Below are positions 1 through 54,157 of a DNA stretch of 54,157 bases, one piece after another. Position 1 is the stretch's first letter, and every line of letters starts with the position of its first letter. The notes under the pieces were generated by a model, which was not told the DNA's origin, searched no databases, and worked only from the letters and a program-made list of their open reading frames with translations. The position numbers were made by a program, and so were the translations under genes. Source of the stretch: Aedoeadaptatus coxii (lineage in GTDB: Bacteria; Bacillota; Clostridia; Tissierellales; Peptoniphilaceae); assembly GCF_001553115.1 (NCBI RefSeq), contig NZ_KQ960178.1:43042-97198 (forward strand). Direction: 5' to 3'.

Positions 1-21
1 GACAATAGAATAAATAAAACG

Positions 22-51
22 AACTCTCGCAAGCTTTGCGGGAGTTTTTAT
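22..51 (+). terminator. Terminator of a gene upstream of the window
   Basis: An 11-bp stem (22-32 with 36-46, one G-T pair, 3-base loop) runs into a T-rich tract. It probably ends a plus-strand gene lying before the window and separates it from serC. Confidence 0.75.
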
Positions 52-97
52 TTGGCAAAAATCGATGAGTTTCTACAAATATATTTCCGCGAGGTGA

Positions 98-126
98 TTG
101 TAAGATTCTAAAATCAGGCGTATAAT
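98..126 (+). promoter_or_regulatory. Sigma-A promoter of serC-serA
   Basis: TTGTAA (98-103), a 17-base spacer and a perfect TATAAT (121-126) lie about 65 bases before the serC start. No T-box or other leader structure is visible. Confidence 0.8.
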
Positions 127-191
127 GATGAAATACCATTCATAATTTAGAACGGTAAAGCAAGAAAATGTTTTTTAATCAGGAGGTTACC

Positions 192-1277
192 ATGGAAAGA
201 GTTTTTAATTTTTCTGCAGGGCCGTCGACGCTCCCCGTCGAGGTTTTGGAAAAAGCATCTAAAGACATGATGAACTTTAACGGTAGCGGCATGTCCGTAA
301 TGGAAATGAGCCATCGAAGTTCAGAATACGGCGCGATCCAAGCGGATGCCAAGGCTTCCCTTCGATCTCTTCTTTCATTGGACGAAAACCACGACGTCTT
401 ATTTTTACAAGGCGGCGGTTCTTTGCAATTCACAATGATTCCCTTAAATTTACTCTCTGAAGAAGATTCAGCATCCTACGTAATCTCCGGCTCCTGGGCG
501 AAAAAAGCCTATCAAGAAGCTGAGAAGCTGCGAAAGGTAAATGTCATGTCGTCTTCGGAAGAAGACGGCTTTTCTTATTTTCCGGAAATTTCCGCCGACA
601 AGATGAAGCCCACGGACAAATACATTTACACCTGTGTCAACAATACGATTTACGGCACGCGCCTCGCCCCTGAAAAATTAGCATCAGTAGACGCCACCTT
701 GGTCTGCGATATGTCGTCGAATATTTTGACGGAATCCTACGATTTTAATAAACCCGGCCTTATTTTTGCCGGCGCGCAAAAAAATCTCGGCGCCAGCGGC
801 GTGACCGTCGTCGTCTTAAATAAAGAGCTCCTCGCTACAAAAGAAGGGGAACTCCCCACCATGCTCGATTACAGAACCCATATTGAAAAAGACTCCATGT
901 TCAACACGCCCCCTTGCTACAATATTTACATTTGCGGCTTGGTTCTGGATTGGGTGAAACGCATGGGCGGCGTCTCCGCCATGGAAGCGCGAAACAAGGA
1001 AAAGGCGAAACTTTTGTACGACACCATCGACAACAGCGCGCTCTTTAAAAACAACATTCCCGAAGGGGATCGTTCCCTTACGAATATCGTCTTCGTCACG
1101 GGATCGAAGGATCTGGACGCCGAATTTGTAAAAGGCGCCAAGGAAAAAGGCATCGTCAATATCAAAGGCCACCGAAGCGTCGGCGGCATGCGGGCAAGTC
1201 TTTATAACGCCATGGAACTTGAGGGTGTTAAGCGACTTGTAGATTATATGAAGGAGTTTGAACGAAACAATGGCTGA
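192..1277 (+). CDS. serC: Phosphoserine aminotransferase
   Basis: Pyridoxal-phosphate aminotransferase that makes 3-phosphoserine from 3-phosphohydroxypyruvate and glutamate, the second step of serine synthesis in the cytoplasm. The N-terminus (RVFNFSAGPSTLP) is the family signature, and the AGAQKNLGASG segment carries the lysine that binds the cofactor. The protein is 361 residues long, the usual length. I chose the ATG at 192 because AGGAGG lies at 181-186; the frame stays open upstream to an ATG at 168, but that has no ribosome-binding site and sits before the Shine-Dalgarno sequence. serA overlaps the end of the gene, so the two are translationally coupled and transcribed from the promoter at 98-126. 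Confidence 0.96.
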   Translation: MERVFNFSAGPSTLPVEVLEKASKDMMNFNGSGMSVMEMSHRSSEYGAIQADAKASLRSLLSLDENHDVLFLQGGGSLQFTMIPLNLLSEEDSASYVISGSWAKKAYQEAEKLRKVNVMSSSEEDGFSYFPEISADKMKPTDKYIYTCVNNTIYGTRLAPEKLASVDATLVCDMSSNILTESYDFNKPGLIFAGAQKNLGASGVTVVVLNKELLATKEGELPTMLDYRTHIEKDSMFNTPPCYNIYICGLVLDWVKRMGGVSAMEARNKEKAKLLYDTIDNSALFKNNIPEGDRSLTNIVFVTGSKDLDAEFVKGAKEKGIVNIKGHRSVGGMRASLYNAMELEGVKRLVDYMKEFERNNG

Positions 1278-2457
1278 CTTTATTACTGATCAAAAGAAAA
1301 CCTATAAAATAAAAACCATTAATAATATTTCCGAAGAAGGGCTTAAGCTTTTGCCGGATAATTTTATCGCCGGGCCCGATATTGAAGATCCCGATGCGAT
1401 TCTCGTAAGAAGTGCCGATCTTCACGATTACGAATTTACGAAAAATGTGCGCTTTATCGGAAGAGCCGGCGCGGGGGTCAACAATATTCCCGTGGATCGC
1501 TGCTCGGAACTTGGCATCGTCGTCAGCAAGGCGCCGGGAGCCAATGCCAATGGCGTCAAAGAATTGGCGCTTACGGCGCTCCTCTTAGCGTCGAGAGATG
1601 TTTTAGGCGGCATCGACTGGGTGCGCAATTACGGAAAAGACGATATTGCAAAAGCCGTGGAAAGCAATAAAAAGCGTTTTGCAGGACCGGAACTTATGGG
1701 GAAAACCCTGGGGATTATCGGTCTCGGCGCTACCGGGCGCAGAGTGGCGAAAATGGGTATCGACATGGGCATGGACGTCTACGGCTACGATCCCTTTCTT
1801 TCCATTGGAAATGCCCTTCACCTGGACACGCGGGTCAATGTAGTGGAGGATGCGAAAGATCTTTTTAAAGTATGCGATTACATTACCATCCACATTCCCT
1901 ACACGCCGGATACGAAAAATTTCGTAGGGGAAGAACTCCTTTCCGTGGCAAAAGACGGCGTGCGCCTTATTAACATTGCCCGAGGCGGCCTCGTGGATTT
2001 AAAAGTGCTTAGAAACTATTTGGAATCGGGAAAAGTGGCGAAATACGTAGTGGATTTCCCCGATCCCGAGTCCGTTACCCTTCCCAACACCATTAACATT
2101 CCCCACTTAGGCGCCTCCACGCCTGAGAGTGAAGAAAATTCGGCGAAGATGGTGGTGCGCCAAGCGGTAGATTACCTCACCAACGGCAACATTCGCTACT
2201 CCGTCAACTTCCCCGACAGCAACATGGGCACCTGCAAGAGCGTGGCGCGGGTGACGGTCAATCACCGCAACATTCCCAATATGATCGGTCAAATTACGGC
2301 GGTGCTTGCGGAAGAACATATTAACATCGCCAATCTTTTGAACCGCCACCGCACGGAATGGGCGTGCACCATGATCGACGTCGACTCCCCGGTGAACGAA
2401 GCGTTACGGGAAAAAATCCTCGCCATCGACGGCGTGGTGCGCGTGCGCTTTTTATAA
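1270..2457 (+). CDS. serA: D-3-phosphoglycerate dehydrogenase
   Basis: NAD-dependent dehydrogenase that oxidises 3-phosphoglycerate to 3-phosphohydroxypyruvate, the first step of serine synthesis. It shows the D-2-hydroxyacid dehydrogenase architecture: a catalytic half, a Rossmann half with GLGATGRRVAKMG, the IARGGLVD strand, an active-site histidine in NIPHLGASTPES, and a C-terminal ACT domain (about residues 320-395) that in this family senses serine. The ACT domain is directly attached, as in the short form of about 395 residues. The ATG at 1270 overlaps the serC stop by 8 bases; a TTG at 1258 in the same frame is too close to the AAGGAG at 1251-1256. The order serC-serA matches the pathway. 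Confidence 0.95.
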   Translation: MADFITDQKKTYKIKTINNISEEGLKLLPDNFIAGPDIEDPDAILVRSADLHDYEFTKNVRFIGRAGAGVNNIPVDRCSELGIVVSKAPGANANGVKELALTALLLASRDVLGGIDWVRNYGKDDIAKAVESNKKRFAGPELMGKTLGIIGLGATGRRVAKMGIDMGMDVYGYDPFLSIGNALHLDTRVNVVEDAKDLFKVCDYITIHIPYTPDTKNFVGEELLSVAKDGVRLINIARGGLVDLKVLRNYLESGKVAKYVVDFPDPESVTLPNTINIPHLGASTPESEENSAKMVVRQAVDYLTNGNIRYSVNFPDSNMGTCKSVARVTVNHRNIPNMIGQITAVLAEEHINIANLLNRHRTEWACTMIDVDSPVNEALREKILAIDGVVRVRFL

Positions 2458-2465
2458 GGTGTATT

Positions 2466-3692
2466 ATGGTTAAAATCAGAGCATTTCGAGCCGTTCGGCC
2501 AAAAAATGAGTACGCAAAAGAAGTAGCCGCCCTTCCCTACGATGTCTTTTCCGTAGCCGAGGCGCGGGAAGAAATTCGCCGCCATCCGAAATCCTTCCTT
2601 CAAGTGGATCTTCCGGAAGCCACTGTTGAAGGAGAAGTGGAAGGTTCGGTTAATAAAATCGGGAAGCAACATTTCGATCGGATGCAAGAAGAAGGCCTTT
2701 TTTACAGAGAAGAGGCCCCTTGCCTTTACGTCTACGAATTGGAGCGAGACGGATACAGACAGCGGGGTTTAATGTGCCTCGCTTCCGTGGACGATTATCT
2801 CGACGATAAGATAAAAAAACACGAAAAGACCCGGAGGGAAAAAGAAGAAAATCGCGTGGACCACATCGACACGTTGGACGCCCAAACCGGCCCTATCTTT
2901 TTAACCTATCGTAATCAAAAGGCAATCGACGCCTTAATCGACGAGGCGATGAAAAAAGAGCCCCTGGCCTTTACCACAGATGACGACACGACTCATCGCC
3001 TGTGGACGATTGACGATGGGTCTGTCATTGGCGAGATCGTGGAAAACTTTAAATCCCTGGATGCTCTTTACATCGCCGACGGACATCACCGCTCCGCATC
3101 GGCGGTGCGCGTCGGCGAAATGCGCCGAAAAGCCTACGGACCCGGGAACGACGAAACCCCTTACAATTACTTTATGGCCATCGTCTATCCGGCGGAAGAA
3201 TTAAAGGTTTACGATTACAATCGAGTGGTGGCCGATTTAAACGGCCTCACCTTAGAGGAATTTCTCGAAAAAATCGGCGACAACTTTTCGGTAGAAGAAG
3301 AAAAAGCCGAAGTCCATCCCCGTGAAAAAGGCGAGTTCGGCATGTTTGTCGACGGCAAATGGTATCGCCTCCGCTACAAGGGCGAGGCCATCGACGATGT
3401 GATCGAAGGCTTGGACGTTTCCATTTTGCAAAACTTTTTGCTCGCCCCGGTTTTGGGGATCGGCGATCCGAGAAGCGATAAACGCATCGATTTCGTCGGC
3501 GGCGTGCGCGGATTAAAAGAGCTGGAGCGGCGCGTAAAAGAGGATATGACCGTGGCCTTTTCCATGTTCCCCACGTCTTTAGACGATTTAATGGTCGTGG
3601 CCGACGCCGGCAAAGTCATGCCGCCGAAATCTACTTGGTTTGAACCGAAACCGAGAAGCGGCCTGTTTATTCATCCTTTAGAAACGAAGTAG
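2466..3692 (+). CDS. DUF1015 family protein, serine-locus associated
   Basis: A 408-residue cytoplasmic protein of the DUF1015 family (PF06245). The start ATG follows AAGGTG by a few bases and lies 8 bases after the serA stop, so it is the third gene of the serine operon. Visible conserved features are the N-terminal FRAVRPKNEYAKEVAALPYD segment, the DGHHR motif near residue 205 (ADGHHRSASA) and the RIDFVGG region near the C-terminus. DUF1015 genes commonly sit beside serA/serC in Clostridia. The family is related to SbnI/SerK-type serine kinases, so free serine phosphorylation is a reasonable inference, but no sequence evidence here proves the reaction. A frame open upstream to 2358 lies inside serA and is not the start. 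Confidence 0.85.
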   Translation: MVKIRAFRAVRPKNEYAKEVAALPYDVFSVAEAREEIRRHPKSFLQVDLPEATVEGEVEGSVNKIGKQHFDRMQEEGLFYREEAPCLYVYELERDGYRQRGLMCLASVDDYLDDKIKKHEKTRREKEENRVDHIDTLDAQTGPIFLTYRNQKAIDALIDEAMKKEPLAFTTDDDTTHRLWTIDDGSVIGEIVENFKSLDALYIADGHHRSASAVRVGEMRRKAYGPGNDETPYNYFMAIVYPAEELKVYDYNRVVADLNGLTLEEFLEKIGDNFSVEEEKAEVHPREKGEFGMFVDGKWYRLRYKGEAIDDVIEGLDVSILQNFLLAPVLGIGDPRSDKRIDFVGGVRGLKELERRVKEDMTVAFSMFPTSLDDLMVVADAGKVMPPKSTWFEPKPRSGLFIHPLETK

Positions 3693-3699
3693 AAAAAAG

Positions 3700-3736
3700 A
3701 ATCCCCCTTTCCTACATGGAGAGGGGGATTTTTGCG
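3700..3736. terminator. Bidirectional terminator between DUF1015 and SLH-CAP genes
   Basis: A GC-rich stem AATCCCCCT / AGGGGGATT with A-runs on the left and T-runs on the right lies between two convergent genes and can serve both. Confidence 0.85.
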
Positions 3737-3737
3737 T

Positions 3738-4871
3738 TTATTTGTAAAAACTCATGGCGGCGACGAGAATGCCCGTGTTCGGGTAGTTTTTATCGCCGTA
3801 GGTTGCTCCCGCGTAATTTTCGCAGGCCATAAAGCGGTAATCGGGATCTAAAAGGTTGGCGCGGTGGCTCGGGCTCGCCATCCACAGGCGGAAGGATTCG
3901 GCGGCGAGAAAGTTGGGATCGGCGAGATAGGATCGGTTTTTTTCGTCGCCGTAGGGCAATCCGTACATTAAGAGGTTTTCTCCGATGTGAGGGCGAGGAT
4001 CGAAGGGAAGGTAGCGAAAGGCGGTATAAAAGGGCGTGCCGTTTTGCCGTTTGTGGCGCTTACCTTTGATGCGTATGTCGCCGTATTCCGCCAGCTCTTT
4101 GGCGCGGAGGGTCGTGCCTTTTTGGAGGGAGACCATGTATTGCAAGGGCCTGAGATTGTTTTTTCTCCGCGCATCGTTGACGAGGCGAAGTATTTCTTCC
4201 CGGTAAAGAGTCTTGTCGAAGGAGGTGCCTTCGTTGAATCCCTTCATTTGTTCCAAATAGAGTGTCTTCGGCGAAGGGATGTAGTTTATTTTCCCCCGGG
4301 ATTCGGATGTTGCGTGGGCGTCGTAAAGTGTGGTAAAGACGTGGCGACGCAGAGCAGGTGCATTTGGCGGAAAGGACGCTGCGGAAAATTCCAAAGACTG
4401 TGCGATTTCCATCCAGCCCGTAGGCCAGGGAATGGGCGCAATATCGTCGGAAGTGGTGGCCGGCAATGCCATTAAACAGGCGATTTTTGCCACTTCCCCG
4501 TAGGTTACCGCCCGGTCGGGGCGAAAGCTGCCGTCTTCGTAGCCTGCCAAGAGGGGAAGCCCGTCGTTTTCTTTCAGGGAAAGGGCGTTAATAAAGCCGT
4601 TGGCCCAGTGGCTTTCCCTTACATCGGTGTAAGGGCTTTTTTTCGTTTTCATTCCGTCGGCATCCTCTCGACGATGTTGTAAACTGACGATCACTTTGGC
4701 CAGCTCCCCACGGGTAATGGGGCGATCCAAAGCGAGACCGGTACCGTCGCCTTCTACGATGCGGTTGTCGACGAAGGATTTGATTTTGTCCTCATCCCCC
4801 GTGGTTTTCGCAAAAGCGGGAAGGGGAAGGACGAGGAGAAAAATGAGGGCGAGTAAAAAGAATCGTTTCAA
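3738..4871 (-). CDS. Secreted SLH-CAP domain protein
   Basis: A 377-residue exported protein. Residues 1-21 form a signal peptide ending AFA. Two S-layer-homology repeats follow (about 25-75 and 80-150), the first with TRGE and the second with TYGE where the family norm is TRAE. The C-terminal CAP (SCP/PR1-like) domain occupies about 225-377, with the landmarks HIGENLL and SPSHRANLL. SLH repeats normally anchor proteins to pyruvylated cell-wall polymer; bacterial CAP domains have no single agreed activity. The start is a TTG, six bases after AAGGAG; the only nearby ATG runs straight into a stop. The ribosome-binding site directly follows the T-run of the terminator of the preceding gene, leaving no obvious promoter of its own in the short gap. 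Confidence 0.9.
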   Translation of the reverse strand: MKRFFLLALIFLLVLPLPAFAKTTGDEDKIKSFVDNRIVEGDGTGLALDRPITRGELAKVIVSLQHRREDADGMKTKKSPYTDVRESHWANGFINALSLKENDGLPLLAGYEDGSFRPDRAVTYGEVAKIACLMALPATTSDDIAPIPWPTGWMEIAQSLEFSAASFPPNAPALRRHVFTTLYDAHATSESRGKINYIPSPKTLYLEQMKGFNEGTSFDKTLYREEILRLVNDARRKNNLRPLQYMVSLQKGTTLRAKELAEYGDIRIKGKRHKRQNGTPFYTAFRYLPFDPRPHIGENLLMYGLPYGDEKNRSYLADPNFLAAESFRLWMASPSHRANLLDPDYRFMACENYAGATYGDKNYPNTGILVAAMSFYK

Positions 4872-4882
4872 ATCATGCTCCT

Positions 4883-4908
4883 TAAAAAAGAGCGGCTCGA
4901 AAGCCGCT
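4883..4908 (-). terminator. Terminator of the CNNM/CorC gene
   Basis: A 7-bp GC-rich stem (4891-4897 with 4902-4908, loop CGAA) is followed on the minus strand by a C and six T. It lies in the 41-base gap before the SLH-CAP gene, so that gene may depend partly on read-through. Confidence 0.8.
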
Positions 4909-4912
4909 TGAT

Positions 4913-6241
4913 TTACGCCTTTTCTTCCTCTTCTTCCAAAAGCTTGATTTCCACGCGGGAAATGCGCTTGTCGGAAACGGCGAGGGTGGTGAGGCGAATG
5001 GAATTTTTGTAAAGTACGCTGTGTTTTTTCGTGTCTTCCGGCTCGGGAATAAAGCCTAAAAGTTCGATGGTAAGGCCGGAAATGGTTTCGTGATTTTCGC
5101 TTTCCAGATCGATGTTCAGCTCTTCGTTAATAGTGTTTAGCTCCATCATGCCGTCGGCCACGTAGGTGGAATTATTTACCTTTAAAATCGGCGGCATGTC
5201 GTCGTCGTATTCGTCTTCGATTTCGCCGACGATTTCCTCGACGATGTCTTCGATGGTGACCATGCCGGCGAGTCCGCCGTATTCGTCGATTAAAATGGCC
5301 AGGTAATTTTTCGTGCTCTGCAATTCCTGAAGCAAGCGATCGATATTTTTCGTCTCGGGCACGAAGTAAGGCTTTTTCATGACCTTGTCGATATCGATGG
5401 TTTCGTAATCCTGTTTGGCATATTCCACGAAAAGATCTTTAATGTAAATGGTACCGACGATATTGTCCGGCCCGTCGCGGTAAACGGGGACGCGAGAGTA
5501 GCCGGATTCCAGCATATCCCGAATCATGTTTTTATCGAAATCGTCGTAATCGATCATGTAAAGGGATGTACGCGGGGTCATAATTTCGTAGGCGAGTTTG
5601 TCGTCGAAGGCCATAATATTGACCATCATCACCTCGCCGCTTTCGTTGATGACGCCGTGTTGGTGGCCGACGCGGAGATAGCTTTTAATTTCCTCTTCGC
5701 TAATGTTTTTTTCCACATCTTCGGAATATTTTCCCGTGGCCTTTAAGACGGCGGTAGTGGAAAAGGAGAGAAAGCGAATATAAGGGGAGGCGAGTTTATA
5801 AAACAGGGCGATATATTTTGCAGATTTAAGGGCCGTTTTTTCCGTGTGTTGCAGGGCGACCCGTTTGGGAACGAGTTCCCCGAAGACCATGGTAAGGTAA
5901 GATAAAAACAAGAGGATTACAATAAAGGCGATGGTGTCGCCGTAGGGAATGCCCATGGAGGCGATGTGGTATGCCAAAAGGGCGCTTAAACTTCTCGCCG
6001 CAAGTCCTGCAGAGAAAAATCCCGCCAGGGTCATGCCCACGCGAACGGCGGAAATAAATCGCGTTTGATCTTCCGTCAATCGCAAAAGCGTGGCGGCACG
6101 TTTATCTCCTTCTTCCGCCATGTCCTCGATGCGTTGGCGATTTAAGGACACCATGGCGATTTCCGCAGACGCAAAAAAACCGTGGATAATCGTCAGGGCG
6201 ACGATCAGTAAAAGTTCCGGTACGAGATCGGCAAGTTCCAT
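4913..6241 (-). CDS. CNNM/CorC-type membrane protein with CBS pair
   Basis: A 442-residue protein of the hemolysin C/CorC family, thought to transport magnesium or other divalent cations. It has an N-terminal CNNM (DUF21) membrane domain (about 1-195, several hydrophobic helices), two CBS domains (about 210-335) and a CorC_HlyC domain (about 345-435). The family signatures MTPRTSLYMID, SRVPVYRDGPDNIVGTIYIK and LIDEYGGLAGMVTIEDIVEE are present. The ATG is preceded by AGGAGG. The gene is divergent from the M18 aminopeptidase; a TATAAT box (plus-strand complement near 6272-6277) could serve it but its -35 is weak. Confidence 0.92.
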   Translation of the reverse strand: MELADLVPELLLIVALTIIHGFFASAEIAMVSLNRQRIEDMAEEGDKRAATLLRLTEDQTRFISAVRVGMTLAGFFSAGLAARSLSALLAYHIASMGIPYGDTIAFIVILLFLSYLTMVFGELVPKRVALQHTEKTALKSAKYIALFYKLASPYIRFLSFSTTAVLKATGKYSEDVEKNISEEEIKSYLRVGHQHGVINESGEVMMVNIMAFDDKLAYEIMTPRTSLYMIDYDDFDKNMIRDMLESGYSRVPVYRDGPDNIVGTIYIKDLFVEYAKQDYETIDIDKVMKKPYFVPETKNIDRLLQELQSTKNYLAILIDEYGGLAGMVTIEDIVEEIVGEIEDEYDDDMPPILKVNNSTYVADGMMELNTINEELNIDLESENHETISGLTIELLGFIPEPEDTKKHSVLYKNSIRLTTLAVSDKRISRVEIKLLEEEEEKA

Positions 6242-6359
6242 TGAATAAAATCCTCCTTTATGTATATACGATTATACCCTGAAAAAGGGGAATGTGTAGG
6301 AAATATCGTGGAACGGGAGAATTTTTTGCTATACAATGGAAAAAGAGAAAGGAGAGACT

Positions 6360-7619
6360 ATGGAGATTCAAAAGTTTATAGACTTTATTGACAAAAGCCC
6401 CACCTCTTATCAGGTGGCGCGCCATTTTATAGAAGAGGCCAAAGGGTTTACCATGTTGCGCCCGGAAGATACCTGGAAATTGGAAGAGGGAAAAGGATAC
6501 AGCCTCGTCGTCGACGACGGCGGCGTCTTGCTTTTCCGCTTGGGTAGTTTGAACGACGATGAACTTGCCTTTAAGGCGGTACTGAGCCACACGGACAGCC
6601 CTCTTTTGAAATTACTGCCCGGCGGCGTACACGACATCGACGGCGGCGTGCGTTTCGACGTGGAACCTTACGGCGCCATTATTCGGTCCACGTGGTTGGA
6701 TCGCCCCCTTTCCTTAGCCGGTCGCGTTCTCGTAGAAGAGGACGGGGTAAAGAGTATTCCCGTGGATTTCGGATATGCCCTCGCGACGATCCCCAATCTT
6801 GCGCCCCATCTTCACCGGGAAGTGAATACAGGTCACGTGTACGAACCGGGAAAGGATCTCGTGCCCCTCGGTGGCGAAAGTTTGAAAGACGGGGGATTTT
6901 TGAAAGAGCTCGCTAATGTGGCAGGCGTCAAAGAGGATGGGATTTTAGATTACGATCTTTATTTTTACGCCATGGAAAAGGCCGAAGCTATCGGCAAAAA
7001 CGGCGAATGGCTTTCCGCTCCCCGTTTGGATAATCTCGCCACGGCCTACCCGGCTTTTTGCGCTCTCCTCGACGGAAAGCCGTCGAAGGCGACGACCATG
7101 CTTTACATTACGGACAACGAAGAAGTGGGCAGCTTGACGAAAAGCGGCGGCGACAGCAGTTTTTTTGCCAATGTGTTAAAGCGAATCGCCCTCTCCATCG
7201 GGGAAGAAGCTTTTTACCGCGCCCTTTCCCGCAGTTTTTTAATGAGCGCGGATATGGCACATGCCTACCATCCCAATTACGTCAATTTCTCCAACCCCTC
7301 GGCGTCGCCGAAACTCGGGGAAGGGGTGGCCATTAAAACCGGCGCGGCGAGAAGTTACGCCACCCAGGGCCACAGCAGCGCCCGCTTTAAAGCTTTGATG
7401 AAACGACAAAATCTGAAAGTGCAATACTTCGCCAATCCCCACGGGCAACGGGGCGGCTCTACCATCGGGCCTTTAAGCGTGCGCCACGTGGACATCGAGG
7501 CCATCGACGTGGGCATTCCCACATGGGCCATGCATTCCATGAGGGAAGTGGTTCATGTAGAGGATGTAAAGGATTTTTACAGCGCCATGAAGGCATTTTA
7601 CGAAGACGATCGCTTTTAG
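6360..7619 (+). CDS. apeB: M18 family aminopeptidase (aspartyl-aminopeptidase type)
   Basis: A 419-residue cytosolic dizinc aminopeptidase of family M18, which releases N-terminal acidic or other residues from peptides. Metal and catalytic motifs are visible: LSHTDSPLLKL, DNEEVGSLTKSG and SADMAHAYHPN, with a final GQRGGSTIGP and MHSMREV. The length is normal. I chose the ATG at 6360, which has AAAGGAG about 6 bases ahead, rather than an upstream in-frame ATG at 6336 without a ribosome-binding site. It opens a six-gene colinear run that ends at the ISL3 remnant. Confidence 0.93.
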   Translation: MEIQKFIDFIDKSPTSYQVARHFIEEAKGFTMLRPEDTWKLEEGKGYSLVVDDGGVLLFRLGSLNDDELAFKAVLSHTDSPLLKLLPGGVHDIDGGVRFDVEPYGAIIRSTWLDRPLSLAGRVLVEEDGVKSIPVDFGYALATIPNLAPHLHREVNTGHVYEPGKDLVPLGGESLKDGGFLKELANVAGVKEDGILDYDLYFYAMEKAEAIGKNGEWLSAPRLDNLATAYPAFCALLDGKPSKATTMLYITDNEEVGSLTKSGGDSSFFANVLKRIALSIGEEAFYRALSRSFLMSADMAHAYHPNYVNFSNPSASPKLGEGVAIKTGAARSYATQGHSSARFKALMKRQNLKVQYFANPHGQRGGSTIGPLSVRHVDIEAIDVGIPTWAMHSMREVVHVEDVKDFYSAMKAFYEDDRF

Positions 7620-7639
7620 TTGCAGAAAGAGAGGCAGTT

Positions 7640-8680
7640 GTGAGACGACATGGTAACAATTGGTTAAAGGGCGCCTTGGCCGCAGGGGCTGTTCTCCCTC
7701 AGCTGGCGCGCAAAATGGATAAGGTGCGCACGGACAAAGCGTACTACCGCTGGATCGAAGAGGGCATGAAGGACGACGCCGTTTTTTTAAGTGTAAACGA
7801 CGGGCGGGAAGAGGGCATTTATCTTTCCGCCGTAGACGGTTTGCCCCTGGCCTTTACCATTATGAAAGCGGAAAATCCGAAAGGGCTCGTGCAAATTATT
7901 CACGGCGCTCAGGAACACAGAGGATATTATTTGGAGTTTGCCGAAAACTTGGCCAAGGCGGGCTACACGGTCTTTCTTTCCGACAACCGAGGCCACGGCG
8001 ATTCCGTGTCGGAAGATCATCCCCGAGGCTATATTTCCTCAATCGACGACTTGCTCCTGGATCAGTACACGCTGACGGTGTATTTTAAACGCCGCTTTCC
8101 CGGACTTCCCATCACTCTTTTCGGCCATTCCTTCGGCTCTTTAATCGCGAGAAATTATATTATGGATCACGACGACATGATCGACAAATTAATTTTAACG
8201 GGGGTCGTCTGCTATCCTCCCTCGGCAAAACTCGGGCTGGCCGCGGGCAATATCGAGCGCTTTTTTACTAATGGCAAGCGAAGAGGCGCCTTGGTGACCT
8301 TAATGGATTCAAAGACCAAGGCGGCCTTAAATACCATCAGCAACAATCCGGAGTTTTTAAATTCCTTTAAGGGCGATAGAAAACTCGTGAGCCATTACCT
8401 GAACGGCGGCGCCATGGCCATTTGGGAAGCGGCGAGCCGATTAAAAGATTACAGGCGTTATAAAGTGAAAAATCCCGATCTCTCCGTCCTCGCTTTAAAC
8501 GGATCGGAAGATCCTTTAACGGGCGGCGTGGAAGGCCTTACGGATACGGCGAAAACTTTTTATAATTTGGGGTATAAAGATTACGAAAACCGAGTATTCT
8601 CCCTTATGAAACACGACCTGCTCCACGAGGAGGCAACAGAGTATGTGATGAAGGATATCATCGGCTTTTTAGAAAGGTGA
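7640..8680 (+). CDS. Alpha/beta hydrolase, monoacylglycerol-lipase type
   Basis: A 346-residue serine hydrolase with a lysophospholipase-like (Hydrolase_4) fold. The nucleophile elbow GHSFGS lies near residue 175, an oxyanion segment HGAQEHRGYY near 100, and an aspartate in NGSEDPLTGG and a histidine in MKHDLLHE complete the likely triad. The start is GTG, with GAGAGG just upstream; a longer frame begins inside apeB. The N-terminus is hydrophobic and may be a membrane association segment rather than a cleaved signal. The substrate is unknown. It lies 20 bases after apeB and 7 bases before the M20 gene. Confidence 0.85.
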   Translation: MRRHGNNWLKGALAAGAVLPQLARKMDKVRTDKAYYRWIEEGMKDDAVFLSVNDGREEGIYLSAVDGLPLAFTIMKAENPKGLVQIIHGAQEHRGYYLEFAENLAKAGYTVFLSDNRGHGDSVSEDHPRGYISSIDDLLLDQYTLTVYFKRRFPGLPITLFGHSFGSLIARNYIMDHDDMIDKLILTGVVCYPPSAKLGLAAGNIERFFTNGKRRGALVTLMDSKTKAALNTISNNPEFLNSFKGDRKLVSHYLNGGAMAIWEAASRLKDYRRYKVKNPDLSVLALNGSEDPLTGGVEGLTDTAKTFYNLGYKDYENRVFSLMKHDLLHEEATEYVMKDIIGFLER

Positions 8681-8687
8681 TGATTTT

Positions 8688-9839
8688 TTGAGCTTTGATT
8701 TTTTAAAAGAAGCTGAATCAATTGAACGGGAATTAATCGCAAATCGCCGCTATATACACGCTCACGCCGAAACAGGTTTCGATGTGGCGGGCACGGTGGC
8801 CTTTGTAAAGGAAAAGTTGGAAGAATACGGGCTGCAACCGAAGCTCGTTACGGATAAAGGGGTAGTGGCGACCATCGGAAATGGCGAGCCCGTGATTTTG
8901 TTTCGCGCCGATATGGACGCTCTTCCGGGAGAGGAACTGGCGAATGTGGATTTCCGCTCGGAAAAGAACATGCACATGTGCGGACACGACATGCACACCA
9001 CCATGCTTCTCGGCGTGGCGAAATTATTAAAGCGCCACGAATCGGAATTAAAGGGCACGGTGAAACTCGTCTTTCAGCCGGCGGAAGAGATCTTGAAAGG
9101 CGCCCTCTCCCTTATTGAGGCGGGGCTTTTGGAAGATCCCGCGCCTGAAGCCGCCTTTATGATTCACGTGAACACAGTGGACGAACCGGCCCTTTATATT
9201 AAGCCCGGCATTATGACCACGACCAATAATAATTTCCGCATCACCGTGAAGGGGAAAGCGGCGCATGGCGCCATGCCCGAATTAGGAATCGACGCCACCT
9301 ATGTGGGCGCGAAAATCGTGACGGCGCTTCCGGAAATTGTGGCGCGGGAAATTCCCTTCGCGAATTCCGCCGTTATTACGACGGGTCATTTTGAGGCGGG
9401 GGATTCACCCAACAGCATTCCCGATCGGGCGATCATCGAAGGCACCATTCGCAGCTTCGATTCTGAAGTACACGATTATGTAAGAAACCGCGTCATCGAC
9501 ATGGCGAAGAGCGTGGCGAAAACCTACCGCGCCGAAGCGGAAGTGGAGATTTTATCGGAAGCGAAAATCGTAAACAACGATCCGAAACTAGCCAAGCTCG
9601 CGTGGAATGCGGCGGAATCGGCGGGGATCGACGTTCGGGAAGGAAACCCGGTTCAGGCGTCGGAAGATTTTTCCCACATCGCCGCCCGTGTGCCCTCTGT
9701 TATGATGATGCTCGGCGTGAAACCCGAATCGGGGGAAGTCTACCCACTTCACAATCCTCGTGCAGTCTTTAATGAAAGCAGTATGACATTAGGCGTGGCC
9801 GCTTTTTGCGCCATTGCCGTAAATTATTTTGGAGGTTAA
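8688..9839 (+). CDS. M20 family amidohydrolase
   Basis: A 383-residue metal-dependent amidohydrolase of the M20D (IAA-amino acid/N-acyl-amino acid hydrolase, HipO-like) group. Metal ligands are visible in MHMCGHDMHTT, QPAEE and a C-terminal HNPRAVF. The dimerisation domain is present (about 175-290). The substrate cannot be read from sequence; N-acyl or N-acetyl amino acids and amino-acid conjugates are typical. The start is TTG with AAGGTGATG just ahead. It follows the lipase-like gene by 7 bases and is translationally linked to the thiamine-binding-type gene, whose Shine-Dalgarno sequence lies in its last codons. Confidence 0.9.
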   Translation: MSFDFLKEAESIERELIANRRYIHAHAETGFDVAGTVAFVKEKLEEYGLQPKLVTDKGVVATIGNGEPVILFRADMDALPGEELANVDFRSEKNMHMCGHDMHTTMLLGVAKLLKRHESELKGTVKLVFQPAEEILKGALSLIEAGLLEDPAPEAAFMIHVNTVDEPALYIKPGIMTTTNNNFRITVKGKAAHGAMPELGIDATYVGAKIVTALPEIVAREIPFANSAVITTGHFEAGDSPNSIPDRAIIEGTIRSFDSEVHDYVRNRVIDMAKSVAKTYRAEAEVEILSEAKIVNNDPKLAKLAWNAAESAGIDVREGNPVQASEDFSHIAARVPSVMMMLGVKPESGEVYPLHNPRAVFNESSMTLGVAAFCAIAVNYFGG

Positions 9840-9840
9840 T

Positions 9841-10155
9841 ATGGCCGTTGTAGAACTTACACTTATTCCCATTGGTACGGAATCCACATCTTGCAGCCCA
9901 TACGTGGCGGCGGCTTACGATGCGGTTAAAGATAACGATAAAGTTGAAATTCGCTTAAACCCCATGGGCACCGTTTTGGAAGGAGACATCGACGAACTTT
10001 TCGCTTGTGTTCGTAAAATGCAGGAAGCCGTCTTCGCAAACGGCGCTCATCGGGTCTATTCTGTCGTCAAAATCGACGATCGACGGGATAAAAAAGGTAA
10101 TTTGGATCAAAAGATCAATTCCGTAATGGAAAAGGTCGCAGATTCTAAAAAATAG
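9841..10155 (+). CDS. MTH1187 family thiamine-binding protein
   Basis: A 104-residue protein of the MTH1187/YkoF-like family (PF01910), a ferredoxin-like fold. Some members bind thiamine or its pyrimidine part. The N-terminal GTESTSCSPYVAAA and central NPMGTVLEGDIDELF segments are typical. The ATG at 9841 follows GGAGG at 9830-9834; an upstream in-frame start would overlap that site. It stands between the amidohydrolase and the Mrp ATPase, which suggests co-transcription. The actual ligand is not established. Confidence 0.88.
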   Translation: MAVVELTLIPIGTESTSCSPYVAAAYDAVKDNDKVEIRLNPMGTVLEGDIDELFACVRKMQEAVFANGAHRVYSVVKIDDRRDKKGNLDQKINSVMEKVADSKK

Positions 10156-10167
10156 TTAGGAAGCATT

Positions 10168-10944
10168 ATGGAGAAAAAGCAAACACTGAAAAAACCTTTA
10201 AACGAACACTCGAAAATTAAACACACCATTGCCGTGTTAAGCGGCAAGGGCGGCGTGGGGAAATCTATGGTGACCGGGCTTATGGCATCGGAAATGCGTC
10301 GGAGGGGTCACAGCGTCGGCGTTTTGGACGCGGATATTTTAGGCCCTTCCATTCCCAAAATTTTCGGCGCCGACGAGCAGGTCTTTCAAACGGAAAAGGG
10401 CATTCGTCCCATTAAGACCTCTACGGGCATCGACGTTATGAGCGTCAATCTGATTCTCGACAATCCTACAGATCCCGTATTATGGCGGGCGCCTGTGGTG
10501 GGAAATATGCTCACCACTTTCTGGAGCGACGTCTACTGGGGAGAAAAAGATTACCTCTTCGTGGACATGCCGCCGGGAACGGGCGATGTAGCCCTTACGG
10601 TGTTCCAAACCATGTCCGTCGACGGGATCATCATCGTCACCTCGCCTCAGGATTTAGTGGCCATGATCGTGGAAAAGGCGTTGAAAATGGCGAAGATGAT
10701 GGGCATTCCCGTCGTCGGCATTGTAGAAAACATGCAGTACTTTATCGCGCCGGACACCGGAGTGCGCTACGACATTTTCGGCGAAAGCAAGACGAAAGCC
10801 ATCGCCGAAGAAAAGGGAATTCCCTATTTAGGCGGCTTGCCCATCGATCCGAAACTTGCCGAAGCGGCGGATCAAAGCAGCATTGAATTTTATGAAAACG
10901 AGGGATTAAAGGCTATCGGCGACAAGGTGGAAAAATTTAAATAA
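10168..10944 (+). CDS. Mrp/NBP35-family ATPase lacking all cysteines
   Basis: A 258-residue P-loop ATPase of the Mrp/ApbC/NBP35 family, which normally binds and transfers [4Fe-4S] clusters. The deviant Walker A is at residues 26-33 (GKGGVGKS), and the family motifs DADILGPSIP, MPPGTGDV and GIVENM are intact. The usual CxxC that holds the bridging cluster follows the VENM strand; here that site reads A194-P-D-T197, and the whole protein contains no cysteine. ATP binding is therefore likely but canonical cluster binding is not. It follows the thiamine-binding-type gene by 12 bases and precedes an anchored hydrolase by 10. Confidence 0.9.
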   Translation: MEKKQTLKKPLNEHSKIKHTIAVLSGKGGVGKSMVTGLMASEMRRRGHSVGVLDADILGPSIPKIFGADEQVFQTEKGIRPIKTSTGIDVMSVNLILDNPTDPVLWRAPVVGNMLTTFWSDVYWGEKDYLFVDMPPGTGDVALTVFQTMSVDGIIIVTSPQDLVAMIVEKALKMAKMMGIPVVGIVENMQYFIAPDTGVRYDIFGESKTKAIAEEKGIPYLGGLPIDPKLAEAADQSSIEFYENEGLKAIGDKVEKFK

Positions 10945-10954
10945 AAAGGTGGCT

Positions 10955-11890
10955 ATGAATAAGGTATTAAGAGCTGTCATCATCGTACTCATCGTCGTTT
11001 TGCTTGCCTTTACAGGTTTTTCTTTCTATATCGGGGGACGAGTATTCGACGGCTTTTCCAATGGGGTGAGCAGAGAGGAAACGATCAAAAACGCAAAGGG
11101 TTTTGAGCGTCAGATTCATGAACTTGAAAAGAAATATGCTGTGAAAGAAGTTCTCGTTAAAGATTCCGGCGAGTCCGATGCAATCCCGGCCCTTCTTGTA
11201 AAAAGAGAGGGCAATCAAAATGTTGTATGTATGATTCACGGCATGGGCGGAACGAAAGAAACTTTGGCTCCTCTTATGGAAGGCTTTTTACAAAAAGGTT
11301 TCGATGTAATAGCTTATGACCAACGAAACTCCGGGGAGAATCAAAAAGAATATAATACTTTCGGAGCCTTGGAATCCCGAGATGCTTTGGCGGTCTTACA
11401 TTATATTGCCCCCGCTTATAAAGGCGGCAAGGTTGCCTTATGGGGCGAATCCTTGGGGGCTCTTACGGCCGTTCTGGCGGCGGGAGAAGACGATTCTTTA
11501 ATCGATTGCCTTATACTGGATTCGCCGGTGTCCGACGGGCGCGTTATGATAGAAAATGAAATGGTGTCCATTGCCGAAAGTCAGAACATTCCCATAGAGT
11601 ATTTATCGGCGACGGGAAGTCTTTATTCAAAGTTTAAGATCGGCGCGTCTTTCAAGGATATGGACGGCGTTCGCGCTATGAAAAAGGTATCGAAACCGGT
11701 CTTAATTACGAATTCAAAAGACGACAAGCTGACGCCGCCTTCCATGGCGGAAGATTTATTCTCCGCCGTAGGCCACGATCAAAAGAAAATGGAGACGGTA
11801 ACCGGCTACAAACACGCCACTTACCCCTATAGAAAGAATGATGAGTATATGAAGACGGTCGGCAGCTTTTTGGATCAATACCTCCAATAA
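10955..11890 (+). CDS. Membrane-anchored alpha/beta hydrolase
   Basis: A 311-residue serine hydrolase anchored by an N-terminal membrane helix (about residues 7-27), so the catalytic domain is probably outside the cell. The nucleophile elbow GESLGA lies near residue 160, with HGMGGTKET as the oxyanion region, an aspartate in NSKDDKLTPP and a histidine in GYKHATYPY. It resembles the BAAT/YqkD-type extracellular hydrolases. The ATG at 10955 follows AAGGTGG; a GTG six bases earlier overlaps that site. It is the last gene of the run and ends just before the ISL3 remnant. Confidence 0.85.
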   Translation: MNKVLRAVIIVLIVVLLAFTGFSFYIGGRVFDGFSNGVSREETIKNAKGFERQIHELEKKYAVKEVLVKDSGESDAIPALLVKREGNQNVVCMIHGMGGTKETLAPLMEGFLQKGFDVIAYDQRNSGENQKEYNTFGALESRDALAVLHYIAPAYKGGKVALWGESLGALTAVLAAGEDDSLIDCLILDSPVSDGRVMIENEMVSIAESQNIPIEYLSATGSLYSKFKIGASFKDMDGVRAMKKVSKPVLITNSKDDKLTPPSMAEDLFSAVGHDQKKMETVTGYKHATYPYRKNDEYMKTVGSFLDQYLQ

Positions 11891-11954
11891 GCCTAGCTGT
11901 CCCGACCATAACAGCTCGCGGTTCGTCCCTTGGGGATATTTCGCCCTTTATTTA

Positions 11955-12330
11955 GGTTCTATGTCAACCATTGGGGAGTCTAGTGAAAACTAGGCTCCTT
12001 TTTGTTTTCCCGTAGATCTTAAATCACTCGTCTTTCGCACAGACTAAGAGTATTTTGGTCCTGAAATGATGAAAGTTGCGCATCCCAAAAGCGACACGCT
12101 TCACTGTCTTAATCTGTTGTGCATTCCTTCTACGTAGCCATTATTCCATGGGCAGTCAAAGCTGTAGGTGATCTCAACGAACCAGTTTCTGTAGGCGCGT
12201 AAGCAGTAGCGCCATTCTTTTTGTCCGCTCTTTTCGGCACCGTCATTCGTTTCTGCTCCCGCTTCCGAACATTTTCCAATGACAATGGATTTGACGAATA
12301 AAATGGTACTGATCGAATATCTTTTTGCAC
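11955..12330 (-). mobile_element. Decayed ISL3-family insertion sequence (right end only)
   Basis: A terminal repeat at 11955-11984 is followed by a minus-strand reading frame that encodes the C-terminal part of an ISL3 transposase, with no full gene and no second end nearby. The same 30 bases recur exactly at 54128-54157. The right-hand limit is uncertain; recognisable transposase sequence fades beyond about 12250-12320. Confidence 0.8.
12024..12321 (-). pseudogene. ISL3-family transposase fragment, frameshifted
   Basis: Translation of the minus strand gives a C-terminal DDE_Tnp_ISL3 segment: about EWRYCLRAYRNWFVEITYSF, then CPWNNGYVEGMHNRL, a stop, and in another frame VKRVAFGMRNFHHFRTKIL up to a TGA at 12024-12026. 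Inserting one base (A) after the RL codons joins the frames, so a single-base deletion broke the gene. The N-terminal and catalytic two thirds are missing. The frame is open upstream to about 12321 but that part I do not recognise. Confidence 0.75.
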
Positions 12331-12338
12331 AAAAATAA

Positions 12339-12373
12339 AAAAGGCTATGAGTTTCGACTCAAAGCCTTTTTTT
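12339..12373. terminator. Terminator of cyuA, possibly bidirectional
   Basis: An 11-bp stem with one mismatch (12343-12353 with 12358-12368, loop TTCG) has A-runs on the left and T-runs on the right. It lies just past the cyuA stop on the minus strand. Confidence 0.85.
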
Positions 12374-12378
12374 ATTTT

Positions 12379-13644
12379 CTATTCAAATTCCTTAATGTAG
12401 TCCCGATTGCCGAGCACCTCATTTAAAATAACCTCGTCGGTTTTTTTCATGCCGTAGCGCGCAATATTTCCCATAACTTTCAGAGTATCGTCGATGTCTT
12501 TTTTCACGACGCCGTCATTGGCGTGGAAGGATCGGCCCGCCACTGCCTGATCGTATGCCAAAAAGCCGTTGCGCAAACTGGAAGCGATCTTCATGGCGCA
12601 GGAAGCTTTTGCGCCGTCGCAGAGAATGCCGCCGTTGACGGCGAGGGCATTGGAAAGTGTTTCCTTTATGATCTCCTTATCGTCGCCATTTAAAAAGGCG
12701 ATGCCGCAAATGGCGGCGGAAGCGGCGGAAACGACGCCGCAAAAAGCGGAAAGCTTGCCGATGTTTTTCTTTTGGTAGAGCCCTAAGAGATTGGAAAACA
12801 AAAGGCCTCTTAAAAGAGTTTCGCGGGGAAGATTTTTTTCTTTCGCATAGAGGATAAGGGGAACGGAAATGGAAATCCCCTGATTGCCCGATCCCGAATT
12901 AATGACCACCGGGTTTTCCGCGCCGGACATACGGGCGTCGCTTCCGGCGGCGGTATAGGCGGCGATTTTTTCCCGCAAATCGTCGGGGTGAGCGTCGAGA
13001 ATCAAACGGCCGATGCCGGATCCCCAAGGATTGTCGATGCCTTCTTTAGCGATGGCGCCGTTGTATTGGATTTCAAGATTTAAAAGTTCTTCAAAATCTT
13101 TTAAATCTGCGGTTTGAGCGTAATCGTAAATTTGATCGAAGGTAAAATCGACCTGCACCTCTTCTTCCACACTTTCGTTTTTATGGAAAAGCACTTCTCC
13201 GTTTTTTTCCACGTGAACGATATTGGTGTGCTCGTCGACGATGCGAACTTTGGCGTAGGAATCGCCGGCGTAAGCCGTAATCTGAATGTAGAGATTAGCT
13301 ACATTTTCTTTGAGGGCGATGTGAATGCGATGCTCATTAATAAATTGATCGCAGTCGGCGAGTCCGCTTTTGTCAATATGGGCGAGGACTTCCAATTCCT
13401 TTGAAGGATCACCTAAAAGAGCGCCGGCGGCGATGGAAATAGCGCTTCCCTTGCGCCCTTCGGTGCCGGGGACGTAGACGCTGTTGGCGTTTTTTATCAT
13501 ATTGGCGGAAAGATCGGCGTCGATTTTTTCAGGCACTTCGCCTAAAACTTCCCGAGCCTTGGCGGCAGCATATGCCAGGGCGATGGGCTCCGTACAGCCG
13601 AAGGCCACCTTTAATTCTCTTTTTAAATAATCTTTGTAGTTCAT
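12379..13644 (-). CDS. cyuA: L-cysteine desulfidase / serine dehydratase alpha family
   Basis: A 421-residue protein of the UPF0597/CyuA family (SDH_alpha domain), which breaks L-cysteine into pyruvate, ammonia and sulfide using a [4Fe-4S] cluster. Likely cluster cysteines are visible in GCTEPIA near residue 17, AFCG near 300, ILCDGAK and KASCAMK near 340-348. The glycine-rich VINSGSGNQGISISVP segment is typical. The ATG follows AGGAG by 8 bases. A minus-strand TATAAT (13673-13678) about 30 bases ahead is its probable -10 box; the -35 is weak. In an anaerobe it can feed pyruvate and sulfide for Fe-S assembly. Confidence 0.9.
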   Translation of the reverse strand: MNYKDYLKRELKVAFGCTEPIALAYAAAKAREVLGEVPEKIDADLSANMIKNANSVYVPGTEGRKGSAISIAAGALLGDPSKELEVLAHIDKSGLADCDQFINEHRIHIALKENVANLYIQITAYAGDSYAKVRIVDEHTNIVHVEKNGEVLFHKNESVEEEVQVDFTFDQIYDYAQTADLKDFEELLNLEIQYNGAIAKEGIDNPWGSGIGRLILDAHPDDLREKIAAYTAAGSDARMSGAENPVVINSGSGNQGISISVPLILYAKEKNLPRETLLRGLLFSNLLGLYQKKNIGKLSAFCGVVSAASAAICGIAFLNGDDKEIIKETLSNALAVNGGILCDGAKASCAMKIASSLRNGFLAYDQAVAGRSFHANDGVVKKDIDDTLKVMGNIARYGMKKTDEVILNEVLGNRDYIKEFE

Positions 13645-13777
13645 AACTTTTTCTCCTCATTTCATTCAATCCATTATAATCGATTTTAACGGGAACGACT
13701 ATCGAAAATAAAATAAATTTTTCGTAAAACTTTTCGGCGGAATCAAAGGTCTTTTCTTTCTCTTAACTTTTACCGGT

Positions 13778-13806
13778 TTCATTAAGTAGGGATTTCGGTA
13801 TATACT
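13778..13806 (+). promoter_or_regulatory. Probable promoter of pyrF-pyrE
   Basis: A TATACT box (13801-13806) with a weak TTCATT 17 bases upstream lies about 38 bases before pyrF. No PyrR-type leader or attenuator is visible in the short leader. Confidence 0.5.
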
Positions 13807-13843
13807 AAAATAAGAAAACGATTGTTGGAAAAAGGAGTATTGC

Positions 13844-14557
13844 ATGAAATCTGATGTTATTATCGCCCTGGACTTTCCATCGGAGGAAAAGGCGTGGGCC
13901 TTTTTAGATCATTTTAAATCCTTAGAGGAAAAGCCTTTTGTAAAAGTGGGCATGGAACTTTTCTACGCCGCCGGGCCGGAATTTGTAAAGAAATTGAAGG
14001 CGGAAGGCTATCCCGTATTTTTAGATTTAAAATTACACGACATCCCCAATACGGTGGCAGGCGCCGTAAACTCTCTCAAGGGATTAGGCGTCGACATGCT
14101 TACGCTCCACGCATCGGGCGGGCGGGAAATGTTCGCCCGCGCGAAAGAGGCGATAAACGATATGGAGCATCCCCCCATTCTCCTCGGCGTCACGGTGCTC
14201 ACGTCTTTTTCCGATGAAGGGCGTAAAGAGGCGCTCCTCGGCGAAAATCACAGCGTGGAAGAGACGGTGGAAGGCCTCGCGAAAATGGCGCTTTCCGCAG
14301 GATGCGACGGCATCGTCTCTTCGGCCATGGAAGGGGAATATCTCAGGAAAACCATCGGCTCCTCTTTCCCCTTGGTGTGCCCGGGCATTCGACCGAAAGG
14401 GGTGAGCGCCGGAGATCAAAAGAGGGTGGTGACGCCGGAGGATGCGCGAAAAATCGGCGTAGACTTTATCGTCGTCGGCCGCCCCATTACAAAAGCCGAC
14501 GATCCCTTAAGCGCTTACTCCGCCATTCGACGTGATTTTTTAGGAGGTAATGAATGA
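13844..14557 (+). CDS. pyrF: Orotidine-5'-phosphate decarboxylase
   Basis: A 237-residue enzyme that decarboxylates OMP to UMP, the last step of pyrimidine nucleotide synthesis. The catalytic DLKLHDIPNT motif (Asp-x-Lys-x-x-Asp) near residue 62 and the C-terminal CPGIRPKG and DFIVVGRPI phosphate-binding segments are intact, in the short bacterial form. AAAAAGGAG precedes the ATG. The last four bases overlap pyrE (ATGA), so the two pathway-adjacent enzymes are coupled. Confidence 0.96.
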   Translation: MKSDVIIALDFPSEEKAWAFLDHFKSLEEKPFVKVGMELFYAAGPEFVKKLKAEGYPVFLDLKLHDIPNTVAGAVNSLKGLGVDMLTLHASGGREMFARAKEAINDMEHPPILLGVTVLTSFSDEGRKEALLGENHSVEETVEGLAKMALSAGCDGIVSSAMEGEYLRKTIGSSFPLVCPGIRPKGVSAGDQKRVVTPEDARKIGVDFIVVGRPITKADDPLSAYSAIRRDFLGGNE

Positions 14558-15180
14558 AATCTGTTTGCGATATTTTACTTAAAATCGGCGCCGTCAGCCT
14601 TTCGCCCAATGAACCTTACACATGGGCATCGGGAATTAAGAGCCCGATTTACTGCGACAATCGCCTGATTCTTTCCTATCCCGAAGAGCGTAAAATCATC
14701 GAAGAAGGTCTCGCCGATCTTGTGGAAAAACATTTCCCCGACGCCGAAGGCATTCTCGGAACGGCGACGGCGGGCATCCCCCACGCATCCTACGTATCCT
14801 GGATTTTAAATAAGCCAAGCGGCTTTATTCGCGGTAAGGCGAAAGATCACGGCAAGAACAAGCGCATCGAAGGCGCCTTAAAAAAAGGCGAAAAAGTCGT
14901 AGTCGTGGAAGATCTTTTCTCCACGGGAGGCAGCTCCATCGACGCGGCCAAAGCCTGTGAAGCGGAAGGCCTGGAGGTCGTCGGTATCGTATCCATTTTC
15001 AGTTACGATTTAAAAGTCGCCGAAGATAATTTCAAAGCGTCGGGTTTTCAACATGTTTCCCTCGCCAACTTCCCGGAACTCGCCGATGTGGCGGTGGAAC
15101 AGGGAAAATTAACGGCCGATGAACGGGATCGCCTGAACACATGGCGTCAAGATCCTTACGACAGCAGTTGGATTCATTAG
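14554..15180 (+). CDS. pyrE: Orotate phosphoribosyltransferase
   Basis: A 208-residue enzyme that joins orotate and PRPP to give OMP, the substrate of PyrF. The N-terminal SGIKSPIYCDNR-type substrate segment and the PRPP-binding loop VVVVEDLFSTGGSS (near residue 112) are clear. The flexible-loop lysines lie in GKAKDHGKNKRIEG. It overlaps pyrF by four bases. The remaining pyrimidine genes are not in the window. Confidence 0.96.
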   Translation: MKSVCDILLKIGAVSLSPNEPYTWASGIKSPIYCDNRLILSYPEERKIIEEGLADLVEKHFPDAEGILGTATAGIPHASYVSWILNKPSGFIRGKAKDHGKNKRIEGALKKGEKVVVVEDLFSTGGSSIDAAKACEAEGLEVVGIVSIFSYDLKVAEDNFKASGFQHVSLANFPELADVAVEQGKLTADERDRLNTWRQDPYDSSWIH

Positions 15181-15189
15181 GAGCGTGCT

Positions 15190-15621
15190 ATGTGGGAATC
15201 CATACTCAATAGTAAATCGCACAGGGCGCGGAGGGTGATTTCCGATCCCGAGCGGCTGGAAAAACTGGCGAAAGACAGCTTTTCCCTTTTGCGGGGAAAG
15301 CAACGTTTTTCCCGAGTGCAATCGGAGGCGGAGCTTCTCGTTCACATGGTGAAAGATACGGTAAGCGGACGCTATAGGGGAATCGGCAAAAAGAATATTC
15401 TCATGATCGTGGCAGGGCTTTTATACCTCGTCAATCCCATGGACGTCGTGCCGGATTTCATTTTTGCCATCGGTTTTGCCGACGATCTCGGCGTACTGGT
15501 CTACGTCATGTCGAAATTATCCGAGGAAATCGCCGATTATCGTCAATGGAAGAAAAGGGAAGAGGAGCGGGTAGACGCTCCCGATTTGGAAGGGTACACC
15601 GTAATCGAAGAAGACGCATAA
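15190..15621 (+). CDS. YkvA-like DUF1232 membrane protein
   Basis: A 143-residue protein with a DUF1232 domain (about 75-120) marked by YLVNPMDVVPDFIFAIGFADD, the family signature; two short hydrophobic stretches suggest membrane association. The function of the family is unknown. The ATG follows TAGGAG with normal spacing, 9 bases after pyrE, and an SLH gene follows 9 bases later, so it is likely in the pyr transcript by position. Confidence 0.85.
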   Translation: MWESILNSKSHRARRVISDPERLEKLAKDSFSLLRGKQRFSRVQSEAELLVHMVKDTVSGRYRGIGKKNILMIVAGLLYLVNPMDVVPDFIFAIGFADDLGVLVYVMSKLSEEIADYRQWKKREEERVDAPDLEGYTVIEEDA

Positions 15622-15630
15622 GGAGGACTT

Positions 15631-16659
15631 ATGAAAAAATTCGTTGCGGCAATTATTTGCCTACTACTTTGGACAGCGCCTGTTATGGCGGAAAATGCAG
15701 AAAGCGTAAACCCCGAAAATGAACGGAACCCGGCAAACATGACCGCAAAGGAAAATGTTCCGGCGGAAAAAGAAACTCCCCACGGCGTGTTTATGGATCC
15801 CATCGTAACGGGAATGCGTACGGTAACGGGATTTGGTGCGCCTAACGCCAATATAACTATTTACGACGCAACATCGGTGGTTATGGGAAAGGGCACGAGC
15901 GACGGAAACGGTCGTTTCCAAATTACCTTGACGCGCACCATTCGCATCGGCGATGTACTCGTGGCAAAAGACGATCACAACGGCGAATTTAAAGCGCCGG
16001 CGGAAACGTTGGCGACCGTGGAACGTCGCGCCTATGTTTCCGGCCATCGCCATTACATGAACCCCAACGTCGTCGTGAGTCGCGCGGAAGTGGCCATGAT
16101 GGTGGCTCGCATCGAGACGGGGAAGACGACCCTTCGAGGCATTAAAAAAAGCGGCTTCCGCGATGCATCGGGCGGCTGGTACACCACGGCCGTCGATTAT
16201 GTGAGCCGCAAGGGCATTTTGCGCGGTTATCCCGACAATACATTCCACCCCAATCGCGGCATGACGCGGGCGGAATTTGCCAGCATGTTGTGTCGTTTTG
16301 CGCCGGCTGCCAAGGCAACGGGCCACCCCTTTAGAGACAGCTACGGCCATTGGGCGAGCCGTTCCATCGGTAGAGCCTACAACAGCGGATGGATTTCGGG
16401 CTACGGCGACGGAAAATTCCATCCCAATCGTCGCGTCACACGGGCGGAAGCTGTGGCCATGTTAAATCGTTCCATGGGTCGGAAGACTACCGCCGCAAGT
16501 TTTAGAGAAACCACGCACATGGATCGCATGGTGAGCTTTATCGACGTGCGCCCGAATCACTGGGCATATTACGATTTGTTGGACGGCGCCAATACCCACC
16601 GGGTAATGGAAAAACAAAACAAAAAGGCCGTCGATCGTTGGGTACAAGTAGGAAAATAA
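15631..16659 (+). CDS. Secreted SLH protein with Ig-like domain
   Basis: A 342-residue exported protein. Residues 1-20 are a signal peptide (ending VMA). A bacterial Ig-like domain follows (about 48-125, with VTGFGAPNANITIYDA and DGNGRFQI), then three SLH repeats (about 128-160 partial, 172-228, 237-287) with SRAE, TRAE and TRAE motifs and a shorter fourth half-repeat (FIDVRPNHWAYYDLL). SLH modules anchor to the cell wall; no enzymatic domain is visible. The architecture resembles the protein at 30748-32283, so they are probably paralogues. It is the last gene before a terminator. Confidence 0.88.
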   Translation: MKKFVAAIICLLLWTAPVMAENAESVNPENERNPANMTAKENVPAEKETPHGVFMDPIVTGMRTVTGFGAPNANITIYDATSVVMGKGTSDGNGRFQITLTRTIRIGDVLVAKDDHNGEFKAPAETLATVERRAYVSGHRHYMNPNVVVSRAEVAMMVARIETGKTTLRGIKKSGFRDASGGWYTTAVDYVSRKGILRGYPDNTFHPNRGMTRAEFASMLCRFAPAAKATGHPFRDSYGHWASRSIGRAYNSGWISGYGDGKFHPNRRVTRAEAVAMLNRSMGRKTTAASFRETTHMDRMVSFIDVRPNHWAYYDLLDGANTHRVMEKQNKKAVDRWVQVGK

Positions 16660-16685
16660 AAAAAGCCCCCGAGAGGGCTTTTTTT
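16658..16685 (+). terminator. Terminator after the SLH gene
   Basis: A nine-base stem AAAAAGCCC / GGGCTTTTT (16660-16668 with 16675-16683) is followed by T residues and ends the pyrF-SLH run. Confidence 0.85.
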
Positions 16686-16713
16686 AATGGGCAAATTGAC
16701 AAAAAGAGGTAAT

Positions 16714-18981
16714 TTAGCCGCTGACTTTTTTCAGTTCTTCCACCATATTTAAAGCTTTAATCTTCCGTCGTCCCAACCATTGGGCGGCGACAAAGACTGC
16801 GAGATCCAGCGCGTAAATGTAAAGGTAGCTGGTCATGGCGAAGTGGGGTTCCATGTAGACGGAAAGTTTAGAAATGGAAAGGGCGAAGAGATAGCGCACA
16901 AGGCGATCGAAGATGGGGAGGCTCAAGGGATAAAAGAGAGCCACGGCGATGGTCATGCCCAGTAAATAAATGGAGGCCACTTCGCCGTCTCCGTAGCCGA
17001 AAATTTTCAGGTAGCAAATATCTTTTTGCGATTTTTCCAAGATCAGCTTGCTGACGGTGTAGACCAGAGTAAAGTAGAAAACAATGGCCAAAATACAGGT
17101 GGTACGCAGGGCGCCGTCGAAGTTTTCCAGAAAAGCTTCCAGGTAGGCTCCCGTTTTGTCGCGATCGATGGTGGTAATCAGTAGATCGTCGTTAATTTTT
17201 AAGGGCGTATCGGACCAATAGAGATTAAAATTTCCCGGGTCTTTGTCGATCAATCGGTTGAGATTGTCCATGGGCATAAGGGCTTGAATCGAGTGAATGT
17301 CGTGGGCAATGGCGGCGACATGTAATGTTTTGTAGTGTTTCGAGCCGGGAAGTTTTACCTCGATGGCATCGCCGATGTCCAAGTTATCTCGATGGGCGAG
17401 GCCTGTGGAAATCACCACGTCATGGGGCTTCATGGATGAGGGCAAGTCACCGTCAAAGGCCGTATGTTGATCGGGGCCCAGCACATTGAGTTGTGTTTTC
17501 TCCTCGCCTTTTTTGTAATCCATGGTGAGGCTCAGTCCCTTAACTCCGTGAACGTCGGGGTCGGACGCCTTCACAAGATAGGTGTAATTGTACTTCATGT
17601 CCTTTTTAACGGAATCCGCATAGTCGTCGAACATAGGGCCCAGGGCGACGGAAAAGAGGAGCAGGAGATTGCCCACAAACATTCCGAAGAAAAGGGCGAG
17701 AACATTTAAGCGGTTTTCCGTCAAAATGCGCAGGCGGGCGGCGCGCTTAAAGGAAAATCCGTCGAATGTCGGGGCGTTCTTTCTTTTTTTGCGGTAAAAT
17801 TCCCGTCGTAAAAAGCGTAGAGGGGACAGACGGAAATAGCGAAGAAGTAGCATGCGATTGACGAGCCACACGATACCCAAGGGAATGATGGTGGTAATGG
17901 CGAAGGCCTTCAATGAAAGAATGGGCACAAAGGGTGGAAGATTATAGGAAGTGTAATAAAGGTCGGCGTAAAGGGTGTAGCCTTTTGTGTAGGCGAGGAT
18001 ATTGCCGAAAATGCCCGACAAAATAACCAGGCAGGTGGGCACGAGGCTGTAGTGGCGAATTAATGTTTTCGCTCCGTACCCCATGGAAAGGAGCGTGCCG
18101 ATGACCGGCGCTTCTTCCCGCAGCAGCCCGCGGGTTTGAAGGGCGCTGATAAACCCCAGAGAGATAAAGAGAATGACGAGGGTGATGGTCATCATGGGCA
18201 CATCGCCGCCCATGTCGTCGATAAAGTATTGGATGCAGCGATTGTCGTAGAAAGTGGTGGCACCTAAAATAGGTCCGGATTTTTCGGCATCGGAGAGAAT
18301 GTCTTCAAATCGATCCCGGGCTTTTTCTTCCGAAAGGCGCTCGTGATTTCTGTAAGAGTAGAGGTAATGATTTTTTTCTTTCAGGGAATCAAATACATCT
18401 TTTGTGACGAAGGCGACGGAAAAATGTTTCGTATCCATTGCCAGATCCCCCTGGGTTTTTAAAATCGTGGAGTAATCCGGCGTGGCCACTAAGGCCGTAA
18501 TCTTATAATCCTCGTCGTCGAGAGTTAATTTGTCCCCGGGGACGAGATTTTCGGCTTTTGCAAAATTGGCGGCGACGGCGATTTCGCCCTTGGCTTTGGG
18601 AAGGCGGCCGGCGTGAATGGCGGCGGTGTTGATTTTTTCGCGATTGGCGAAGACGCGTAGAATTTTCTCCCGCCTGTCGTCGTCTCCCGGCACGCGACAC
18701 TTACTATCTTTGTAAAAATTTTCAACGAGATCCACATCTCGTTTTTTAATGGCATCCGATCTTTCGTTTGTCAACGGATTGGCCATGAGAAATTGCCCGT
18801 CTTCCACTTTATTTTCCCGAAGCCCCTTGTAGTAAAGGGGTTTAATGGAATTTTGGCTGATAAAAAAGGAAGACGCAAAGGTCACCGTCAGAAGAGAAAT
18901 GAAAAACAGCGGTAAATAGACGCCGGGTTTTTTCAAAAACAGTCGCGGAATCCGTCGATGAATGGGGTTTTTCATTACCAT
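16714..18981 (-). CDS. ABC transporter permease, FtsX/MacB type
   Basis: A 755-residue permease with the layout of FtsX-type exporters: an N-terminal helix (about 22-42), a large extracytoplasmic domain (about 45-260), three helices (about 265-380), and a second FtsX half with its own extracellular domain (about 430-640) and three more helices to the C-terminus. No peptidase or lipoprotein signature is present. It overlaps the end of the ATPase gene. The first ATG (18981) lies 4 bases after GGAGG; a second ATG at 18975, ten bases from the site, is an alternative. The substrate is unknown; antimicrobial-peptide or lipoprotein export is typical for the class. Confidence 0.88.
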   Translation of the reverse strand: MVMKNPIHRRIPRLFLKKPGVYLPLFFISLLTVTFASSFFISQNSIKPLYYKGLRENKVEDGQFLMANPLTNERSDAIKKRDVDLVENFYKDSKCRVPGDDDRREKILRVFANREKINTAAIHAGRLPKAKGEIAVAANFAKAENLVPGDKLTLDDEDYKITALVATPDYSTILKTQGDLAMDTKHFSVAFVTKDVFDSLKEKNHYLYSYRNHERLSEEKARDRFEDILSDAEKSGPILGATTFYDNRCIQYFIDDMGGDVPMMTITLVILFISLGFISALQTRGLLREEAPVIGTLLSMGYGAKTLIRHYSLVPTCLVILSGIFGNILAYTKGYTLYADLYYTSYNLPPFVPILSLKAFAITTIIPLGIVWLVNRMLLLRYFRLSPLRFLRREFYRKKRKNAPTFDGFSFKRAARLRILTENRLNVLALFFGMFVGNLLLLFSVALGPMFDDYADSVKKDMKYNYTYLVKASDPDVHGVKGLSLTMDYKKGEEKTQLNVLGPDQHTAFDGDLPSSMKPHDVVISTGLAHRDNLDIGDAIEVKLPGSKHYKTLHVAAIAHDIHSIQALMPMDNLNRLIDKDPGNFNLYWSDTPLKINDDLLITTIDRDKTGAYLEAFLENFDGALRTTCILAIVFYFTLVYTVSKLILEKSQKDICYLKIFGYGDGEVASIYLLGMTIAVALFYPLSLPIFDRLVRYLFALSISKLSVYMEPHFAMTSYLYIYALDLAVFVAAQWLGRRKIKALNMVEELKKVSG

Positions 18982-19670
18982 TGCACCTCCTCGGCGGAGA
19001 GAATGTGTTCATTTTCTTCGTAGGATTTTAAACCGCCGTCGTGGAGCCGGAGGACGACGTGGCACATGGAGGCGATGGCCTCATTGTGTGTGGCGATGAT
19101 AATGGTGGTTTTGTATTTACGATTCAGTTCTTCGATTAAATGCAAGACACTTTTGGCGCTTTCGTAGTCCAAGGCGCCGGTGGGTTCGTCGCAAATAAAG
19201 AGAGAGGGTTTTTTCGCCATGGCGCGGGCGATGGAAACACGTTGCGCCTGGCCGCCGGAAATTTCCGTGGGGAATTTATGGAGCTGATCGGCGATACCCA
19301 ATTCCTTCGCCAAAGCATCCACATCCAAAGGATCGTCGGAAAGATAGGCGCCCGTCAGAATATTCTCCCGTACGGTTAAATTTTCTACCAAATTATAAAA
19401 CTGAAAGACAAAGCCCAATTGTTTTCTGCGGTAGCGTTCCAGCTCTTTTTTATTCATAGGCGCCAGATGATTTCCCGCCACAATAATATCCCCTTCGTCC
19501 ATGGATTCGATGCCGCCTAAAATATTTAACAAGGTGGACTTACCCGATCCGGACGGGCCCAACAAACAGGCGAGGCACCCCTCCGGGAGCGAAAAAGTAA
19601 TGCCTTTTAAAACGTGGAGCCGTTGTGTTTTTGAACCGTAACTTTTATGTAGATTATGAACAGTGATCAT
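18975..19670 (-). CDS. ABC transporter ATP-binding protein, LolD/MacB type
   Basis: A 231-residue ATPase that powers the permease encoded next to it. Walker A GPSGSGKST (near residue 39), the signature ISGGQAQRVSIARAM, Walker B LFICDEPTGALD and an H-loop in IATHNEAIA are all intact. AAAGGAGG lies 5 bases before the ATG. A strong minus-strand promoter directly upstream serves the two-gene unit. No two-component regulator is adjacent, unlike many bacitracin-type exporters. Confidence 0.93.
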   Translation of the reverse strand: MITVHNLHKSYGSKTQRLHVLKGITFSLPEGCLACLLGPSGSGKSTLLNILGGIESMDEGDIIVAGNHLAPMNKKELERYRRKQLGFVFQFYNLVENLTVRENILTGAYLSDDPLDVDALAKELGIADQLHKFPTEISGGQAQRVSIARAMAKKPSLFICDEPTGALDYESAKSVLHLIEELNRKYKTTIIIATHNEAIASMCHVVLRLHDGGLKSYEENEHILSAEEVQW

Positions 19671-19712
19671 GGGAGCCTCCTTTAAAATTATTTGATATTA
19701 TTTATCAAGCTT

Positions 19713-19741
19713 ATTGTATTCCTGCGAGCACAACTTGTCTA
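19713..19741 (-). promoter_or_regulatory. Promoter of the ABC exporter operon
   Basis: On the minus strand TAGACA (19736-19741), a 17-base spacer and TACAAT (19713-19718) lie about 43 bases before the ATPase start. Both hexamers differ from consensus at one base. Confidence 0.75.
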
Positions 19742-19793
19742 TAGTATTGTTATTTATTCATATAAATAGTTGATTTTAAAAGAGGACAATAAA

Positions 19794-19817
19794 ATCCCCT
19801 CGCAAAGGCGAGGGGAA
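19794..19817 (-). terminator. Terminator of the citrate synthase operon
   Basis: An 8-bp GC-rich stem (19796-19803 with 19808-19815) followed on the minus strand by ATTTTATT lies just past the citrate synthase stop. Confidence 0.85.
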
Positions 19818-19821
19818 ATGA

Positions 19822-21180
19822 TTAATTGCTCCGATCGTTCATGGAAAGGTATTTTTTTCTGGAGTTTAAGTGGACGTATGCCGGGCGGATGATTTTTGTG
19901 TCCTGTACTTGTTCCAAGCGGTGGGCACACCAGCCGGCCATACGCGCCGTAGCAAATAGTGGCGTGTAAAGGTCTCGCGGGATGCCGAGCATTTGGTAAA
20001 CGAGCCCCGAGTAAAGGTCGATGTTTGCGGGAAGGGGGTAGGAGGTCCCGTTTCGTTCCTGTAAAAGGCGGCCGCCGATGGATTCTACGAGACGAACAAA
20101 GTTGAATTGATCCGAATAGCCTTTTTGTTCCGCCAGTTCTTTTGCCTGTTGCTTCAAAAGTTCCGCACGGGGATCGGAAAGTGTGTAGACTGCGTGGCCT
20201 AAGCCGTAAATTAAACCTTTGTTGTCGAAAGCTTGTTTGGCCAAAATGCGGCGCAAATAATCTTCGATATCCGCTTCGTTGTGAATGTCCCGCACATTGG
20301 ATGCGATGTCGTCGAGCATGGCGGAGCACATTAAGCTGGCGCCCCCGTGGCGTGGGCCTTTTAAACTGCCGAGGGCGGTGGTAATGGCACTGTATGTATC
20401 CGTTCCCGACGAGGAGACGACGTGGGTAGCGAAGGTGGAGTTGTTCCCGCCGCCGTGTTCTGCGTGGAGGGTGAGCATTAAATCCAACATTTTCGCTTCG
20501 TCGTTGGTGTAATCGGAATTTTTGCGAATTAAGTGGAGAATTAATTCGGCCGTGGACATATTTTTGTCGGGATAGTGGATGACCAGGCTGTCGCCGTCGA
20601 TGTAGTGTTTTTTCGCCTGATAGTTGTAGGCCATAATGAGGGGCGTCTTGGCGAGTAAACTCATGCTTTGACGCAAAACATTGGAGGTGGTGGTACTGTC
20701 CGGATCCACGTCGAAAGAATAGAGGCAAAGGGTGGAGCGCATCATTTTGTTCATGACGTCGCGACCTGGAACTTTTAAAATCGTGTCTTCTAAATAATTT
20801 CTCGGAAGACTTCTTTCTTCGCCTAACATTTCTTTAAACACGGCGATTTCTTTTTTCGTCGGCAGATTTCCGAAAAGTAGAGTGAAGGCCACTTCTTCGT
20901 AGCCGAAACGATCGTTTTCTTTAAAATCTTTCACCATATCTTTTACGGAATAGCCGCGGTAGAGCAAATCTCCTTCTTCGGGGATTTTTTTGCCGTCTTT
21001 TTTTTCGTAGCCGGTGACGAAGCCGATGCGGGTAATGCCCACGAGGACGCCGGTGCCGTCGGGATAGCGAAGGCCGTGTTTAACGTCGTATTTTTGGTAA
21101 AGCTCGCGATTGATATAATCTCGCTCAGTGATTTTATGGGCGTAATCATCTAAGCGATGATCCATTTTTATATCTAGCAT
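19822..21180 (-). CDS. gltA: Citrate synthase (Si type)
   Basis: A 452-residue enzyme that condenses oxaloacetate and acetyl-CoA to citrate. Catalytic landmarks are the histidine in LHAEHGGGNNSTF, the histidine of GLGHAVYTLSDPRA and the aspartate in ANIDLYSGLVY; SLKGPRHGGA is also typical. It is of the ordinary Si family, not the Re-citrate synthase of some clostridia. The start overlaps the isocitrate dehydrogenase stop (ATGCTAG) with AGGTGG just ahead; an ATG five codons later is possible. It is the third gene of an operon that runs citrate to 2-oxoglutarate, and a terminator follows. Confidence 0.95.
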   Translation of the reverse strand: MLDIKMDHRLDDYAHKITERDYINRELYQKYDVKHGLRYPDGTGVLVGITRIGFVTGYEKKDGKKIPEEGDLLYRGYSVKDMVKDFKENDRFGYEEVAFTLLFGNLPTKKEIAVFKEMLGEERSLPRNYLEDTILKVPGRDVMNKMMRSTLCLYSFDVDPDSTTTSNVLRQSMSLLAKTPLIMAYNYQAKKHYIDGDSLVIHYPDKNMSTAELILHLIRKNSDYTNDEAKMLDLMLTLHAEHGGGNNSTFATHVVSSSGTDTYSAITTALGSLKGPRHGGASLMCSAMLDDIASNVRDIHNEADIEDYLRRILAKQAFDNKGLIYGLGHAVYTLSDPRAELLKQQAKELAEQKGYSDQFNFVRLVESIGGRLLQERNGTSYPLPANIDLYSGLVYQMLGIPRDLYTPLFATARMAGWCAHRLEQVQDTKIIRPAYVHLNSRKKYLSMNDRSN

Positions 21181-22178
21181 GATCCACCTACTTTCTCTAA
21201 TAAGGCTTGAGTGTATTCCTTTGTCGTCAGGCTGCCGCCTAAATCTCTGGTGCGCGTCGCCGGATTGGAAAGCACGTCGTCGACGGCGCGGCGAATGTGA
21301 TCGGCTTTTTCCCTCTCCCCGATGTCGTCGAGAAGGAGGCAGGCGGAGAGGAGCATGGCCGTTGGATTGGCAAGGCCTTTGCCTGCAATATCCGGCGCGG
21401 ATCCGTGAACCGATTCGTAAATCGCCATGTCCCGGCCTTTGTTGACGCCGGGAATCATGCCCAGCCCGCCGATTAAGCCGGCGCCTAAATCGGAAAGAAT
21501 ATCGCCGTAGAGGTTTTCCGTCACCACCACGTCGAATTGCCCCGGGTTCATGACCATTTGCATGGCCATATTATCCACGAGAATTTCCTTCATGGGAATG
21601 TCGTAATCTTTTGCCACTTCCCGCGCTACGTCGAGGAAGAGGCCGTCGGTAGCCTTCATAATATTGGCTTTGGTCACCACGGTGACGGACCTGCGATGAA
21701 AGCCCGCGGCGTATTCAAAAGCGGCGCGAATAATGCGTTCGGATTTTTCCCGCGTAATGATTTTAATGGAGTGGGCTTCGTCGTCGGAAATAATTTTTTC
21801 CACGCCGGCGTAAAGATCTTCCGTATTTTCACGAAAGAGCACCATGTCCACGTCGTCAAATTTCATGGGAAGCTTGGCGGCGGGACAAATAGGGCGAATG
21901 TTTTGGTAGAGATCGTATTTTTTGCGCAGCTCCACATTGACGCTGCGGAAGCCGTGGCCGATGGGGGTGGTAATGGGGCCTTTTAACGCCAGTTTATTTT
22001 TTTCCAGGGAGCGGAAGAGGGCGTCGGGCAAATAACTGCCTTCCTTTTCAAAGACCGTGCTGCCGGCATTGACCTCTTCAAATACAATGGGTGCGTCGAC
22101 GGCGGATAAAATTTCTTTCACCGCCTCTGCGATTTCCGGGCCGATGCCGTCGCCCGCGATTAGGGTTACGGTTTTCAT
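21174..22178 (-). CDS. icd: NAD-type isocitrate dehydrogenase
   Basis: A 334-residue decarboxylating dehydrogenase that makes 2-oxoglutarate from isocitrate. It belongs to the short, IDH3-like group of the isopropylmalate/isocitrate family: GDGIGPEIAE at the N-terminus, SVNVELRKKYDLYQNIRP for substrate binding, RENTEDLYAG, the metal aspartates in NLYGDILSDLGAG, and HGSAPDIAGKG near the cofactor site. The SVNVELRK segment favours isocitrate over isopropylmalate; homo-isocitrate is a less likely alternative. It overlaps aconitase by four bases and citrate synthase by seven. Confidence 0.92.
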   Translation of the reverse strand: MKTVTLIAGDGIGPEIAEAVKEILSAVDAPIVFEEVNAGSTVFEKEGSYLPDALFRSLEKNKLALKGPITTPIGHGFRSVNVELRKKYDLYQNIRPICPAAKLPMKFDDVDMVLFRENTEDLYAGVEKIISDDEAHSIKIITREKSERIIRAAFEYAAGFHRRSVTVVTKANIMKATDGLFLDVAREVAKDYDIPMKEILVDNMAMQMVMNPGQFDVVVTENLYGDILSDLGAGLIGGLGMIPGVNKGRDMAIYESVHGSAPDIAGKGLANPTAMLLSACLLLDDIGEREKADHIRRAVDDVLSNPATRTRDLGGSLTTKEYTQALLEKVGGSC

Positions 22179-24100
22179 ACGCTCTCCCTTCTGTTTTTCG
22201 TGTAATTCAAGTAGCCGCCTTCCAGGAGCATGTCCCGTTCTCTTTCGCTGAACTCGCCGAGAAGTTCAATATTTCCCGCCGGCGTGATCAAGGTAAAGTT
22301 TCCACTTTCCAGAGATTTTTTAACATCGTCGAGTTCCAGATGATCCCATTCGCTGATCTTTTCGTAATCTGCAGGATCTTTAAAGACTAAAGGAAGGATG
22401 CCGGCATTAATAAGATTGGATCTGTGAATGCGGGCAAAGCTTTTGGCGATAATCGCTTTTACGCCCAGGTAGAGGGGAAGGAGGGCGGCGTGTTCCCGGC
22501 TCGATCCCTGTCCGTAATTTTCGCCGCCGACGACGATGCCGCCGTTGTGTGTTTCGGCGCGTTCTTTAAAATCCTCTACGAGAGTGGAAAAGGCGTAGTT
22601 GGAAAGCTTGGGAACATTGGAGCGATAGGGTAAAAGTTTCGCCGTAGAAGGGCAAATGTCGTCGGTGGTGACATTATCTTTTGCCTTTAAGAGCACGTCC
22701 CCTTCAATTTTATCCGCGATGGGTTTTGCCAAGGGGAAGGGCTTAATGTTCGGCCCCATTACGGTTTCTTTCGGCCGTTCGCTTTTTGCCTTGGGATAGA
22801 TTAAATAATTGGTGGCGTGTTCGTAGGATTCCGGTTCTTCGATGTAATCCAGCCCTTCCAAATCGGCGGGGCTTGCGATATAGCCTTTAATGGCCGATGC
22901 GGCACAGGTTTCCGGGCTCGCCAAATAAATTTTCGCATCTTTCGTGCCGCTTCGTCCTTTAAAGTTACGGTTAAAGGAGCGAAGGCTCGTGGCGCCGCTC
23001 TTCGGAGCTTGCCCCATGCCGATACAGGGGCCGCAGGCGCTTTCCAAAATCCGCGCGCCGGATTGAATCATCGTCGCCAACGCGCCGTTTTCCGAAAGGG
23101 CCTGTAAAATCGTGGCGCTTCCCGGAGAAATAACGAGGCTCACATCTTCGTGGACTTTTCGCCCTTTTAAAATATGGGCCACTTTCATCATGTCGGTGTA
23201 AGAGGAATTGGTGCAACTGCCGATGGCCACCTGATCCACTTTGACCTCGCCAAGCGTATCGATGGCTTCGTATTGATCGGGGAGATGGGGCTTTGCCACA
23301 GAGGGCACGACTTTTCCCAGATCCAGTTCCATGATTTCGTCGTAAACCGCATCTTCTGTGGCGCAAATCGGTTTAAAATCGTCGCCTCGTCCGTGGCGAC
23401 GCATAAAAGCTTCGGTAATTTCGTCGGCCGGGAAAATGGAAGTGGTGGCGCCCAGTTCCGCGCCCATATTGCAAATCGTGGCGCGATCGGTGACGGAAAG
23501 ATTTTTCACGCCTTCCCCTGAATATTCCACGATGTAGCCCGTGCCGCCTTTTACGGTTTTTTTGCCGAGAATGGTGAGGATCACGTCCTTTGCGTTGACG
23601 CCGGGGCGGAGTTTGCCAGAAAGCTTAATATTTAAAATCTTCGGAACCTTTAAATAATAAAAACCGCTCGCCATGGCCACGGCCACGTCCAAACCGCCGG
23701 CGCCGATGGCGAGGGAACCGATGCCCCCTGCCGTCGGCGTGTGGGAGTCGCTTCCCACCAACGTTTTGCCGGGGCGGGCAAATTGTTCCAAATGGACTTG
23801 GTGGCAAATGCCGCCACCGGGTTTTGAAAATACGAGACCATATTTTTCAGCTGCGGATTGAATAAATTGATGATCATCCGGATTTTCAAAGCCCGTTTGC
23901 AACATATTGTGATCGATATAGGCGACAGAAAGTTCCGTGCGAATATCATCGATCGCCATTGCCTCTAATTGAAGATAGACCATGGTGCCAGTGGAATCTT
24001 GCGTCAAGGTTTGATCGATTTTAATTTTAATCTCTTCTCCTTGGCGAAGCTCCCCTTCCAGTAAATGCTCTTTTAATAATTGATAAGCAATGGATGTCAT
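22175..24100 (-). CDS. acn: Aconitate hydratase
   Basis: A 641-residue [4Fe-4S] enzyme that isomerises citrate to isocitrate. The three cluster cysteines are visible in GSCTNSSYTDMM (near residue 297) and ACGPCIGMGQAP (near 358-361). DSHTPTAGGIG and the C-terminal swivel segment GENYGQGSSREHAAL are intact. The length matches the short bacterial form. AGGAGG precedes the ATG. It opens the operon acn-icd-gltA; the 150-base upstream gap carries no promoter I can call with confidence. Confidence 0.95.
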   Translation of the reverse strand: MTSIAYQLLKEHLLEGELRQGEEIKIKIDQTLTQDSTGTMVYLQLEAMAIDDIRTELSVAYIDHNMLQTGFENPDDHQFIQSAAEKYGLVFSKPGGGICHQVHLEQFARPGKTLVGSDSHTPTAGGIGSLAIGAGGLDVAVAMASGFYYLKVPKILNIKLSGKLRPGVNAKDVILTILGKKTVKGGTGYIVEYSGEGVKNLSVTDRATICNMGAELGATTSIFPADEITEAFMRRHGRGDDFKPICATEDAVYDEIMELDLGKVVPSVAKPHLPDQYEAIDTLGEVKVDQVAIGSCTNSSYTDMMKVAHILKGRKVHEDVSLVISPGSATILQALSENGALATMIQSGARILESACGPCIGMGQAPKSGATSLRSFNRNFKGRSGTKDAKIYLASPETCAASAIKGYIASPADLEGLDYIEEPESYEHATNYLIYPKAKSERPKETVMGPNIKPFPLAKPIADKIEGDVLLKAKDNVTTDDICPSTAKLLPYRSNVPKLSNYAFSTLVEDFKERAETHNGGIVVGGENYGQGSSREHAALLPLYLGVKAIIAKSFARIHRSNLINAGILPLVFKDPADYEKISEWDHLELDDVKKSLESGNFTLITPAGNIELLGEFSERERDMLLEGGYLNYTKNRRESV

Positions 24101-24244
24101 ACTACCTCCTATATGTAAATCGAAGTTTTGAAAACGACAATACCGTTTTTAAATTCATATAATCGTTTCTGGTTCCAGTATACACTTTAAGATGGTAAAT
24201 TCATAGAGGATAAAATGATGTAGATTGTATATTTTCGAAAATAA

Positions 24245-24270
24245 AAAAGTTCCTATTTTAAAGGAACTTC
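24245..24270 (-). terminator. Terminator overlapping the end of the PHP gene
   Basis: A stem AAGTTCCT / AGGAACTT (24247-24254 with 24262-24269) followed by six T on the minus strand. The 5' arm is made of the last sense codons of the PHP gene and the stop codon sits at the loop-stem junction. Confidence 0.8.
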
Positions 24271-25050
24271 AATAGGCTGCTTGTTTTTAAAATAGGTCAG
24301 ATGTTGAAAGCCGAGAGCTTTTAAATGTTCCCGCGCTTCGGAAAAACCGCGGCCGATGTGGGCGGGGAAGTGGGCGTCCGATGAAAGGCAGATCCGTTCG
24401 CCGCCGAGATCTCTGTAAAGTTTTAAAATGTCATCTTTCGGATTGCCGTAGGGAAGGCCGCGGAAAAATCCGCCGGTGTTATATTCCACGACGATGTTTT
24501 TTTGAATGACGCTTTTCAAAACGGCGGCGACGATGTCGCGATAACGAACAAATTTCGGGATCATGGATTTATCCGTAAGGTAGCGGTCGACGTAATCCAT
24601 GTGGCCCAACACGTGAAAGCCTTTGGTGGATTCGACGGCGTTGAACATTTCCTCATAATAATGAAGGTAGTAATCTAAAAAATCCCCCGTCATACGGCGA
24701 ATGGTGGAGGCGACGTCTTGATTATCTAATGTATGCATGGAGCCGATAAAAAAATCGAAACGATCGTCGGCCATGGCAGGTTCGATGACGCGATTCATGG
24801 AGGGATTGAGACCCATTTCGCAGCCGATTAAAATGTCAATTTTGTCTTTATACCGTTCCTTTAAACCATTTAGTTCCTTTATATAGGCGTCGAAATCGAA
24901 GACATAATCCAACGCGTTGTCGACGCGGTCCACGTGATCGGTAAAAGCCAAGACCTGAATATTGCGGTCGATCGCCGCAAGAATATTATCCTCGGGATCC
25001 GATTTGGAATCGGGAGAGTAGCGGCAATGGGTGTGAGAATCTATGAGCAT
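24253..25050 (-). CDS. PHP-domain phosphatase, histidinol-phosphatase type
   Basis: A 265-residue metal-dependent phosphoesterase with a PHP domain. Metal ligands are visible in DSHTHCRYSPDSK, FTDHVD, GCEMGLN, GSMHTLDN, HMDYVDR and SSDAHFPAHIGRG. It resembles HisJ (HisK) histidinol phosphatase, but no his genes are nearby, so another phosphate ester is possible. AAGGAG lies before the ATG. It is monocistronic, between the aconitase operon and the YtxH gene. Confidence 0.85.
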   Translation of the reverse strand: MLIDSHTHCRYSPDSKSDPEDNILAAIDRNIQVLAFTDHVDRVDNALDYVFDFDAYIKELNGLKERYKDKIDILIGCEMGLNPSMNRVIEPAMADDRFDFFIGSMHTLDNQDVASTIRRMTGDFLDYYLHYYEEMFNAVESTKGFHVLGHMDYVDRYLTDKSMIPKFVRYRDIVAAVLKSVIQKNIVVEYNTGGFFRGLPYGNPKDDILKLYRDLGGERICLSSDAHFPAHIGRGFSEAREHLKALGFQHLTYFKNKQPIEVPLK

Positions 25051-25103
25051 AAGGATCTCCTTTTTTAAAAAACGTAACTTTATTCTATAAATCGTTACCC
25101 AAG

Positions 25104-25133
25104 TTGCATAAATTCAACACGGTAGGGTACAAT
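25104..25133 (+). promoter_or_regulatory. Promoter of the YtxH-DUF948 pair
   Basis: TTGCAT (25104-25109), an 18-base spacer and TACAAT (25128-25133) lie about 33 bases before the YtxH start. Confidence 0.7.
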
Positions 25134-25166
25134 TAACAATAGGAATCACTAAACAGGAGGTTAATT

Positions 25167-25730
25167 ATGATTTTTGATTTATTTGGAATGCGTGAAAGAG
25201 AACAATATTGGCGCGAAGAACGTGCACGTAAATTTGCTTTAGGTGCAGCACTTGGTGCAGTAGCCGGTATTTTATTTGCTCCCCAAAGCGGCAAAAAAAC
25301 CCGCGAAGATATTGTAGAACGTTCGAGAGATTACGCTGAAAATGCAAAAGATTTCGCCCTCGATACAGCGGACGAATTAAGCATTCGCGCTTATGAAGCG
25401 CAACAAGCCGTTCAAGACACTTACGACGATTTAAAACTTCGTGCCGCCATTAAAGCCGACGAAGTACGCGACGACGCCGAAATTGCAAAAGCAAAAGCGA
25501 AAGCCATCGGTCAAATCGTACGCCAAGAAGGCGCTTATGTAAAATCGGAAGTAAAGGAAACGGCAGGCGCCATCGGCGATGCTGCAAAAGAAGTCGGCGA
25601 CGAAGTAAAGGTTCAAGCAGACGAAGCGAAAGACCAAGTTAAAAAAAGTGCCGATAAAATCGCAAAAGCCGCCGAAGAAGCCGGCAAAAAAAGCGAAAAA
25701 GTTGTAAAGGAAGACAAAGACAACAAATAG
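25167..25730 (+). CDS. YtxH domain protein
   Basis: A 187-residue protein with a YtxH domain at the N-terminus: a short glycine/alanine-rich hydrophobic stretch (about 24-44, GAALGAVAGILFAPQSGKKTRE) followed by a long, highly charged, Ala/Lys/Glu/Asp-rich helical tail with a heptad-like pattern. Members are small envelope-associated proteins, often general-stress induced (as in Bacillus), with unknown mechanism. AGGAGG precedes the ATG. It pairs with the DUF948 gene 15 bases downstream, a common pairing in Firmicutes. Confidence 0.88.
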   Translation: MIFDLFGMREREQYWREERARKFALGAALGAVAGILFAPQSGKKTREDIVERSRDYAENAKDFALDTADELSIRAYEAQQAVQDTYDDLKLRAAIKADEVRDDAEIAKAKAKAIGQIVRQEGAYVKSEVKETAGAIGDAAKEVGDEVKVQADEAKDQVKKSADKIAKAAEEAGKKSEKVVKEDKDNK

Positions 25731-25745
25731 AAACGGGAGGTCACC

Positions 25746-26240
25746 ATGGATACGACAATTACTTTAAATGACCTCTTACGTCTACTGCTTTATGTTGCAG
25801 GTATCGGCGCGCTCGTCTACTTGGCGATGGCGCTGAAAAATGTAGCGGCTATCTTAAAAGTAGTGAAGAGCAAATTGGAAACACACGAAGCCGTCATCGA
25901 CGACACTTTCCAAAAGCTTCCCACTATTACAGATAATGCCACTATTATCTCCACCAATGCATCCCGCATTACCACCGACGCCACCGAAATGGTGGAAGTG
26001 GTGAAACCGGAGGTTGAAAAAATCGCCTCGACCGTCGGCGAAGTAACCGGCACGGTAGATTCCGTGGCGCGCAAATTGGATCAAACCTCTTTGAAGCTTC
26101 AAAACACGGCCAATGTAGTGTCGGATTCCATTACCGACACGGCGAAGACTATTTCCTTTAACGCCAACAATGTAGTGGATTACTTCTACATTATGCGCGA
26201 AGTATTGGAATCTATTCGCGACGTCATGAAGACGCGCTAA
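25746..26240 (+). CDS. DUF948 membrane protein
   Basis: A 164-residue protein with one N-terminal membrane helix (about 7-32) and a long helical domain with repeated polar/hydrophobic spacing, as in DUF948 (YtxG-like) proteins. It probably works with the YtxH protein at the membrane. The function is unknown. GGGAGGTC lies ahead of the ATG and a UUCG-loop terminator follows. Confidence 0.85.
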   Translation: MDTTITLNDLLRLLLYVAGIGALVYLAMALKNVAAILKVVKSKLETHEAVIDDTFQKLPTITDNATIISTNASRITTDATEMVEVVKPEVEKIASTVGEVTGTVDSVARKLDQTSLKLQNTANVVSDSITDTAKTISFNANNVVDYFYIMREVLESIRDVMKTR

Positions 26241-26253
26241 TCGAAAGTAAAAG

Positions 26254-26279
26254 AGAAACGGTTCGCCGTTTCTTTTTTT
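26254..26279 (+). terminator. Terminator after the DUF948 gene
   Basis: An 8-bp stem (26254-26261 with 26266-26273) closed by a TTCG tetraloop and followed by seven T. Confidence 0.9.
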
Positions 26280-26280
26280 G

Positions 26281-26498
26281 TGGAAAAAATCAAACGCTTT
26301 CCAAAAACAGCCGTAAAAATCATCGAGAGGAAAGTTTTTATATTTTCCCGATTTCACATTTTAAAGAAAAGGCCATGGACAAAAAACGGGCTAAATGGCG
26401 ACAATATTTTTTTCGCGGGAAAAGAATTCATGACTTGCCGGGAATTTTTTCAAGTTATTTTCCACCGAAAATTTTATGAAAATAAGGGGAAAGAACTT
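26281..26498. other. Intergenic gap without recognisable gene
   Basis: AT-rich sequence between the DUF948 terminator and the lipid-kinase promoter. A plus-strand frame crosses it from 26280 but starts in the terminator T-run and has no ribosome-binding site. I see no RNA motif. Confidence 0.5.
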
Positions 26499-26527
26499 TT
26501 GTGGAATCGTTCGCCATGGCGTATAAT
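26499..26527 (+). promoter_or_regulatory. Promoter of the lipid kinase-lacI pair
   Basis: TTGTGG (26499-26504), a 17-base spacer and perfect TATAAT (26522-26527) lie about 21 bases before the lipid kinase start. Confidence 0.82.
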
Positions 26528-26548
26528 AGAAGTGAATAGAGGTGTGGT

Positions 26549-27436
26549 ATGAAGCGTATAAAAATCATCGCCAATCCGTCCAGCGGCAGAGAAGAGGCGA
26601 TGGAAGTTATAAAAAAACTAATCGTCCCCTTTGCGGCCAAAGGCGCGACGGTGATCTTGGAATTTACGCAGAAAAGCGGCGACGCCAAACGCTTTGCCAT
26701 GGAAGATGACGGGGAAGACTGTATTATTTCCATGGGCGGCGACGGCACGGTCAACGAAGTGGTCAGCGGGTTGTATGCCGCCAAACGCAAAGTGCCCCTC
26801 GGCATTTACCCGGCGGGAACGGTAAACGATTTTGCCGAATCCTTAGGCATTCCGAAAGATCCCTACGATTTTTACGCCATGGTCTTTTACGGCAAAAGGC
26901 GCAATGTGGATATCGGCCTCTGCGGCGATCGCGCCTTTGTCAATGTATGCGCCGCCGGTCTTTTTACGGAAATCGGCTACAATGTGGCGGGAGAAGCCAA
27001 GTCCACCATGGGCAGGCTCGCCTATTACGCCGAAGGGCTACGGGCTTTTCGCGTAACCGATCTTTCCAAAGACAGCTTTAAACTGACGGTGGAAACCGAC
27101 GAGGAAACCTTTGAAACACAGGCACTCATCGCCATGGTTTCTAATTCGTCCAGCGTCGGCGGCTTTTCAAAAATCAGCCCCACAGCCGATGTGGAAGACG
27201 GAGAACTGGAATTAATCGTCATCGAAAAAATGAGCCTTTCGAAATTACTGGAGCTTTTTACCTCCATCGGTCTCGGAAAACATATCGATCACGATCATTT
27301 TATCTATCGAAAAGTAAAACGCGTATCACTCAATGCGGACAAGGAAATGCACATCGACATCGACGGCGAAAAAGGCCCCCTTTTACCGAAAACCATTCAA
27401 GTGGTACCCGGCGCCATTCAAATCATTACGAAATAG
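26549..27436 (+). CDS. YegS/DgkB-family lipid kinase
   Basis: A 295-residue kinase of the diacylglycerol kinase catalytic family, which phosphorylates diacylglycerol or a related lipid at the membrane. ATP-binding landmarks are NPSSGRE near the N-terminus, SMGGDGTVNEVVSGL near residue 62 and IYPAGTVNDFAESL near 90. The C-terminal half ends in IDIDGE, a family feature. GAGGTG precedes the ATG. In DgkB-type enzymes this step returns diacylglycerol from lipoteichoic acid turnover to phosphatidic acid. lacI follows after 8 bases. Confidence 0.92.
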   Translation: MKRIKIIANPSSGREEAMEVIKKLIVPFAAKGATVILEFTQKSGDAKRFAMEDDGEDCIISMGGDGTVNEVVSGLYAAKRKVPLGIYPAGTVNDFAESLGIPKDPYDFYAMVFYGKRRNVDIGLCGDRAFVNVCAAGLFTEIGYNVAGEAKSTMGRLAYYAEGLRAFRVTDLSKDSFKLTVETDEETFETQALIAMVSNSSSVGGFSKISPTADVEDGELELIVIEKMSLSKLLELFTSIGLGKHIDHDHFIYRKVKRVSLNADKEMHIDIDGEKGPLLPKTIQVVPGAIQIITK

Positions 27437-27444
27437 GAGGAATT

Positions 27445-28485
27445 ATGGCATCGACAATTAAAGACGTAGCGAAGATGGCGGATGTTTCCATTTCCACTGT
27501 CTCCCGAGTTATTAACGACTCAAAACCGGTTAGCCCCGAAGCGAGACGCCGCGTGCTCCACGCTATCGGCGTATTGGATTACAAGCCCAACGAAGTGGCG
27601 AGAAGTTTGGTAACGAAGAAAAGTAATATTATCGGCGTCATCGTATCCGACGTAGGGAATCAATACGTATCCCAAGTCCTTCGAGGCGTTGAAGAAATCG
27701 GCAGAATGTATAATTACGATATTTTACTTTCCTCTTCCTACGGCGATCCCGAAGTGGAACTGAAATTCGCCAATCTCTTCAGCCAAAAACAAGTGGAAGG
27801 GATCATTATAATTTCGGAAATTTTAAACCAAAAGCTACTTTATAAATTAGACGAATTTAAAATTCCCTGCGTCGTCATCAATCGCTTCTATAATATCGAC
27901 GAAGCGCCGACAGTTACCACCAACAACAAAGCGGCAAGCTTTAATATGACCGATTACCTCATTAATTTAGGCCATACCTCCATCGGCTACGTGGCGTTGA
28001 GAAAAGACATGGATCGTACCAACGAAAAATACAAGATTCGCGGTTATCGCGACGCCATGCGCGCCGCCGGGCTCAAGCCGTCGATTTTATATTGCGAAGG
28101 TTTGACGGAAAAAGATGCCGTCGAGGTTTTTGAAGAACACGAAGACGATTTACTTAGCGGAAAATATTCCGTTCTCTTCTGCAGCCAGGATTTAATGGCC
28201 ATTCACTTAATGAACGTTATGCGGGATAAGGGCGTGCGTATTCCCGAGGACATTTCCTTTGCGGGCTTCGGCGGCACCACCCTTTCTGAAATTTACCGCC
28301 CGAAACTGACCACGGTCAAAGAGCCTTATTACGACATCGGCGCCGTGGCCATTCGGAAACTTTTCAAAATTTTAGATGAGAAAAACGCCGATCGCGACGA
28401 CGAAATGATTCTCCTTCCCGTGGAAATCATTAAGCGTCAAAGTGTCGTCGACCTAACGAAAAAAAGCGGAGAATCAGACGATTGA
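27445..28485 (+). CDS. LacI-family transcriptional regulator
   Basis: A 346-residue regulator. The N-terminal helix-turn-helix and hinge (TIKDVAKMADVSISTVSRVI, then YKPNEVARSL) are typical, followed by a periplasmic-binding-like effector domain (about 60-335). It is close in type to CcpA-like members by the intact hinge, but the effector is unknown. AGGAGG lies ahead of the ATG. It is co-transcribed with a lipid kinase rather than sugar genes, and no sugar transporter is in the window, so the targets lie elsewhere. No clear palindromic operator is visible at its own promoter. Confidence 0.92.
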   Translation: MASTIKDVAKMADVSISTVSRVINDSKPVSPEARRRVLHAIGVLDYKPNEVARSLVTKKSNIIGVIVSDVGNQYVSQVLRGVEEIGRMYNYDILLSSSYGDPEVELKFANLFSQKQVEGIIIISEILNQKLLYKLDEFKIPCVVINRFYNIDEAPTVTTNNKAASFNMTDYLINLGHTSIGYVALRKDMDRTNEKYKIRGYRDAMRAAGLKPSILYCEGLTEKDAVEVFEEHEDDLLSGKYSVLFCSQDLMAIHLMNVMRDKGVRIPEDISFAGFGGTTLSEIYRPKLTTVKEPYYDIGAVAIRKLFKILDEKNADRDDEMILLPVEIIKRQSVVDLTKKSGESDD

Positions 28486-28510
28486 AGCCTCTTTTCATAT
28501 TCGTTATAAT
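28482..28510 (+). promoter_or_regulatory. Promoter of the FMN-lipoprotein gene
   Basis: TTGAAG (28482-28487, overlapping the lacI stop codon), a 17-base spacer and perfect TATAAT (28505-28510). Confidence 0.8.
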
Positions 28511-28564
28511 TTAATAAGAAAGAAATTTATTGATTCATTCATTGATTATAAAGGAGTCAGTCCA

Positions 28565-28969
28565 TTGAAAAAACTCATCATGAGTTTATCGGCATGCCTA
28601 TTGCTTACAGGTTGCGGAGCCTCTGTAAGTTATAGTGCGGAAGAGCCAGTTGAAGATGAAACGAACACATTACCCGTAGAAGAACGGGCGGAGGGGCGGC
28701 GTTTGCTGGAAGACGGCACCTACGCCTCGGAAGGCCGCGGCATGCAAGGCGCGATTCGCGTGGAAATGCGCGTGCGCGACGGCTACATCGACAGCGTGCA
28801 CGTCGTAGACCATTCGGAAAATGTTGGCGTCGTGGAAGATGCCTTCGAAACATTGGAAGACCGCGTGATAAAAAAACAATCCGCCGATGTTGACACGGTA
28901 TCCGGCGCCACGGAAGCCAGCTACGGATTTTTAGAAGCGGCGAAAAACTGCATTCGCCAAGCGGAATGA
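28565..28969 (+). CDS. FMN-binding domain lipoprotein
   Basis: A 134-residue surface lipoprotein. The signal peptide ends in the lipobox LLTGC (Cys near residue 18). The rest is one FMN-binding domain (PF04205, about 45-132) with the flavinylation motif DTVSGATEAS; the threonine of SGAT is the residue to which ApbE attaches FMN in this family. Such small flavoproteins carry electrons at the cell surface, for example in flavin-based extracellular electron transfer. The start is TTG, eight bases after GGAG. No apbE or other electron-transfer gene is adjacent. The ProRS-like gene begins 10 bases downstream. Confidence 0.88.
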   Translation: MKKLIMSLSACLLLTGCGASVSYSAEEPVEDETNTLPVEERAEGRRLLEDGTYASEGRGMQGAIRVEMRVRDGYIDSVHVVDHSENVGVVEDAFETLEDRVIKKQSADVDTVSGATEASYGFLEAAKNCIRQAE

Positions 28970-28979
28970 AAGGAGCCCC

Positions 28980-30644
28980 ATGAAATTATCCCATTATTAT
29001 TTGCCGACCCTTCGTGAAGAACCGGCAGAAGCCGTTACCCGCGCCCACGGTTTAATGGCCAGAAGCGCCATGGCGCGCATGACAGGCGTCGGCGTTTACA
29101 GCCTACTTCCCTATGGCGTGGAAATGGTGGAAAAATTAAAAGGGGACATTACCCGCGCCCTCTTTGAAGACGGGTTAAGAGTATCCACTTCCCGCTTAAA
29201 ACCCAGGGCCATGTGGGAAGCCAGCGGCCGCTGGGAAAACTATGGCTCGGGAATGTATAAAGTGGCGGATCGCTACAACCGCCAAGCCGCCCTCGCCCCG
29301 GAATCGGAAGAAGCCTTCTTAAATCTCGTAAGCGGCGAACTTAAAAGCTACAAACAACTGCCCCTTTTCCTTTACGAATCGGAAAAAGAATTTCGCGATG
29401 TGGAAAAACCGAAGGCAGGCTTTGGCGACGCCCGGGAGAGCGAAGTCATCGACGGCTATCGCTTCCATACATCCGTAGAAGGAAGCGAGGACTTTTACCG
29501 CGACAAAATCGAAAAGGCGAAAGCCCTCTTCGATCGTTGGCAATTATCCTATAAAGCCGTGGAAACCGACGACGCCTATATTTTCTACGGCACGGGCGAA
29601 GGCTATCCCGTAGAATTGGCGTGGTGCGGCGAGAAATCCTATTATAAAGACCTGGCGCCCGTTCGCTACACATTGCCCGGAGGGGAAGAGCCTCTGGAAA
29701 TAGAAGATGTGCACACGCCCGATGCGGCCACCATTAAAGATTTAAGCGATATGATCGGCGTCGAGCCCGCCCGCTGTGCCAAAGCGGTGGATCTCAATGT
29801 AGACGGCGATGCGCTTTTCGTCTTCGTTCCCGGCGACCGAGATTTAAACCTGAAAAAACTCGCCGCCTATTTAAAAGTAAGAGAAGAATCTATCGACATG
29901 CTCGATGAAGAAACCATCGGCGAAATGGGATCTTTCCCCGGCTTTACGGGCCCCATCGGCCTGAGCGAAAAAGCGCGCATTATTGTAGACCGTTCCGTCA
30001 CCAAAATTGACAACATGGTCGTCGGCGCCAATCGCGTAGATTACCACAGAAAAAACGTAAACTACGGCAGAGATTTCGAAGCGGAAATCGCAGACGATCT
30101 CCTCTCCGTAGAAGAAGGAGACGAAACGCCGGAGGGCGAAGCTTACACCTTCGGCACGGGCTTTGAACTACTTCGCGTAAAAAAACCGAGCGATGGATTT
30201 GCAAAAGCCATGAACGTTCAATTCATAAACGAAGAAGGCAAGGAAATGCCCTTCGTTACTACCGGCGTCGCCGCTCGCGTGACGAGCATGATGGCGGCAG
30301 TTTTAGAAGCCCATCACGACGATAAAGGGTTGAACTTCCCCGTAGGCCTCGCACCTTACGATGTGGCGATTACCGTCGTCAATATAAAAAAAGAAGATCA
30401 AATGGAAGGCGGCCTCGACCTGTACCGCGCCCTGAAAGAAAAAGGGATCTCCGTCTTGCTGGACGACCGAGGCGAACGGGCAGGCGTCAAATTTAACGAC
30501 CGGGATTTGCTGGGCATCCCCCTACAAATTACGGCGGGGAAAGACATTGCAGAAGGACTTTACGAATGTAAACGCCGCGGAGGAGACGTTGAAAAACTTC
30601 CTCGTGACGGTGTGCTGGATTTTGTCCTAAAGGCACTTTCATAA
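28980..30644 (+). CDS. Prolyl-tRNA synthetase-like protein with degraded catalytic motifs
   Basis: A 554-residue protein with the full layout of bacterial ProRS: class II catalytic core (1-225 and 395-455), the inserted editing domain INS (about 225-395) and an anticodon-binding domain (about 455-554). The editing domain looks intact: a lysine at 268 in the position of the editing lysine, GPIGL, and GANRVDYHRKNVNYGRD. The anticodon domain is also intact (LLDDRGERAGVKFND). The synthetic site is not. By hand alignment the motif 1 proline is Ser71, the proline-binding Thr-x-Glu loop reads Glu108-Ser-Glu110, motif 2 reads FRDV with Lys143/Lys145 for the usual arginines, the REF-x-MKDAYSF block reads RESEVIDGYRF, and the motif 3 arginine is Ser436. 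It may be a tRNA-Pro trans-editing factor, or a paralogue with altered chemistry. AAGGAG precedes the ATG. Confidence 0.85.
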   Translation: MKLSHYYLPTLREEPAEAVTRAHGLMARSAMARMTGVGVYSLLPYGVEMVEKLKGDITRALFEDGLRVSTSRLKPRAMWEASGRWENYGSGMYKVADRYNRQAALAPESEEAFLNLVSGELKSYKQLPLFLYESEKEFRDVEKPKAGFGDARESEVIDGYRFHTSVEGSEDFYRDKIEKAKALFDRWQLSYKAVETDDAYIFYGTGEGYPVELAWCGEKSYYKDLAPVRYTLPGGEEPLEIEDVHTPDAATIKDLSDMIGVEPARCAKAVDLNVDGDALFVFVPGDRDLNLKKLAAYLKVREESIDMLDEETIGEMGSFPGFTGPIGLSEKARIIVDRSVTKIDNMVVGANRVDYHRKNVNYGRDFEAEIADDLLSVEEGDETPEGEAYTFGTGFELLRVKKPSDGFAKAMNVQFINEEGKEMPFVTTGVAARVTSMMAAVLEAHHDDKGLNFPVGLAPYDVAITVVNIKKEDQMEGGLDLYRALKEKGISVLLDDRGERAGVKFNDRDLLGIPLQITAGKDIAEGLYECKRRGGDVEKLPRDGVLDFVLKALS

Positions 30645-30648
30645 ACTA

Positions 30649-30677
30649 AAAACCTCGCGCGACGAGGTTTTTCTTTT
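30649..30677 (+). terminator. Terminator after the ProRS-like gene
   Basis: A stem AAAACCTCG / CGAGGTTTT (30649-30657 with 30663-30671) followed by a T-rich tract. Confidence 0.88.
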
Positions 30678-30721
30678 TATGAATGTTATAAAATCGTAAC
30701 GTGAGGAAAGAAAAAAAGCCT

Positions 30722-30727
30722 TATAAT
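30722..30727 (+). promoter_or_regulatory. -10 box of the SLH gene
   Basis: A perfect TATAAT lies 20 bases before the start of the SLH gene. No convincing -35 hexamer is found at 17 bases. Confidence 0.5.
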
Positions 30728-30747
30728 AGACGAAAAGGAGGTATGGT

Positions 30748-32283
30748 ATGAGAAAAAGAGTATTACTATGGGCGATGCTCTGTCTTTTTCTAAGCGTGAC
30801 CACCGGGGTCTATGCGGTTGAAGATGTACAGACGACACTGTCCCTTCCCAAAACCTATCAGCAAAAAGGGGGAGACAGCTACCCGATGAGCCTCGCTATT
30901 ACACTGCCTACTGATTACAAACAAAACCTGAAGACATTCTCACTGTCCTTTCTCGTGGATAAATCGGTACGTGTCGATGATTTTAAATTGGACGGCCCCT
31001 TAAGCGACAACGACTACCGACTTTCCGCATCGAAAAGCGACGGGCCGAAACAAGAGATTATTACCCTCGTCATTCCCGATGCGAAAAACGTAAGGGGAAG
31101 AGAACTGAATCTGATCCTCAACGGAAAATTTAAAAAAGGCGTTAAAAACATAAACGAAGTCAAAATGTCGTACGCTTACAGCGTGGTGGATACGAAGGGA
31201 AAAGCCAAGAGCATCCAACGAGATGTGGTAAGCGAAAAAGGGCAACCGAAACCCTCCGGGCTCTTTACCGTAGACACCATCGAGCCCATGGACAACACCC
31301 TTACGGGAAAAGCGCCGGCGAAAACTCGCGTGCGCGTCTTTAACGGGCGCACCCTTATCGGAAGCGGCGTGGCGAAAAGCAACGGCACCTTCGCCATCGT
31401 CGTCAACCCTCAGGCGGAGGGATCGGAACTGAGTTTTGAATTTGCGTTGGGCAAACAAAACGAAACCGTTAAGGTGAAAGTAAAGAGCGCGGAAAAAATC
31501 CAGACAGGATCAAATCCGAACCGCAAAAAAATGCAGGATTACTTGGACATGGTGAAATCCGTTCCCCTGAAAAACGGCACCCACGTAGACCATCTCCAAA
31601 TAAACGCCGCCGTCGCCACGGCGGAATTTGCCTTGGCAAAAGAAGAAAGCTACCCGGGCGAAATGGCGAGCGTGCAAAAAGCACTGGAAGAAGCGCTAAA
31701 AGTGGCTCGCCCCGGATATATGACAGGCTATCCCGACAAAACCTTTAAGCCGAAAAATGCCATGAGCCGCGCGGAAGTATCCGCCGTCTTTACACGCGTT
31801 TTAACTCGAGGGGAAAAAGTCGGCGCCTTCAGTTCCTTTAAAGACATCGACGACAGCAAATGGTACGCATCCTCCGTAGGCTATATGGAGAAAAAAGGTT
31901 TAATCAACGGCTATCAAGACGGCATCTTTAAACCGCAAAAAACCATTACCCGCGCGGAATTTGCCCGCATTTTGGCAGGGTATGCCGGTCTCCAACCCAT
32001 GCAAGGGGGAAGCCCTTACAAAGACGTAAAAAGCGATCACTGGGCGAGCGGTTACATCGCCGCTGTGGAAAGCGCCGGTTTAATGAGCGGACGAGGCGAC
32101 GGACGCTTTGCGCCTTCTGCGAACATTACCCGCCAGGAAGTATGCGCCGCCCTCAACAAAGCCCTGGGCCGGGAAGCCAACAAAAACTTCCTCGATACCT
32201 ATGCCGTCAATTCCTTTAAAGACGTGAAGAAAGATATGTGGAGCTATTACCAAATACTGGAAGCCACAGGACAACCTCAATAA
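30748..32283 (+). CDS. Secreted SLH protein with Ig-like domain
   Basis: A 511-residue exported protein: signal peptide (1-23, ending VYA), an N-terminal beta-rich region of unknown type (about 27-170), an Ig-like domain (about 175-250, with DNTLTGKAPAKTRVRVFNG), a helical linker (about 255-325), then SLH repeats at about 328-365 (partial), 368-425 and 432-485 with SRAE, TRAE and TRQE motifs, and a trailing half-repeat. It is likely a wall-anchored structural protein. The Ig-SLH arrangement matches the protein at 15631-16659. AAAGGAGG precedes the ATG. It is flanked by terminators and is monocistronic. Confidence 0.88.
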   Translation: MRKRVLLWAMLCLFLSVTTGVYAVEDVQTTLSLPKTYQQKGGDSYPMSLAITLPTDYKQNLKTFSLSFLVDKSVRVDDFKLDGPLSDNDYRLSASKSDGPKQEIITLVIPDAKNVRGRELNLILNGKFKKGVKNINEVKMSYAYSVVDTKGKAKSIQRDVVSEKGQPKPSGLFTVDTIEPMDNTLTGKAPAKTRVRVFNGRTLIGSGVAKSNGTFAIVVNPQAEGSELSFEFALGKQNETVKVKVKSAEKIQTGSNPNRKKMQDYLDMVKSVPLKNGTHVDHLQINAAVATAEFALAKEESYPGEMASVQKALEEALKVARPGYMTGYPDKTFKPKNAMSRAEVSAVFTRVLTRGEKVGAFSSFKDIDDSKWYASSVGYMEKKGLINGYQDGIFKPQKTITRAEFARILAGYAGLQPMQGGSPYKDVKSDHWASGYIAAVESAGLMSGRGDGRFAPSANITRQEVCAALNKALGREANKNFLDTYAVNSFKDVKKDMWSYYQILEATGQPQ

Positions 32284-32287
32284 GAAG

Positions 32288-32312
32288 AAAAGCCCGATGC
32301 GTCGGGCTTTTA
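32288..32312 (+). terminator. Terminator after the SLH gene
   Basis: A perfect 10-bp stem AAAAGCCCGA / TCGGGCTTTT (32288-32297 with 32302-32311), 4-base loop. Confidence 0.9.
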
Positions 32313-32390
32313 GTTAGGGATTTTATTCTTTAATATTAAATCGGCATGAAGGTATTAAATTTTATGCCGATTTTCAAATGTCAATTTTCC

Positions 32391-32635
32391 CTATAAAGTT
32401 GCATAAATCAAGACGGTTTGTATCTTTAACTTTGCATCTGGAGCTTTTTCTGATTGAACTGCAAAAATCGTCTCTATAAAAATTCTTATTATTCCTGGTT
32501 CAATTTCTTTAATACCCATGCACTTCCTAACAAGCTTAACGAATGAGTCCACATTAAGTTCTTCTGGCTGCGATTTTGTAAAAGTTTCTCTAGTTTAGTT
32601 GATTTCTGTTGATGGTCATATTCTCCCTTCGCTAG
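32391..32635 (-). pseudogene. Remnant of a large serine recombinase C-terminus
   Basis: The minus strand translates, up to a TAG at 32391-32393, into a tail that reads about PEELNVDSFVKLVRKCMGI then KEIEPGIIRIFIETIFAV. This matches the usual DUF4368-type end of Tn/ICE serine recombinases in pattern (Asn-x-Asp-x-Phe, LVRK, IxELxPxxxxxFIxxI). Upstream, similar charged helical sequence continues in another frame to about 32635, so at least one frameshift is present. No start, catalytic domain or zinc ribbon is found. Recognition is by eye only. Confidence 0.5.
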
Positions 32636-32640
32636 CCCAA

Positions 32641-32905
32641 ATAAACGCAATGTTTCGATTAAAAAAGAAGGCGGAAATAGATTCGTCTTAAGAAATATGG
32701 AGAGATTAAGTTATAGAATGTGTGACAGAAAAATTACACGAAGTGCAATGTGATCAGGGGTGCAGTATGGGATTTTCATATGATAAATTATGTAAAGAAT
32801 AATGAATGAAAAGATGAATAAACTGGACTTACAAAAAGTCATAAGTGCAACTCCTCACACCAGAGCTAAAATGGGACGAGATTAAAGAAGAAAGGTTAGA
32901 AGACT
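32641..32905. other. AT-rich gap without recognisable gene
   Basis: This stretch contains only short open frames on the plus strand (23-27 codons, near 32723-32790 and 32804-32885) with many stops. It looks like decayed coding sequence, but I do not recognise it. Confidence 0.4.
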
Positions 32906-33766
32906 ATGGAAAATAAAGTGAAGAAATTTTCTAAAATTATATTAAGGCTTTTTATTTTGCTACTGACAATCGCCATCTTCACTGGTGGGATTATGCTTGC
33001 CCTGTCACTCATTTTTTACGGAAAAACCTATTTTAACAGCGACTATAAAAATGCAAACCTAGTGATGTTAATGGGAACTACAGGTCAACTATTGGCGGCC
33101 ATCTTGTTTGTAAAATTTATTTTGAAAAAGAAAAGTGACTACATCTTTTTTAAGAGAGAAAGCCTTGCCAAAACCACTAGCATTGGACTTTTCCTCGGAT
33201 TCCTGCAAATTTCAATTTATGTCTTATTAGACTTGGGAAGGGGAGCCCTTGGATACAGTGGAAGTAACTATGGCAATTTCAATTTGATTTTTCTTGCCTA
33301 CTTTATAGCATTTTTTATCCAGTCAACATCAGAAGAAGTCTTGGTAAGAGGAATCCTAACGAGAGTTCTACGTGATAGATTTGGAAGAAATGTTGCAATT
33401 CTACTTCCTTCGGTTTTTTTTGGACTTTTGCACCTGGGTAATGAGGGAGTTACGATTTTGTCCACTCTTAACACAATCCTAGTGGGCATATTCTTTGCAA
33501 AATTACTATTTTACAAAGAAAATATTGTGTTGACCTCTGGAGTTCACGCAGGTTGGAATTTCTCCATGGCAATGATTTATGGTTTAAACGTAAGTGGCTT
33601 TAATGGATTTGATAGCTTACTTAACTTTAAAATTTTAAATTATAACTTGTACGATGAAATATATGGACCTGAGGGTAGTATACTAGTAACATTTATTGAA
33701 ATAATCAGCATTCTTGCTATATTTTACTTAGAAAGAAGAAAGAAAGTAAGAAATATAAGAAAATAG
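32906..33766 (+). CDS. CPBP family intramembrane metalloprotease
   Basis: A 286-residue polytopic membrane protein of the CPBP (CAAX protease/bacteriocin-processing, Abi) family. The catalytic glutamates are in STSEEVLVRG (EExxxR), and the later motif histidines in FFGLLHLGNEG and GVHAGWNFSMA are intact. Seven or eight hydrophobic segments are visible. Such proteins process or give immunity to bacteriocins, or act in stress responses; the substrate is unknown. The gene is clearly more AT-rich than its neighbours and lies between a recombinase remnant and a likely hsdR tail, so it was probably acquired. The ribosome-binding site (AAAGG, 10 bases ahead) is weak. Confidence 0.87.
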   Translation: MENKVKKFSKIILRLFILLLTIAIFTGGIMLALSLIFYGKTYFNSDYKNANLVMLMGTTGQLLAAILFVKFILKKKSDYIFFKRESLAKTTSIGLFLGFLQISIYVLLDLGRGALGYSGSNYGNFNLIFLAYFIAFFIQSTSEEVLVRGILTRVLRDRFGRNVAILLPSVFFGLLHLGNEGVTILSTLNTILVGIFFAKLLFYKENIVLTSGVHAGWNFSMAMIYGLNVSGFNGFDSLLNFKILNYNLYDEIYGPEGSILVTFIEIISILAIFYLERRKKVRNIRK

Positions 33767-33769
33767 TAT

Positions 33770-33867
33770 ATTCAAGAATTCAACCTTATCAAAACGGATA
33801 CTCTCCTTAATGGAGTAAAGAAGTAGTTGACATGGTTGTAGAGCAGGCGGAAATTTATAAAAAATAG
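33770..33867 (+). pseudogene. Possible 3' remnant of a type I restriction R subunit
   Basis: The plus strand reads IQPYQNGYSP, a TAA stop, then WSKEVVDMVVEQAEIYKK and a TAG at 33865-33867. The pattern Tyr-x-Pro-...-VVxxVxxQAE resembles the extreme C-terminus of HsdR subunits. With a single CAA-to-TAA change the frame would be continuous. Only about 30 codons remain, so the call is tentative. Confidence 0.35.
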
Positions 33868-33870
33868 TGA

Positions 33871-33905
33871 AAAGGCTATGAGCATTAAACTCATAGCCTT
33901 TTCTT
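33871..33905 (+). terminator. Terminator at the end of the AT-rich patch
   Basis: A perfect 12-bp stem AAAGGCTATGAG / CTCATAGCCTTT (33871-33882 with 33891-33902). Its arms resemble the terminator at 12343-12368. Confidence 0.85.
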
Positions 33906-34002
33906 TTGCTATCTAAAGACTTTCTAAATGAGTTTTTCTAAAGCCCCTAATTCAATGTGCATCATGTCGGGCTTTTTTATGGGGAAAGTGAGCACTCGGT
34001 TT

Positions 34003-34031
34003 TTGTCCATGTTCGGAGGCTATGCTATAAT
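34003..34031 (+). promoter_or_regulatory. Promoter of the PHP-gltX pair
   Basis: TTGTCC (34003-34008), a 17-base spacer and perfect TATAAT (34026-34031) lie about 24 bases before the PHP gene. Confidence 0.75.
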
Positions 34032-34054
34032 AAACAAGATAGATTGGAGGCATT

Positions 34055-34774
34055 ATGAATTTACACATGGATTTGCATACGCATACCATCGCCTCCGGAC
34101 ACGCTTATTCCACTCTTAGAGAGAATATAAACGTCGCCAAACAAAAAGGATTGACGATTCTCGGAACCAGTGACCACGCCAAAGCCATGCCGGGCGTTTT
34201 TAGTAATGCGGTATTTGCAAACTACCGCGGAATTCCCCGGATCATCGACGATATACACGTGCTTTGCGGTGTAGAAGCCAACATTTTAAATCCGCAAGGG
34301 GAAATCGACATCGATCTCGACGGAGGTCGCGTAGATTATGCCATCGTAAGCTTGCATCGCCAATGTTACAGTTCCAAAACCAAGGAAGAAAACACACAGG
34401 CCATTATCAAAGCCTGTAGCCATCCCTTGGTGAGAATTGTCGGCCACCCGGACGATCGACGTTTTCCTTTAGATTACGATTTGCTCTCGGATTTTATCGT
34501 AGAGCGAGATCTTTTTTGTGAGGTCAACAATTCATCTTTGAAAGTTAATGGGCCGCGTCAAGGGGCAAGGGAAAACCTAAAGGTACTATTGCCGTTAGGA
34601 AAAGAAAAAAACATGAAAGTCATCGTGGGCAGCGACGCTCACATGGATGTGGAAGTGGGGAACTTCGATTTGGCGAGAGAACTCCTGGAAGAATTGGACT
34701 ATCCCGAAGAGTTGATCGTCAACACCTGGAAGGACGAAGACATACTTTCCGCATTTACGCTAATGGAAAAATAA
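34055..34774 (+). CDS. YcdX-like PHP phosphatase
   Basis: A 239-residue PHP-domain phosphoesterase of the YcdX group. Metal-binding motifs are visible: MDLHTHTIASGHAYST, GTSDHAKAMPG, CGVEANIL, SLHRQCY, GHPDDRRF and GSDAHMDVEVG, matching the trinuclear-zinc site of YcdX. It is 239 residues long, normal for the group. GGAGG lies 5 bases before the ATG. gltX follows after 9 bases, so the two are co-transcribed. The physiological substrate is unknown; it is distinct from the HisJ-like protein at 24253. Confidence 0.9.
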   Translation: MNLHMDLHTHTIASGHAYSTLRENINVAKQKGLTILGTSDHAKAMPGVFSNAVFANYRGIPRIIDDIHVLCGVEANILNPQGEIDIDLDGGRVDYAIVSLHRQCYSSKTKEENTQAIIKACSHPLVRIVGHPDDRRFPLDYDLLSDFIVERDLFCEVNNSSLKVNGPRQGARENLKVLLPLGKEKNMKVIVGSDAHMDVEVGNFDLARELLEELDYPEELIVNTWKDEDILSAFTLMEK

Positions 34775-34783
34775 GGAGGAACA

Positions 34784-36262
34784 ATGGATAACGTACGCGT
34801 ACGCTTTGCGCCGTCGCCGACGGGCTATCTGCATATCGGCGGATTGAGAACGGCCGTTTACAACTATCTTTACGCGCGACAACATAACGGAAAATTTTTA
34901 CTTCGCATCGAAGACACGGACAGAACCCGTTTTGTAGAAGGAGCCATCGAAAACCTCATTCGCTCCTTAACATGGGCAGGCCTTGAAATCGACGAAGGCG
35001 TCATGATGGAAAACGGCGAAGTCGTAGAAAAAGGCGATTGCGGCCCATACATTCAATCGAAACGTCTCGATATTTACAAAAAATACGTAGATCAACTTTT
35101 GGAATCCGGCCACGCTTACTACTGCTTCTGCACAAAAGAACGGTTAGATAACTTGCGGGAAGAACAAAAAATAAAAGGCAAAGTACCCCGTTACGACGGC
35201 CTTTGCCGCGGCGTCTCCATGGAAGAAGCAAAAAAACGCATCGCCAACGGAGAAGATTATGTCGTGCGTTTAAAACTTCCTCACGACCGCGACATTTCCT
35301 TTGAGGACGAAGCCCGCGGCACCATCACCATTAACAGCAACGAAATGGACGATCAAGTGCTCATGAAAAGCGACGGCTTCCCCACCTACCACATGGCCGT
35401 CGTCGTCGACGACCACTTAATGGGCATTACCCACATTATTCGCGGGGAAGAATGGCTTCCCTCCACGCCGAAACACGTGTACCTTTACGAAGCCCTGGGC
35501 TGGGAAGTACCGACCTACATTCACCTCCCCGGCGTTTTAAACAGCGATCACAAAAAACTTTCCAAACGCCAAGGCGACGTGTCCGTAGAAGACTTCCGCG
35601 GCCACGGCTACCTGCCCGAAGGCCTGGTCAACTATTTGGCCCTCGTCGGCTGGTCGCCTGAAGACAATCAGGAAATCTTCAGCATGGACGAGCTTATTAA
35701 AGCCTTCGACACCAAGCGCATCGCCAAAACCGGCGGCGTCTTCGACGTGAAAAAACTGGATTGGGTCAACAGCCATTACATGAAAGAACTTTCCGCCGAC
35801 GAACTCCTGGATATGGCCATGCCCTATATCGAAAAAGCGGGACTCTTTACAAAAGAAGACGTGGAAAAAAATCCCGAACACTACCGCGTCTTAATGGAAA
35901 CCATTCAAGACGGCTTGGATCGATTGGAACAAGTTCCTGAAGCCTGCGGCTTCCTTTACGACGACTACGAGGTAACAGAAGAAGCGGCACTCGAGCAATT
36001 AAAATCCGAATCGGCGCCGAAAGTAATCGAAGGACTCCAAGAAATCCTCGGCGAAATGGACGAGATCACCTTGGAAGAAGCCGGCAAACTCATGAAACAA
36101 GTACAAAAGATAAGCGGCGTCAAAGGAAAGAACCTTTACATGCCCGCCCGCGCCGCCATGACGGGAAACGTCCACGGCCCGGAACTCAGCAACATTATTT
36201 ATCTTTTGGGAAAAGACGAGATATTAAAGAGATTAGAAAAAGCAAAAAGCTATTTCGCATAA
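34784..36262 (+). CDS. gltX: Glutamyl-tRNA synthetase
   Basis: A 492-residue class I synthetase that charges tRNA-Glu. The HIGH-type signature appears as PSPTGYLHIGGLRTA near residue 10 and the KMSKS-type loop as KKLSKRQGD near residue 247. The four-cysteine-type zinc region is partly visible (CFC near residue 113, followed by YDGLCR). The C-terminal anticodon-binding domain is complete. AAGGAGG precedes the ATG. A discriminating or non-discriminating specificity cannot be read by eye. Confidence 0.96.
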   Translation: MDNVRVRFAPSPTGYLHIGGLRTAVYNYLYARQHNGKFLLRIEDTDRTRFVEGAIENLIRSLTWAGLEIDEGVMMENGEVVEKGDCGPYIQSKRLDIYKKYVDQLLESGHAYYCFCTKERLDNLREEQKIKGKVPRYDGLCRGVSMEEAKKRIANGEDYVVRLKLPHDRDISFEDEARGTITINSNEMDDQVLMKSDGFPTYHMAVVVDDHLMGITHIIRGEEWLPSTPKHVYLYEALGWEVPTYIHLPGVLNSDHKKLSKRQGDVSVEDFRGHGYLPEGLVNYLALVGWSPEDNQEIFSMDELIKAFDTKRIAKTGGVFDVKKLDWVNSHYMKELSADELLDMAMPYIEKAGLFTKEDVEKNPEHYRVLMETIQDGLDRLEQVPEACGFLYDDYEVTEEAALEQLKSESAPKVIEGLQEILGEMDEITLEEAGKLMKQVQKISGVKGKNLYMPARAAMTGNVHGPELSNIIYLLGKDEILKRLEKAKSYFA

Positions 36263-36307
36263 AAGAGATCTTGTCCCGATGAGGTGACTCCATAAAATCG
36301 GATTTAA

Positions 36308-36342
36308 TCGAGTAAGCAATATGCTTGCTCGATTTTTTTTAC
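36308..36342 (+). terminator. Terminator after gltX
   Basis: A 13-bp stem with one T-G pair and a 3-base loop (AATCGAG...CTCGATT) followed by a run of eight T. Confidence 0.9.
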
Positions 36343-36574
36343 ATAATGTTCGTTCTACGGTGATAGTAAAAAGATAGCCATATAAGGGTATGGAAAAGCC
36401 GGATCTTTAAAAATTATCTGAGAGATAGAAAACTTCTTGGTATAGAAATGTTAAATCCCGTGGATAACGAGAAACTGTGTCACAGAAGAAAAATAAAGGC
36501 GTCGATGTCATATATTAATCTAGGAGAACCGCTGCTCTATGTACTGAACATAAATTGGATTAGACATTGATTTA
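36343..36574. other. Gap with an unrecognised open frame
   Basis: A plus-strand frame of about 66 codons without stops crosses about 36379-36570 (it contains NYLRDRKLLGIEMLNPVDN). It has no start or ribosome-binding site and I do not recognise it; it may be decayed coding sequence left by the element whose end follows. Confidence 0.3.
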
Positions 36575-36627
36575 GGTTATATGCGACTATTAAGGAGTTT
36601 ATTGAAGATCGGGCTCGTTTTTGTTTT
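36575..36627 (-). mobile_element. Degenerate ISL3-type terminal repeat
   Basis: By hand alignment, about 41 of 55 positions (one gap) match the ISL3 end at 11955-12009, in the same orientation, including the inner block GGCTC-N-TTTTTGTTTTC. No transposase sequence follows. It lies directly upstream of the Crp/Fnr-type operator of the DUF438 gene. Confidence 0.55.
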
Positions 36628-36682
36628 CTTAAAAAAACTTCATCACCGATCCTATAAAAGCTTTCATCATTTACACAAAACC

Positions 36683-36724
36683 GTTGTTAAAACAACATAC
36701 GCAAATTCCTTTTAGGTTTACAAT
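36683..36724 (+). promoter_or_regulatory. Crp/Fnr-type operator and -10 box of the DUF438 gene
   Basis: A palindrome GTTGT-TAAA-ACAAC (36683-36696) is followed, 22 bases on, by TACAAT (36719-36724). No good -35 is present. With a start about 7 bases past the -10, the palindrome is centred at -41.5, the class II position for Crp/Fnr activators. The same arrangement is found at 39140-39181. Confidence 0.75.
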
Positions 36725-36757
36725 AAAGAAAAGTGAGAAGTGAAAGGAGTTATGGAC

Positions 36758-38281
36758 ATGGCAAAAAAACTTGATTTAAATAAAACAGTCTTCGAGTTGA
36801 CGCAGGAGTATCCGGAGCTTGTCGAGATGATGGCGGGTCTTGGTTTTACCGAGGTTGCGAAAAAGCCTATGCTGCATTCTGTGGGCAAAATGATGACGAT
36901 CCCGAAGGGCGCTAAGCTGAAGAAAATTTCAATGATGGATGTAGTGACTACTCTAATGAGTAATGGATTTGAACTTATCGGCGATATACCGGATATAGAG
37001 ACTGTATCGAGAGTTGAAGGAAAGGAAGAAAAAACGAAGAATCCTTCCACAGGACGTAAAGAGCAAATAAAAGCTTATTTGAGAAGGCTTGGTGATGGAG
37101 AAGAGCTGGAAGAAGTCAGAAAAGATTTTGTCCGTGATTTTGGAGAAGTCGAGGCGTCCGAGATTATGGAAGCGGAACAGGAATTATTGAAGGAAGGCAC
37201 GCCGCTCAATGAGGTACAGCGCCTATGTGATATTCACTCTGCGCTATTTCACGGGTCCACTACGGAAGAGAAAATTGCCAATGCCGAAAAGGAAGTCGAA
37301 GCTTCGATTTTAAGAAAAAATGCTCAAGAGGAATTAAAGAAGAAAGATCAATTCCCTGAAAAGGATTATACAGATAAAAACGTAAAGGCTTCAGAACTCG
37401 CAGCAATTCCCGGGCATCCGCTTGACACGTTGAAGAAAGAAAATGAGGCATTGTCGACATTGCTTGCGAAATTTAAAGAAAGCAAAGATGAATCGCTCCT
37501 TTCTGAAATTCGTCAACTTTCAATTCATTACGCCAAGAAGGGAGATCTCCTCTATCCTCTGCTGAAAGTTAATTATGGAATATCCGGCCCTTCTGATGTG
37601 ATGTGGACGGTAGACGATGAAATTCGAGATGAGCTGCGCACCCTTGCGAGTGAAAGAGAGCATGGCAAGGAATGGAGCGCCGAGCTTGAAGCCGTGCTTA
37701 CTCGTGCTGAGGAGATGATTTATAAAGAACAGAATATTTTGTTCCCCATTTGTGCCGTTAATTTTACAGAACAGGATTGGTACGGCATTTATCGGGATTC
37801 CAAGGACTATTCTGTTTGCTTCGGTATTGAGCAGGAGATTTGGGAAGAAGCCGAAAATACAGTGACGACCATGGCGGCCGCCTCGGAAGGAGAGATTGTC
37901 ATGCCGGGAGGGCGCTTGACCATAGAGCAGCTTACTGCACTTTTGAACGCGATTCCCATGGAGATCACATTTGTCGATGCAGATAATATTAATCGATTCT
38001 TCGGCGAAGGAACGAAGGTGTTCAAACGTCCTCTCGCAGCACTGAACCGTGAGGTTTTCTCTTGTCATCCGCCGAAAATCGAGCCGATGGTGCGTCAGAT
38101 TATAGGTGATTTCAGAGATGGCAATCGCGATCTTGTAGAGGTTTGGATGGAAAAAGAGGGGCGGACAATGCTTGTTAAATATATGGCCGTACGAGACGGG
38201 GCCGGCAAGTACCTAGGCACCCTGGAACTGGTACAAGATATGGAATTTACGAAAGAACACTTCCTTGGAAAAGAAGCATAA
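36758..38281 (+). CDS. DUF1858-DUF438-hemerythrin-PAS protein
   Basis: A 507-residue cytoplasmic protein with four parts: DUF1858 (about 5-65), DUF438 (about 85-155), a hemerythrin-like HHE helical bundle (about 165-335, with HSALFHGST, IPGHPLDTLKKEN and HYAKKGDLLYPLL) that probably holds a diiron site, and a C-terminal PAS domain (about 365-495, with VDADNINRFFGEGTKVFKRP). Proteins of this design are thought to sense or bind oxygen or nitric oxide. Of three in-frame starts I chose the ATG at 36758, eight bases after AAAGGAG; the GTG at 36740 and the ATG at 36752 overlap or crowd that site. It carries a Crp/Fnr-type operator matching that of the flavodiiron operon, suggesting shared control. 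Confidence 0.9.
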   Translation: MAKKLDLNKTVFELTQEYPELVEMMAGLGFTEVAKKPMLHSVGKMMTIPKGAKLKKISMMDVVTTLMSNGFELIGDIPDIETVSRVEGKEEKTKNPSTGRKEQIKAYLRRLGDGEELEEVRKDFVRDFGEVEASEIMEAEQELLKEGTPLNEVQRLCDIHSALFHGSTTEEKIANAEKEVEASILRKNAQEELKKKDQFPEKDYTDKNVKASELAAIPGHPLDTLKKENEALSTLLAKFKESKDESLLSEIRQLSIHYAKKGDLLYPLLKVNYGISGPSDVMWTVDDEIRDELRTLASEREHGKEWSAELEAVLTRAEEMIYKEQNILFPICAVNFTEQDWYGIYRDSKDYSVCFGIEQEIWEEAENTVTTMAAASEGEIVMPGGRLTIEQLTALLNAIPMEITFVDADNINRFFGEGTKVFKRPLAALNREVFSCHPPKIEPMVRQIIGDFRDGNRDLVEVWMEKEGRTMLVKYMAVRDGAGKYLGTLELVQDMEFTKEHFLGKEA

Positions 38282-38293
38282 AATTGCACAAAA

Positions 38294-38331
38294 AAATTCT
38301 CTGCTAAGATTAAAGGCAGAGAATTTTTTTG
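38294..38331 (+). terminator. Terminator after the DUF438 gene
   Basis: An 11-bp stem AAATTCTCTGC / GCAGAGAATTT (38294-38304 with 38316-38326) followed by T residues. Confidence 0.88.
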
Positions 38332-38339
38332 TGGAAATG

Positions 38340-38485
38340 GTGCATTAATTGATTTCGGTATCTTCTTTTTTATTCCATGGGACATGGCTTGTCCTCGAGA
38401 TAAAAAAGATCATCCGCTTCTACGGGAGGTAATGGATACGATCGAACGGCTATTTATTCATTATGAACAGTCTCCGTCAATATGA
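38340..38485 (+). pseudogene. Possible 3' gene remnant, unrecognised
   Basis: A plus-strand frame without a start codon reads IPWDMACPRDKKDHPLLREV, then MDTIERLFIHYEQSPSI and a TGA at 38483-38485. It looks protein-like, but I cannot assign a family. It overlaps the end of the convergent crp gene. It may be the tail of a gene replaced by the stress cassette. Confidence 0.25.
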
Positions 38486-39125
38486 ATTTATTTTTTCGAT
38501 AAGTTATAAGCCCTTCCTCCTGCATTTTAGAAAGTTCTTTTGACATGGCACTGCGATTTACTGCGAGGTAATCAGCAAGTTGTTGACGATTAAACGGTAT
38601 GGTAAATTGCGAACTTCCGTGCTCCAGTGCCTGCTCGGACAGGTATGACAGGAGTCGGTCTCGTAGAGATTTGGATGCGGTATGCATCATACGGGAGGAC
38701 ATATTCAAATTGTTTTGAGCGGAGATGCGAAGCATATTCTGAATGATACGCTTATGATAGGCGCATCCTTTTTGGCAGGTCGTCAGAATGTTGTGCATTT
38801 TCAAAAAGATTACTTTAGTGTTCTCTGTAGCGACGACATCACACAGAAGTTCCTTTCCGGGTATAGCCGCGTAGTTTTCCGCAAAAACCTCTCCCCTACC
38901 GATGTGTCCGAATATGATGCTGTTTCCCCAATAGAGATTAACCACGATATTGACGCTACCGGATTCTATAAGCCCGATCTCGTTGACGGGCGATCCGGCT
39001 CGGAAGATGACGTCGTTTTTTTGGAATCTGCGCTCACTTGCCCCCAGGCAGTGGAGGAGCTCTGTTATTTCGTCTTCTCTAATACCGCGAAAAAGCTGCG
39101 TGTTTGCCAGAAAAAATGTATTCAT
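38454..39125 (-). CDS. Crp/Fnr-family transcriptional regulator
   Basis: A 223-residue regulator with an N-terminal cyclic-nucleotide-binding-type sensor domain (about 12-125), a long dimer helix, and a C-terminal helix-turn-helix (about 165-200) with recognition segment RQQLADYLAVNRSAMSKEL. Cysteines lie at about 26 and 96 and in a TTCQKGCAYH pair (about 117 and 121); these could bind a metal, cluster or heme, though the arrangement differs from classical FNR. I chose the ATG at 39125, four bases after GGAGG; the frame stays open further upstream into the operator region. A GTTGC-N4-GCAAC palindrome lies just before its ribosome-binding site, so it may repress itself while activating the divergent operon. 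Confidence 0.92.
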   Translation of the reverse strand: MNTFFLANTQLFRGIREDEITELLHCLGASERRFQKNDVIFRAGSPVNEIGLIESGSVNIVVNLYWGNSIIFGHIGRGEVFAENYAAIPGKELLCDVVATENTKVIFLKMHNILTTCQKGCAYHKRIIQNMLRISAQNNLNMSSRMMHTASKSLRDRLLSYLSEQALEHGSSQFTIPFNRQQLADYLAVNRSAMSKELSKMQEEGLITYRKNKFILTETVHNE

Positions 39126-39139
39126 AAAACCTCCAATTA

Positions 39140-39181
39140 GTTGCTGTGGCAACATACATGTTGCAACAATCGTACTACAAT
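39140..39181 (+). promoter_or_regulatory. Crp/Fnr-type operator and -10 box of the cupin-ferredoxin-fprA operon
   Basis: A palindrome GTTGC-TGTG-GCAAC (39140-39153) lies 22 bases before TACAAT (39176-39181), the same 42-base layout as at 36683-36724, including a shared ATAC directly after the palindrome. A second inverted repeat (GCAACAT-AC-ATGTTGC, 39149-39164) overlaps it and could bind a second dimer. The intergenic region is shared with the divergent crp gene. Confidence 0.78.
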
Positions 39182-39215
39182 ATAAATAGAAAGTCGATAG
39201 AGAGGAGTAAAAAAC

Positions 39216-39411
39216 ATGGGAAGTGTCAATATAAAGGGAAAAACGATCATTAGCGATATCCTAAGCCGATATTGCGAAGCAATGGAAGTATTTTATGGAA
39301 TCGGCATGCATCGGTTCGGATGTCCTGCCTTCAGGGGGATAGTCTAGAGGAGGCATGCGCCGTCCATGGGTCGACATTATAAAGGTCGTAAAATCTATTA
39401 ATGAAAAATAA
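39216..39411 (+). pseudogene. DUF1858 protein gene with two frameshifts
   Basis: An ATG after GAGGAG begins a typical small DUF1858 protein: ISDILSRYCEAMEVFYGIGM, then HRFGCPA. The frame then runs into a TAG at about 39345. Shifting frame recovers QGDSLEEACAVHG, and a second shift at a GGG run recovers VDIIKVVKSINEK with a TAA at 39409-39411. The restored protein is about 65 residues long, as expected for the family, with the usual cysteine in FGCP. Two one-base losses break it; a sequencing error is possible at least at the G run. It would be the first gene of the operon. Confidence 0.75.
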
Positions 39412-39432
39412 CCGAGACAGGGAAGTGATGAA

Positions 39433-40086
39433 ATGAAAGAAAAAACAGGTAAAGTCTTTTCCATAGGAAAGGATAATCCGGCGATTCCGGGATGTACCGT
39501 ATCGAGAGAGATTGCCGGAGGAGTCAATGCAATCTCATATTTTTCCCTTGCTCAAAATACCGATATCAGTGCGGAAATTTATCCTTATCACAAACTGATC
39601 ATCGTTGCGGAAGGAAGTGTGGAGGTTTACGGAAATGACGGCTTTTCACAAATGTTGCAAGCAGGGGACAGCATCTTAACATTGACGGAGATTCCTATAG
39701 GAATACGAACGGCAGAAGGTAGCATATACACAGAAGTATGCGTAGGAAAGGAGACCATAATGAACGAATTAGTCAAAGCAGGAGAAGTTTTTAAGCTGGG
39801 AGATCTTGTACCCTATGCGGAAGGTAAGATCGTCAATATGGACGTAGTGCACAATGACAAGATGAAGCTCGTCGTCATGGCCTTTGATGAAGGAACGAGC
39901 CTTTCCGAACACGCTGCTCCGGGCGAGGCAATTATCTTCGCCTTGGACGGCGAGGCAGTGGTCGGATACGAGGGAAAAGATCATGTAATTCATGCCGGTG
40001 AAAATTTTCACTTTGCCAAGGGCGGTCTGCATTCAGTAAAATCGACAAAGAAATTTAAGATGGCTCTTCTTATTACCTTGAAATAG
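39433..40086 (+). CDS. Double cupin protein with internal start site
   Basis: A 217-residue protein made of two small cupin domains. The first (about 30-105) lacks a clear metal-binding histidine set. The second (about 125-217) keeps likely ligands His160 and Glu165 (LSEHAAPGEA) and His200 (GGLHSV). Between them, AAAGGAG at 39747-39753 lies six bases before an in-frame ATG (39760, Met110), a proper translation start for the second cupin alone, whose length is that of the common stand-alone family. The cell may therefore make both a fusion and a single cupin. It stands between the broken DUF1858 gene and a ferredoxin. The function is unknown. Confidence 0.85.
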   Translation: MKEKTGKVFSIGKDNPAIPGCTVSREIAGGVNAISYFSLAQNTDISAEIYPYHKLIIVAEGSVEVYGNDGFSQMLQAGDSILTLTEIPIGIRTAEGSIYTEVCVGKETIMNELVKAGEVFKLGDLVPYAEGKIVNMDVVHNDKMKLVVMAFDEGTSLSEHAAPGEAIIFALDGEAVVGYEGKDHVIHAGENFHFAKGGLHSVKSTKKFKMALLITLK

Positions 40087-40106
40087 TAGAAAGGGAGGTT
40101 ATCATA

Positions 40107-40292
40107 GTGAAATACAGAGTAAATGAAAGCTGCATCGGATGTGGACTTTGCGTAGGGATATGCCCGGAAGTATTTTCTATGACTGATGAAGACAAAGCAA
40201 AGGCTATTGAAACAGAAGTACCTGCGGATTCAGAAGCCGCAGCAGAAGAAGCGAAGGATAGTTGCCCGGTAGGTGCAATAGAAGAAGCATAA
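40107..40292 (+). CDS. Single-cluster [4Fe-4S] ferredoxin
   Basis: A 61-residue ferredoxin of the Fer4_13 type with one cluster: CIGCGLCVGICP near the N-terminus supplies three ligands and the C-terminal SCPVGAI the fourth. The second cluster motif of clostridial ferredoxins is absent. The rest is very acidic. The start is GTG, eight bases after GGGAGG. Directly before the flavodiiron gene, it is a plausible electron donor to that enzyme, perhaps with a rubredoxin encoded elsewhere. Confidence 0.92.
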   Translation: MKYRVNESCIGCGLCVGICPEVFSMTDEDKAKAIETEVPADSEAAAEEAKDSCPVGAIEEA

Positions 40293-40431
40293 AAGCAGAT
40301 GTTGTGAATTGGAGATAGGCGTTTATGAAGGGATATCGAGACATCTGGCATACCGGAGAAACCGAAAAGACGATTTTCGTCCACTAATTAAAAAAGATTT
40401 CGATTATATTCGATAACTATAGAGAAGGAGA
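40293..40431. other. Spacer between ferredoxin and flavodiiron genes
   Basis: This gap holds a 20-codon frame (40325-40387, MKGYRDIWHTGETEKTIFVH) with only a weak ribosome-binding site. I see no terminator or promoter of good quality, so fprA is probably read from the upstream promoter. Confidence 0.35.
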
Positions 40432-40440
40432 GTGGAAATA

Positions 40441-41658
40441 ATGAAAAAGCAAATTAAGAACAATGTATATTGGGTCGGCAAAATTGACTGGGAACTTCAA
40501 GAATTTCATGGAACAGAATACTCCGTGCACAATGGATCCAGCCAAAATGCTTATTTGATCAAAGAAGAAAAGACGGTATTAATCGATACTGTATGGACCC
40601 CCCATAAAGAAGAGTTTGTAAAGAATTTAAAGAGCGAAATCGACCTGAAAAAAATTGATTATATCGTTATTAACCATGGAGAACCCGATCATTCAGGATC
40701 TTTATTAGAAATTATGGAGGAAATTCCAAATACGCCGATTTTCTGTACAGCCAACGGTAAAAAATCTCTTATTGGACAGTACCATCATCCGGAATGGGAC
40801 TATAGAGTTGTAAAGACCGGTGATTCTGTGGATATAGGTAATGGGAAACAATTAGTATTTGTAGAAATGAGAATGCTTCATTGGCCGGATTCAATGGCGA
40901 CATATTTGACCGGAGACAATATTTTGTTTTCCAACGATGCCTTCGGTCAGCATTACGCCTTAAGTGAGCTCTTCAATGACAAGGCAGACCCGACGATTCT
41001 CTGGAATGAAGCTATGAAGTACTATGCGAACATTTTAAATCCTTTTTCGTCTTTTGCCAAAAAGAAGATTGAAGAAATTGTGGCTATGAACTTGCCCATA
41101 GATATCATTGCGACAAGCCACGGTAGTATTTGGAGAGAAAATGCTCTAGAAATAATAGAGAAATATGCAGAATGGGCAGATGCTTATAAGGAAGATCAGG
41201 TTACAATTATCTACGACTCGATGTGGGGAGCAACTAAAAAAATTGCCCACAAAATTGCAGATGATATAAGAGAGCTTTCCCCATCGACAAGGACAAAAGT
41301 TCTATCTGTAGCAGAAATGGACAGAAATGACATCATGACTGAAGTTTTTAAATCGAAGGCCATAGCTGTAGGCTCTCCCACAGTCGGACAATCTGCAATT
41401 ACCACGATTTCAGGCTGGTTACACTTCCTTCAAGAGCTTAAATTTAAAGACAAAGTAGCGGGAGTTTTCGGTTCCTACGGATGGTCGGGAGAAGGTAACA
41501 AAGTTTTACGAGAAGAGCTCGAAAAGGCAGGTTTTAAACTTATAGACGAAGAGTTGAAAGCTTCTTGGATGCCGGATGATGCATTCTTAAAAGGAACTGA
41601 AGAGTTCTCTAAAGCTCTGCTCGATGCGTCGACATTTGAAGATAAAGACAAAAATTAA
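40441..41658 (+). CDS. fprA: Flavodiiron protein (NO/O2 reductase)
   Basis: A 405-residue cytoplasmic enzyme that reduces oxygen to water or nitric oxide to nitrous oxide. The N-terminal metallo-beta-lactamase-like domain (1-250) has the diiron ligands in NHGEPDHSG, a histidine in MLHWPDSM, FSNDAFGQHYA and TSHGSIWR. The C-terminal flavodoxin-like domain (about 255-400) has the FMN loop YDSMWGATKK and GSPTVGQSA, GSYGWSGEG. There is no fused rubredoxin. The ATG at 40441 is ten bases after AAGGAG; a GTG at 40432 is too close. Last gene of the Crp/Fnr-controlled run. Confidence 0.95.
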   Translation: MKKQIKNNVYWVGKIDWELQEFHGTEYSVHNGSSQNAYLIKEEKTVLIDTVWTPHKEEFVKNLKSEIDLKKIDYIVINHGEPDHSGSLLEIMEEIPNTPIFCTANGKKSLIGQYHHPEWDYRVVKTGDSVDIGNGKQLVFVEMRMLHWPDSMATYLTGDNILFSNDAFGQHYALSELFNDKADPTILWNEAMKYYANILNPFSSFAKKKIEEIVAMNLPIDIIATSHGSIWRENALEIIEKYAEWADAYKEDQVTIIYDSMWGATKKIAHKIADDIRELSPSTRTKVLSVAEMDRNDIMTEVFKSKAIAVGSPTVGQSAITTISGWLHFLQELKFKDKVAGVFGSYGWSGEGNKVLREELEKAGFKLIDEELKASWMPDDAFLKGTEEFSKALLDASTFEDKDKN

Positions 41659-41667
41659 AAATAGGTC

Positions 41668-41732
41668 ATGTGCCCTGACTCCGAAAGGCTGGATTTTTAT
41701 GTCCGACTTTGGGGTCAGGCACTTTTTAATTT
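41668..41732 (+). terminator. Long imperfect hairpin after fprA
   Basis: GTGCC-CTGACTCCGAAAGG and, about 25 bases on, CGACTTTGGGGTCAGGCAC pair into an imperfect stem of about 20 bp followed by five T. It fits a terminator for fprA; the unusual length could also mark the end of a small mobile element. Confidence 0.65.
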
Positions 41733-42299
41733 ACACGGACCCCAATCCTTTCCATTTTAACGCTTTTTAGTCCTAACAACCCCAGATTTGTGTTGGGCTG
41801 TGTTGCGGAGAGAATTATTATGAGTCGAGCTACTAGCAAAGAGATCTTTTAGATTCGTCGCGGAAAGAGACGCTCTGTTTCAGGCGATGCATTTTGCCAT
41901 CGCAAGGTGAGCGTGAGATTTTATTTCCCGGTGAAGCATAACTTCCGCTGGCGCCAGACAATAATCAGTAAAATGCCGTTGGCATTTTACGTTATAGTGC
42001 CGGCCGGAAAGGGAGATGGGGCGCGCGGGGAAGAGGGAAACGCGGCCTTTGCCTCTGAGCCCTTTCCCTCTTCCCCGCGACATGGTTTTCGGGTTGTATG
42101 AAACCCAATTAACTAGTCGTTTTATGTGTGCGTATTTTTTAAAATTCATTCTGATAAATATACCTTTTGAAAGAAAAGAAGTTTTTTACCCTTATCCTTT
42201 TTTACAAAAAAGCATACCCATATTTTTGAAAATCACTATCATTCGAAATATAATAGGAGTAGATGATGTTGGCATTTTTGAAAGTGTGAGGCGATGAGT
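41733..42299. other. Structured non-coding region
   Basis: No gene is convincing here. Three perfect inverted repeats stand close together: GCGATG / CATCGC (41885-41904 region), a 10-bp GTAAAATGCC / GGCATTTTAC with a 3-base loop (about 41969-41991), and a 17-bp GC-rich repeat (42024-42040 with 42063-42079, 22-base loop). The GC-rich block contrasts with the AT-rich flanks. Two overlapping frames (minus 41880-42149, plus 41907-42101) lack ribosome-binding sites and probably only mirror the repeats. It may be a structured RNA or a miniature repeat element. Confidence 0.5.
42024..42079. repeat. Perfect 17-bp inverted repeat
   Basis: CGCGGGGAAGAGGGAAA at 42024-42040 is matched exactly by its complement at 42063-42079 around a 22-base loop. 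No T-run follows, so it is not a standard terminator. Confidence 0.9.
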
Positions 42300-42779
42300 A
42301 TGCTTTTGGTAGAAGTGATCGTCTTGTGTTCTCTTTTGTTCGCCTTATGTTTTTTAGGCACGGGCACGGACGAAAAGAATTTAAAATATTTTAGTTCTTA
42401 TCCCGACGAGGTTCAATTGCGTCTTAAAGAAATGGAGGAATACCGGGGAAAATGGAAGGAATCTAATTTTTTCGTTGCGTTCATCGCTAATTTCGTAGTG
42501 TTCGCCCTTTTGCTTCTCATCTTCGGACGTTTTATTCGCCGAGATATTTTTTTGGAAAATGTCGTTTCTCTTCTGATCTTAGGGGAAGTGCTGAATGTGT
42601 TTGATCTCGTGGTGATCGATTTATTTTGGTGGCGGAACACAAAGCGCATCAGGTTTTCAAAAATTCCTGAAAAGGCTCTTTACCAAAACCCGAAAAAGCA
42701 TGTCGACGCTTTTGTAAGGGGCTTGGTGATGTATGCTTTGGTCGCTTTACTCGACGGTTATCTCTTAACGTTATTTTAG
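42300..42779 (+). CDS. Conserved multi-pass membrane protein
   Basis: A 159-residue protein with four hydrophobic segments (about 2-20, 58-77, 85-105, 140-158). The segment LVVIDLFWWRNTKRIRFSKI followed by PEKALYQNPKKH is a strongly conserved-looking cytoplasmic or interfacial motif. I do not recognise a function; such proteins are sometimes labelled ABC permease without evidence. The ATG at 42300 lies 8 bases after GAGG; an ATG six bases earlier is too close to it. The MBL-fold gene follows after 23 bases. Confidence 0.75.
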   Translation: MLLVEVIVLCSLLFALCFLGTGTDEKNLKYFSSYPDEVQLRLKEMEEYRGKWKESNFFVAFIANFVVFALLLLIFGRFIRRDIFLENVVSLLILGEVLNVFDLVVIDLFWWRNTKRIRFSKIPEKALYQNPKKHVDAFVRGLVMYALVALLDGYLLTLF

Positions 42780-42802
42780 AATTTTTTCAGGAGGTGACAT
42801 GT

Positions 42803-43603
42803 GTGAAGTGGTTGTATTTTTTTGACGATAAGATTAAACCTCTTACCATGCGGGGAAAGTATTATTGCAAACCGGAAGACACGGGCGTGTTACATGGCGG
42901 CATGAGCTGCATTCGCGAGTATGATGTTAATTTATGGTTTTACACGAAAAATGGCAACACCATCGCCTTTGATAGCGGCCATTTGAATTACAGCGCCATC
43001 GATTCGGAGTTTCAGAAGATTCAGATCGATCCGAAAAGGATTAAGCATTTGTTTTTAACGCATCTGGACACGGATCACGCAGGGGGAATGGACAGTAGCG
43101 GGCGGATTCTTTTTCCCGAGGCGCAGGTGTATATGGGTGCGCAGGAAATGCGCTACATGACCGGAGACGTTCGCAGAAAGGGTATTTTCCACAATTGCGT
43201 GCACATTGCCGACGGCTGGACGCCCATTAAGGGCAACGAGGATTTCGAGGTCGAAGGGATCAAGGTGGAAGCTATTCCCGTGCCCGGTCACACCGTAGGC
43301 CACACGGTGTATGTCGTCGATGACAAGATCATCGTATCGGGAGATTGCCTCGCCGTCAACGATAATGGCGGCTATGCTTTTTTCGATTTTTTCACTCAAG
43401 ATCCCCCTCGCAATAAAAAGTCCCTCGCCGCGCTGAAAGAGAAGTTGAAGGGATATTCTCTCGAGTATGTTTGCACGGGCCATAGCGGCATGCATCCTTA
43501 TTCGGAACAGATTTTTGCCCACATCGACGAAAGCGCCGTGTTCGGCAAGGCGACGCCTTTTCATCAAGACGGGGAATACAATCCTTTTGTCGAAAAAAAG
43601 TAG
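42803..43603 (+). CDS. Metallo-beta-lactamase-fold hydrolase
   Basis: A 266-residue hydrolase with the dizinc signature THLDTDHAGGM (HxxxDH) near residue 88, GHTVGHTVYVVD near 168, SGDCLA near 185 and GHSGMHPY near 225. The order of motifs is like that of N-acyl homoserine lactonase-type MBL enzymes, but the substrate is not deducible. The start is GTG at 42803, eight bases after AGGAGG; the frame opens nine bases earlier with a GTG inside that site. Confidence 0.87.
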   Translation: MKWLYFFDDKIKPLTMRGKYYCKPEDTGVLHGGMSCIREYDVNLWFYTKNGNTIAFDSGHLNYSAIDSEFQKIQIDPKRIKHLFLTHLDTDHAGGMDSSGRILFPEAQVYMGAQEMRYMTGDVRRKGIFHNCVHIADGWTPIKGNEDFEVEGIKVEAIPVPGHTVGHTVYVVDDKIIVSGDCLAVNDNGGYAFFDFFTQDPPRNKKSLAALKEKLKGYSLEYVCTGHSGMHPYSEQIFAHIDESAVFGKATPFHQDGEYNPFVEKK

Positions 43604-43611
43604 AACGACGA

Positions 43612-43644
43612 AAAACCTCCTCTACATTGGATAGAGGAGGTTTT
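43612..43644. terminator. Bidirectional terminator between the MBL gene and the toxin gene
   Basis: A perfect 13-bp stem AAAACCTCCTCTA / TAGAGGAGGTTTT (43612-43624 with 43632-43644) between convergent genes. Confidence 0.9.
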
Positions 43645-43909
43645 AATATTTGTTGAGTATATCGTGATGTCCGATATCGAGGAGAAAAACGAGTTCGTTA
43701 TTTTCATAGAACCAAATAATGCGAATATCCATCGTGATGGATGATTCCCAAATGCCGTCGGCACCCAGAATCTTTTTGGTTCTTAACGAGGGATGAGTGG
43801 GATTTTCTACGAAAAATTTAAGTTTCTGTTGCGTTTGCTTTTTTTCACTATCGGATAGTTTGTTGTAATGTTTTTTAAATGCCTTTGAGTACGTAATTTT
43901 ATAAGGCAT
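43643..43909 (-). CDS. RelE/YafQ-type toxin
   Basis: An 88-residue protein of the RelE/ParE toxin fold, likely a ribosome-dependent mRNA endonuclease that stalls growth when freed from its antitoxin. Typical features are YSKAFKKHYNKLSDSEKKQ at the N-terminus, the basic centre LRTKKILGADGIWESSI, RIIWFYENNE and LLDIGHHDILNKY at the end. It overlaps the antitoxin stop by one base. It is not joined to a RelB- or PHD-type antitoxin but to an AbrB-type one. Confidence 0.87.
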   Translation of the reverse strand: MPYKITYSKAFKKHYNKLSDSEKKQTQQKLKFFVENPTHPSLRTKKILGADGIWESSITMDIRIIWFYENNELVFLLDIGHHDILNKY

Positions 43910-44166
43910 TATTTGTCTAGTGCCTCGAATAGGGAATCGATGGAATCAAAGACGGGTTGTGCTCCATTTTTTATGGATTCTTTGATTTCTTGAACTTCCG
44001 CTTTTAAATTTTTAATAACATGTTCGGGATAAATTGCCACGGGAACGAGGATAATTTTTCCATTCTCTTCCATGACTTCAAATTGGTCGCCTTGATTTAA
44101 TTCCATAGAGTTTACGATATCTTTCGGAATCGTAACTTGCGATTTCGCCTTCAGTTCTACTAACAT
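43909..44166 (-). CDS. AbrB/MazE-type antitoxin
   Basis: An 85-residue protein with an N-terminal SpoVT/AbrB swapped-hairpin DNA-binding domain (about 3-48, KAKSQVTIPKDIVNSMELNQ) and a charged C-terminal helix (about 50-85) that should wrap the toxin. AAGGAGG precedes the ATG. It is first in the two-gene unit, the normal order for an antitoxin. It probably represses the promoter ahead of it. Confidence 0.88.
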   Translation of the reverse strand: MLVELKAKSQVTIPKDIVNSMELNQGDQFEVMEENGKIILVPVAIYPEHVIKNLKAEVQEIKESIKNGAQPVFDSIDSLFEALDK

Positions 44167-44182
44167 GTTAGAGCCTCCTTAT

Positions 44183-44235
44183 CAGAAATTCAAACTTTCT
44201 AACAAAATCTTAATCGGTAATAAGAAAATAGTCAA
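44183..44235 (-). promoter_or_regulatory. Promoter and possible operator of the toxin-antitoxin pair
   Basis: On the minus strand TTGACT (complement of 44230-44235), a 17-base spacer and TAAGAT (44207-44212). Between promoter and start, AGAAA-N7-TTTCT (about 44183-44199) is an inverted repeat suited to autorepression. Confidence 0.65.
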
Positions 44236-44391
44236 GGGGTGGGTCAGAAGAAATGGTATCGGCGTTTTTCTTCTTAACATTTCCGAGTAAATTTTTTTAA
44301 AAACAGAATAAGGGTTTGGTTTTTGGGAATATATAACAAACGAAGAAAATGTTTTTTTATGATGTAAGAGTTTATGAAGCAGGTGATGATG

Positions 44392-44811
44392 ATGTTTCGC
44401 GTGAAGAATAAAAATCTGCTCTTGTTTGCAGGAGCGGTATGGTTTATGGCGGGGTTTAATGTGGCGCGTCTCGGCGTCATATCCTATGGCAATATTGGGG
44501 GCGCGTGGTATTTGCATCCTCTTTCGCTGGTGATCTTCGCTCTTTTCGGCAGAATGTTTTTTAATATGACGGAAAGCCACACGGAGCGTATTTTAGACTA
44601 TGGCGAGGCGAAGCCGTTTTGGTATTTCTTCGATAAAAAATCCTATCTCATCATGTTGACCATGATGAGCGTGGGCATCGGCTTGCGGGCATCGGGGTTT
44701 GTTCCGGAAAGTTTTATCGCTTTTTTCTACACAGGTCTCGGCTCGGCACTGGCTCTGTCGGGGATTTTGTTTATTCGTAATTATTTGCTTTTAAGGAAAA
44801 AGACGGCGTAG
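44392..44811 (+). CDS. Four-helix membrane protein, unrecognised
   Basis: A 139-residue integral membrane protein with four hydrophobic segments (about 6-24, 38-56, 80-100, 104-128) and a basic C-terminus (LLLRKKTA). No motif identifies a function. Of four in-frame ATG codons I chose 44392, six bases after AGGTG. It is alone between the toxin-antitoxin promoter and the tautomerase. Confidence 0.65.
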   Translation: MFRVKNKNLLLFAGAVWFMAGFNVARLGVISYGNIGGAWYLHPLSLVIFALFGRMFFNMTESHTERILDYGEAKPFWYFFDKKSYLIMLTMMSVGIGLRASGFVPESFIAFFYTGLGSALALSGILFIRNYLLLRKKTA

Positions 44812-44845
44812 CGGTCGAAATTTTTTTCGAAAGGGAAAACTTTAT

Positions 44846-44874
44846 TAGACCCTTTTTCTCGAATTGGATATAAT
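44846..44874 (+). promoter_or_regulatory. Promoter of the tautomerase gene
   Basis: TAGACC (44846-44851), a 17-base spacer and perfect TATAAT (44869-44874), 21 bases before the start. Confidence 0.75.
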
Positions 44875-44894
44875 AATAAAAAAGGAGGAATATT

Positions 44895-45062
44895 ATGCCA
44901 TTTATTCATGTAGAACTCGTCGAAGGTCGCTCCGACGAAGCAAAAGCTGAAATCGCAAAGGAAATTATCGAATCCGTACACAAACATGCGGGCGCTCCCA
45001 AGGAACACATTCACGTGGTGTTCCAAGATATGAAGCGCAACGATTACTACAACGAACAATAG
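44895..45062 (+). CDS. 4-oxalocrotonate tautomerase-like protein
   Basis: A 55-residue member of the tautomerase superfamily. After removal of Met the N-terminal proline (MPFIHVEL) is the catalytic base of the family, and the pattern GRSDEAKAEIAKEIIESV followed by HIHVVFQDM is typical. AAAGGAGG lies ahead of the ATG. It is slightly shorter than the usual 60-65 residues because the C-terminal tail is short. The substrate is unknown. It has its own promoter and terminator. Confidence 0.88.
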   Translation: MPFIHVELVEGRSDEAKAEIAKEIIESVHKHAGAPKEHIHVVFQDMKRNDYYNEQ

Positions 45063-45073
45063 CTTAAAATGAG

Positions 45074-45100
45074 AAATACCCCTTGCGAGGGGTATTTTTT
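45074..45100. terminator. Bidirectional terminator after the tautomerase gene
   Basis: A perfect 10-bp stem AAATACCCCT / AGGGGTATTT (45074-45083 with 45088-45097), TGCG loop, between convergent genes. Confidence 0.9.
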
Positions 45101-45104
45101 GTGT

Positions 45105-45557
45105 CTATTTATTTTCTTTTTCCGCTTCCGCGACGATGGCCATTAAATCTTCCATGGTGTTTTCCACGATGCCCGCGCATTTACATTTGCGATGGGGATC
45201 GTCGTTGTCGTAGCCGTGGGTCAAGGCGCGGCAGCAGGTAGCGCCGTTTTTTTCTCTAAAGGAATCATGCATTTTCTTGCTTAGCTCGAAGCAGCGATTG
45301 ATTTTCGGATCGCCTTTTTCCGTGCGGCCGTAAAGGTAGCCGATGCACATGGTAGCGCCGGCCAGGGCGCCGCAGATGCAGCCGCCTCCGCCCAGTCCCC
45401 AGGGAAAGCCCGAACTCATGGCGATGGCTTCGTCGGGGATGTCCAGATCCAAACTTTTTCTAAAGGTATCGATGACCGTTTCCGAGCAGGCGTAGCCCGA
45501 ATGGAAAGCTTCGTCGGCATATGCTTTTACTTTTTCCATGTCCACTTTTGTGTTCAT
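45105..45557 (-). CDS. C_GCAxxG_C_C family redox protein
   Basis: A 150-residue cysteine-rich protein of the C_GCAxxG_C_C family (PF09719), thought to have a redox role. Conserved cysteines are visible in GYACSETV, GGGGCICGALAGA, MCIGY, ATCCRALT and RKCKCAGIV. The family name motif appears as CICGALAG. The ATG at 45557 follows AGGTG; a GTG at 45566 in frame overlaps that site. It is divergent from the cobalamin transport operon. Confidence 0.88.
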   Translation of the reverse strand: MNTKVDMEKVKAYADEAFHSGYACSETVIDTFRKSLDLDIPDEAIAMSSGFPWGLGGGGCICGALAGATMCIGYLYGRTEKGDPKINRCFELSKKMHDSFREKNGATCCRALTHGYDNDDPHRKCKCAGIVENTMEDLMAIVAEAEKENK

Positions 45558-45644
45558 GTTTATCACCTCGTTGTTTCCAAATATTCTGTTTCCTACATTC
45601 TATTCTATCATGGAGCGGAAGTTTTGAGAGGGCGGCTTTCGATC

Positions 45645-45673
45645 ATGACTTTATGTTAATGCTCTACTATAAT
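45645..45673 (+). promoter_or_regulatory. Promoter of the cobalamin-riboswitch/btuFCD transcript
   Basis: ATGACT (45645-45650), a 17-base spacer and perfect TATAAT (45668-45673) directly precede the riboswitch. Confidence 0.75.
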
Positions 45674-45674
45674 A

Positions 45675-45808
45675 TAGGTGTAGGTATAGGGAAGTCGCTC
45701 GCGGCGCACGGTCTCGCCACTGTGAAAATCGAGCCCGCCATTCACTGCAAGGGAAGGATGACGGGCGTGGGTTTACCCGAAGATTGGAAGTCAGGATACC
45801 TGCCTACG
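45675..45808 (+). promoter_or_regulatory. Cobalamin riboswitch
   Basis: The leader shows the conserved elements of the cobalamin riboswitch in order: a 5' GGTGTAGG-type start, a GCCACTGTGAAAATCGA core, and the B12 box GGAAGTCAGGATACCTGCCT (45787-45806). The limits are approximate. The ribosome-binding site of btuF follows within 30 bases and no intrinsic terminator is visible, so control is probably at translation initiation. It supports a corrinoid substrate for the transporter. Confidence 0.88.
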
Positions 45809-45841
45809 GTTCGCTATCTTCACGATGTATGGAGGTTTATA

Positions 45842-46852
45842 ATGAAAAAACAATTAAGCACGCTGCTCGTTCTCTGTCTGCTTTTGCTTTCGGCTTGTTC
45901 GCCGCAAAATGCAAAGAATGAAGGGAACAATGGACATCAAAAAGAAGCCGCTCAAACGCAGGAAGCGGGTTATCCCGTTACGGTTACTACCGTCGATAGC
46001 GACGGCAATCCCGTGGAGCAAACTTTTGACAAGGCTCCGGAACGGGTGGTGGCGGTGTATCAATCGGCCATCGAAAATATGCTCGCCCTCGGTCTCGGCG
46101 ACAAACTCGTCCTCGCCGGCCAATTGGATATTGATGTAAAAGACGAATGGAAAGATGAATTCAGTAAAGTTAAATATATGAAGGACGCGCCGTCGAAAGA
46201 GGCGGTTCTCGCCGCCGATCCGGACTTTATTATTTCCTGGTCTTCTTATTTTAAAGATAAGACGCTGGGGAGTGTAAAGGAATGGCAAGATAAGGGCATC
46301 CACACCTTTATTCTTAAAAACAGCGGTGCCGTAAAAGTAGATTCTCTGGATAACGAATACGATGATCTCTTAACCTTAGGTAAGATTTTCAATAAAGAAA
46401 AAGAAGCACAAGCCATTGTAGATTCTATGAAATCTCGTTTGGAAGAAGCTCACGCGCGCCAAGAAAAGAAGATTAAAGACGGGGAAAAGCCTCTTAAAGT
46501 GGCGATTCTCGAAATGGAAGACGAAGGCGTATTCCGCAATTACGGAAAGGATACGGTCGGCGGACAAATCGCCGAGCAGGCCGGCGCGGAACTGGCGATG
46601 GACGGCGACCGTTTCGGCGCGGAACAACTTGTAGCGAAGGATCCCGACGTCATTTTCGTAGTTTATTACGGGGAAGACAAGGTTCGCGACGAAGAGCTTG
46701 CGAAATTTAAAAAGCTGCCCGCATTGAAGGCACTTTCCGCCATTACGAAAGATCACGTTTATCCCATTAGCCTTTCGGAAGTTTACGCATCGGGCGTACG
46801 TACTGCCGACGGTATCGACACGATGATTAAAGGGATCGAGTCGTCGCGATGA
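45842..46852 (+). CDS. btuF: Corrinoid ABC transporter substrate-binding lipoprotein
   Basis: A 336-residue lipoprotein of the cobalamin/ferric-siderophore binding family. The signal peptide ends in the lipobox LLSAC (Cys near residue 20), followed by a polar linker and a two-lobe binding domain (about 45-330), with PERVVAVYQSAIENMLALGL near 65 typical of the family start. The ATG at 45842 follows GGAGG; the frame stays open back to 45521, but that part is the riboswitch leader. The riboswitch makes cobalamin or a precursor the likely ligand. It overlaps the permease gene by four bases. Confidence 0.92.
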   Translation: MKKQLSTLLVLCLLLLSACSPQNAKNEGNNGHQKEAAQTQEAGYPVTVTTVDSDGNPVEQTFDKAPERVVAVYQSAIENMLALGLGDKLVLAGQLDIDVKDEWKDEFSKVKYMKDAPSKEAVLAADPDFIISWSSYFKDKTLGSVKEWQDKGIHTFILKNSGAVKVDSLDNEYDDLLTLGKIFNKEKEAQAIVDSMKSRLEEAHARQEKKIKDGEKPLKVAILEMEDEGVFRNYGKDTVGGQIAEQAGAELAMDGDRFGAEQLVAKDPDVIFVVYYGEDKVRDEELAKFKKLPALKALSAITKDHVYPISLSEVYASGVRTADGIDTMIKGIESSR

Positions 46853-47871
46853 AGCGATCCCTCGTTCTGATTGCGCTCGTTTTAGGGCTTCTTCTTTCGA
46901 TTTATTTCGGCATGACGCTGGGCTATGCGTCGATTTCAAAAGGCGATATTTTCAGTGCCCTCGCCTCGCTGTTCGGTAGGGCCGATAATCTGTCTCCGGC
47001 GACGCGGGCGATTATTTTAGATATTCGCCTGCCCCGGGTGCTCCTCGCCCTTTTAACCGGCGTCGCCCTGGCGGTGTCGGGGCTGGTGATGCAGGCGGTG
47101 GTAGGGAATCCCGTGGCGGATCCTTATATTTTGGGGATTTCGTCCGGGGCGTCCTTAGGCGCCACTCTCGCCATCGTCCTCGGCGTGTTTTCCGTCTTCG
47201 GAAGCATCGGCGTCGGGGTTTCCGCCTTTTGCTTTGCCTTGGCCACGGCGCTTTTCGTGCTCTTTCTCGCAAAAATCGGCGGCCGCGCCACCAGTGAGCG
47301 GCTGATTTTGTCGGGCATGGCCATTTCCACGGCGGCATCCAGTCTCGCCACCTTGATGGTGTATACGGCGAAAAATCGCGACGCCATTCGGGAGGTCAGT
47401 TTTTGGCTCATGGGTTCCCTTTCGGGAGCAAAACGGGCGGATATCGCACTCTTGGGGCCGGTGATCGTGCTTTTGGTGTTGTTTCTCGCCACTCAGAGCC
47501 GCTATTTAAATCTGTTGCTCTTGGGAGATGAAGCCGCCCACAGTTTAGGCGTGGACTTGCCCCTTCTGCGCACGGTCTACACTGTCGTCGTGTCGGTGCT
47601 CGTCGGCCTCGTGGTCTTCACATCGGGCACCATCGGTTTTGTGGGGCTGATCGTTCCCCATATGGCTCGCTTTCTCGTGGGAGGCAACCACAAGCACTTG
47701 CTTCCCGTAGTGGTGCTTTTGGGAGGTATGCTCTTAATGTGGGCCGATGTGGTGGCGCGCAACATTATTCCCGGCGGCGAACTGCCTACAGGCGTGGTGG
47801 TTTCCGTCGTCGGCGCGCCCTTTTTCGTCTACCTGATTATTCAGCGGGGAAGAAAGGGGGCGTGGTCGTGA
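46849..47871 (+). CDS. btuC: Corrinoid ABC transporter permease (FecCD family)
   Basis: A 340-residue permease with about ten membrane helices of the BtuC/FecCD family. Family landmarks are RLPRVLLALLTGVALAVSG near residue 62, GNPVADPYILGISSGASLGA near 86, and the coupling region GFVGLIVPHMARFLVGGNH near 265. It overlaps btuF (ATGA) and btuD (GTGA), so the three are translationally coupled. Confidence 0.95.
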   Translation: MKRSLVLIALVLGLLLSIYFGMTLGYASISKGDIFSALASLFGRADNLSPATRAIILDIRLPRVLLALLTGVALAVSGLVMQAVVGNPVADPYILGISSGASLGATLAIVLGVFSVFGSIGVGVSAFCFALATALFVLFLAKIGGRATSERLILSGMAISTAASSLATLMVYTAKNRDAIREVSFWLMGSLSGAKRADIALLGPVIVLLVLFLATQSRYLNLLLLGDEAAHSLGVDLPLLRTVYTVVVSVLVGLVVFTSGTIGFVGLIVPHMARFLVGGNHKHLLPVVVLLGGMLLMWADVVARNIIPGGELPTGVVVSVVGAPFFVYLIIQRGRKGAWS

Positions 47872-48608
47872 TACGTGTGGAAAAATTAAATGTCGCCATA
47901 GGGAAAAAACAGATTTTAAAAAATGTGGATTTCACCGCAGAAGATGGAGAATTTGTGGCCTTGATCGGCCCTAACGGATCGGGGAAGAGTACTCTTTTGC
48001 GATCCGTCGCCGGTATGATTCCCTATAAGGGAAGTATTTCCCTCGATAAAAAAGAGATCGACCATATGAAGAGGAGAGACTATGCCAAGCGCCTCGCCAT
48101 GGTGAGCCAGTTTAACGACGGCGCCTTCGAGCTTACGGTGATGGACATGGTGCTTATGGGCAGGTCGCCCTACCATTCTTTTTGGGAAGGGGAGGGAAAA
48201 GAGGATCTCGCCCTTGCGGAAAAAGCTCTCGAGGAAGTCGGCCTTTCCGATTTTCGCCATCGCCCCCTGGGCAAACTTTCCGGGGGAGAACGGCAACGGG
48301 CGGTGCTGGCCCGCGCCCTCGTGCAGGAAACGGATCACATGCTTTTAGACGAAGCGACCAATCACTTGGATGTCTATTACCAAATGAGCATCCTCTCCCT
48401 TGTAAAAGCATTGGACACGACGGTGATCGCCGCTCTTCACGATGTTAACCACGCCTTTCGCTTTGCCGATCGCATTGTCGCCTTAAAAAACGGCGAGGTC
48501 TTATTTAATAAAACGCCGGATAAGGTCGACGAAAAAGATCTCTACGATCTCTACGGAATCGAAGCTTTTATCGGCGAGGTAAAAGGTGAGCGCGTCGTGC
48601 GCTATTGA
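47868..48608 (+). CDS. btuD: Corrinoid ABC transporter ATPase
   Basis: A 246-residue ATPase. Walker A GPNGSGKST near residue 36, signature LSGGERQRAVLARAL near 136, Walker B HMLLDEATNHLD and the H-loop AALHDVNHA are intact. The start is GTG overlapping the btuC stop; the frame is open further upstream, but that lies in btuC. A terminator whose stem begins at the stop codon follows. Confidence 0.93.
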   Translation: MIRVEKLNVAIGKKQILKNVDFTAEDGEFVALIGPNGSGKSTLLRSVAGMIPYKGSISLDKKEIDHMKRRDYAKRLAMVSQFNDGAFELTVMDMVLMGRSPYHSFWEGEGKEDLALAEKALEEVGLSDFRHRPLGKLSGGERQRAVLARALVQETDHMLLDEATNHLDVYYQMSILSLVKALDTTVIAALHDVNHAFRFADRIVALKNGEVLFNKTPDKVDEKDLYDLYGIEAFIGEVKGERVVRY

Positions 48609-48632
48609 AGCATCCTTCGGGGTGCTTTTTTA
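48608..48632 (+). terminator. Terminator of the btuFCD operon
   Basis: An 8-bp stem with one wobble pair and a TTCG loop (48608-48615 with 48620-48627) followed by T residues. It begins at the last base of the btuD stop codon. Confidence 0.88.
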
Positions 48633-48838
48633 ATTTATGCAAATGTTTTTATTCCCTCCAAAAAATTTTGAAAAGGGAATTTTTTTATAAAGAGCGCGTC
48701 AAAGATGAGCCGAGTTTTCTGGAAATTCCCGTAAAATTGGGATTTATACGTTTCTTTTTTTCGAATGACAATAGCAAATTACTTCTTTTTCGGACTAAAT
48801 CAAAGGCTATAGATGCAAGCAATTTCACGTCGGTTCGG
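48633..48838. other. AT-rich gap upstream of the peptidase operon
   Basis: No gene is recognisable. A weak second hairpin (ATTCCC / GGGAAT, about 48650-48690) followed by T residues may back up the btu terminator. A plus-strand frame across the gap has no ribosome-binding site. Confidence 0.45.
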
Positions 48839-48867
48839 TTTACATTGTTCTATAGAAGCTATATAAT
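48839..48867 (+). promoter_or_regulatory. Promoter of the proline-peptide operon
   Basis: TTTACA (48839-48844), a 17-base spacer and perfect TATAAT (48862-48867), 39 bases before the first gene. Confidence 0.85.
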
Positions 48868-48905
48868 ATTCAGATAAGAAAGTAACTTTTTATCGAAAGG
48901 AGTTT

Positions 48906-50693
48906 ATGGTGCGAGAACAAGTTAAACAACTGCTTTCCCTTATGAAGGAAAGAGACATCGATGTCTACATCGTGCCGTCTGAAGATTTTCATCAAAGCGA
49001 ATATGTCGGCGAATTTTTTAAAGCCCGCGCATATGTATCCGGTTTTACCGGCAGTGCAGGTACTGTCGTCGCAACGGCTGATGAAGTATGTCTTTGGACC
49101 GACGGACGTTATTTCCTTCAAGCGGGAGATCAATTAAAAGGCACGGGTATTGTCTTACAAAAAATGGGTGAACCCGGCGTGCCTACCGTGATGGAATACA
49201 TAAAATCCCATCTTCCCAAAGGTGGAACCCTCGGTTTCGACGGCCGTACGATTTCCGTATCCGACGGCGCCGCTTATGAAGCGCTCGCTGAAGAAAAGGA
49301 AGGTTCTATTACCTATAATATGGATCTTGTCGGCGAAATTTGGGAAAATCGCCCGCCCCTTTCCGAAAAGAAAGCGTTTAAACTGGCAGAAGATATTACC
49401 GGCGAAAGTGCTCAATCGAAACTTGCGCGCATTCGCAAAGTCATGGAAGAAAAGGGAACGGACACCCATATTGTCGCATCCCTTGACGACGTCTGCTGGA
49501 TTTTAAATATCCGCGGCGACGATATTTTGTTCTCGCCCATCGTCTTGAGTTACGCCGTCATTACCATGGACGACATGGTGCTTTTCATCGACGAAGCGAA
49601 ACTCGACGACGGGATGAAAGAAGAATTCAAAGCGCTTAATGTCTCCATCCGTCCTTACAACGCCATTTACGACTACGTCAAGGACTTAAAGGATCGCTCC
49701 ATTTTAATCGATCCTTCCAAGATGAACTACGCGCTTTACGAAAATATTCCTGCTGAAAACCACGTGGTGGAAGCGGCCAATCCTTCGATTATCATGAAAG
49801 CCATGAAAAACGAAGTGGAAGTTAAAAACATGGCCATCGCCCACGTTAAAGACGGCGTCGCCTGGACCAAGTTTATGTACTGGTTGAAGCACACCATCGG
49901 CAAGGAAGAAATTACCGAAATCGGCGCAAGCGATAAATTGGAAGACTTCCGTAAAGAACAAGAAGGCTATATGTGGCCCTCTTTCGCTCCCATTAGCGGT
50001 TACGGACAACATGCCGCCGTCGTGCATTACACCGCCGACGAAGAGAGCGACATTCCCTTGGAACCGAAAGGCCTTTACCTTTCCGATACGGGTTCGAACT
50101 TTGCAGAAGGTTCTACCGATATTACCCGTACCATCGCCCTCGGTGAATTGACCGATGAAGAAATTTTCCACTTCACCCTCGTATTAAAGAGCCATTTAGG
50201 TCTCGCCATGGTGAAATTTCCCTACGGCGCACACGGCTATTCCCTGGATTACGCCGCAAGAAAGCCTTTCTGGGATCTTCAATTGGATTTCAACCACGGC
50301 ACAGGCCACGGCATCGGCCAGCTTTTAAATATTCACGAAGGCCCCACAGGCTTCCGCTACAAAATCAATGTAGCGAAAAATGAACATCACCAAATCGAAC
50401 CGGGCATGATCCTTACCGATGAACCGGGAATCTATATCGCCGGCAAACACGGCATTCGCTTGGAAAACTGTATGTTGGTCGTAAAAGGCGATACCAACGA
50501 ATACGGTACCTGGATGCATCTGGAACCCCTTACATTGGTTCCCTTCGATCTCGATGCAGTAGACGTATCCTTGCTCACGAGCGAAGAAATAGCCTACTTA
50601 AACGGCTACAATGAATTAGTTTTCAAGACCATTTCGCCCTACTTAGAGGATGAAGAGGTAGAATGGCTGAAAAAATACACAAAACAATTATAG
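48906..50693 (+). CDS. pepP: Xaa-Pro aminopeptidase (M24B, three-domain)
   Basis: A 595-residue metallo-aminopeptidase that removes the N-terminal residue ahead of proline. Two creatinase-like N-terminal domains (about 1-130 and 155-310) precede the catalytic domain (about 315-540) and a C-terminal extension. Metal ligands are visible in YLSDTGSNFAEGSTDITRT (two Asp), NHGTGHGIGQLLNIHEGP (His), LTDEPGIYI and HGIRLENCM (two Glu). The length matches the large aminopeptidase P type of eukaryotes and some Firmicutes. AAAGGAG lies before the ATG. A peptide transporter follows after 9 bases. Confidence 0.95.
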   Translation: MVREQVKQLLSLMKERDIDVYIVPSEDFHQSEYVGEFFKARAYVSGFTGSAGTVVATADEVCLWTDGRYFLQAGDQLKGTGIVLQKMGEPGVPTVMEYIKSHLPKGGTLGFDGRTISVSDGAAYEALAEEKEGSITYNMDLVGEIWENRPPLSEKKAFKLAEDITGESAQSKLARIRKVMEEKGTDTHIVASLDDVCWILNIRGDDILFSPIVLSYAVITMDDMVLFIDEAKLDDGMKEEFKALNVSIRPYNAIYDYVKDLKDRSILIDPSKMNYALYENIPAENHVVEAANPSIIMKAMKNEVEVKNMAIAHVKDGVAWTKFMYWLKHTIGKEEITEIGASDKLEDFRKEQEGYMWPSFAPISGYGQHAAVVHYTADEESDIPLEPKGLYLSDTGSNFAEGSTDITRTIALGELTDEEIFHFTLVLKSHLGLAMVKFPYGAHGYSLDYAARKPFWDLQLDFNHGTGHGIGQLLNIHEGPTGFRYKINVAKNEHHQIEPGMILTDEPGIYIAGKHGIRLENCMLVVKGDTNEYGTWMHLEPLTLVPFDLDAVDVSLLTSEEIAYLNGYNELVFKTISPYLEDEEVEWLKKYTKQL

Positions 50694-50702
50694 GAGGAAA
50701 AC

Positions 50703-52034
50703 ATGAACACTAAAACGAAGATGCCCTTCGGGTTTTATGTCGTCTCCCTAGGCTTCTCCATGGAGCGTTTTGCATTTTATTCTGCAAAATGGCTTATGAC
50801 GGTAATGGTTGCAGCTGCCGTCGTCAACGGAGGCCTTGGAATGACAGATGCCGATGCGGCTAAGATGAGTGCAAATCTCGTCGCCTGGACTTATGTCGCG
50901 CCTTTATTCGGCTCGATTATCTCTGACCGCTTTATCGGTGCAAGATACTTGATCCCCGTCGGGATGATCCTTATGGGAGCAGGCTATTTAATCGGTTGGC
51001 AAGCTACTACTCCGGCCATGATCAATCTTATGATCGCCGTCGTCTCCATCGGTACCGGTTTATTTAAGCCCCAATCCAACGCTATTACAGGCCGTCTTTT
51101 CGACGATCCGAAAGTACTGGATACAGCTTTCTCAACGCAATATTCATTTGTTAATATCGGTTCCTTTATCGGTACGACGATTATCGGTATTTTGGCCCTT
51201 AGCAAAGGTTACTCCTTCTGCTTCTTAGTATGCGGCATTATCATGTTCATCAACGCCGTTTGGTTTGTCTTCGGTTGGAGATACCTCGGCGATGCCGGTA
51301 AAAAACCCTTTAAAGTTGACGAACGTAAAGCCCTCGATGACGCGGCTGAAGAAAGAGAAGAAAAACGTCCCCTTACCACTATCGAAAAGAAACGTGTGGG
51401 TGCCATTGTTCTCGTATCGGCATTCTCTACCATTTTCTGGTTGTTCTGGTACTTGGCATACATGCCCGTTTACTTCCACTGGGCAGGCGACAACCCGGCT
51501 GCTAACTGGATGATCGGCAACTTCGAAGTGCCCACCGCATGGTTCGACTCCTTGAACGCACTTTGCTGTATTACCCTCGGCCCGATCCTCGGTGCATTCT
51601 GGGCTAAACGTGCAAGAAGCGCCAAAGGCGACTTCAACATGTTCCAAAAAACATCCTTCGGTATGTTGTTATTAGGTCTCGCTTATATTATTTTCGCCGT
51701 TGCAGATATCGCAAGAGGCAGCAATCTGGCTAACCTCGGCTGGATCGTAGCCTTCGGTATTACCTTATCCTTAGGCGAAATGGTCTTCTCTCCCCTTGGA
51801 AACTCCTTTATTTCCAAGTTTGCTCCGGCAAGACTCTTATCGGTTATGATGAGTGTTTGGACATTGGCTGTTTTCGCATCGGCTAAGACCTACGGCTATC
51901 TCTATGAGTTCACCTTGAACTTCCCCTTCGCCAAAACCTACTTCGTGATTGCGGCCATCGCCATTGTGTGCGGTCTCATCCTCTTTGCCGTAAGCCCGAA
52001 ATTAAACAGTTTAGTAGTGGAAGACGAAGAATAA
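50703..52034 (+). CDS. dtpT: POT/PTR family peptide:proton symporter
   Basis: A 443-residue membrane transporter of the major facilitator superfamily, proton-coupled oligopeptide group. The family motif ExxERF appears as SMERFAFYSAKW near residue 20, and the PTR2 region as FSTQYSFVNIGSFIG near 145. About twelve helices are visible, with a charged central loop (about 200-225). It is somewhat shorter than Lactococcus DtpT. Between two proline peptidases, it probably imports di- and tripeptides, including proline peptides. AGGAGG precedes the ATG. Confidence 0.9.
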   Translation: MNTKTKMPFGFYVVSLGFSMERFAFYSAKWLMTVMVAAAVVNGGLGMTDADAAKMSANLVAWTYVAPLFGSIISDRFIGARYLIPVGMILMGAGYLIGWQATTPAMINLMIAVVSIGTGLFKPQSNAITGRLFDDPKVLDTAFSTQYSFVNIGSFIGTTIIGILALSKGYSFCFLVCGIIMFINAVWFVFGWRYLGDAGKKPFKVDERKALDDAAEEREEKRPLTTIEKKRVGAIVLVSAFSTIFWLFWYLAYMPVYFHWAGDNPAANWMIGNFEVPTAWFDSLNALCCITLGPILGAFWAKRARSAKGDFNMFQKTSFGMLLLGLAYIIFAVADIARGSNLANLGWIVAFGITLSLGEMVFSPLGNSFISKFAPARLLSVMMSVWTLAVFASAKTYGYLYEFTLNFPFAKTYFVIAAIAIVCGLILFAVSPKLNSLVVEDEE

Positions 52035-52068
52035 AACACAATTGTTTGGTTACTGAAAGGAGCCTGAC

Positions 52069-53154
52069 ATGAATCAAGAACGTCTTAAACGTATACTACA
52101 AGGTATGAAAGATCGCGGCGTCGATGAAATGATTATTTCCGACCCCGTAGCAATTTATTACTTGCTCGGCAGAAAAATCGTTCCCGGCGAACGCATGCTC
52201 GTACTCTACCTCAATATCGATGGAACATCGAAACTCGTTATTAACGAATTGTTCCCCCAAGATGGCGATGTAGGCGTCGATCTCGTTTGGTATAACGACA
52301 TCGACGACGGCGTCAAAATTCTTTCCGATCATATGACCAAAGGAAAGGTCATCGGCATCGACAAGAACTGGGCAAGCCACTTCTTGCTACGTCTTCAAGA
52401 ACTTCATCCCGAACTTAAATACGTCAACGGTTCTGAAATCGTCGACGACGTACGTCAAATTAAAGATGAAGACGAAAAACAACTTATGCGCGAATCGTCG
52501 AAAATTTGCGACGCTGTTATGGAAGAACTTATTCCCTGGGTCGTTAAAGGCCTTACGGAAAATGAACTCGGCGCAAAAGTTGCTGAACTTTTCGCAAAAC
52601 ACGGTGTATCGGAAATGTCCTTCGATCCCATTACCGCTTACGGACGCGGCGGCGCCGATCCTCACCACGTAACCGACGATTCCAAAGGTAAGAGAGGCGA
52701 TTCCGTCGTCCTCGATATCGGCGGATTCTACAAAGGCTACGCGTCGGATATGACCCGTACTGTCTTTATCGGCGAAGCCAGCGAAAAGGCGCGCGAAGTT
52801 TACGAAATCGTAAAAGAAGCAAACCTTCGCGGTATTGCAGCAGCCAAACCCGGCAATCGCATGTGCGATGTAGACTTAGCTTGCCGCGATTATATTGAAT
52901 CGAAAGGCTACGGCGAATACTTTACTCACCGTACCGGCCACTCCATCGGCTTGGAAGACCACGAAGTCGGCGACGTTTCCTCTGTAAACGAAGCGATCAT
53001 TCGTCCGGGCCAATGCTTCTCCGTCGAACCGGGCATCTATTTATTAGATGAAGGCATCGGCGTACGTGTAGAAGACCTCGTCATCATCACCGAAGACGGT
53101 TGTGAAGTCTTAAACTCTGTAACCAAAGACCTCATTATCGTAGAGGAGGAATAA
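52069..53154 (+). CDS. pepQ: Xaa-Pro dipeptidase (M24B)
   Basis: A 361-residue metallopeptidase that splits Xaa-Pro dipeptides in the cytoplasm. An N-terminal creatinase-like domain (1-130) precedes the pita-bread catalytic domain. Ligands are in VLDIGGFYKGYASDMTRT (two Asp), HRTGHSIGLEDHE (His), SVEPGIYL and GVRVEDLV (two Glu). GAAAGGAG lies ahead of the ATG. It follows the transporter by 34 bases, and its end holds the Shine-Dalgarno sequence of the next gene. A small aminopeptidase P activity is an alternative. Confidence 0.93.
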   Translation: MNQERLKRILQGMKDRGVDEMIISDPVAIYYLLGRKIVPGERMLVLYLNIDGTSKLVINELFPQDGDVGVDLVWYNDIDDGVKILSDHMTKGKVIGIDKNWASHFLLRLQELHPELKYVNGSEIVDDVRQIKDEDEKQLMRESSKICDAVMEELIPWVVKGLTENELGAKVAELFAKHGVSEMSFDPITAYGRGGADPHHVTDDSKGKRGDSVVLDIGGFYKGYASDMTRTVFIGEASEKAREVYEIVKEANLRGIAAAKPGNRMCDVDLACRDYIESKGYGEYFTHRTGHSIGLEDHEVGDVSSVNEAIIRPGQCFSVEPGIYLLDEGIGVRVEDLVIITEDGCEVLNSVTKDLIIVEEE

Positions 53155-53155
53155 A

Positions 53156-54043
53156 ATGGTAAACGTTCGAGAAGGTCGCATGCCCTTTAAGGGATTCGAA
53201 ACCTATTACAGAATTACCAATCCCGAAGGAAAAAAAGCCGCCCTCGTACTCCTTCACGGAGGACCGGGCAGCACCCATAACTACTTCGAAGGATTTGATA
53301 AGCTGGCGGAATCCATCGATCGCCCCATTGTAATGTACGATCAAATCGGCTGTGGCCAATCGGCGACACCCGGCCATACGGAACTTTACAATGCCGAGGT
53401 ATGGATGGAAGAGCTCGACGCTTTGAGAGAACACTTAGGACTCGATAAAGTGCATCTGTTAGGTCAATCATGGGGCGGAATGCTCGCCATTTACTACATG
53501 ATGGAAAAAGATCCGAAAGGCGTACAATCCATCGTGTTGTCATCCACACTTCACTCCGCCAAACTTTGGAGAGAAGAACAATGGCGCAGAATCGATCGCT
53601 TTATGTCGAAAGAAGATCAAGAGACATTTAAAAAAGCGGAAGCCACCGAAAACTACGATGACCCCGCCTATTTAGAAGCCCTGGATCGCTTCATGGCACT
53701 TTATTGCGGTCCGACCATCGACGAACATTCACCGGAATATTTGACGCGCAAAAAAGAAAATAGCGGCGAAGTCTACGTGACAGGCTGGGGCGCCAACGAA
53801 TTCGGCCCCACCGGCACATTGGCAGGATACGATTACGTCGGTAAACTTTCAAAGATTACCGTACCCGCCCTGGTCATTAACGGCCAAATGGATCTTTCCA
53901 GCTGCTACATTTCAAAAAGCATGGCAGATGAGCTGCCCAACAGCCGTTGGAAACTCTTCCGCTACTCGCGCCATATGTGCTTTGTGGAAGAAGAAGAACA
54001 ATACTTCGACCTTATGCGCGAATGGCTCGGCGACAAAGAATAA
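53156..54043 (+). CDS. pip: Proline iminopeptidase (S33)
   Basis: A 295-residue alpha/beta hydrolase that releases N-terminal proline from peptides. HGGPGSTHNYFEG gives the oxyanion region, GQSWGGML near residue 106 the nucleophile, an aspartate in NGQMDLSS and the histidine in SRHMCFVEE the rest of the triad. The length and motif spacing match the Lactobacillus PepI/PIP group. It starts 1 base after pepQ, with AGAGGAGG inside that gene. With PepP, DtpT and PepQ it completes a set that imports and fully degrades proline peptides. Confidence 0.93.
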   Translation: MVNVREGRMPFKGFETYYRITNPEGKKAALVLLHGGPGSTHNYFEGFDKLAESIDRPIVMYDQIGCGQSATPGHTELYNAEVWMEELDALREHLGLDKVHLLGQSWGGMLAIYYMMEKDPKGVQSIVLSSTLHSAKLWREEQWRRIDRFMSKEDQETFKKAEATENYDDPAYLEALDRFMALYCGPTIDEHSPEYLTRKKENSGEVYVTGWGANEFGPTGTLAGYDYVGKLSKITVPALVINGQMDLSSCYISKSMADELPNSRWKLFRYSRHMCFVEEEEQYFDLMREWLGDKE

Positions 54044-54046
54044 TAT

Positions 54047-54084
54047 AAAGAAAGGCCTCTTGAAAAAGAGGTCTTTCTTTTATG
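54047..54084 (+). terminator. Terminator of the proline-peptide operon
   Basis: A 15-bp stem with one G-T pair and a GAAA loop (54047-54061 with 54066-54080) follows pip directly. Confidence 0.88.
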
Positions 54085-54127
54085 TAAGGGAAATTGTTGA
54101 GTATTTCTTTTTGAGAGGGAAAATGTT

Positions 54128-54157
54128 GGTTCTATGTCAACCATTGGGGAGTCTAGT
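54128..54157 (-). mobile_element. ISL3-family terminal repeat, cut by the window end
   Basis: Thirty bases identical to 11955-11984 end exactly at the last base of the window. They are the outer end of an ISL3 element whose body must lie beyond the window, in the same orientation as the remnant at 12 kb. Confidence 0.8.

What the first reader, a model, noticed from the sequence alone, without database searches (positions are those of the whole stretch)
36683..41658. Crp/Fnr-controlled stress island: DUF438-hemerythrin-PAS, cupin, ferredoxin and flavodiiron genes under twin operators
Two promoters 2.5 kb apart share one 42-base layout: GTTGY-N4-RCAAC, then ATAC, then TACAAT starting 22 bases after the palindrome, with no -35 box. 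That puts the palindrome at -41.5 in both, the class II activator position. The divergent crp/fnr gene sits beside one of them. Seen: the sites, spacing and gene set. Known: Crp/Fnr proteins bind TTGAN6TCAA-like palindromes at -41.5, and flavodiiron and hemerythrin-like proteins handle NO and O2. Inferred: the regulator activates the DUF438 and cupin-ferredoxin-fprA units as one system for NO, O2 or redox defence. The pairing of a DUF438-hemerythrin-PAS protein with a double cupin in such a regulon is new to me.
Basis: partly seen in the sequence, partly recalled or inferred. Interest (0 to 1): 0.8.

Follow-up and report, generated by a model that had tools for sequence, protein, structure and literature searches.

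The report
HcpR-type regulator with twin operators
Two matching DNA switches very probably let one HcpR-like sensor protein turn on nitric-oxide and redox defence genes in an anaerobic bacterium; this kind of switch is known, but the gene set and a differently tuned sister switch in the same cell are new details.

Summary
GTTGTTAAAACAAC (36683) and GTTGCTGTGGCAAC (39140) each end 22 nt before TACAAT and are the only GTTGY-N4-RCAAC sites in the 1.84-Mb genome. Both sites recur with this spacing in 9 of 9 family genomes whose regulator is at least 54% identical. G003, which keeps the DUF438 gene without the regulator, has no site. Among 79 further loci with upstream DNA, 69 carry GTTG-N6-CAAC at the regulator; TANNNT starts exactly 22 nt on in 67 of 68. 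The regulator is HcpR-type: hcp or frdX matches lie on the divergent strand in 58 of 76 loci. Here hcp sits elsewhere, behind a paralog with Pro for Ser in the recognition helix and a GTAAC-N4-GTTAC operator with the same spacing. Best reading: a class II HcpR-type activator of the DUF1858-DUF438-hemerythrin-PAS gene and the cupin-ferredoxin(-flavodiiron) unit, probably for NO defence. That unit's first gene, DUF1858, is broken here. Ser-type regulators conserve a Cys3-His quartet (91 of 94) absent from 14 of 14 Pro-type regulators beside hcp. Nothing was tested at the bench.

The parts
36683..36696 (+). Operator 1, GTTGTTAAAACAAC, before the DUF1858-DUF438-hemerythrin-PAS gene
   Evidence: GTTG-N6-CAAC conserved in 9 of 9 family genomes with a regulator at least 54% identical; in the 80-locus set 11 of 13 DUF438 genes with complete upstream DNA
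36719..36724 (+). -10 box TACAAT, 22 nt after operator 1
   Evidence: TANNNT at 22 nt in 9 of 9 family genomes
36758..38281 (+). DUF1858-DUF438-hemerythrin-PAS_10 protein, 507 aa; AAAGGAG at 36743-36749
   Evidence: Pfam
38454..39125 (-). HcpR-type Crp/Fnr regulator, 223 aa from ATG 39125; recognition helix LAVNRSAMSKEL
   Evidence: Pfam, linkage, tree, model, length
39140..39153 (+). Operator 2, GTTGCTGTGGCAAC, between the regulator and the cupin unit
   Evidence: 69 of 79 further loci carry GTTG-N6-CAAC here
39176..39181 (+). -10 box TACAAT, 22 nt after operator 2
   Evidence: TANNNT at offset 22 in 67 of 68 further loci
39216..39347 (+). First open piece (43 aa) of a broken DUF1858 gene; similarity continues in other frames to about 39410
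   Evidence: Pfam E 1.7e-8; frames and intact relatives in L123, L124, L125, L139; DUF1858 standalone gene of L094 = TIGR03980, Hcp-associated
39433..40086 (+). Double cupin protein, 217 aa
   Evidence: Pfam Cupin_2; closest solved structure 3rns, E 1.6e-17
40107..40292 (+). Small 4Fe-4S ferredoxin, 61 aa
   Evidence: Pfam Fer4_13
40441..41658 (+). Flavodiiron protein without rubredoxin domain, from ATG 40441 (a GTG lies at 40432)
   Evidence: Pfam ODP and Flavodoxin_1; 6etb NorV E 2.2e-142, 1ycf E 7.2e-105

Best explanation
The regulator (38454-39125, minus strand) is an HcpR-type Crp/Fnr dimer that binds two GTTGY-N4-RCAAC palindromes. Each is placed so that its centre falls near -41.5 of a promoter with a good -10 box and no consensus -35 hexamer, the class II activator position. 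From operator 1 it turns on a DUF1858-DUF438-hemerythrin-PAS protein. From operator 2 it turns on the divergent unit (broken DUF1858)-double cupin-ferredoxin, and probably the flavodiiron gene behind it. Operator 2 also lies directly in front of the regulator's own ribosome site, so autoregulation is likely. The unit looks like an hcp operon without hcp: relatives with the same type of regulator and operator have DUF1858-cupin-ferredoxin-hcp or frdX-hcp there. In this genome the one hcp found is behind a second HcpR-like paralog with Pro at the recognition position and a GTAAC-N4-GTTAC operator. Likely role: defence against NO, with the flavodiiron protein a candidate NO reductase and the ferredoxin a candidate donor. 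Shown by sequence: sites, spacing, conservation, linkage, the paired operators. Inferred: binding, activation, NO as signal, autoregulation, co-transcription of the flavodiiron gene, enzyme roles.
For: Only two strict sites in the genome, both with TANNNT at 22 nt. 9 of 9 family genomes with a regulator at least 54% identical have both sites at that spacing, while G003 with the DUF438 gene but no regulator ortholog has none. 69 of 79 further loci have the palindrome at the regulator and 67 of 68 have TANNNT at offset 22 against a background of 0.0115 per position. DUF438 genes in that set: 11 of 13 palindrome, 10 with the box. hcp or frdX matches on the divergent strand in 58 of 76 loci; cupin-ferredoxin-hcp in G012, whose regulator is 75% identical. 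The hcp-side paralog has GTAAC-N4-GTTAC, 22 nt before TATACT. A FLxPIH-type protein is under GTAAC here and its relative (34% identical, E 1e-30) is divergent from the GTTG-type regulator in G013, which ties the two systems together.
Against: No experiment. hcp, the defining HcpR target, is not under this operator type here. In the whole genome the strict pattern is not more frequent than its reversed control, and the same holds in most of the genus. 10 of 79 loci lack the palindrome within 150 nt of the regulator; 4 of these have one with the box elsewhere. frdX matches at E 1e-5 may include other ferredoxins. The flavodiiron gene is in a different place in congeners, separated here by about 150 nt from the ferredoxin gene, so it may not belong to the unit. 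The loci are related to one another, and some are the same genomes as in the family set.
Confidence: 0.75

Rival explanations
1. The regulator senses oxygen or redox state (FNR-like, through a metal or Fe-S centre held by the conserved Cys3-His quartet) rather than NO, and the island is an oxygen-tolerance unit.
For: Cys3-His quartet in 91 of 94 Ser-type regulators; flavodiiron proteins can reduce O2, as the C. difficile one is titled (PMC6033852, search listing only); a hemerythrin domain is present.
Against: Linkage to hcp/frdX in relatives; published HcpR work points to NO: the C. [quoted passage not shown] The quartet is not the FNR arrangement (recalled).
Confidence: 0.2
2. The regulator is mainly a repressor at these sites and the 22-nt phase reflects promoter overlap rather than activation.
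For: A repressor model is proposed for D. desulfuricans HcpR2 (PMC5701242, passages); operator 2 lies in front of the regulator's own ribosome site.
Against: Exact helical phase at 22 nt in 67 of 68 loci and absence of a -35 consensus fit RNA polymerase contact better; hcp expression is lost without HcpR in B. thetaiotaomicron (PMC13370916, passages).
Confidence: 0.07
3. The flavodiiron gene is an independent neighbour with its own control; only the DUF438 gene and the cupin-ferredoxin genes form the regulon.
For: About 150 nt between ferredoxin and flavodiiron genes; different place in G004-G006; absent from the fetched stretch of G001 and G007; flavodiiron matches in only 3 of 76 further loci; higher identity to congeners than its neighbours.
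Against: In G004-G006 it lies directly behind the cupin gene under the same operator; no GTTG site of its own in the window.
Confidence: 0.3
4. The two palindromes are chance matches.
For: The genome-wide count of the strict pattern is not above its reversed control (2 against 5).
Against: Cross-genome conservation with fixed spacing despite diverged spacers.
Confidence: 0.01

Closest known systems
HcpR2 branch of the HcpR regulon in Clostridia and others (PMC1274295; passages seen)
   Same: Crp/Fnr regulator next to hcp/frdX genes in relatives; five-base half-sites with a 4-base gap; the paper ties position 181 of the regulator to the operator and says hemerythrin- and ferredoxin-like genes are often in HcpR regulons.
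   Different: The window protein has Ser (not Pro) there and GTTGY, not GTAAC; its two units here include no hcp. The paper says C. difficile and C. thermocellum have Ser at 181 with a different motif, shown in a figure I could not see, so this operator may be partly in print.
C. difficile HcpR (PMC12915319; abstract and passages)
   Same: HcpR beside frdX-hcp; needed for NO tolerance.
   Different: Only frdX-hcp had a predicted site among its regulated genes; no hemerythrin, cupin or flavodiiron in its text.
D. desulfuricans HcpR1 and HcpR2 (PMC5701242; passages)
   Same: Two HcpR paralogs in one cell with separate jobs; Fe-S and heme proposed as different cofactors.
   Different: HcpR1 binds TGTGA-N6-TCACA; not the Ser/Pro pair nor these targets.
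P. gingivalis HcpR (PMC12750200, passages; PDB 9day)
   Same: Same fold (Foldseek E 4.7e-13; profile E 3.8e-18); NO-dependent activator of hcp.
   Different: About 16% identical in the structural alignment; its heme residue Met68 was not mapped onto the window protein.

Membership tests
HcpR (Crp/Fnr regulators of hcp) | Crp/Fnr fold: cNMP-binding-like barrel plus HTH_Crp | tested here: met
   Pfam PF00027 and PF13545; AlphaFold2 model pLDDT 86.6 and CRP-family Foldseek hits
HcpR (Crp/Fnr regulators of hcp) | Gene linkage with hcp or frdX among orthologs | tested here: met
   58 of 76 loci (tblastn E 1e-5, divergent strand up to 5 kb); G012 cupin-ferredoxin-hcp
HcpR (Crp/Fnr regulators of hcp) | hcp itself is a target in this genome | tested here: not met
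   The one hcp found is on contig 18 with a GTAAC operator and no GTTGY site within the 20-kb stretch. I therefore call the protein HcpR-type rather than HcpR
HcpR2 subgroup with Pro-181 and GTAAC-N4-GTTAC | Pro at position 181 and GTAAC operator | tested here: not met
   Ser in the helix and GTTGY operators; alignment to CRP numbering made by eye. The contig-18 paralog meets both
HcpR (Crp/Fnr regulators of hcp) | Response to NO, heme or other cofactor | not testable with these tools
   No bench data; the conserved Cys3-His quartet is only suggestive
FNR (oxygen sensor) | N-terminal cysteine cluster plus a fourth cysteine (pattern recalled) | tested here: not met
   No cysteine before C26 in the protein from ATG 39125
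Flavodiiron proteins | Lactamase-like and flavodoxin domains with HxExDH, H, D, H ligands (ligand pattern recalled) | tested here: met
   Domains; HGEPDH, LHWPDS, SNDAFG, SHGSIW in the translation. O2 or NO preference not testable

The most novel reading that the evidence does not exclude
This anaerobe runs two parallel nitrosative-stress channels with two HcpR-type paralogs that share promoter geometry but are insulated by one recognition residue (Ser against Pro) and its matching operator (GTTG against GTAA). The Ser-type paralog carries a new kind of sensor site, C26 plus C-x3-C-x2-H, binding a metal or Fe-S centre unlike those of FNR or heme-HcpR. The two channels therefore answer different signals or doses and drive different NO-removing enzymes (flavodiiron against Hcp).
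Probability: 0.3. Interest if true: 0.68.

Novelty: new variant of a known kind. Interest (0 to 1): 0.5.

Why it matters
It ties an uncharacterised DUF1858-DUF438-hemerythrin-PAS protein and a cupin of unknown function to an HcpR-type regulon through conserved operators, which gives both a testable role. It offers a clean test of how two Crp/Fnr paralogs with near-identical promoter geometry stay insulated in one cell. It also points to a conserved Cys3-His quartet, in a large group of clostridial regulators, that looks like a sensor site.

Tried and rejected
Chance palindromes: rejected by the cross-genome footprint.

A larger GTTG regulon in this genome: 6 other GTTG-N6-CAAC places examined; five have no TANNNT at 22 nt and one that has it lies inside an ORF. 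In G001, G004-G008, G012 and G013 strict sites also occur elsewhere. Of those whose surroundings I looked at (L047, L103, L104, L105, L055, L106) none has TANNNT at 22 nt; the rest were not looked at.

'ATAC' as a part of the operator only: it sits at -34 to -31 relative to the inferred start, so a degenerate -35 element is as likely. Left open.

Residue 181 as sole cause of the operator difference: not proven. The Ser- and Pro-type regulators beside hcp form two branches of the tree apart from a few odd rows, so many residues differ together. An Ala-type protein (G024) has GTTGCATATGCAAC before hcp. A Pro-type protein with the quartet (G035b) had neither operator in the stretch read in front of it. 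G021 (Pro-type) showed no operator and G011's has no TANNNT at 22. G010 shows a Pro-type helix and a GTAAC site but did not pass the protein filter, so it is not in the 14. G008, G013, G017 and G023 gave no helix match and were left out of the Pro-type count; G013, G017 and G023 have a GTAAC site, G008 none. My note says 13 of 13; the count used here is 13 of 14.

Geometry of the quartet: the model puts C26 at the end of one helix and the other three at or just before the start of the long dimer helix, where confidence is lower. No coordinates are given out, so distances were not measured.

The printed motif for Ser-181 HcpR of C. difficile: looked for in the text of PMC1274295, not there; the figure is not held.

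Print searches for this gene set: (DUF438 with hemerythrin: 0 papers; 2 papers with three of five terms; PMC5701242 seen in passages, PMC4287179 in the listing only), also (listings).

Numbering: number the regulator from its third residue; add 2 for the protein from ATG 39125.
Full report
WHAT WAS CLAIMED AND WHETHER IT IS THERE. The finding names two promoters 2.5 kb apart with one layout. Both are present as written: GTTGTTAAAACAAC at 36683-36696 and GTTGCTGTGGCAAC at 39140-39153, each followed by ATAC and by TACAAT starting 22 nt after the palindrome. GTTGY-N4-RCAAC is expected 0.09 times in the window and 1 of 100 shuffles reached two. In the whole genome (1.84 Mb, 30 contigs) the strict pattern occurs only at these two places, with 5 for the reversed control. 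Frequency alone therefore says little genome-wide; position and conservation carry the case.

GENES. Pfam gives DUF1858, DUF438, hemerythrin and PAS_10 in the first protein (36758-38281). It gives cNMP_binding and HTH_Crp_2 in the regulator (38454-39125, minus strand), Cupin_2 in the double cupin (39433-40086), Fer4_13 in the ferredoxin (40107-40292), and ODP plus flavodoxin in the flavodiiron protein (ATG 40441 to 41658). Intact 71- to 74-residue versions stand first in the divergent unit in L123, L124, L125 and L139. NCBIfam names the standalone domain of one relative (L094) 'hybrid cluster protein-associated redox disulfide domain'.

CONSERVATION IN THE FAMILY. Among 41 genomes (own plus 40 relatives), 9 have a regulator at least 54% identical: G000, G001, G004-G008, G012, G013. 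In 9 of 9 a GTTG-N6-CAAC palindrome stands between the regulator and its divergent gene, with TANNNT exactly 22 nt away, and in 9 of 9 one stands before the DUF438 gene with TANNNT at 22 nt. The DUF438-side sites of G004, G006 and G007 have one mismatch to the strict pattern. The spacers between palindrome and -10 box have diverged, so this is not plain carry-over of sequence. The divergent gene is the cupin in most of these but a FLGPIH-type protein in G008 and G013. G003, of the same genus, keeps the DUF438 protein (53%) but its best regulator match is 29%, and it has no site. G020 has the DUF438 protein and a one-mismatch site at the right spacing, but its best regulator match is 31% with five TGA. 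More distant regulators in the 41 genomes (33-41% identical) show the strict palindrome in G038, G035, G011, G033 and G022 with TANNNT at 22 nt and a one-mismatch one in G018 before hcp.

CONSERVATION BEYOND. Its pattern fixes the Arg of the helix but not the next residue. One locus has no upstream DNA. Of the other 79, 69 have GTTG-N6-CAAC within 150 nt of the regulator; in 68 of these enough DNA is there, and TANNNT starts at offset 22 in 67. The background frequency of TANNNT in these loci is 0.0115. Ten lack the palindrome there (L140, L150, L155, L172, L174, L175, L183, L187, L194, L199); L183 has one mismatch. L150, L174, L175 and L194 have a palindrome with TANNNT at 22 nt elsewhere in the locus. 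The DUF438 gene has complete upstream DNA in 13 loci: 11 carry the palindrome, 10 with TANNNT at 22 nt; L131 has one mismatch, L134 none, and L148 has a palindrome without the box. Apart from the regulator sites, the 738 kb of these loci hold 26 further palindromes, DUF438 ones included; 19 have TANNNT at 22 nt on one side. Some loci are the same genomes as in the family set and all are related, so these are not independent events.

WHAT THE REGULATOR IS. In 58 of 76 loci with at least 1500 nt upstream, a match to hcp (39) or frdX (37) lies on the divergent strand within the stretch held (up to 5 kb; tblastn, E 1e-5). Cupin was found in 19, ferredoxin in 13, DUF1858 in 13, a FLGPIH-type protein in 6, flavodiiron in 3; 6 had none of the set. 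At that cut-off frdX matches may include other ferredoxins. In G012 (75% identical) the unit is cupin-ferredoxin-hcp. This places the regulator with HcpR, the regulator of hybrid cluster protein genes (PMC1274295, passages). The window's unit reads as an hcp operon without hcp.

THE SISTER SYSTEM. The one hcp found in this genome is on contig 18, directly behind a paralog (29% identical) whose helix reads LAVPRPSLSREL. Between them is GTAACAACGGTTAC, 22 nt before TATACT. That is the HcpR2 motif GTAACnnnnGTTAC that the 2005 paper ties to Pro at position 181; the window regulator reads LAVNRSAMSKEL, with Ser there (position matched by eye). GTAACnnnnGTTAC occurs twice in the genome (control 4), both times with TANNNT 22 nt on: before hcp, and before a 183-residue protein on contig 12. 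The latter is 34% identical (E 1e-30) to the FLGPIH-type protein that is divergent from the GTTG-type regulator in G013. Across the family, 13 of 14 Pro-type regulators beside hcp have the GTAAC operator, 12 of the 13 with TANNNT at 22 nt (G021 lacks the operator, G011 the box). None of the 79 Ser-type loci with upstream DNA shows GTAA-N6-TTAC in the 150 nt before the regulator. The groups fall on separate branches of a FastTree tree, with G024 (Ala-type, GTTG operator before hcp) inside the Ser side and G035b (Pro-type) at its base.

A POSSIBLE SENSOR SITE. C26, C117, C121 and H124 are all present in 91 of 94 Ser-type regulators (window, 80 loci, 13 others). G011 and G022 have lost all four and L195 two of them. 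None of the 14 Pro-type regulators beside hcp has the set; one further Pro-type protein, G035b, does. Joint loss suggests one site. It is not the FNR arrangement (recalled). No cofactor is shown, and distances could not be measured.

MECHANISM. With TACAAT as -10 box the palindrome centre falls near -41.5, the class II activator position (established for Crp/Fnr; recalled). The fixed 22-nt phase in 67 of 68 loci supports contact with RNA polymerase. A -35 consensus is absent; ATAC sits where it would be. NO as signal is inferred from the hcp/frdX linkage and from published HcpR work: C. [quoted passage not shown] gingivalis HcpR is a heme-dependent NO sensor (PMC12750200, passages). The flavodiiron protein is closest in the PDB to flavorubredoxin NorV (6etb, 2.2e-142) and to 1ycf, 'nitric oxide reductase' (7.2e-105), but such enzymes may use O2 or NO.

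THE FLAVODIIRON GENE. It is 97% identical in protein and 91% in DNA to G004-G006, while the neighbouring genes there are about 78-82% in DNA. Gene order differs: behind the ferredoxin here, directly behind the cupin in G004-G006. Recent transfer or strong conservation are both possible. Its place in the regulon is likely but unproven.

VERDICT. A real, well-conserved HcpR-type regulon: known kind, new variant in gene content and in the paired operators. I found no paper describing this gene set, within an open-access library and mostly from listings.

Noticed in passing
39216-39410: Broken DUF1858 gene heading the cupin unit; the first piece also lacks the first Cys of the pair that intact relatives have (MHRFGCP against MHCLGCP). 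Intact copies exist in L123, L124, L125 and L139.
   Followed up: yes
40421-41646: The flavodiiron gene is 91% identical in DNA to congeners G004-G006 while its neighbours are about 78-82%, and its place in the unit differs.
   Followed up: partly
L121-L200, regulator promoters: Besides the -10 box, four spacer positions are nearly fixed: A at 16 (97%), T at 18 (92%), T at 20 (98%) and A at 21 (97%), that is TNTAN before the -10 box instead of the usual TRTGN; and TTGTTG at 5-10 recurs (53-75% per position). Unexplained.
   Followed up: no
L088:8080-8685, L090:8450-9049, L119:454-1005: A FLxPIH-type protein of about 180-200 aa stands under GTTG operators in G008 and G013 and under a GTAAC operator in the window's genome; L088 and L119 are 34% identical. 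No Pfam match for L088, no NCBIfam match for L088 or L119.
   Followed up: partly
L087:9056-9424; named loci L124-L129 and L131: A DUF488 gene follows the regulator on the same strand in G012 (Pfam) and in 7 named loci; in the window none was seen in the 172 nt between the regulator and DUF438 genes.
   Followed up: no
36758-38281: In the hemerythrin domain H220, E228, H257 and E324 are the same in all 21 aligned rows, but the usual HHxxKE stretch reads HYAKKGD in the window and most rows (usual motif recalled).
   Followed up: no
L100 (G000:C4) 6151-7503 and 17526-18188: A second DUF438-type protein (38% identical) and a third Crp/Fnr regulator lie on contig 4; no strict GTTGY or GTAAC site on that contig.
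   Followed up: partly
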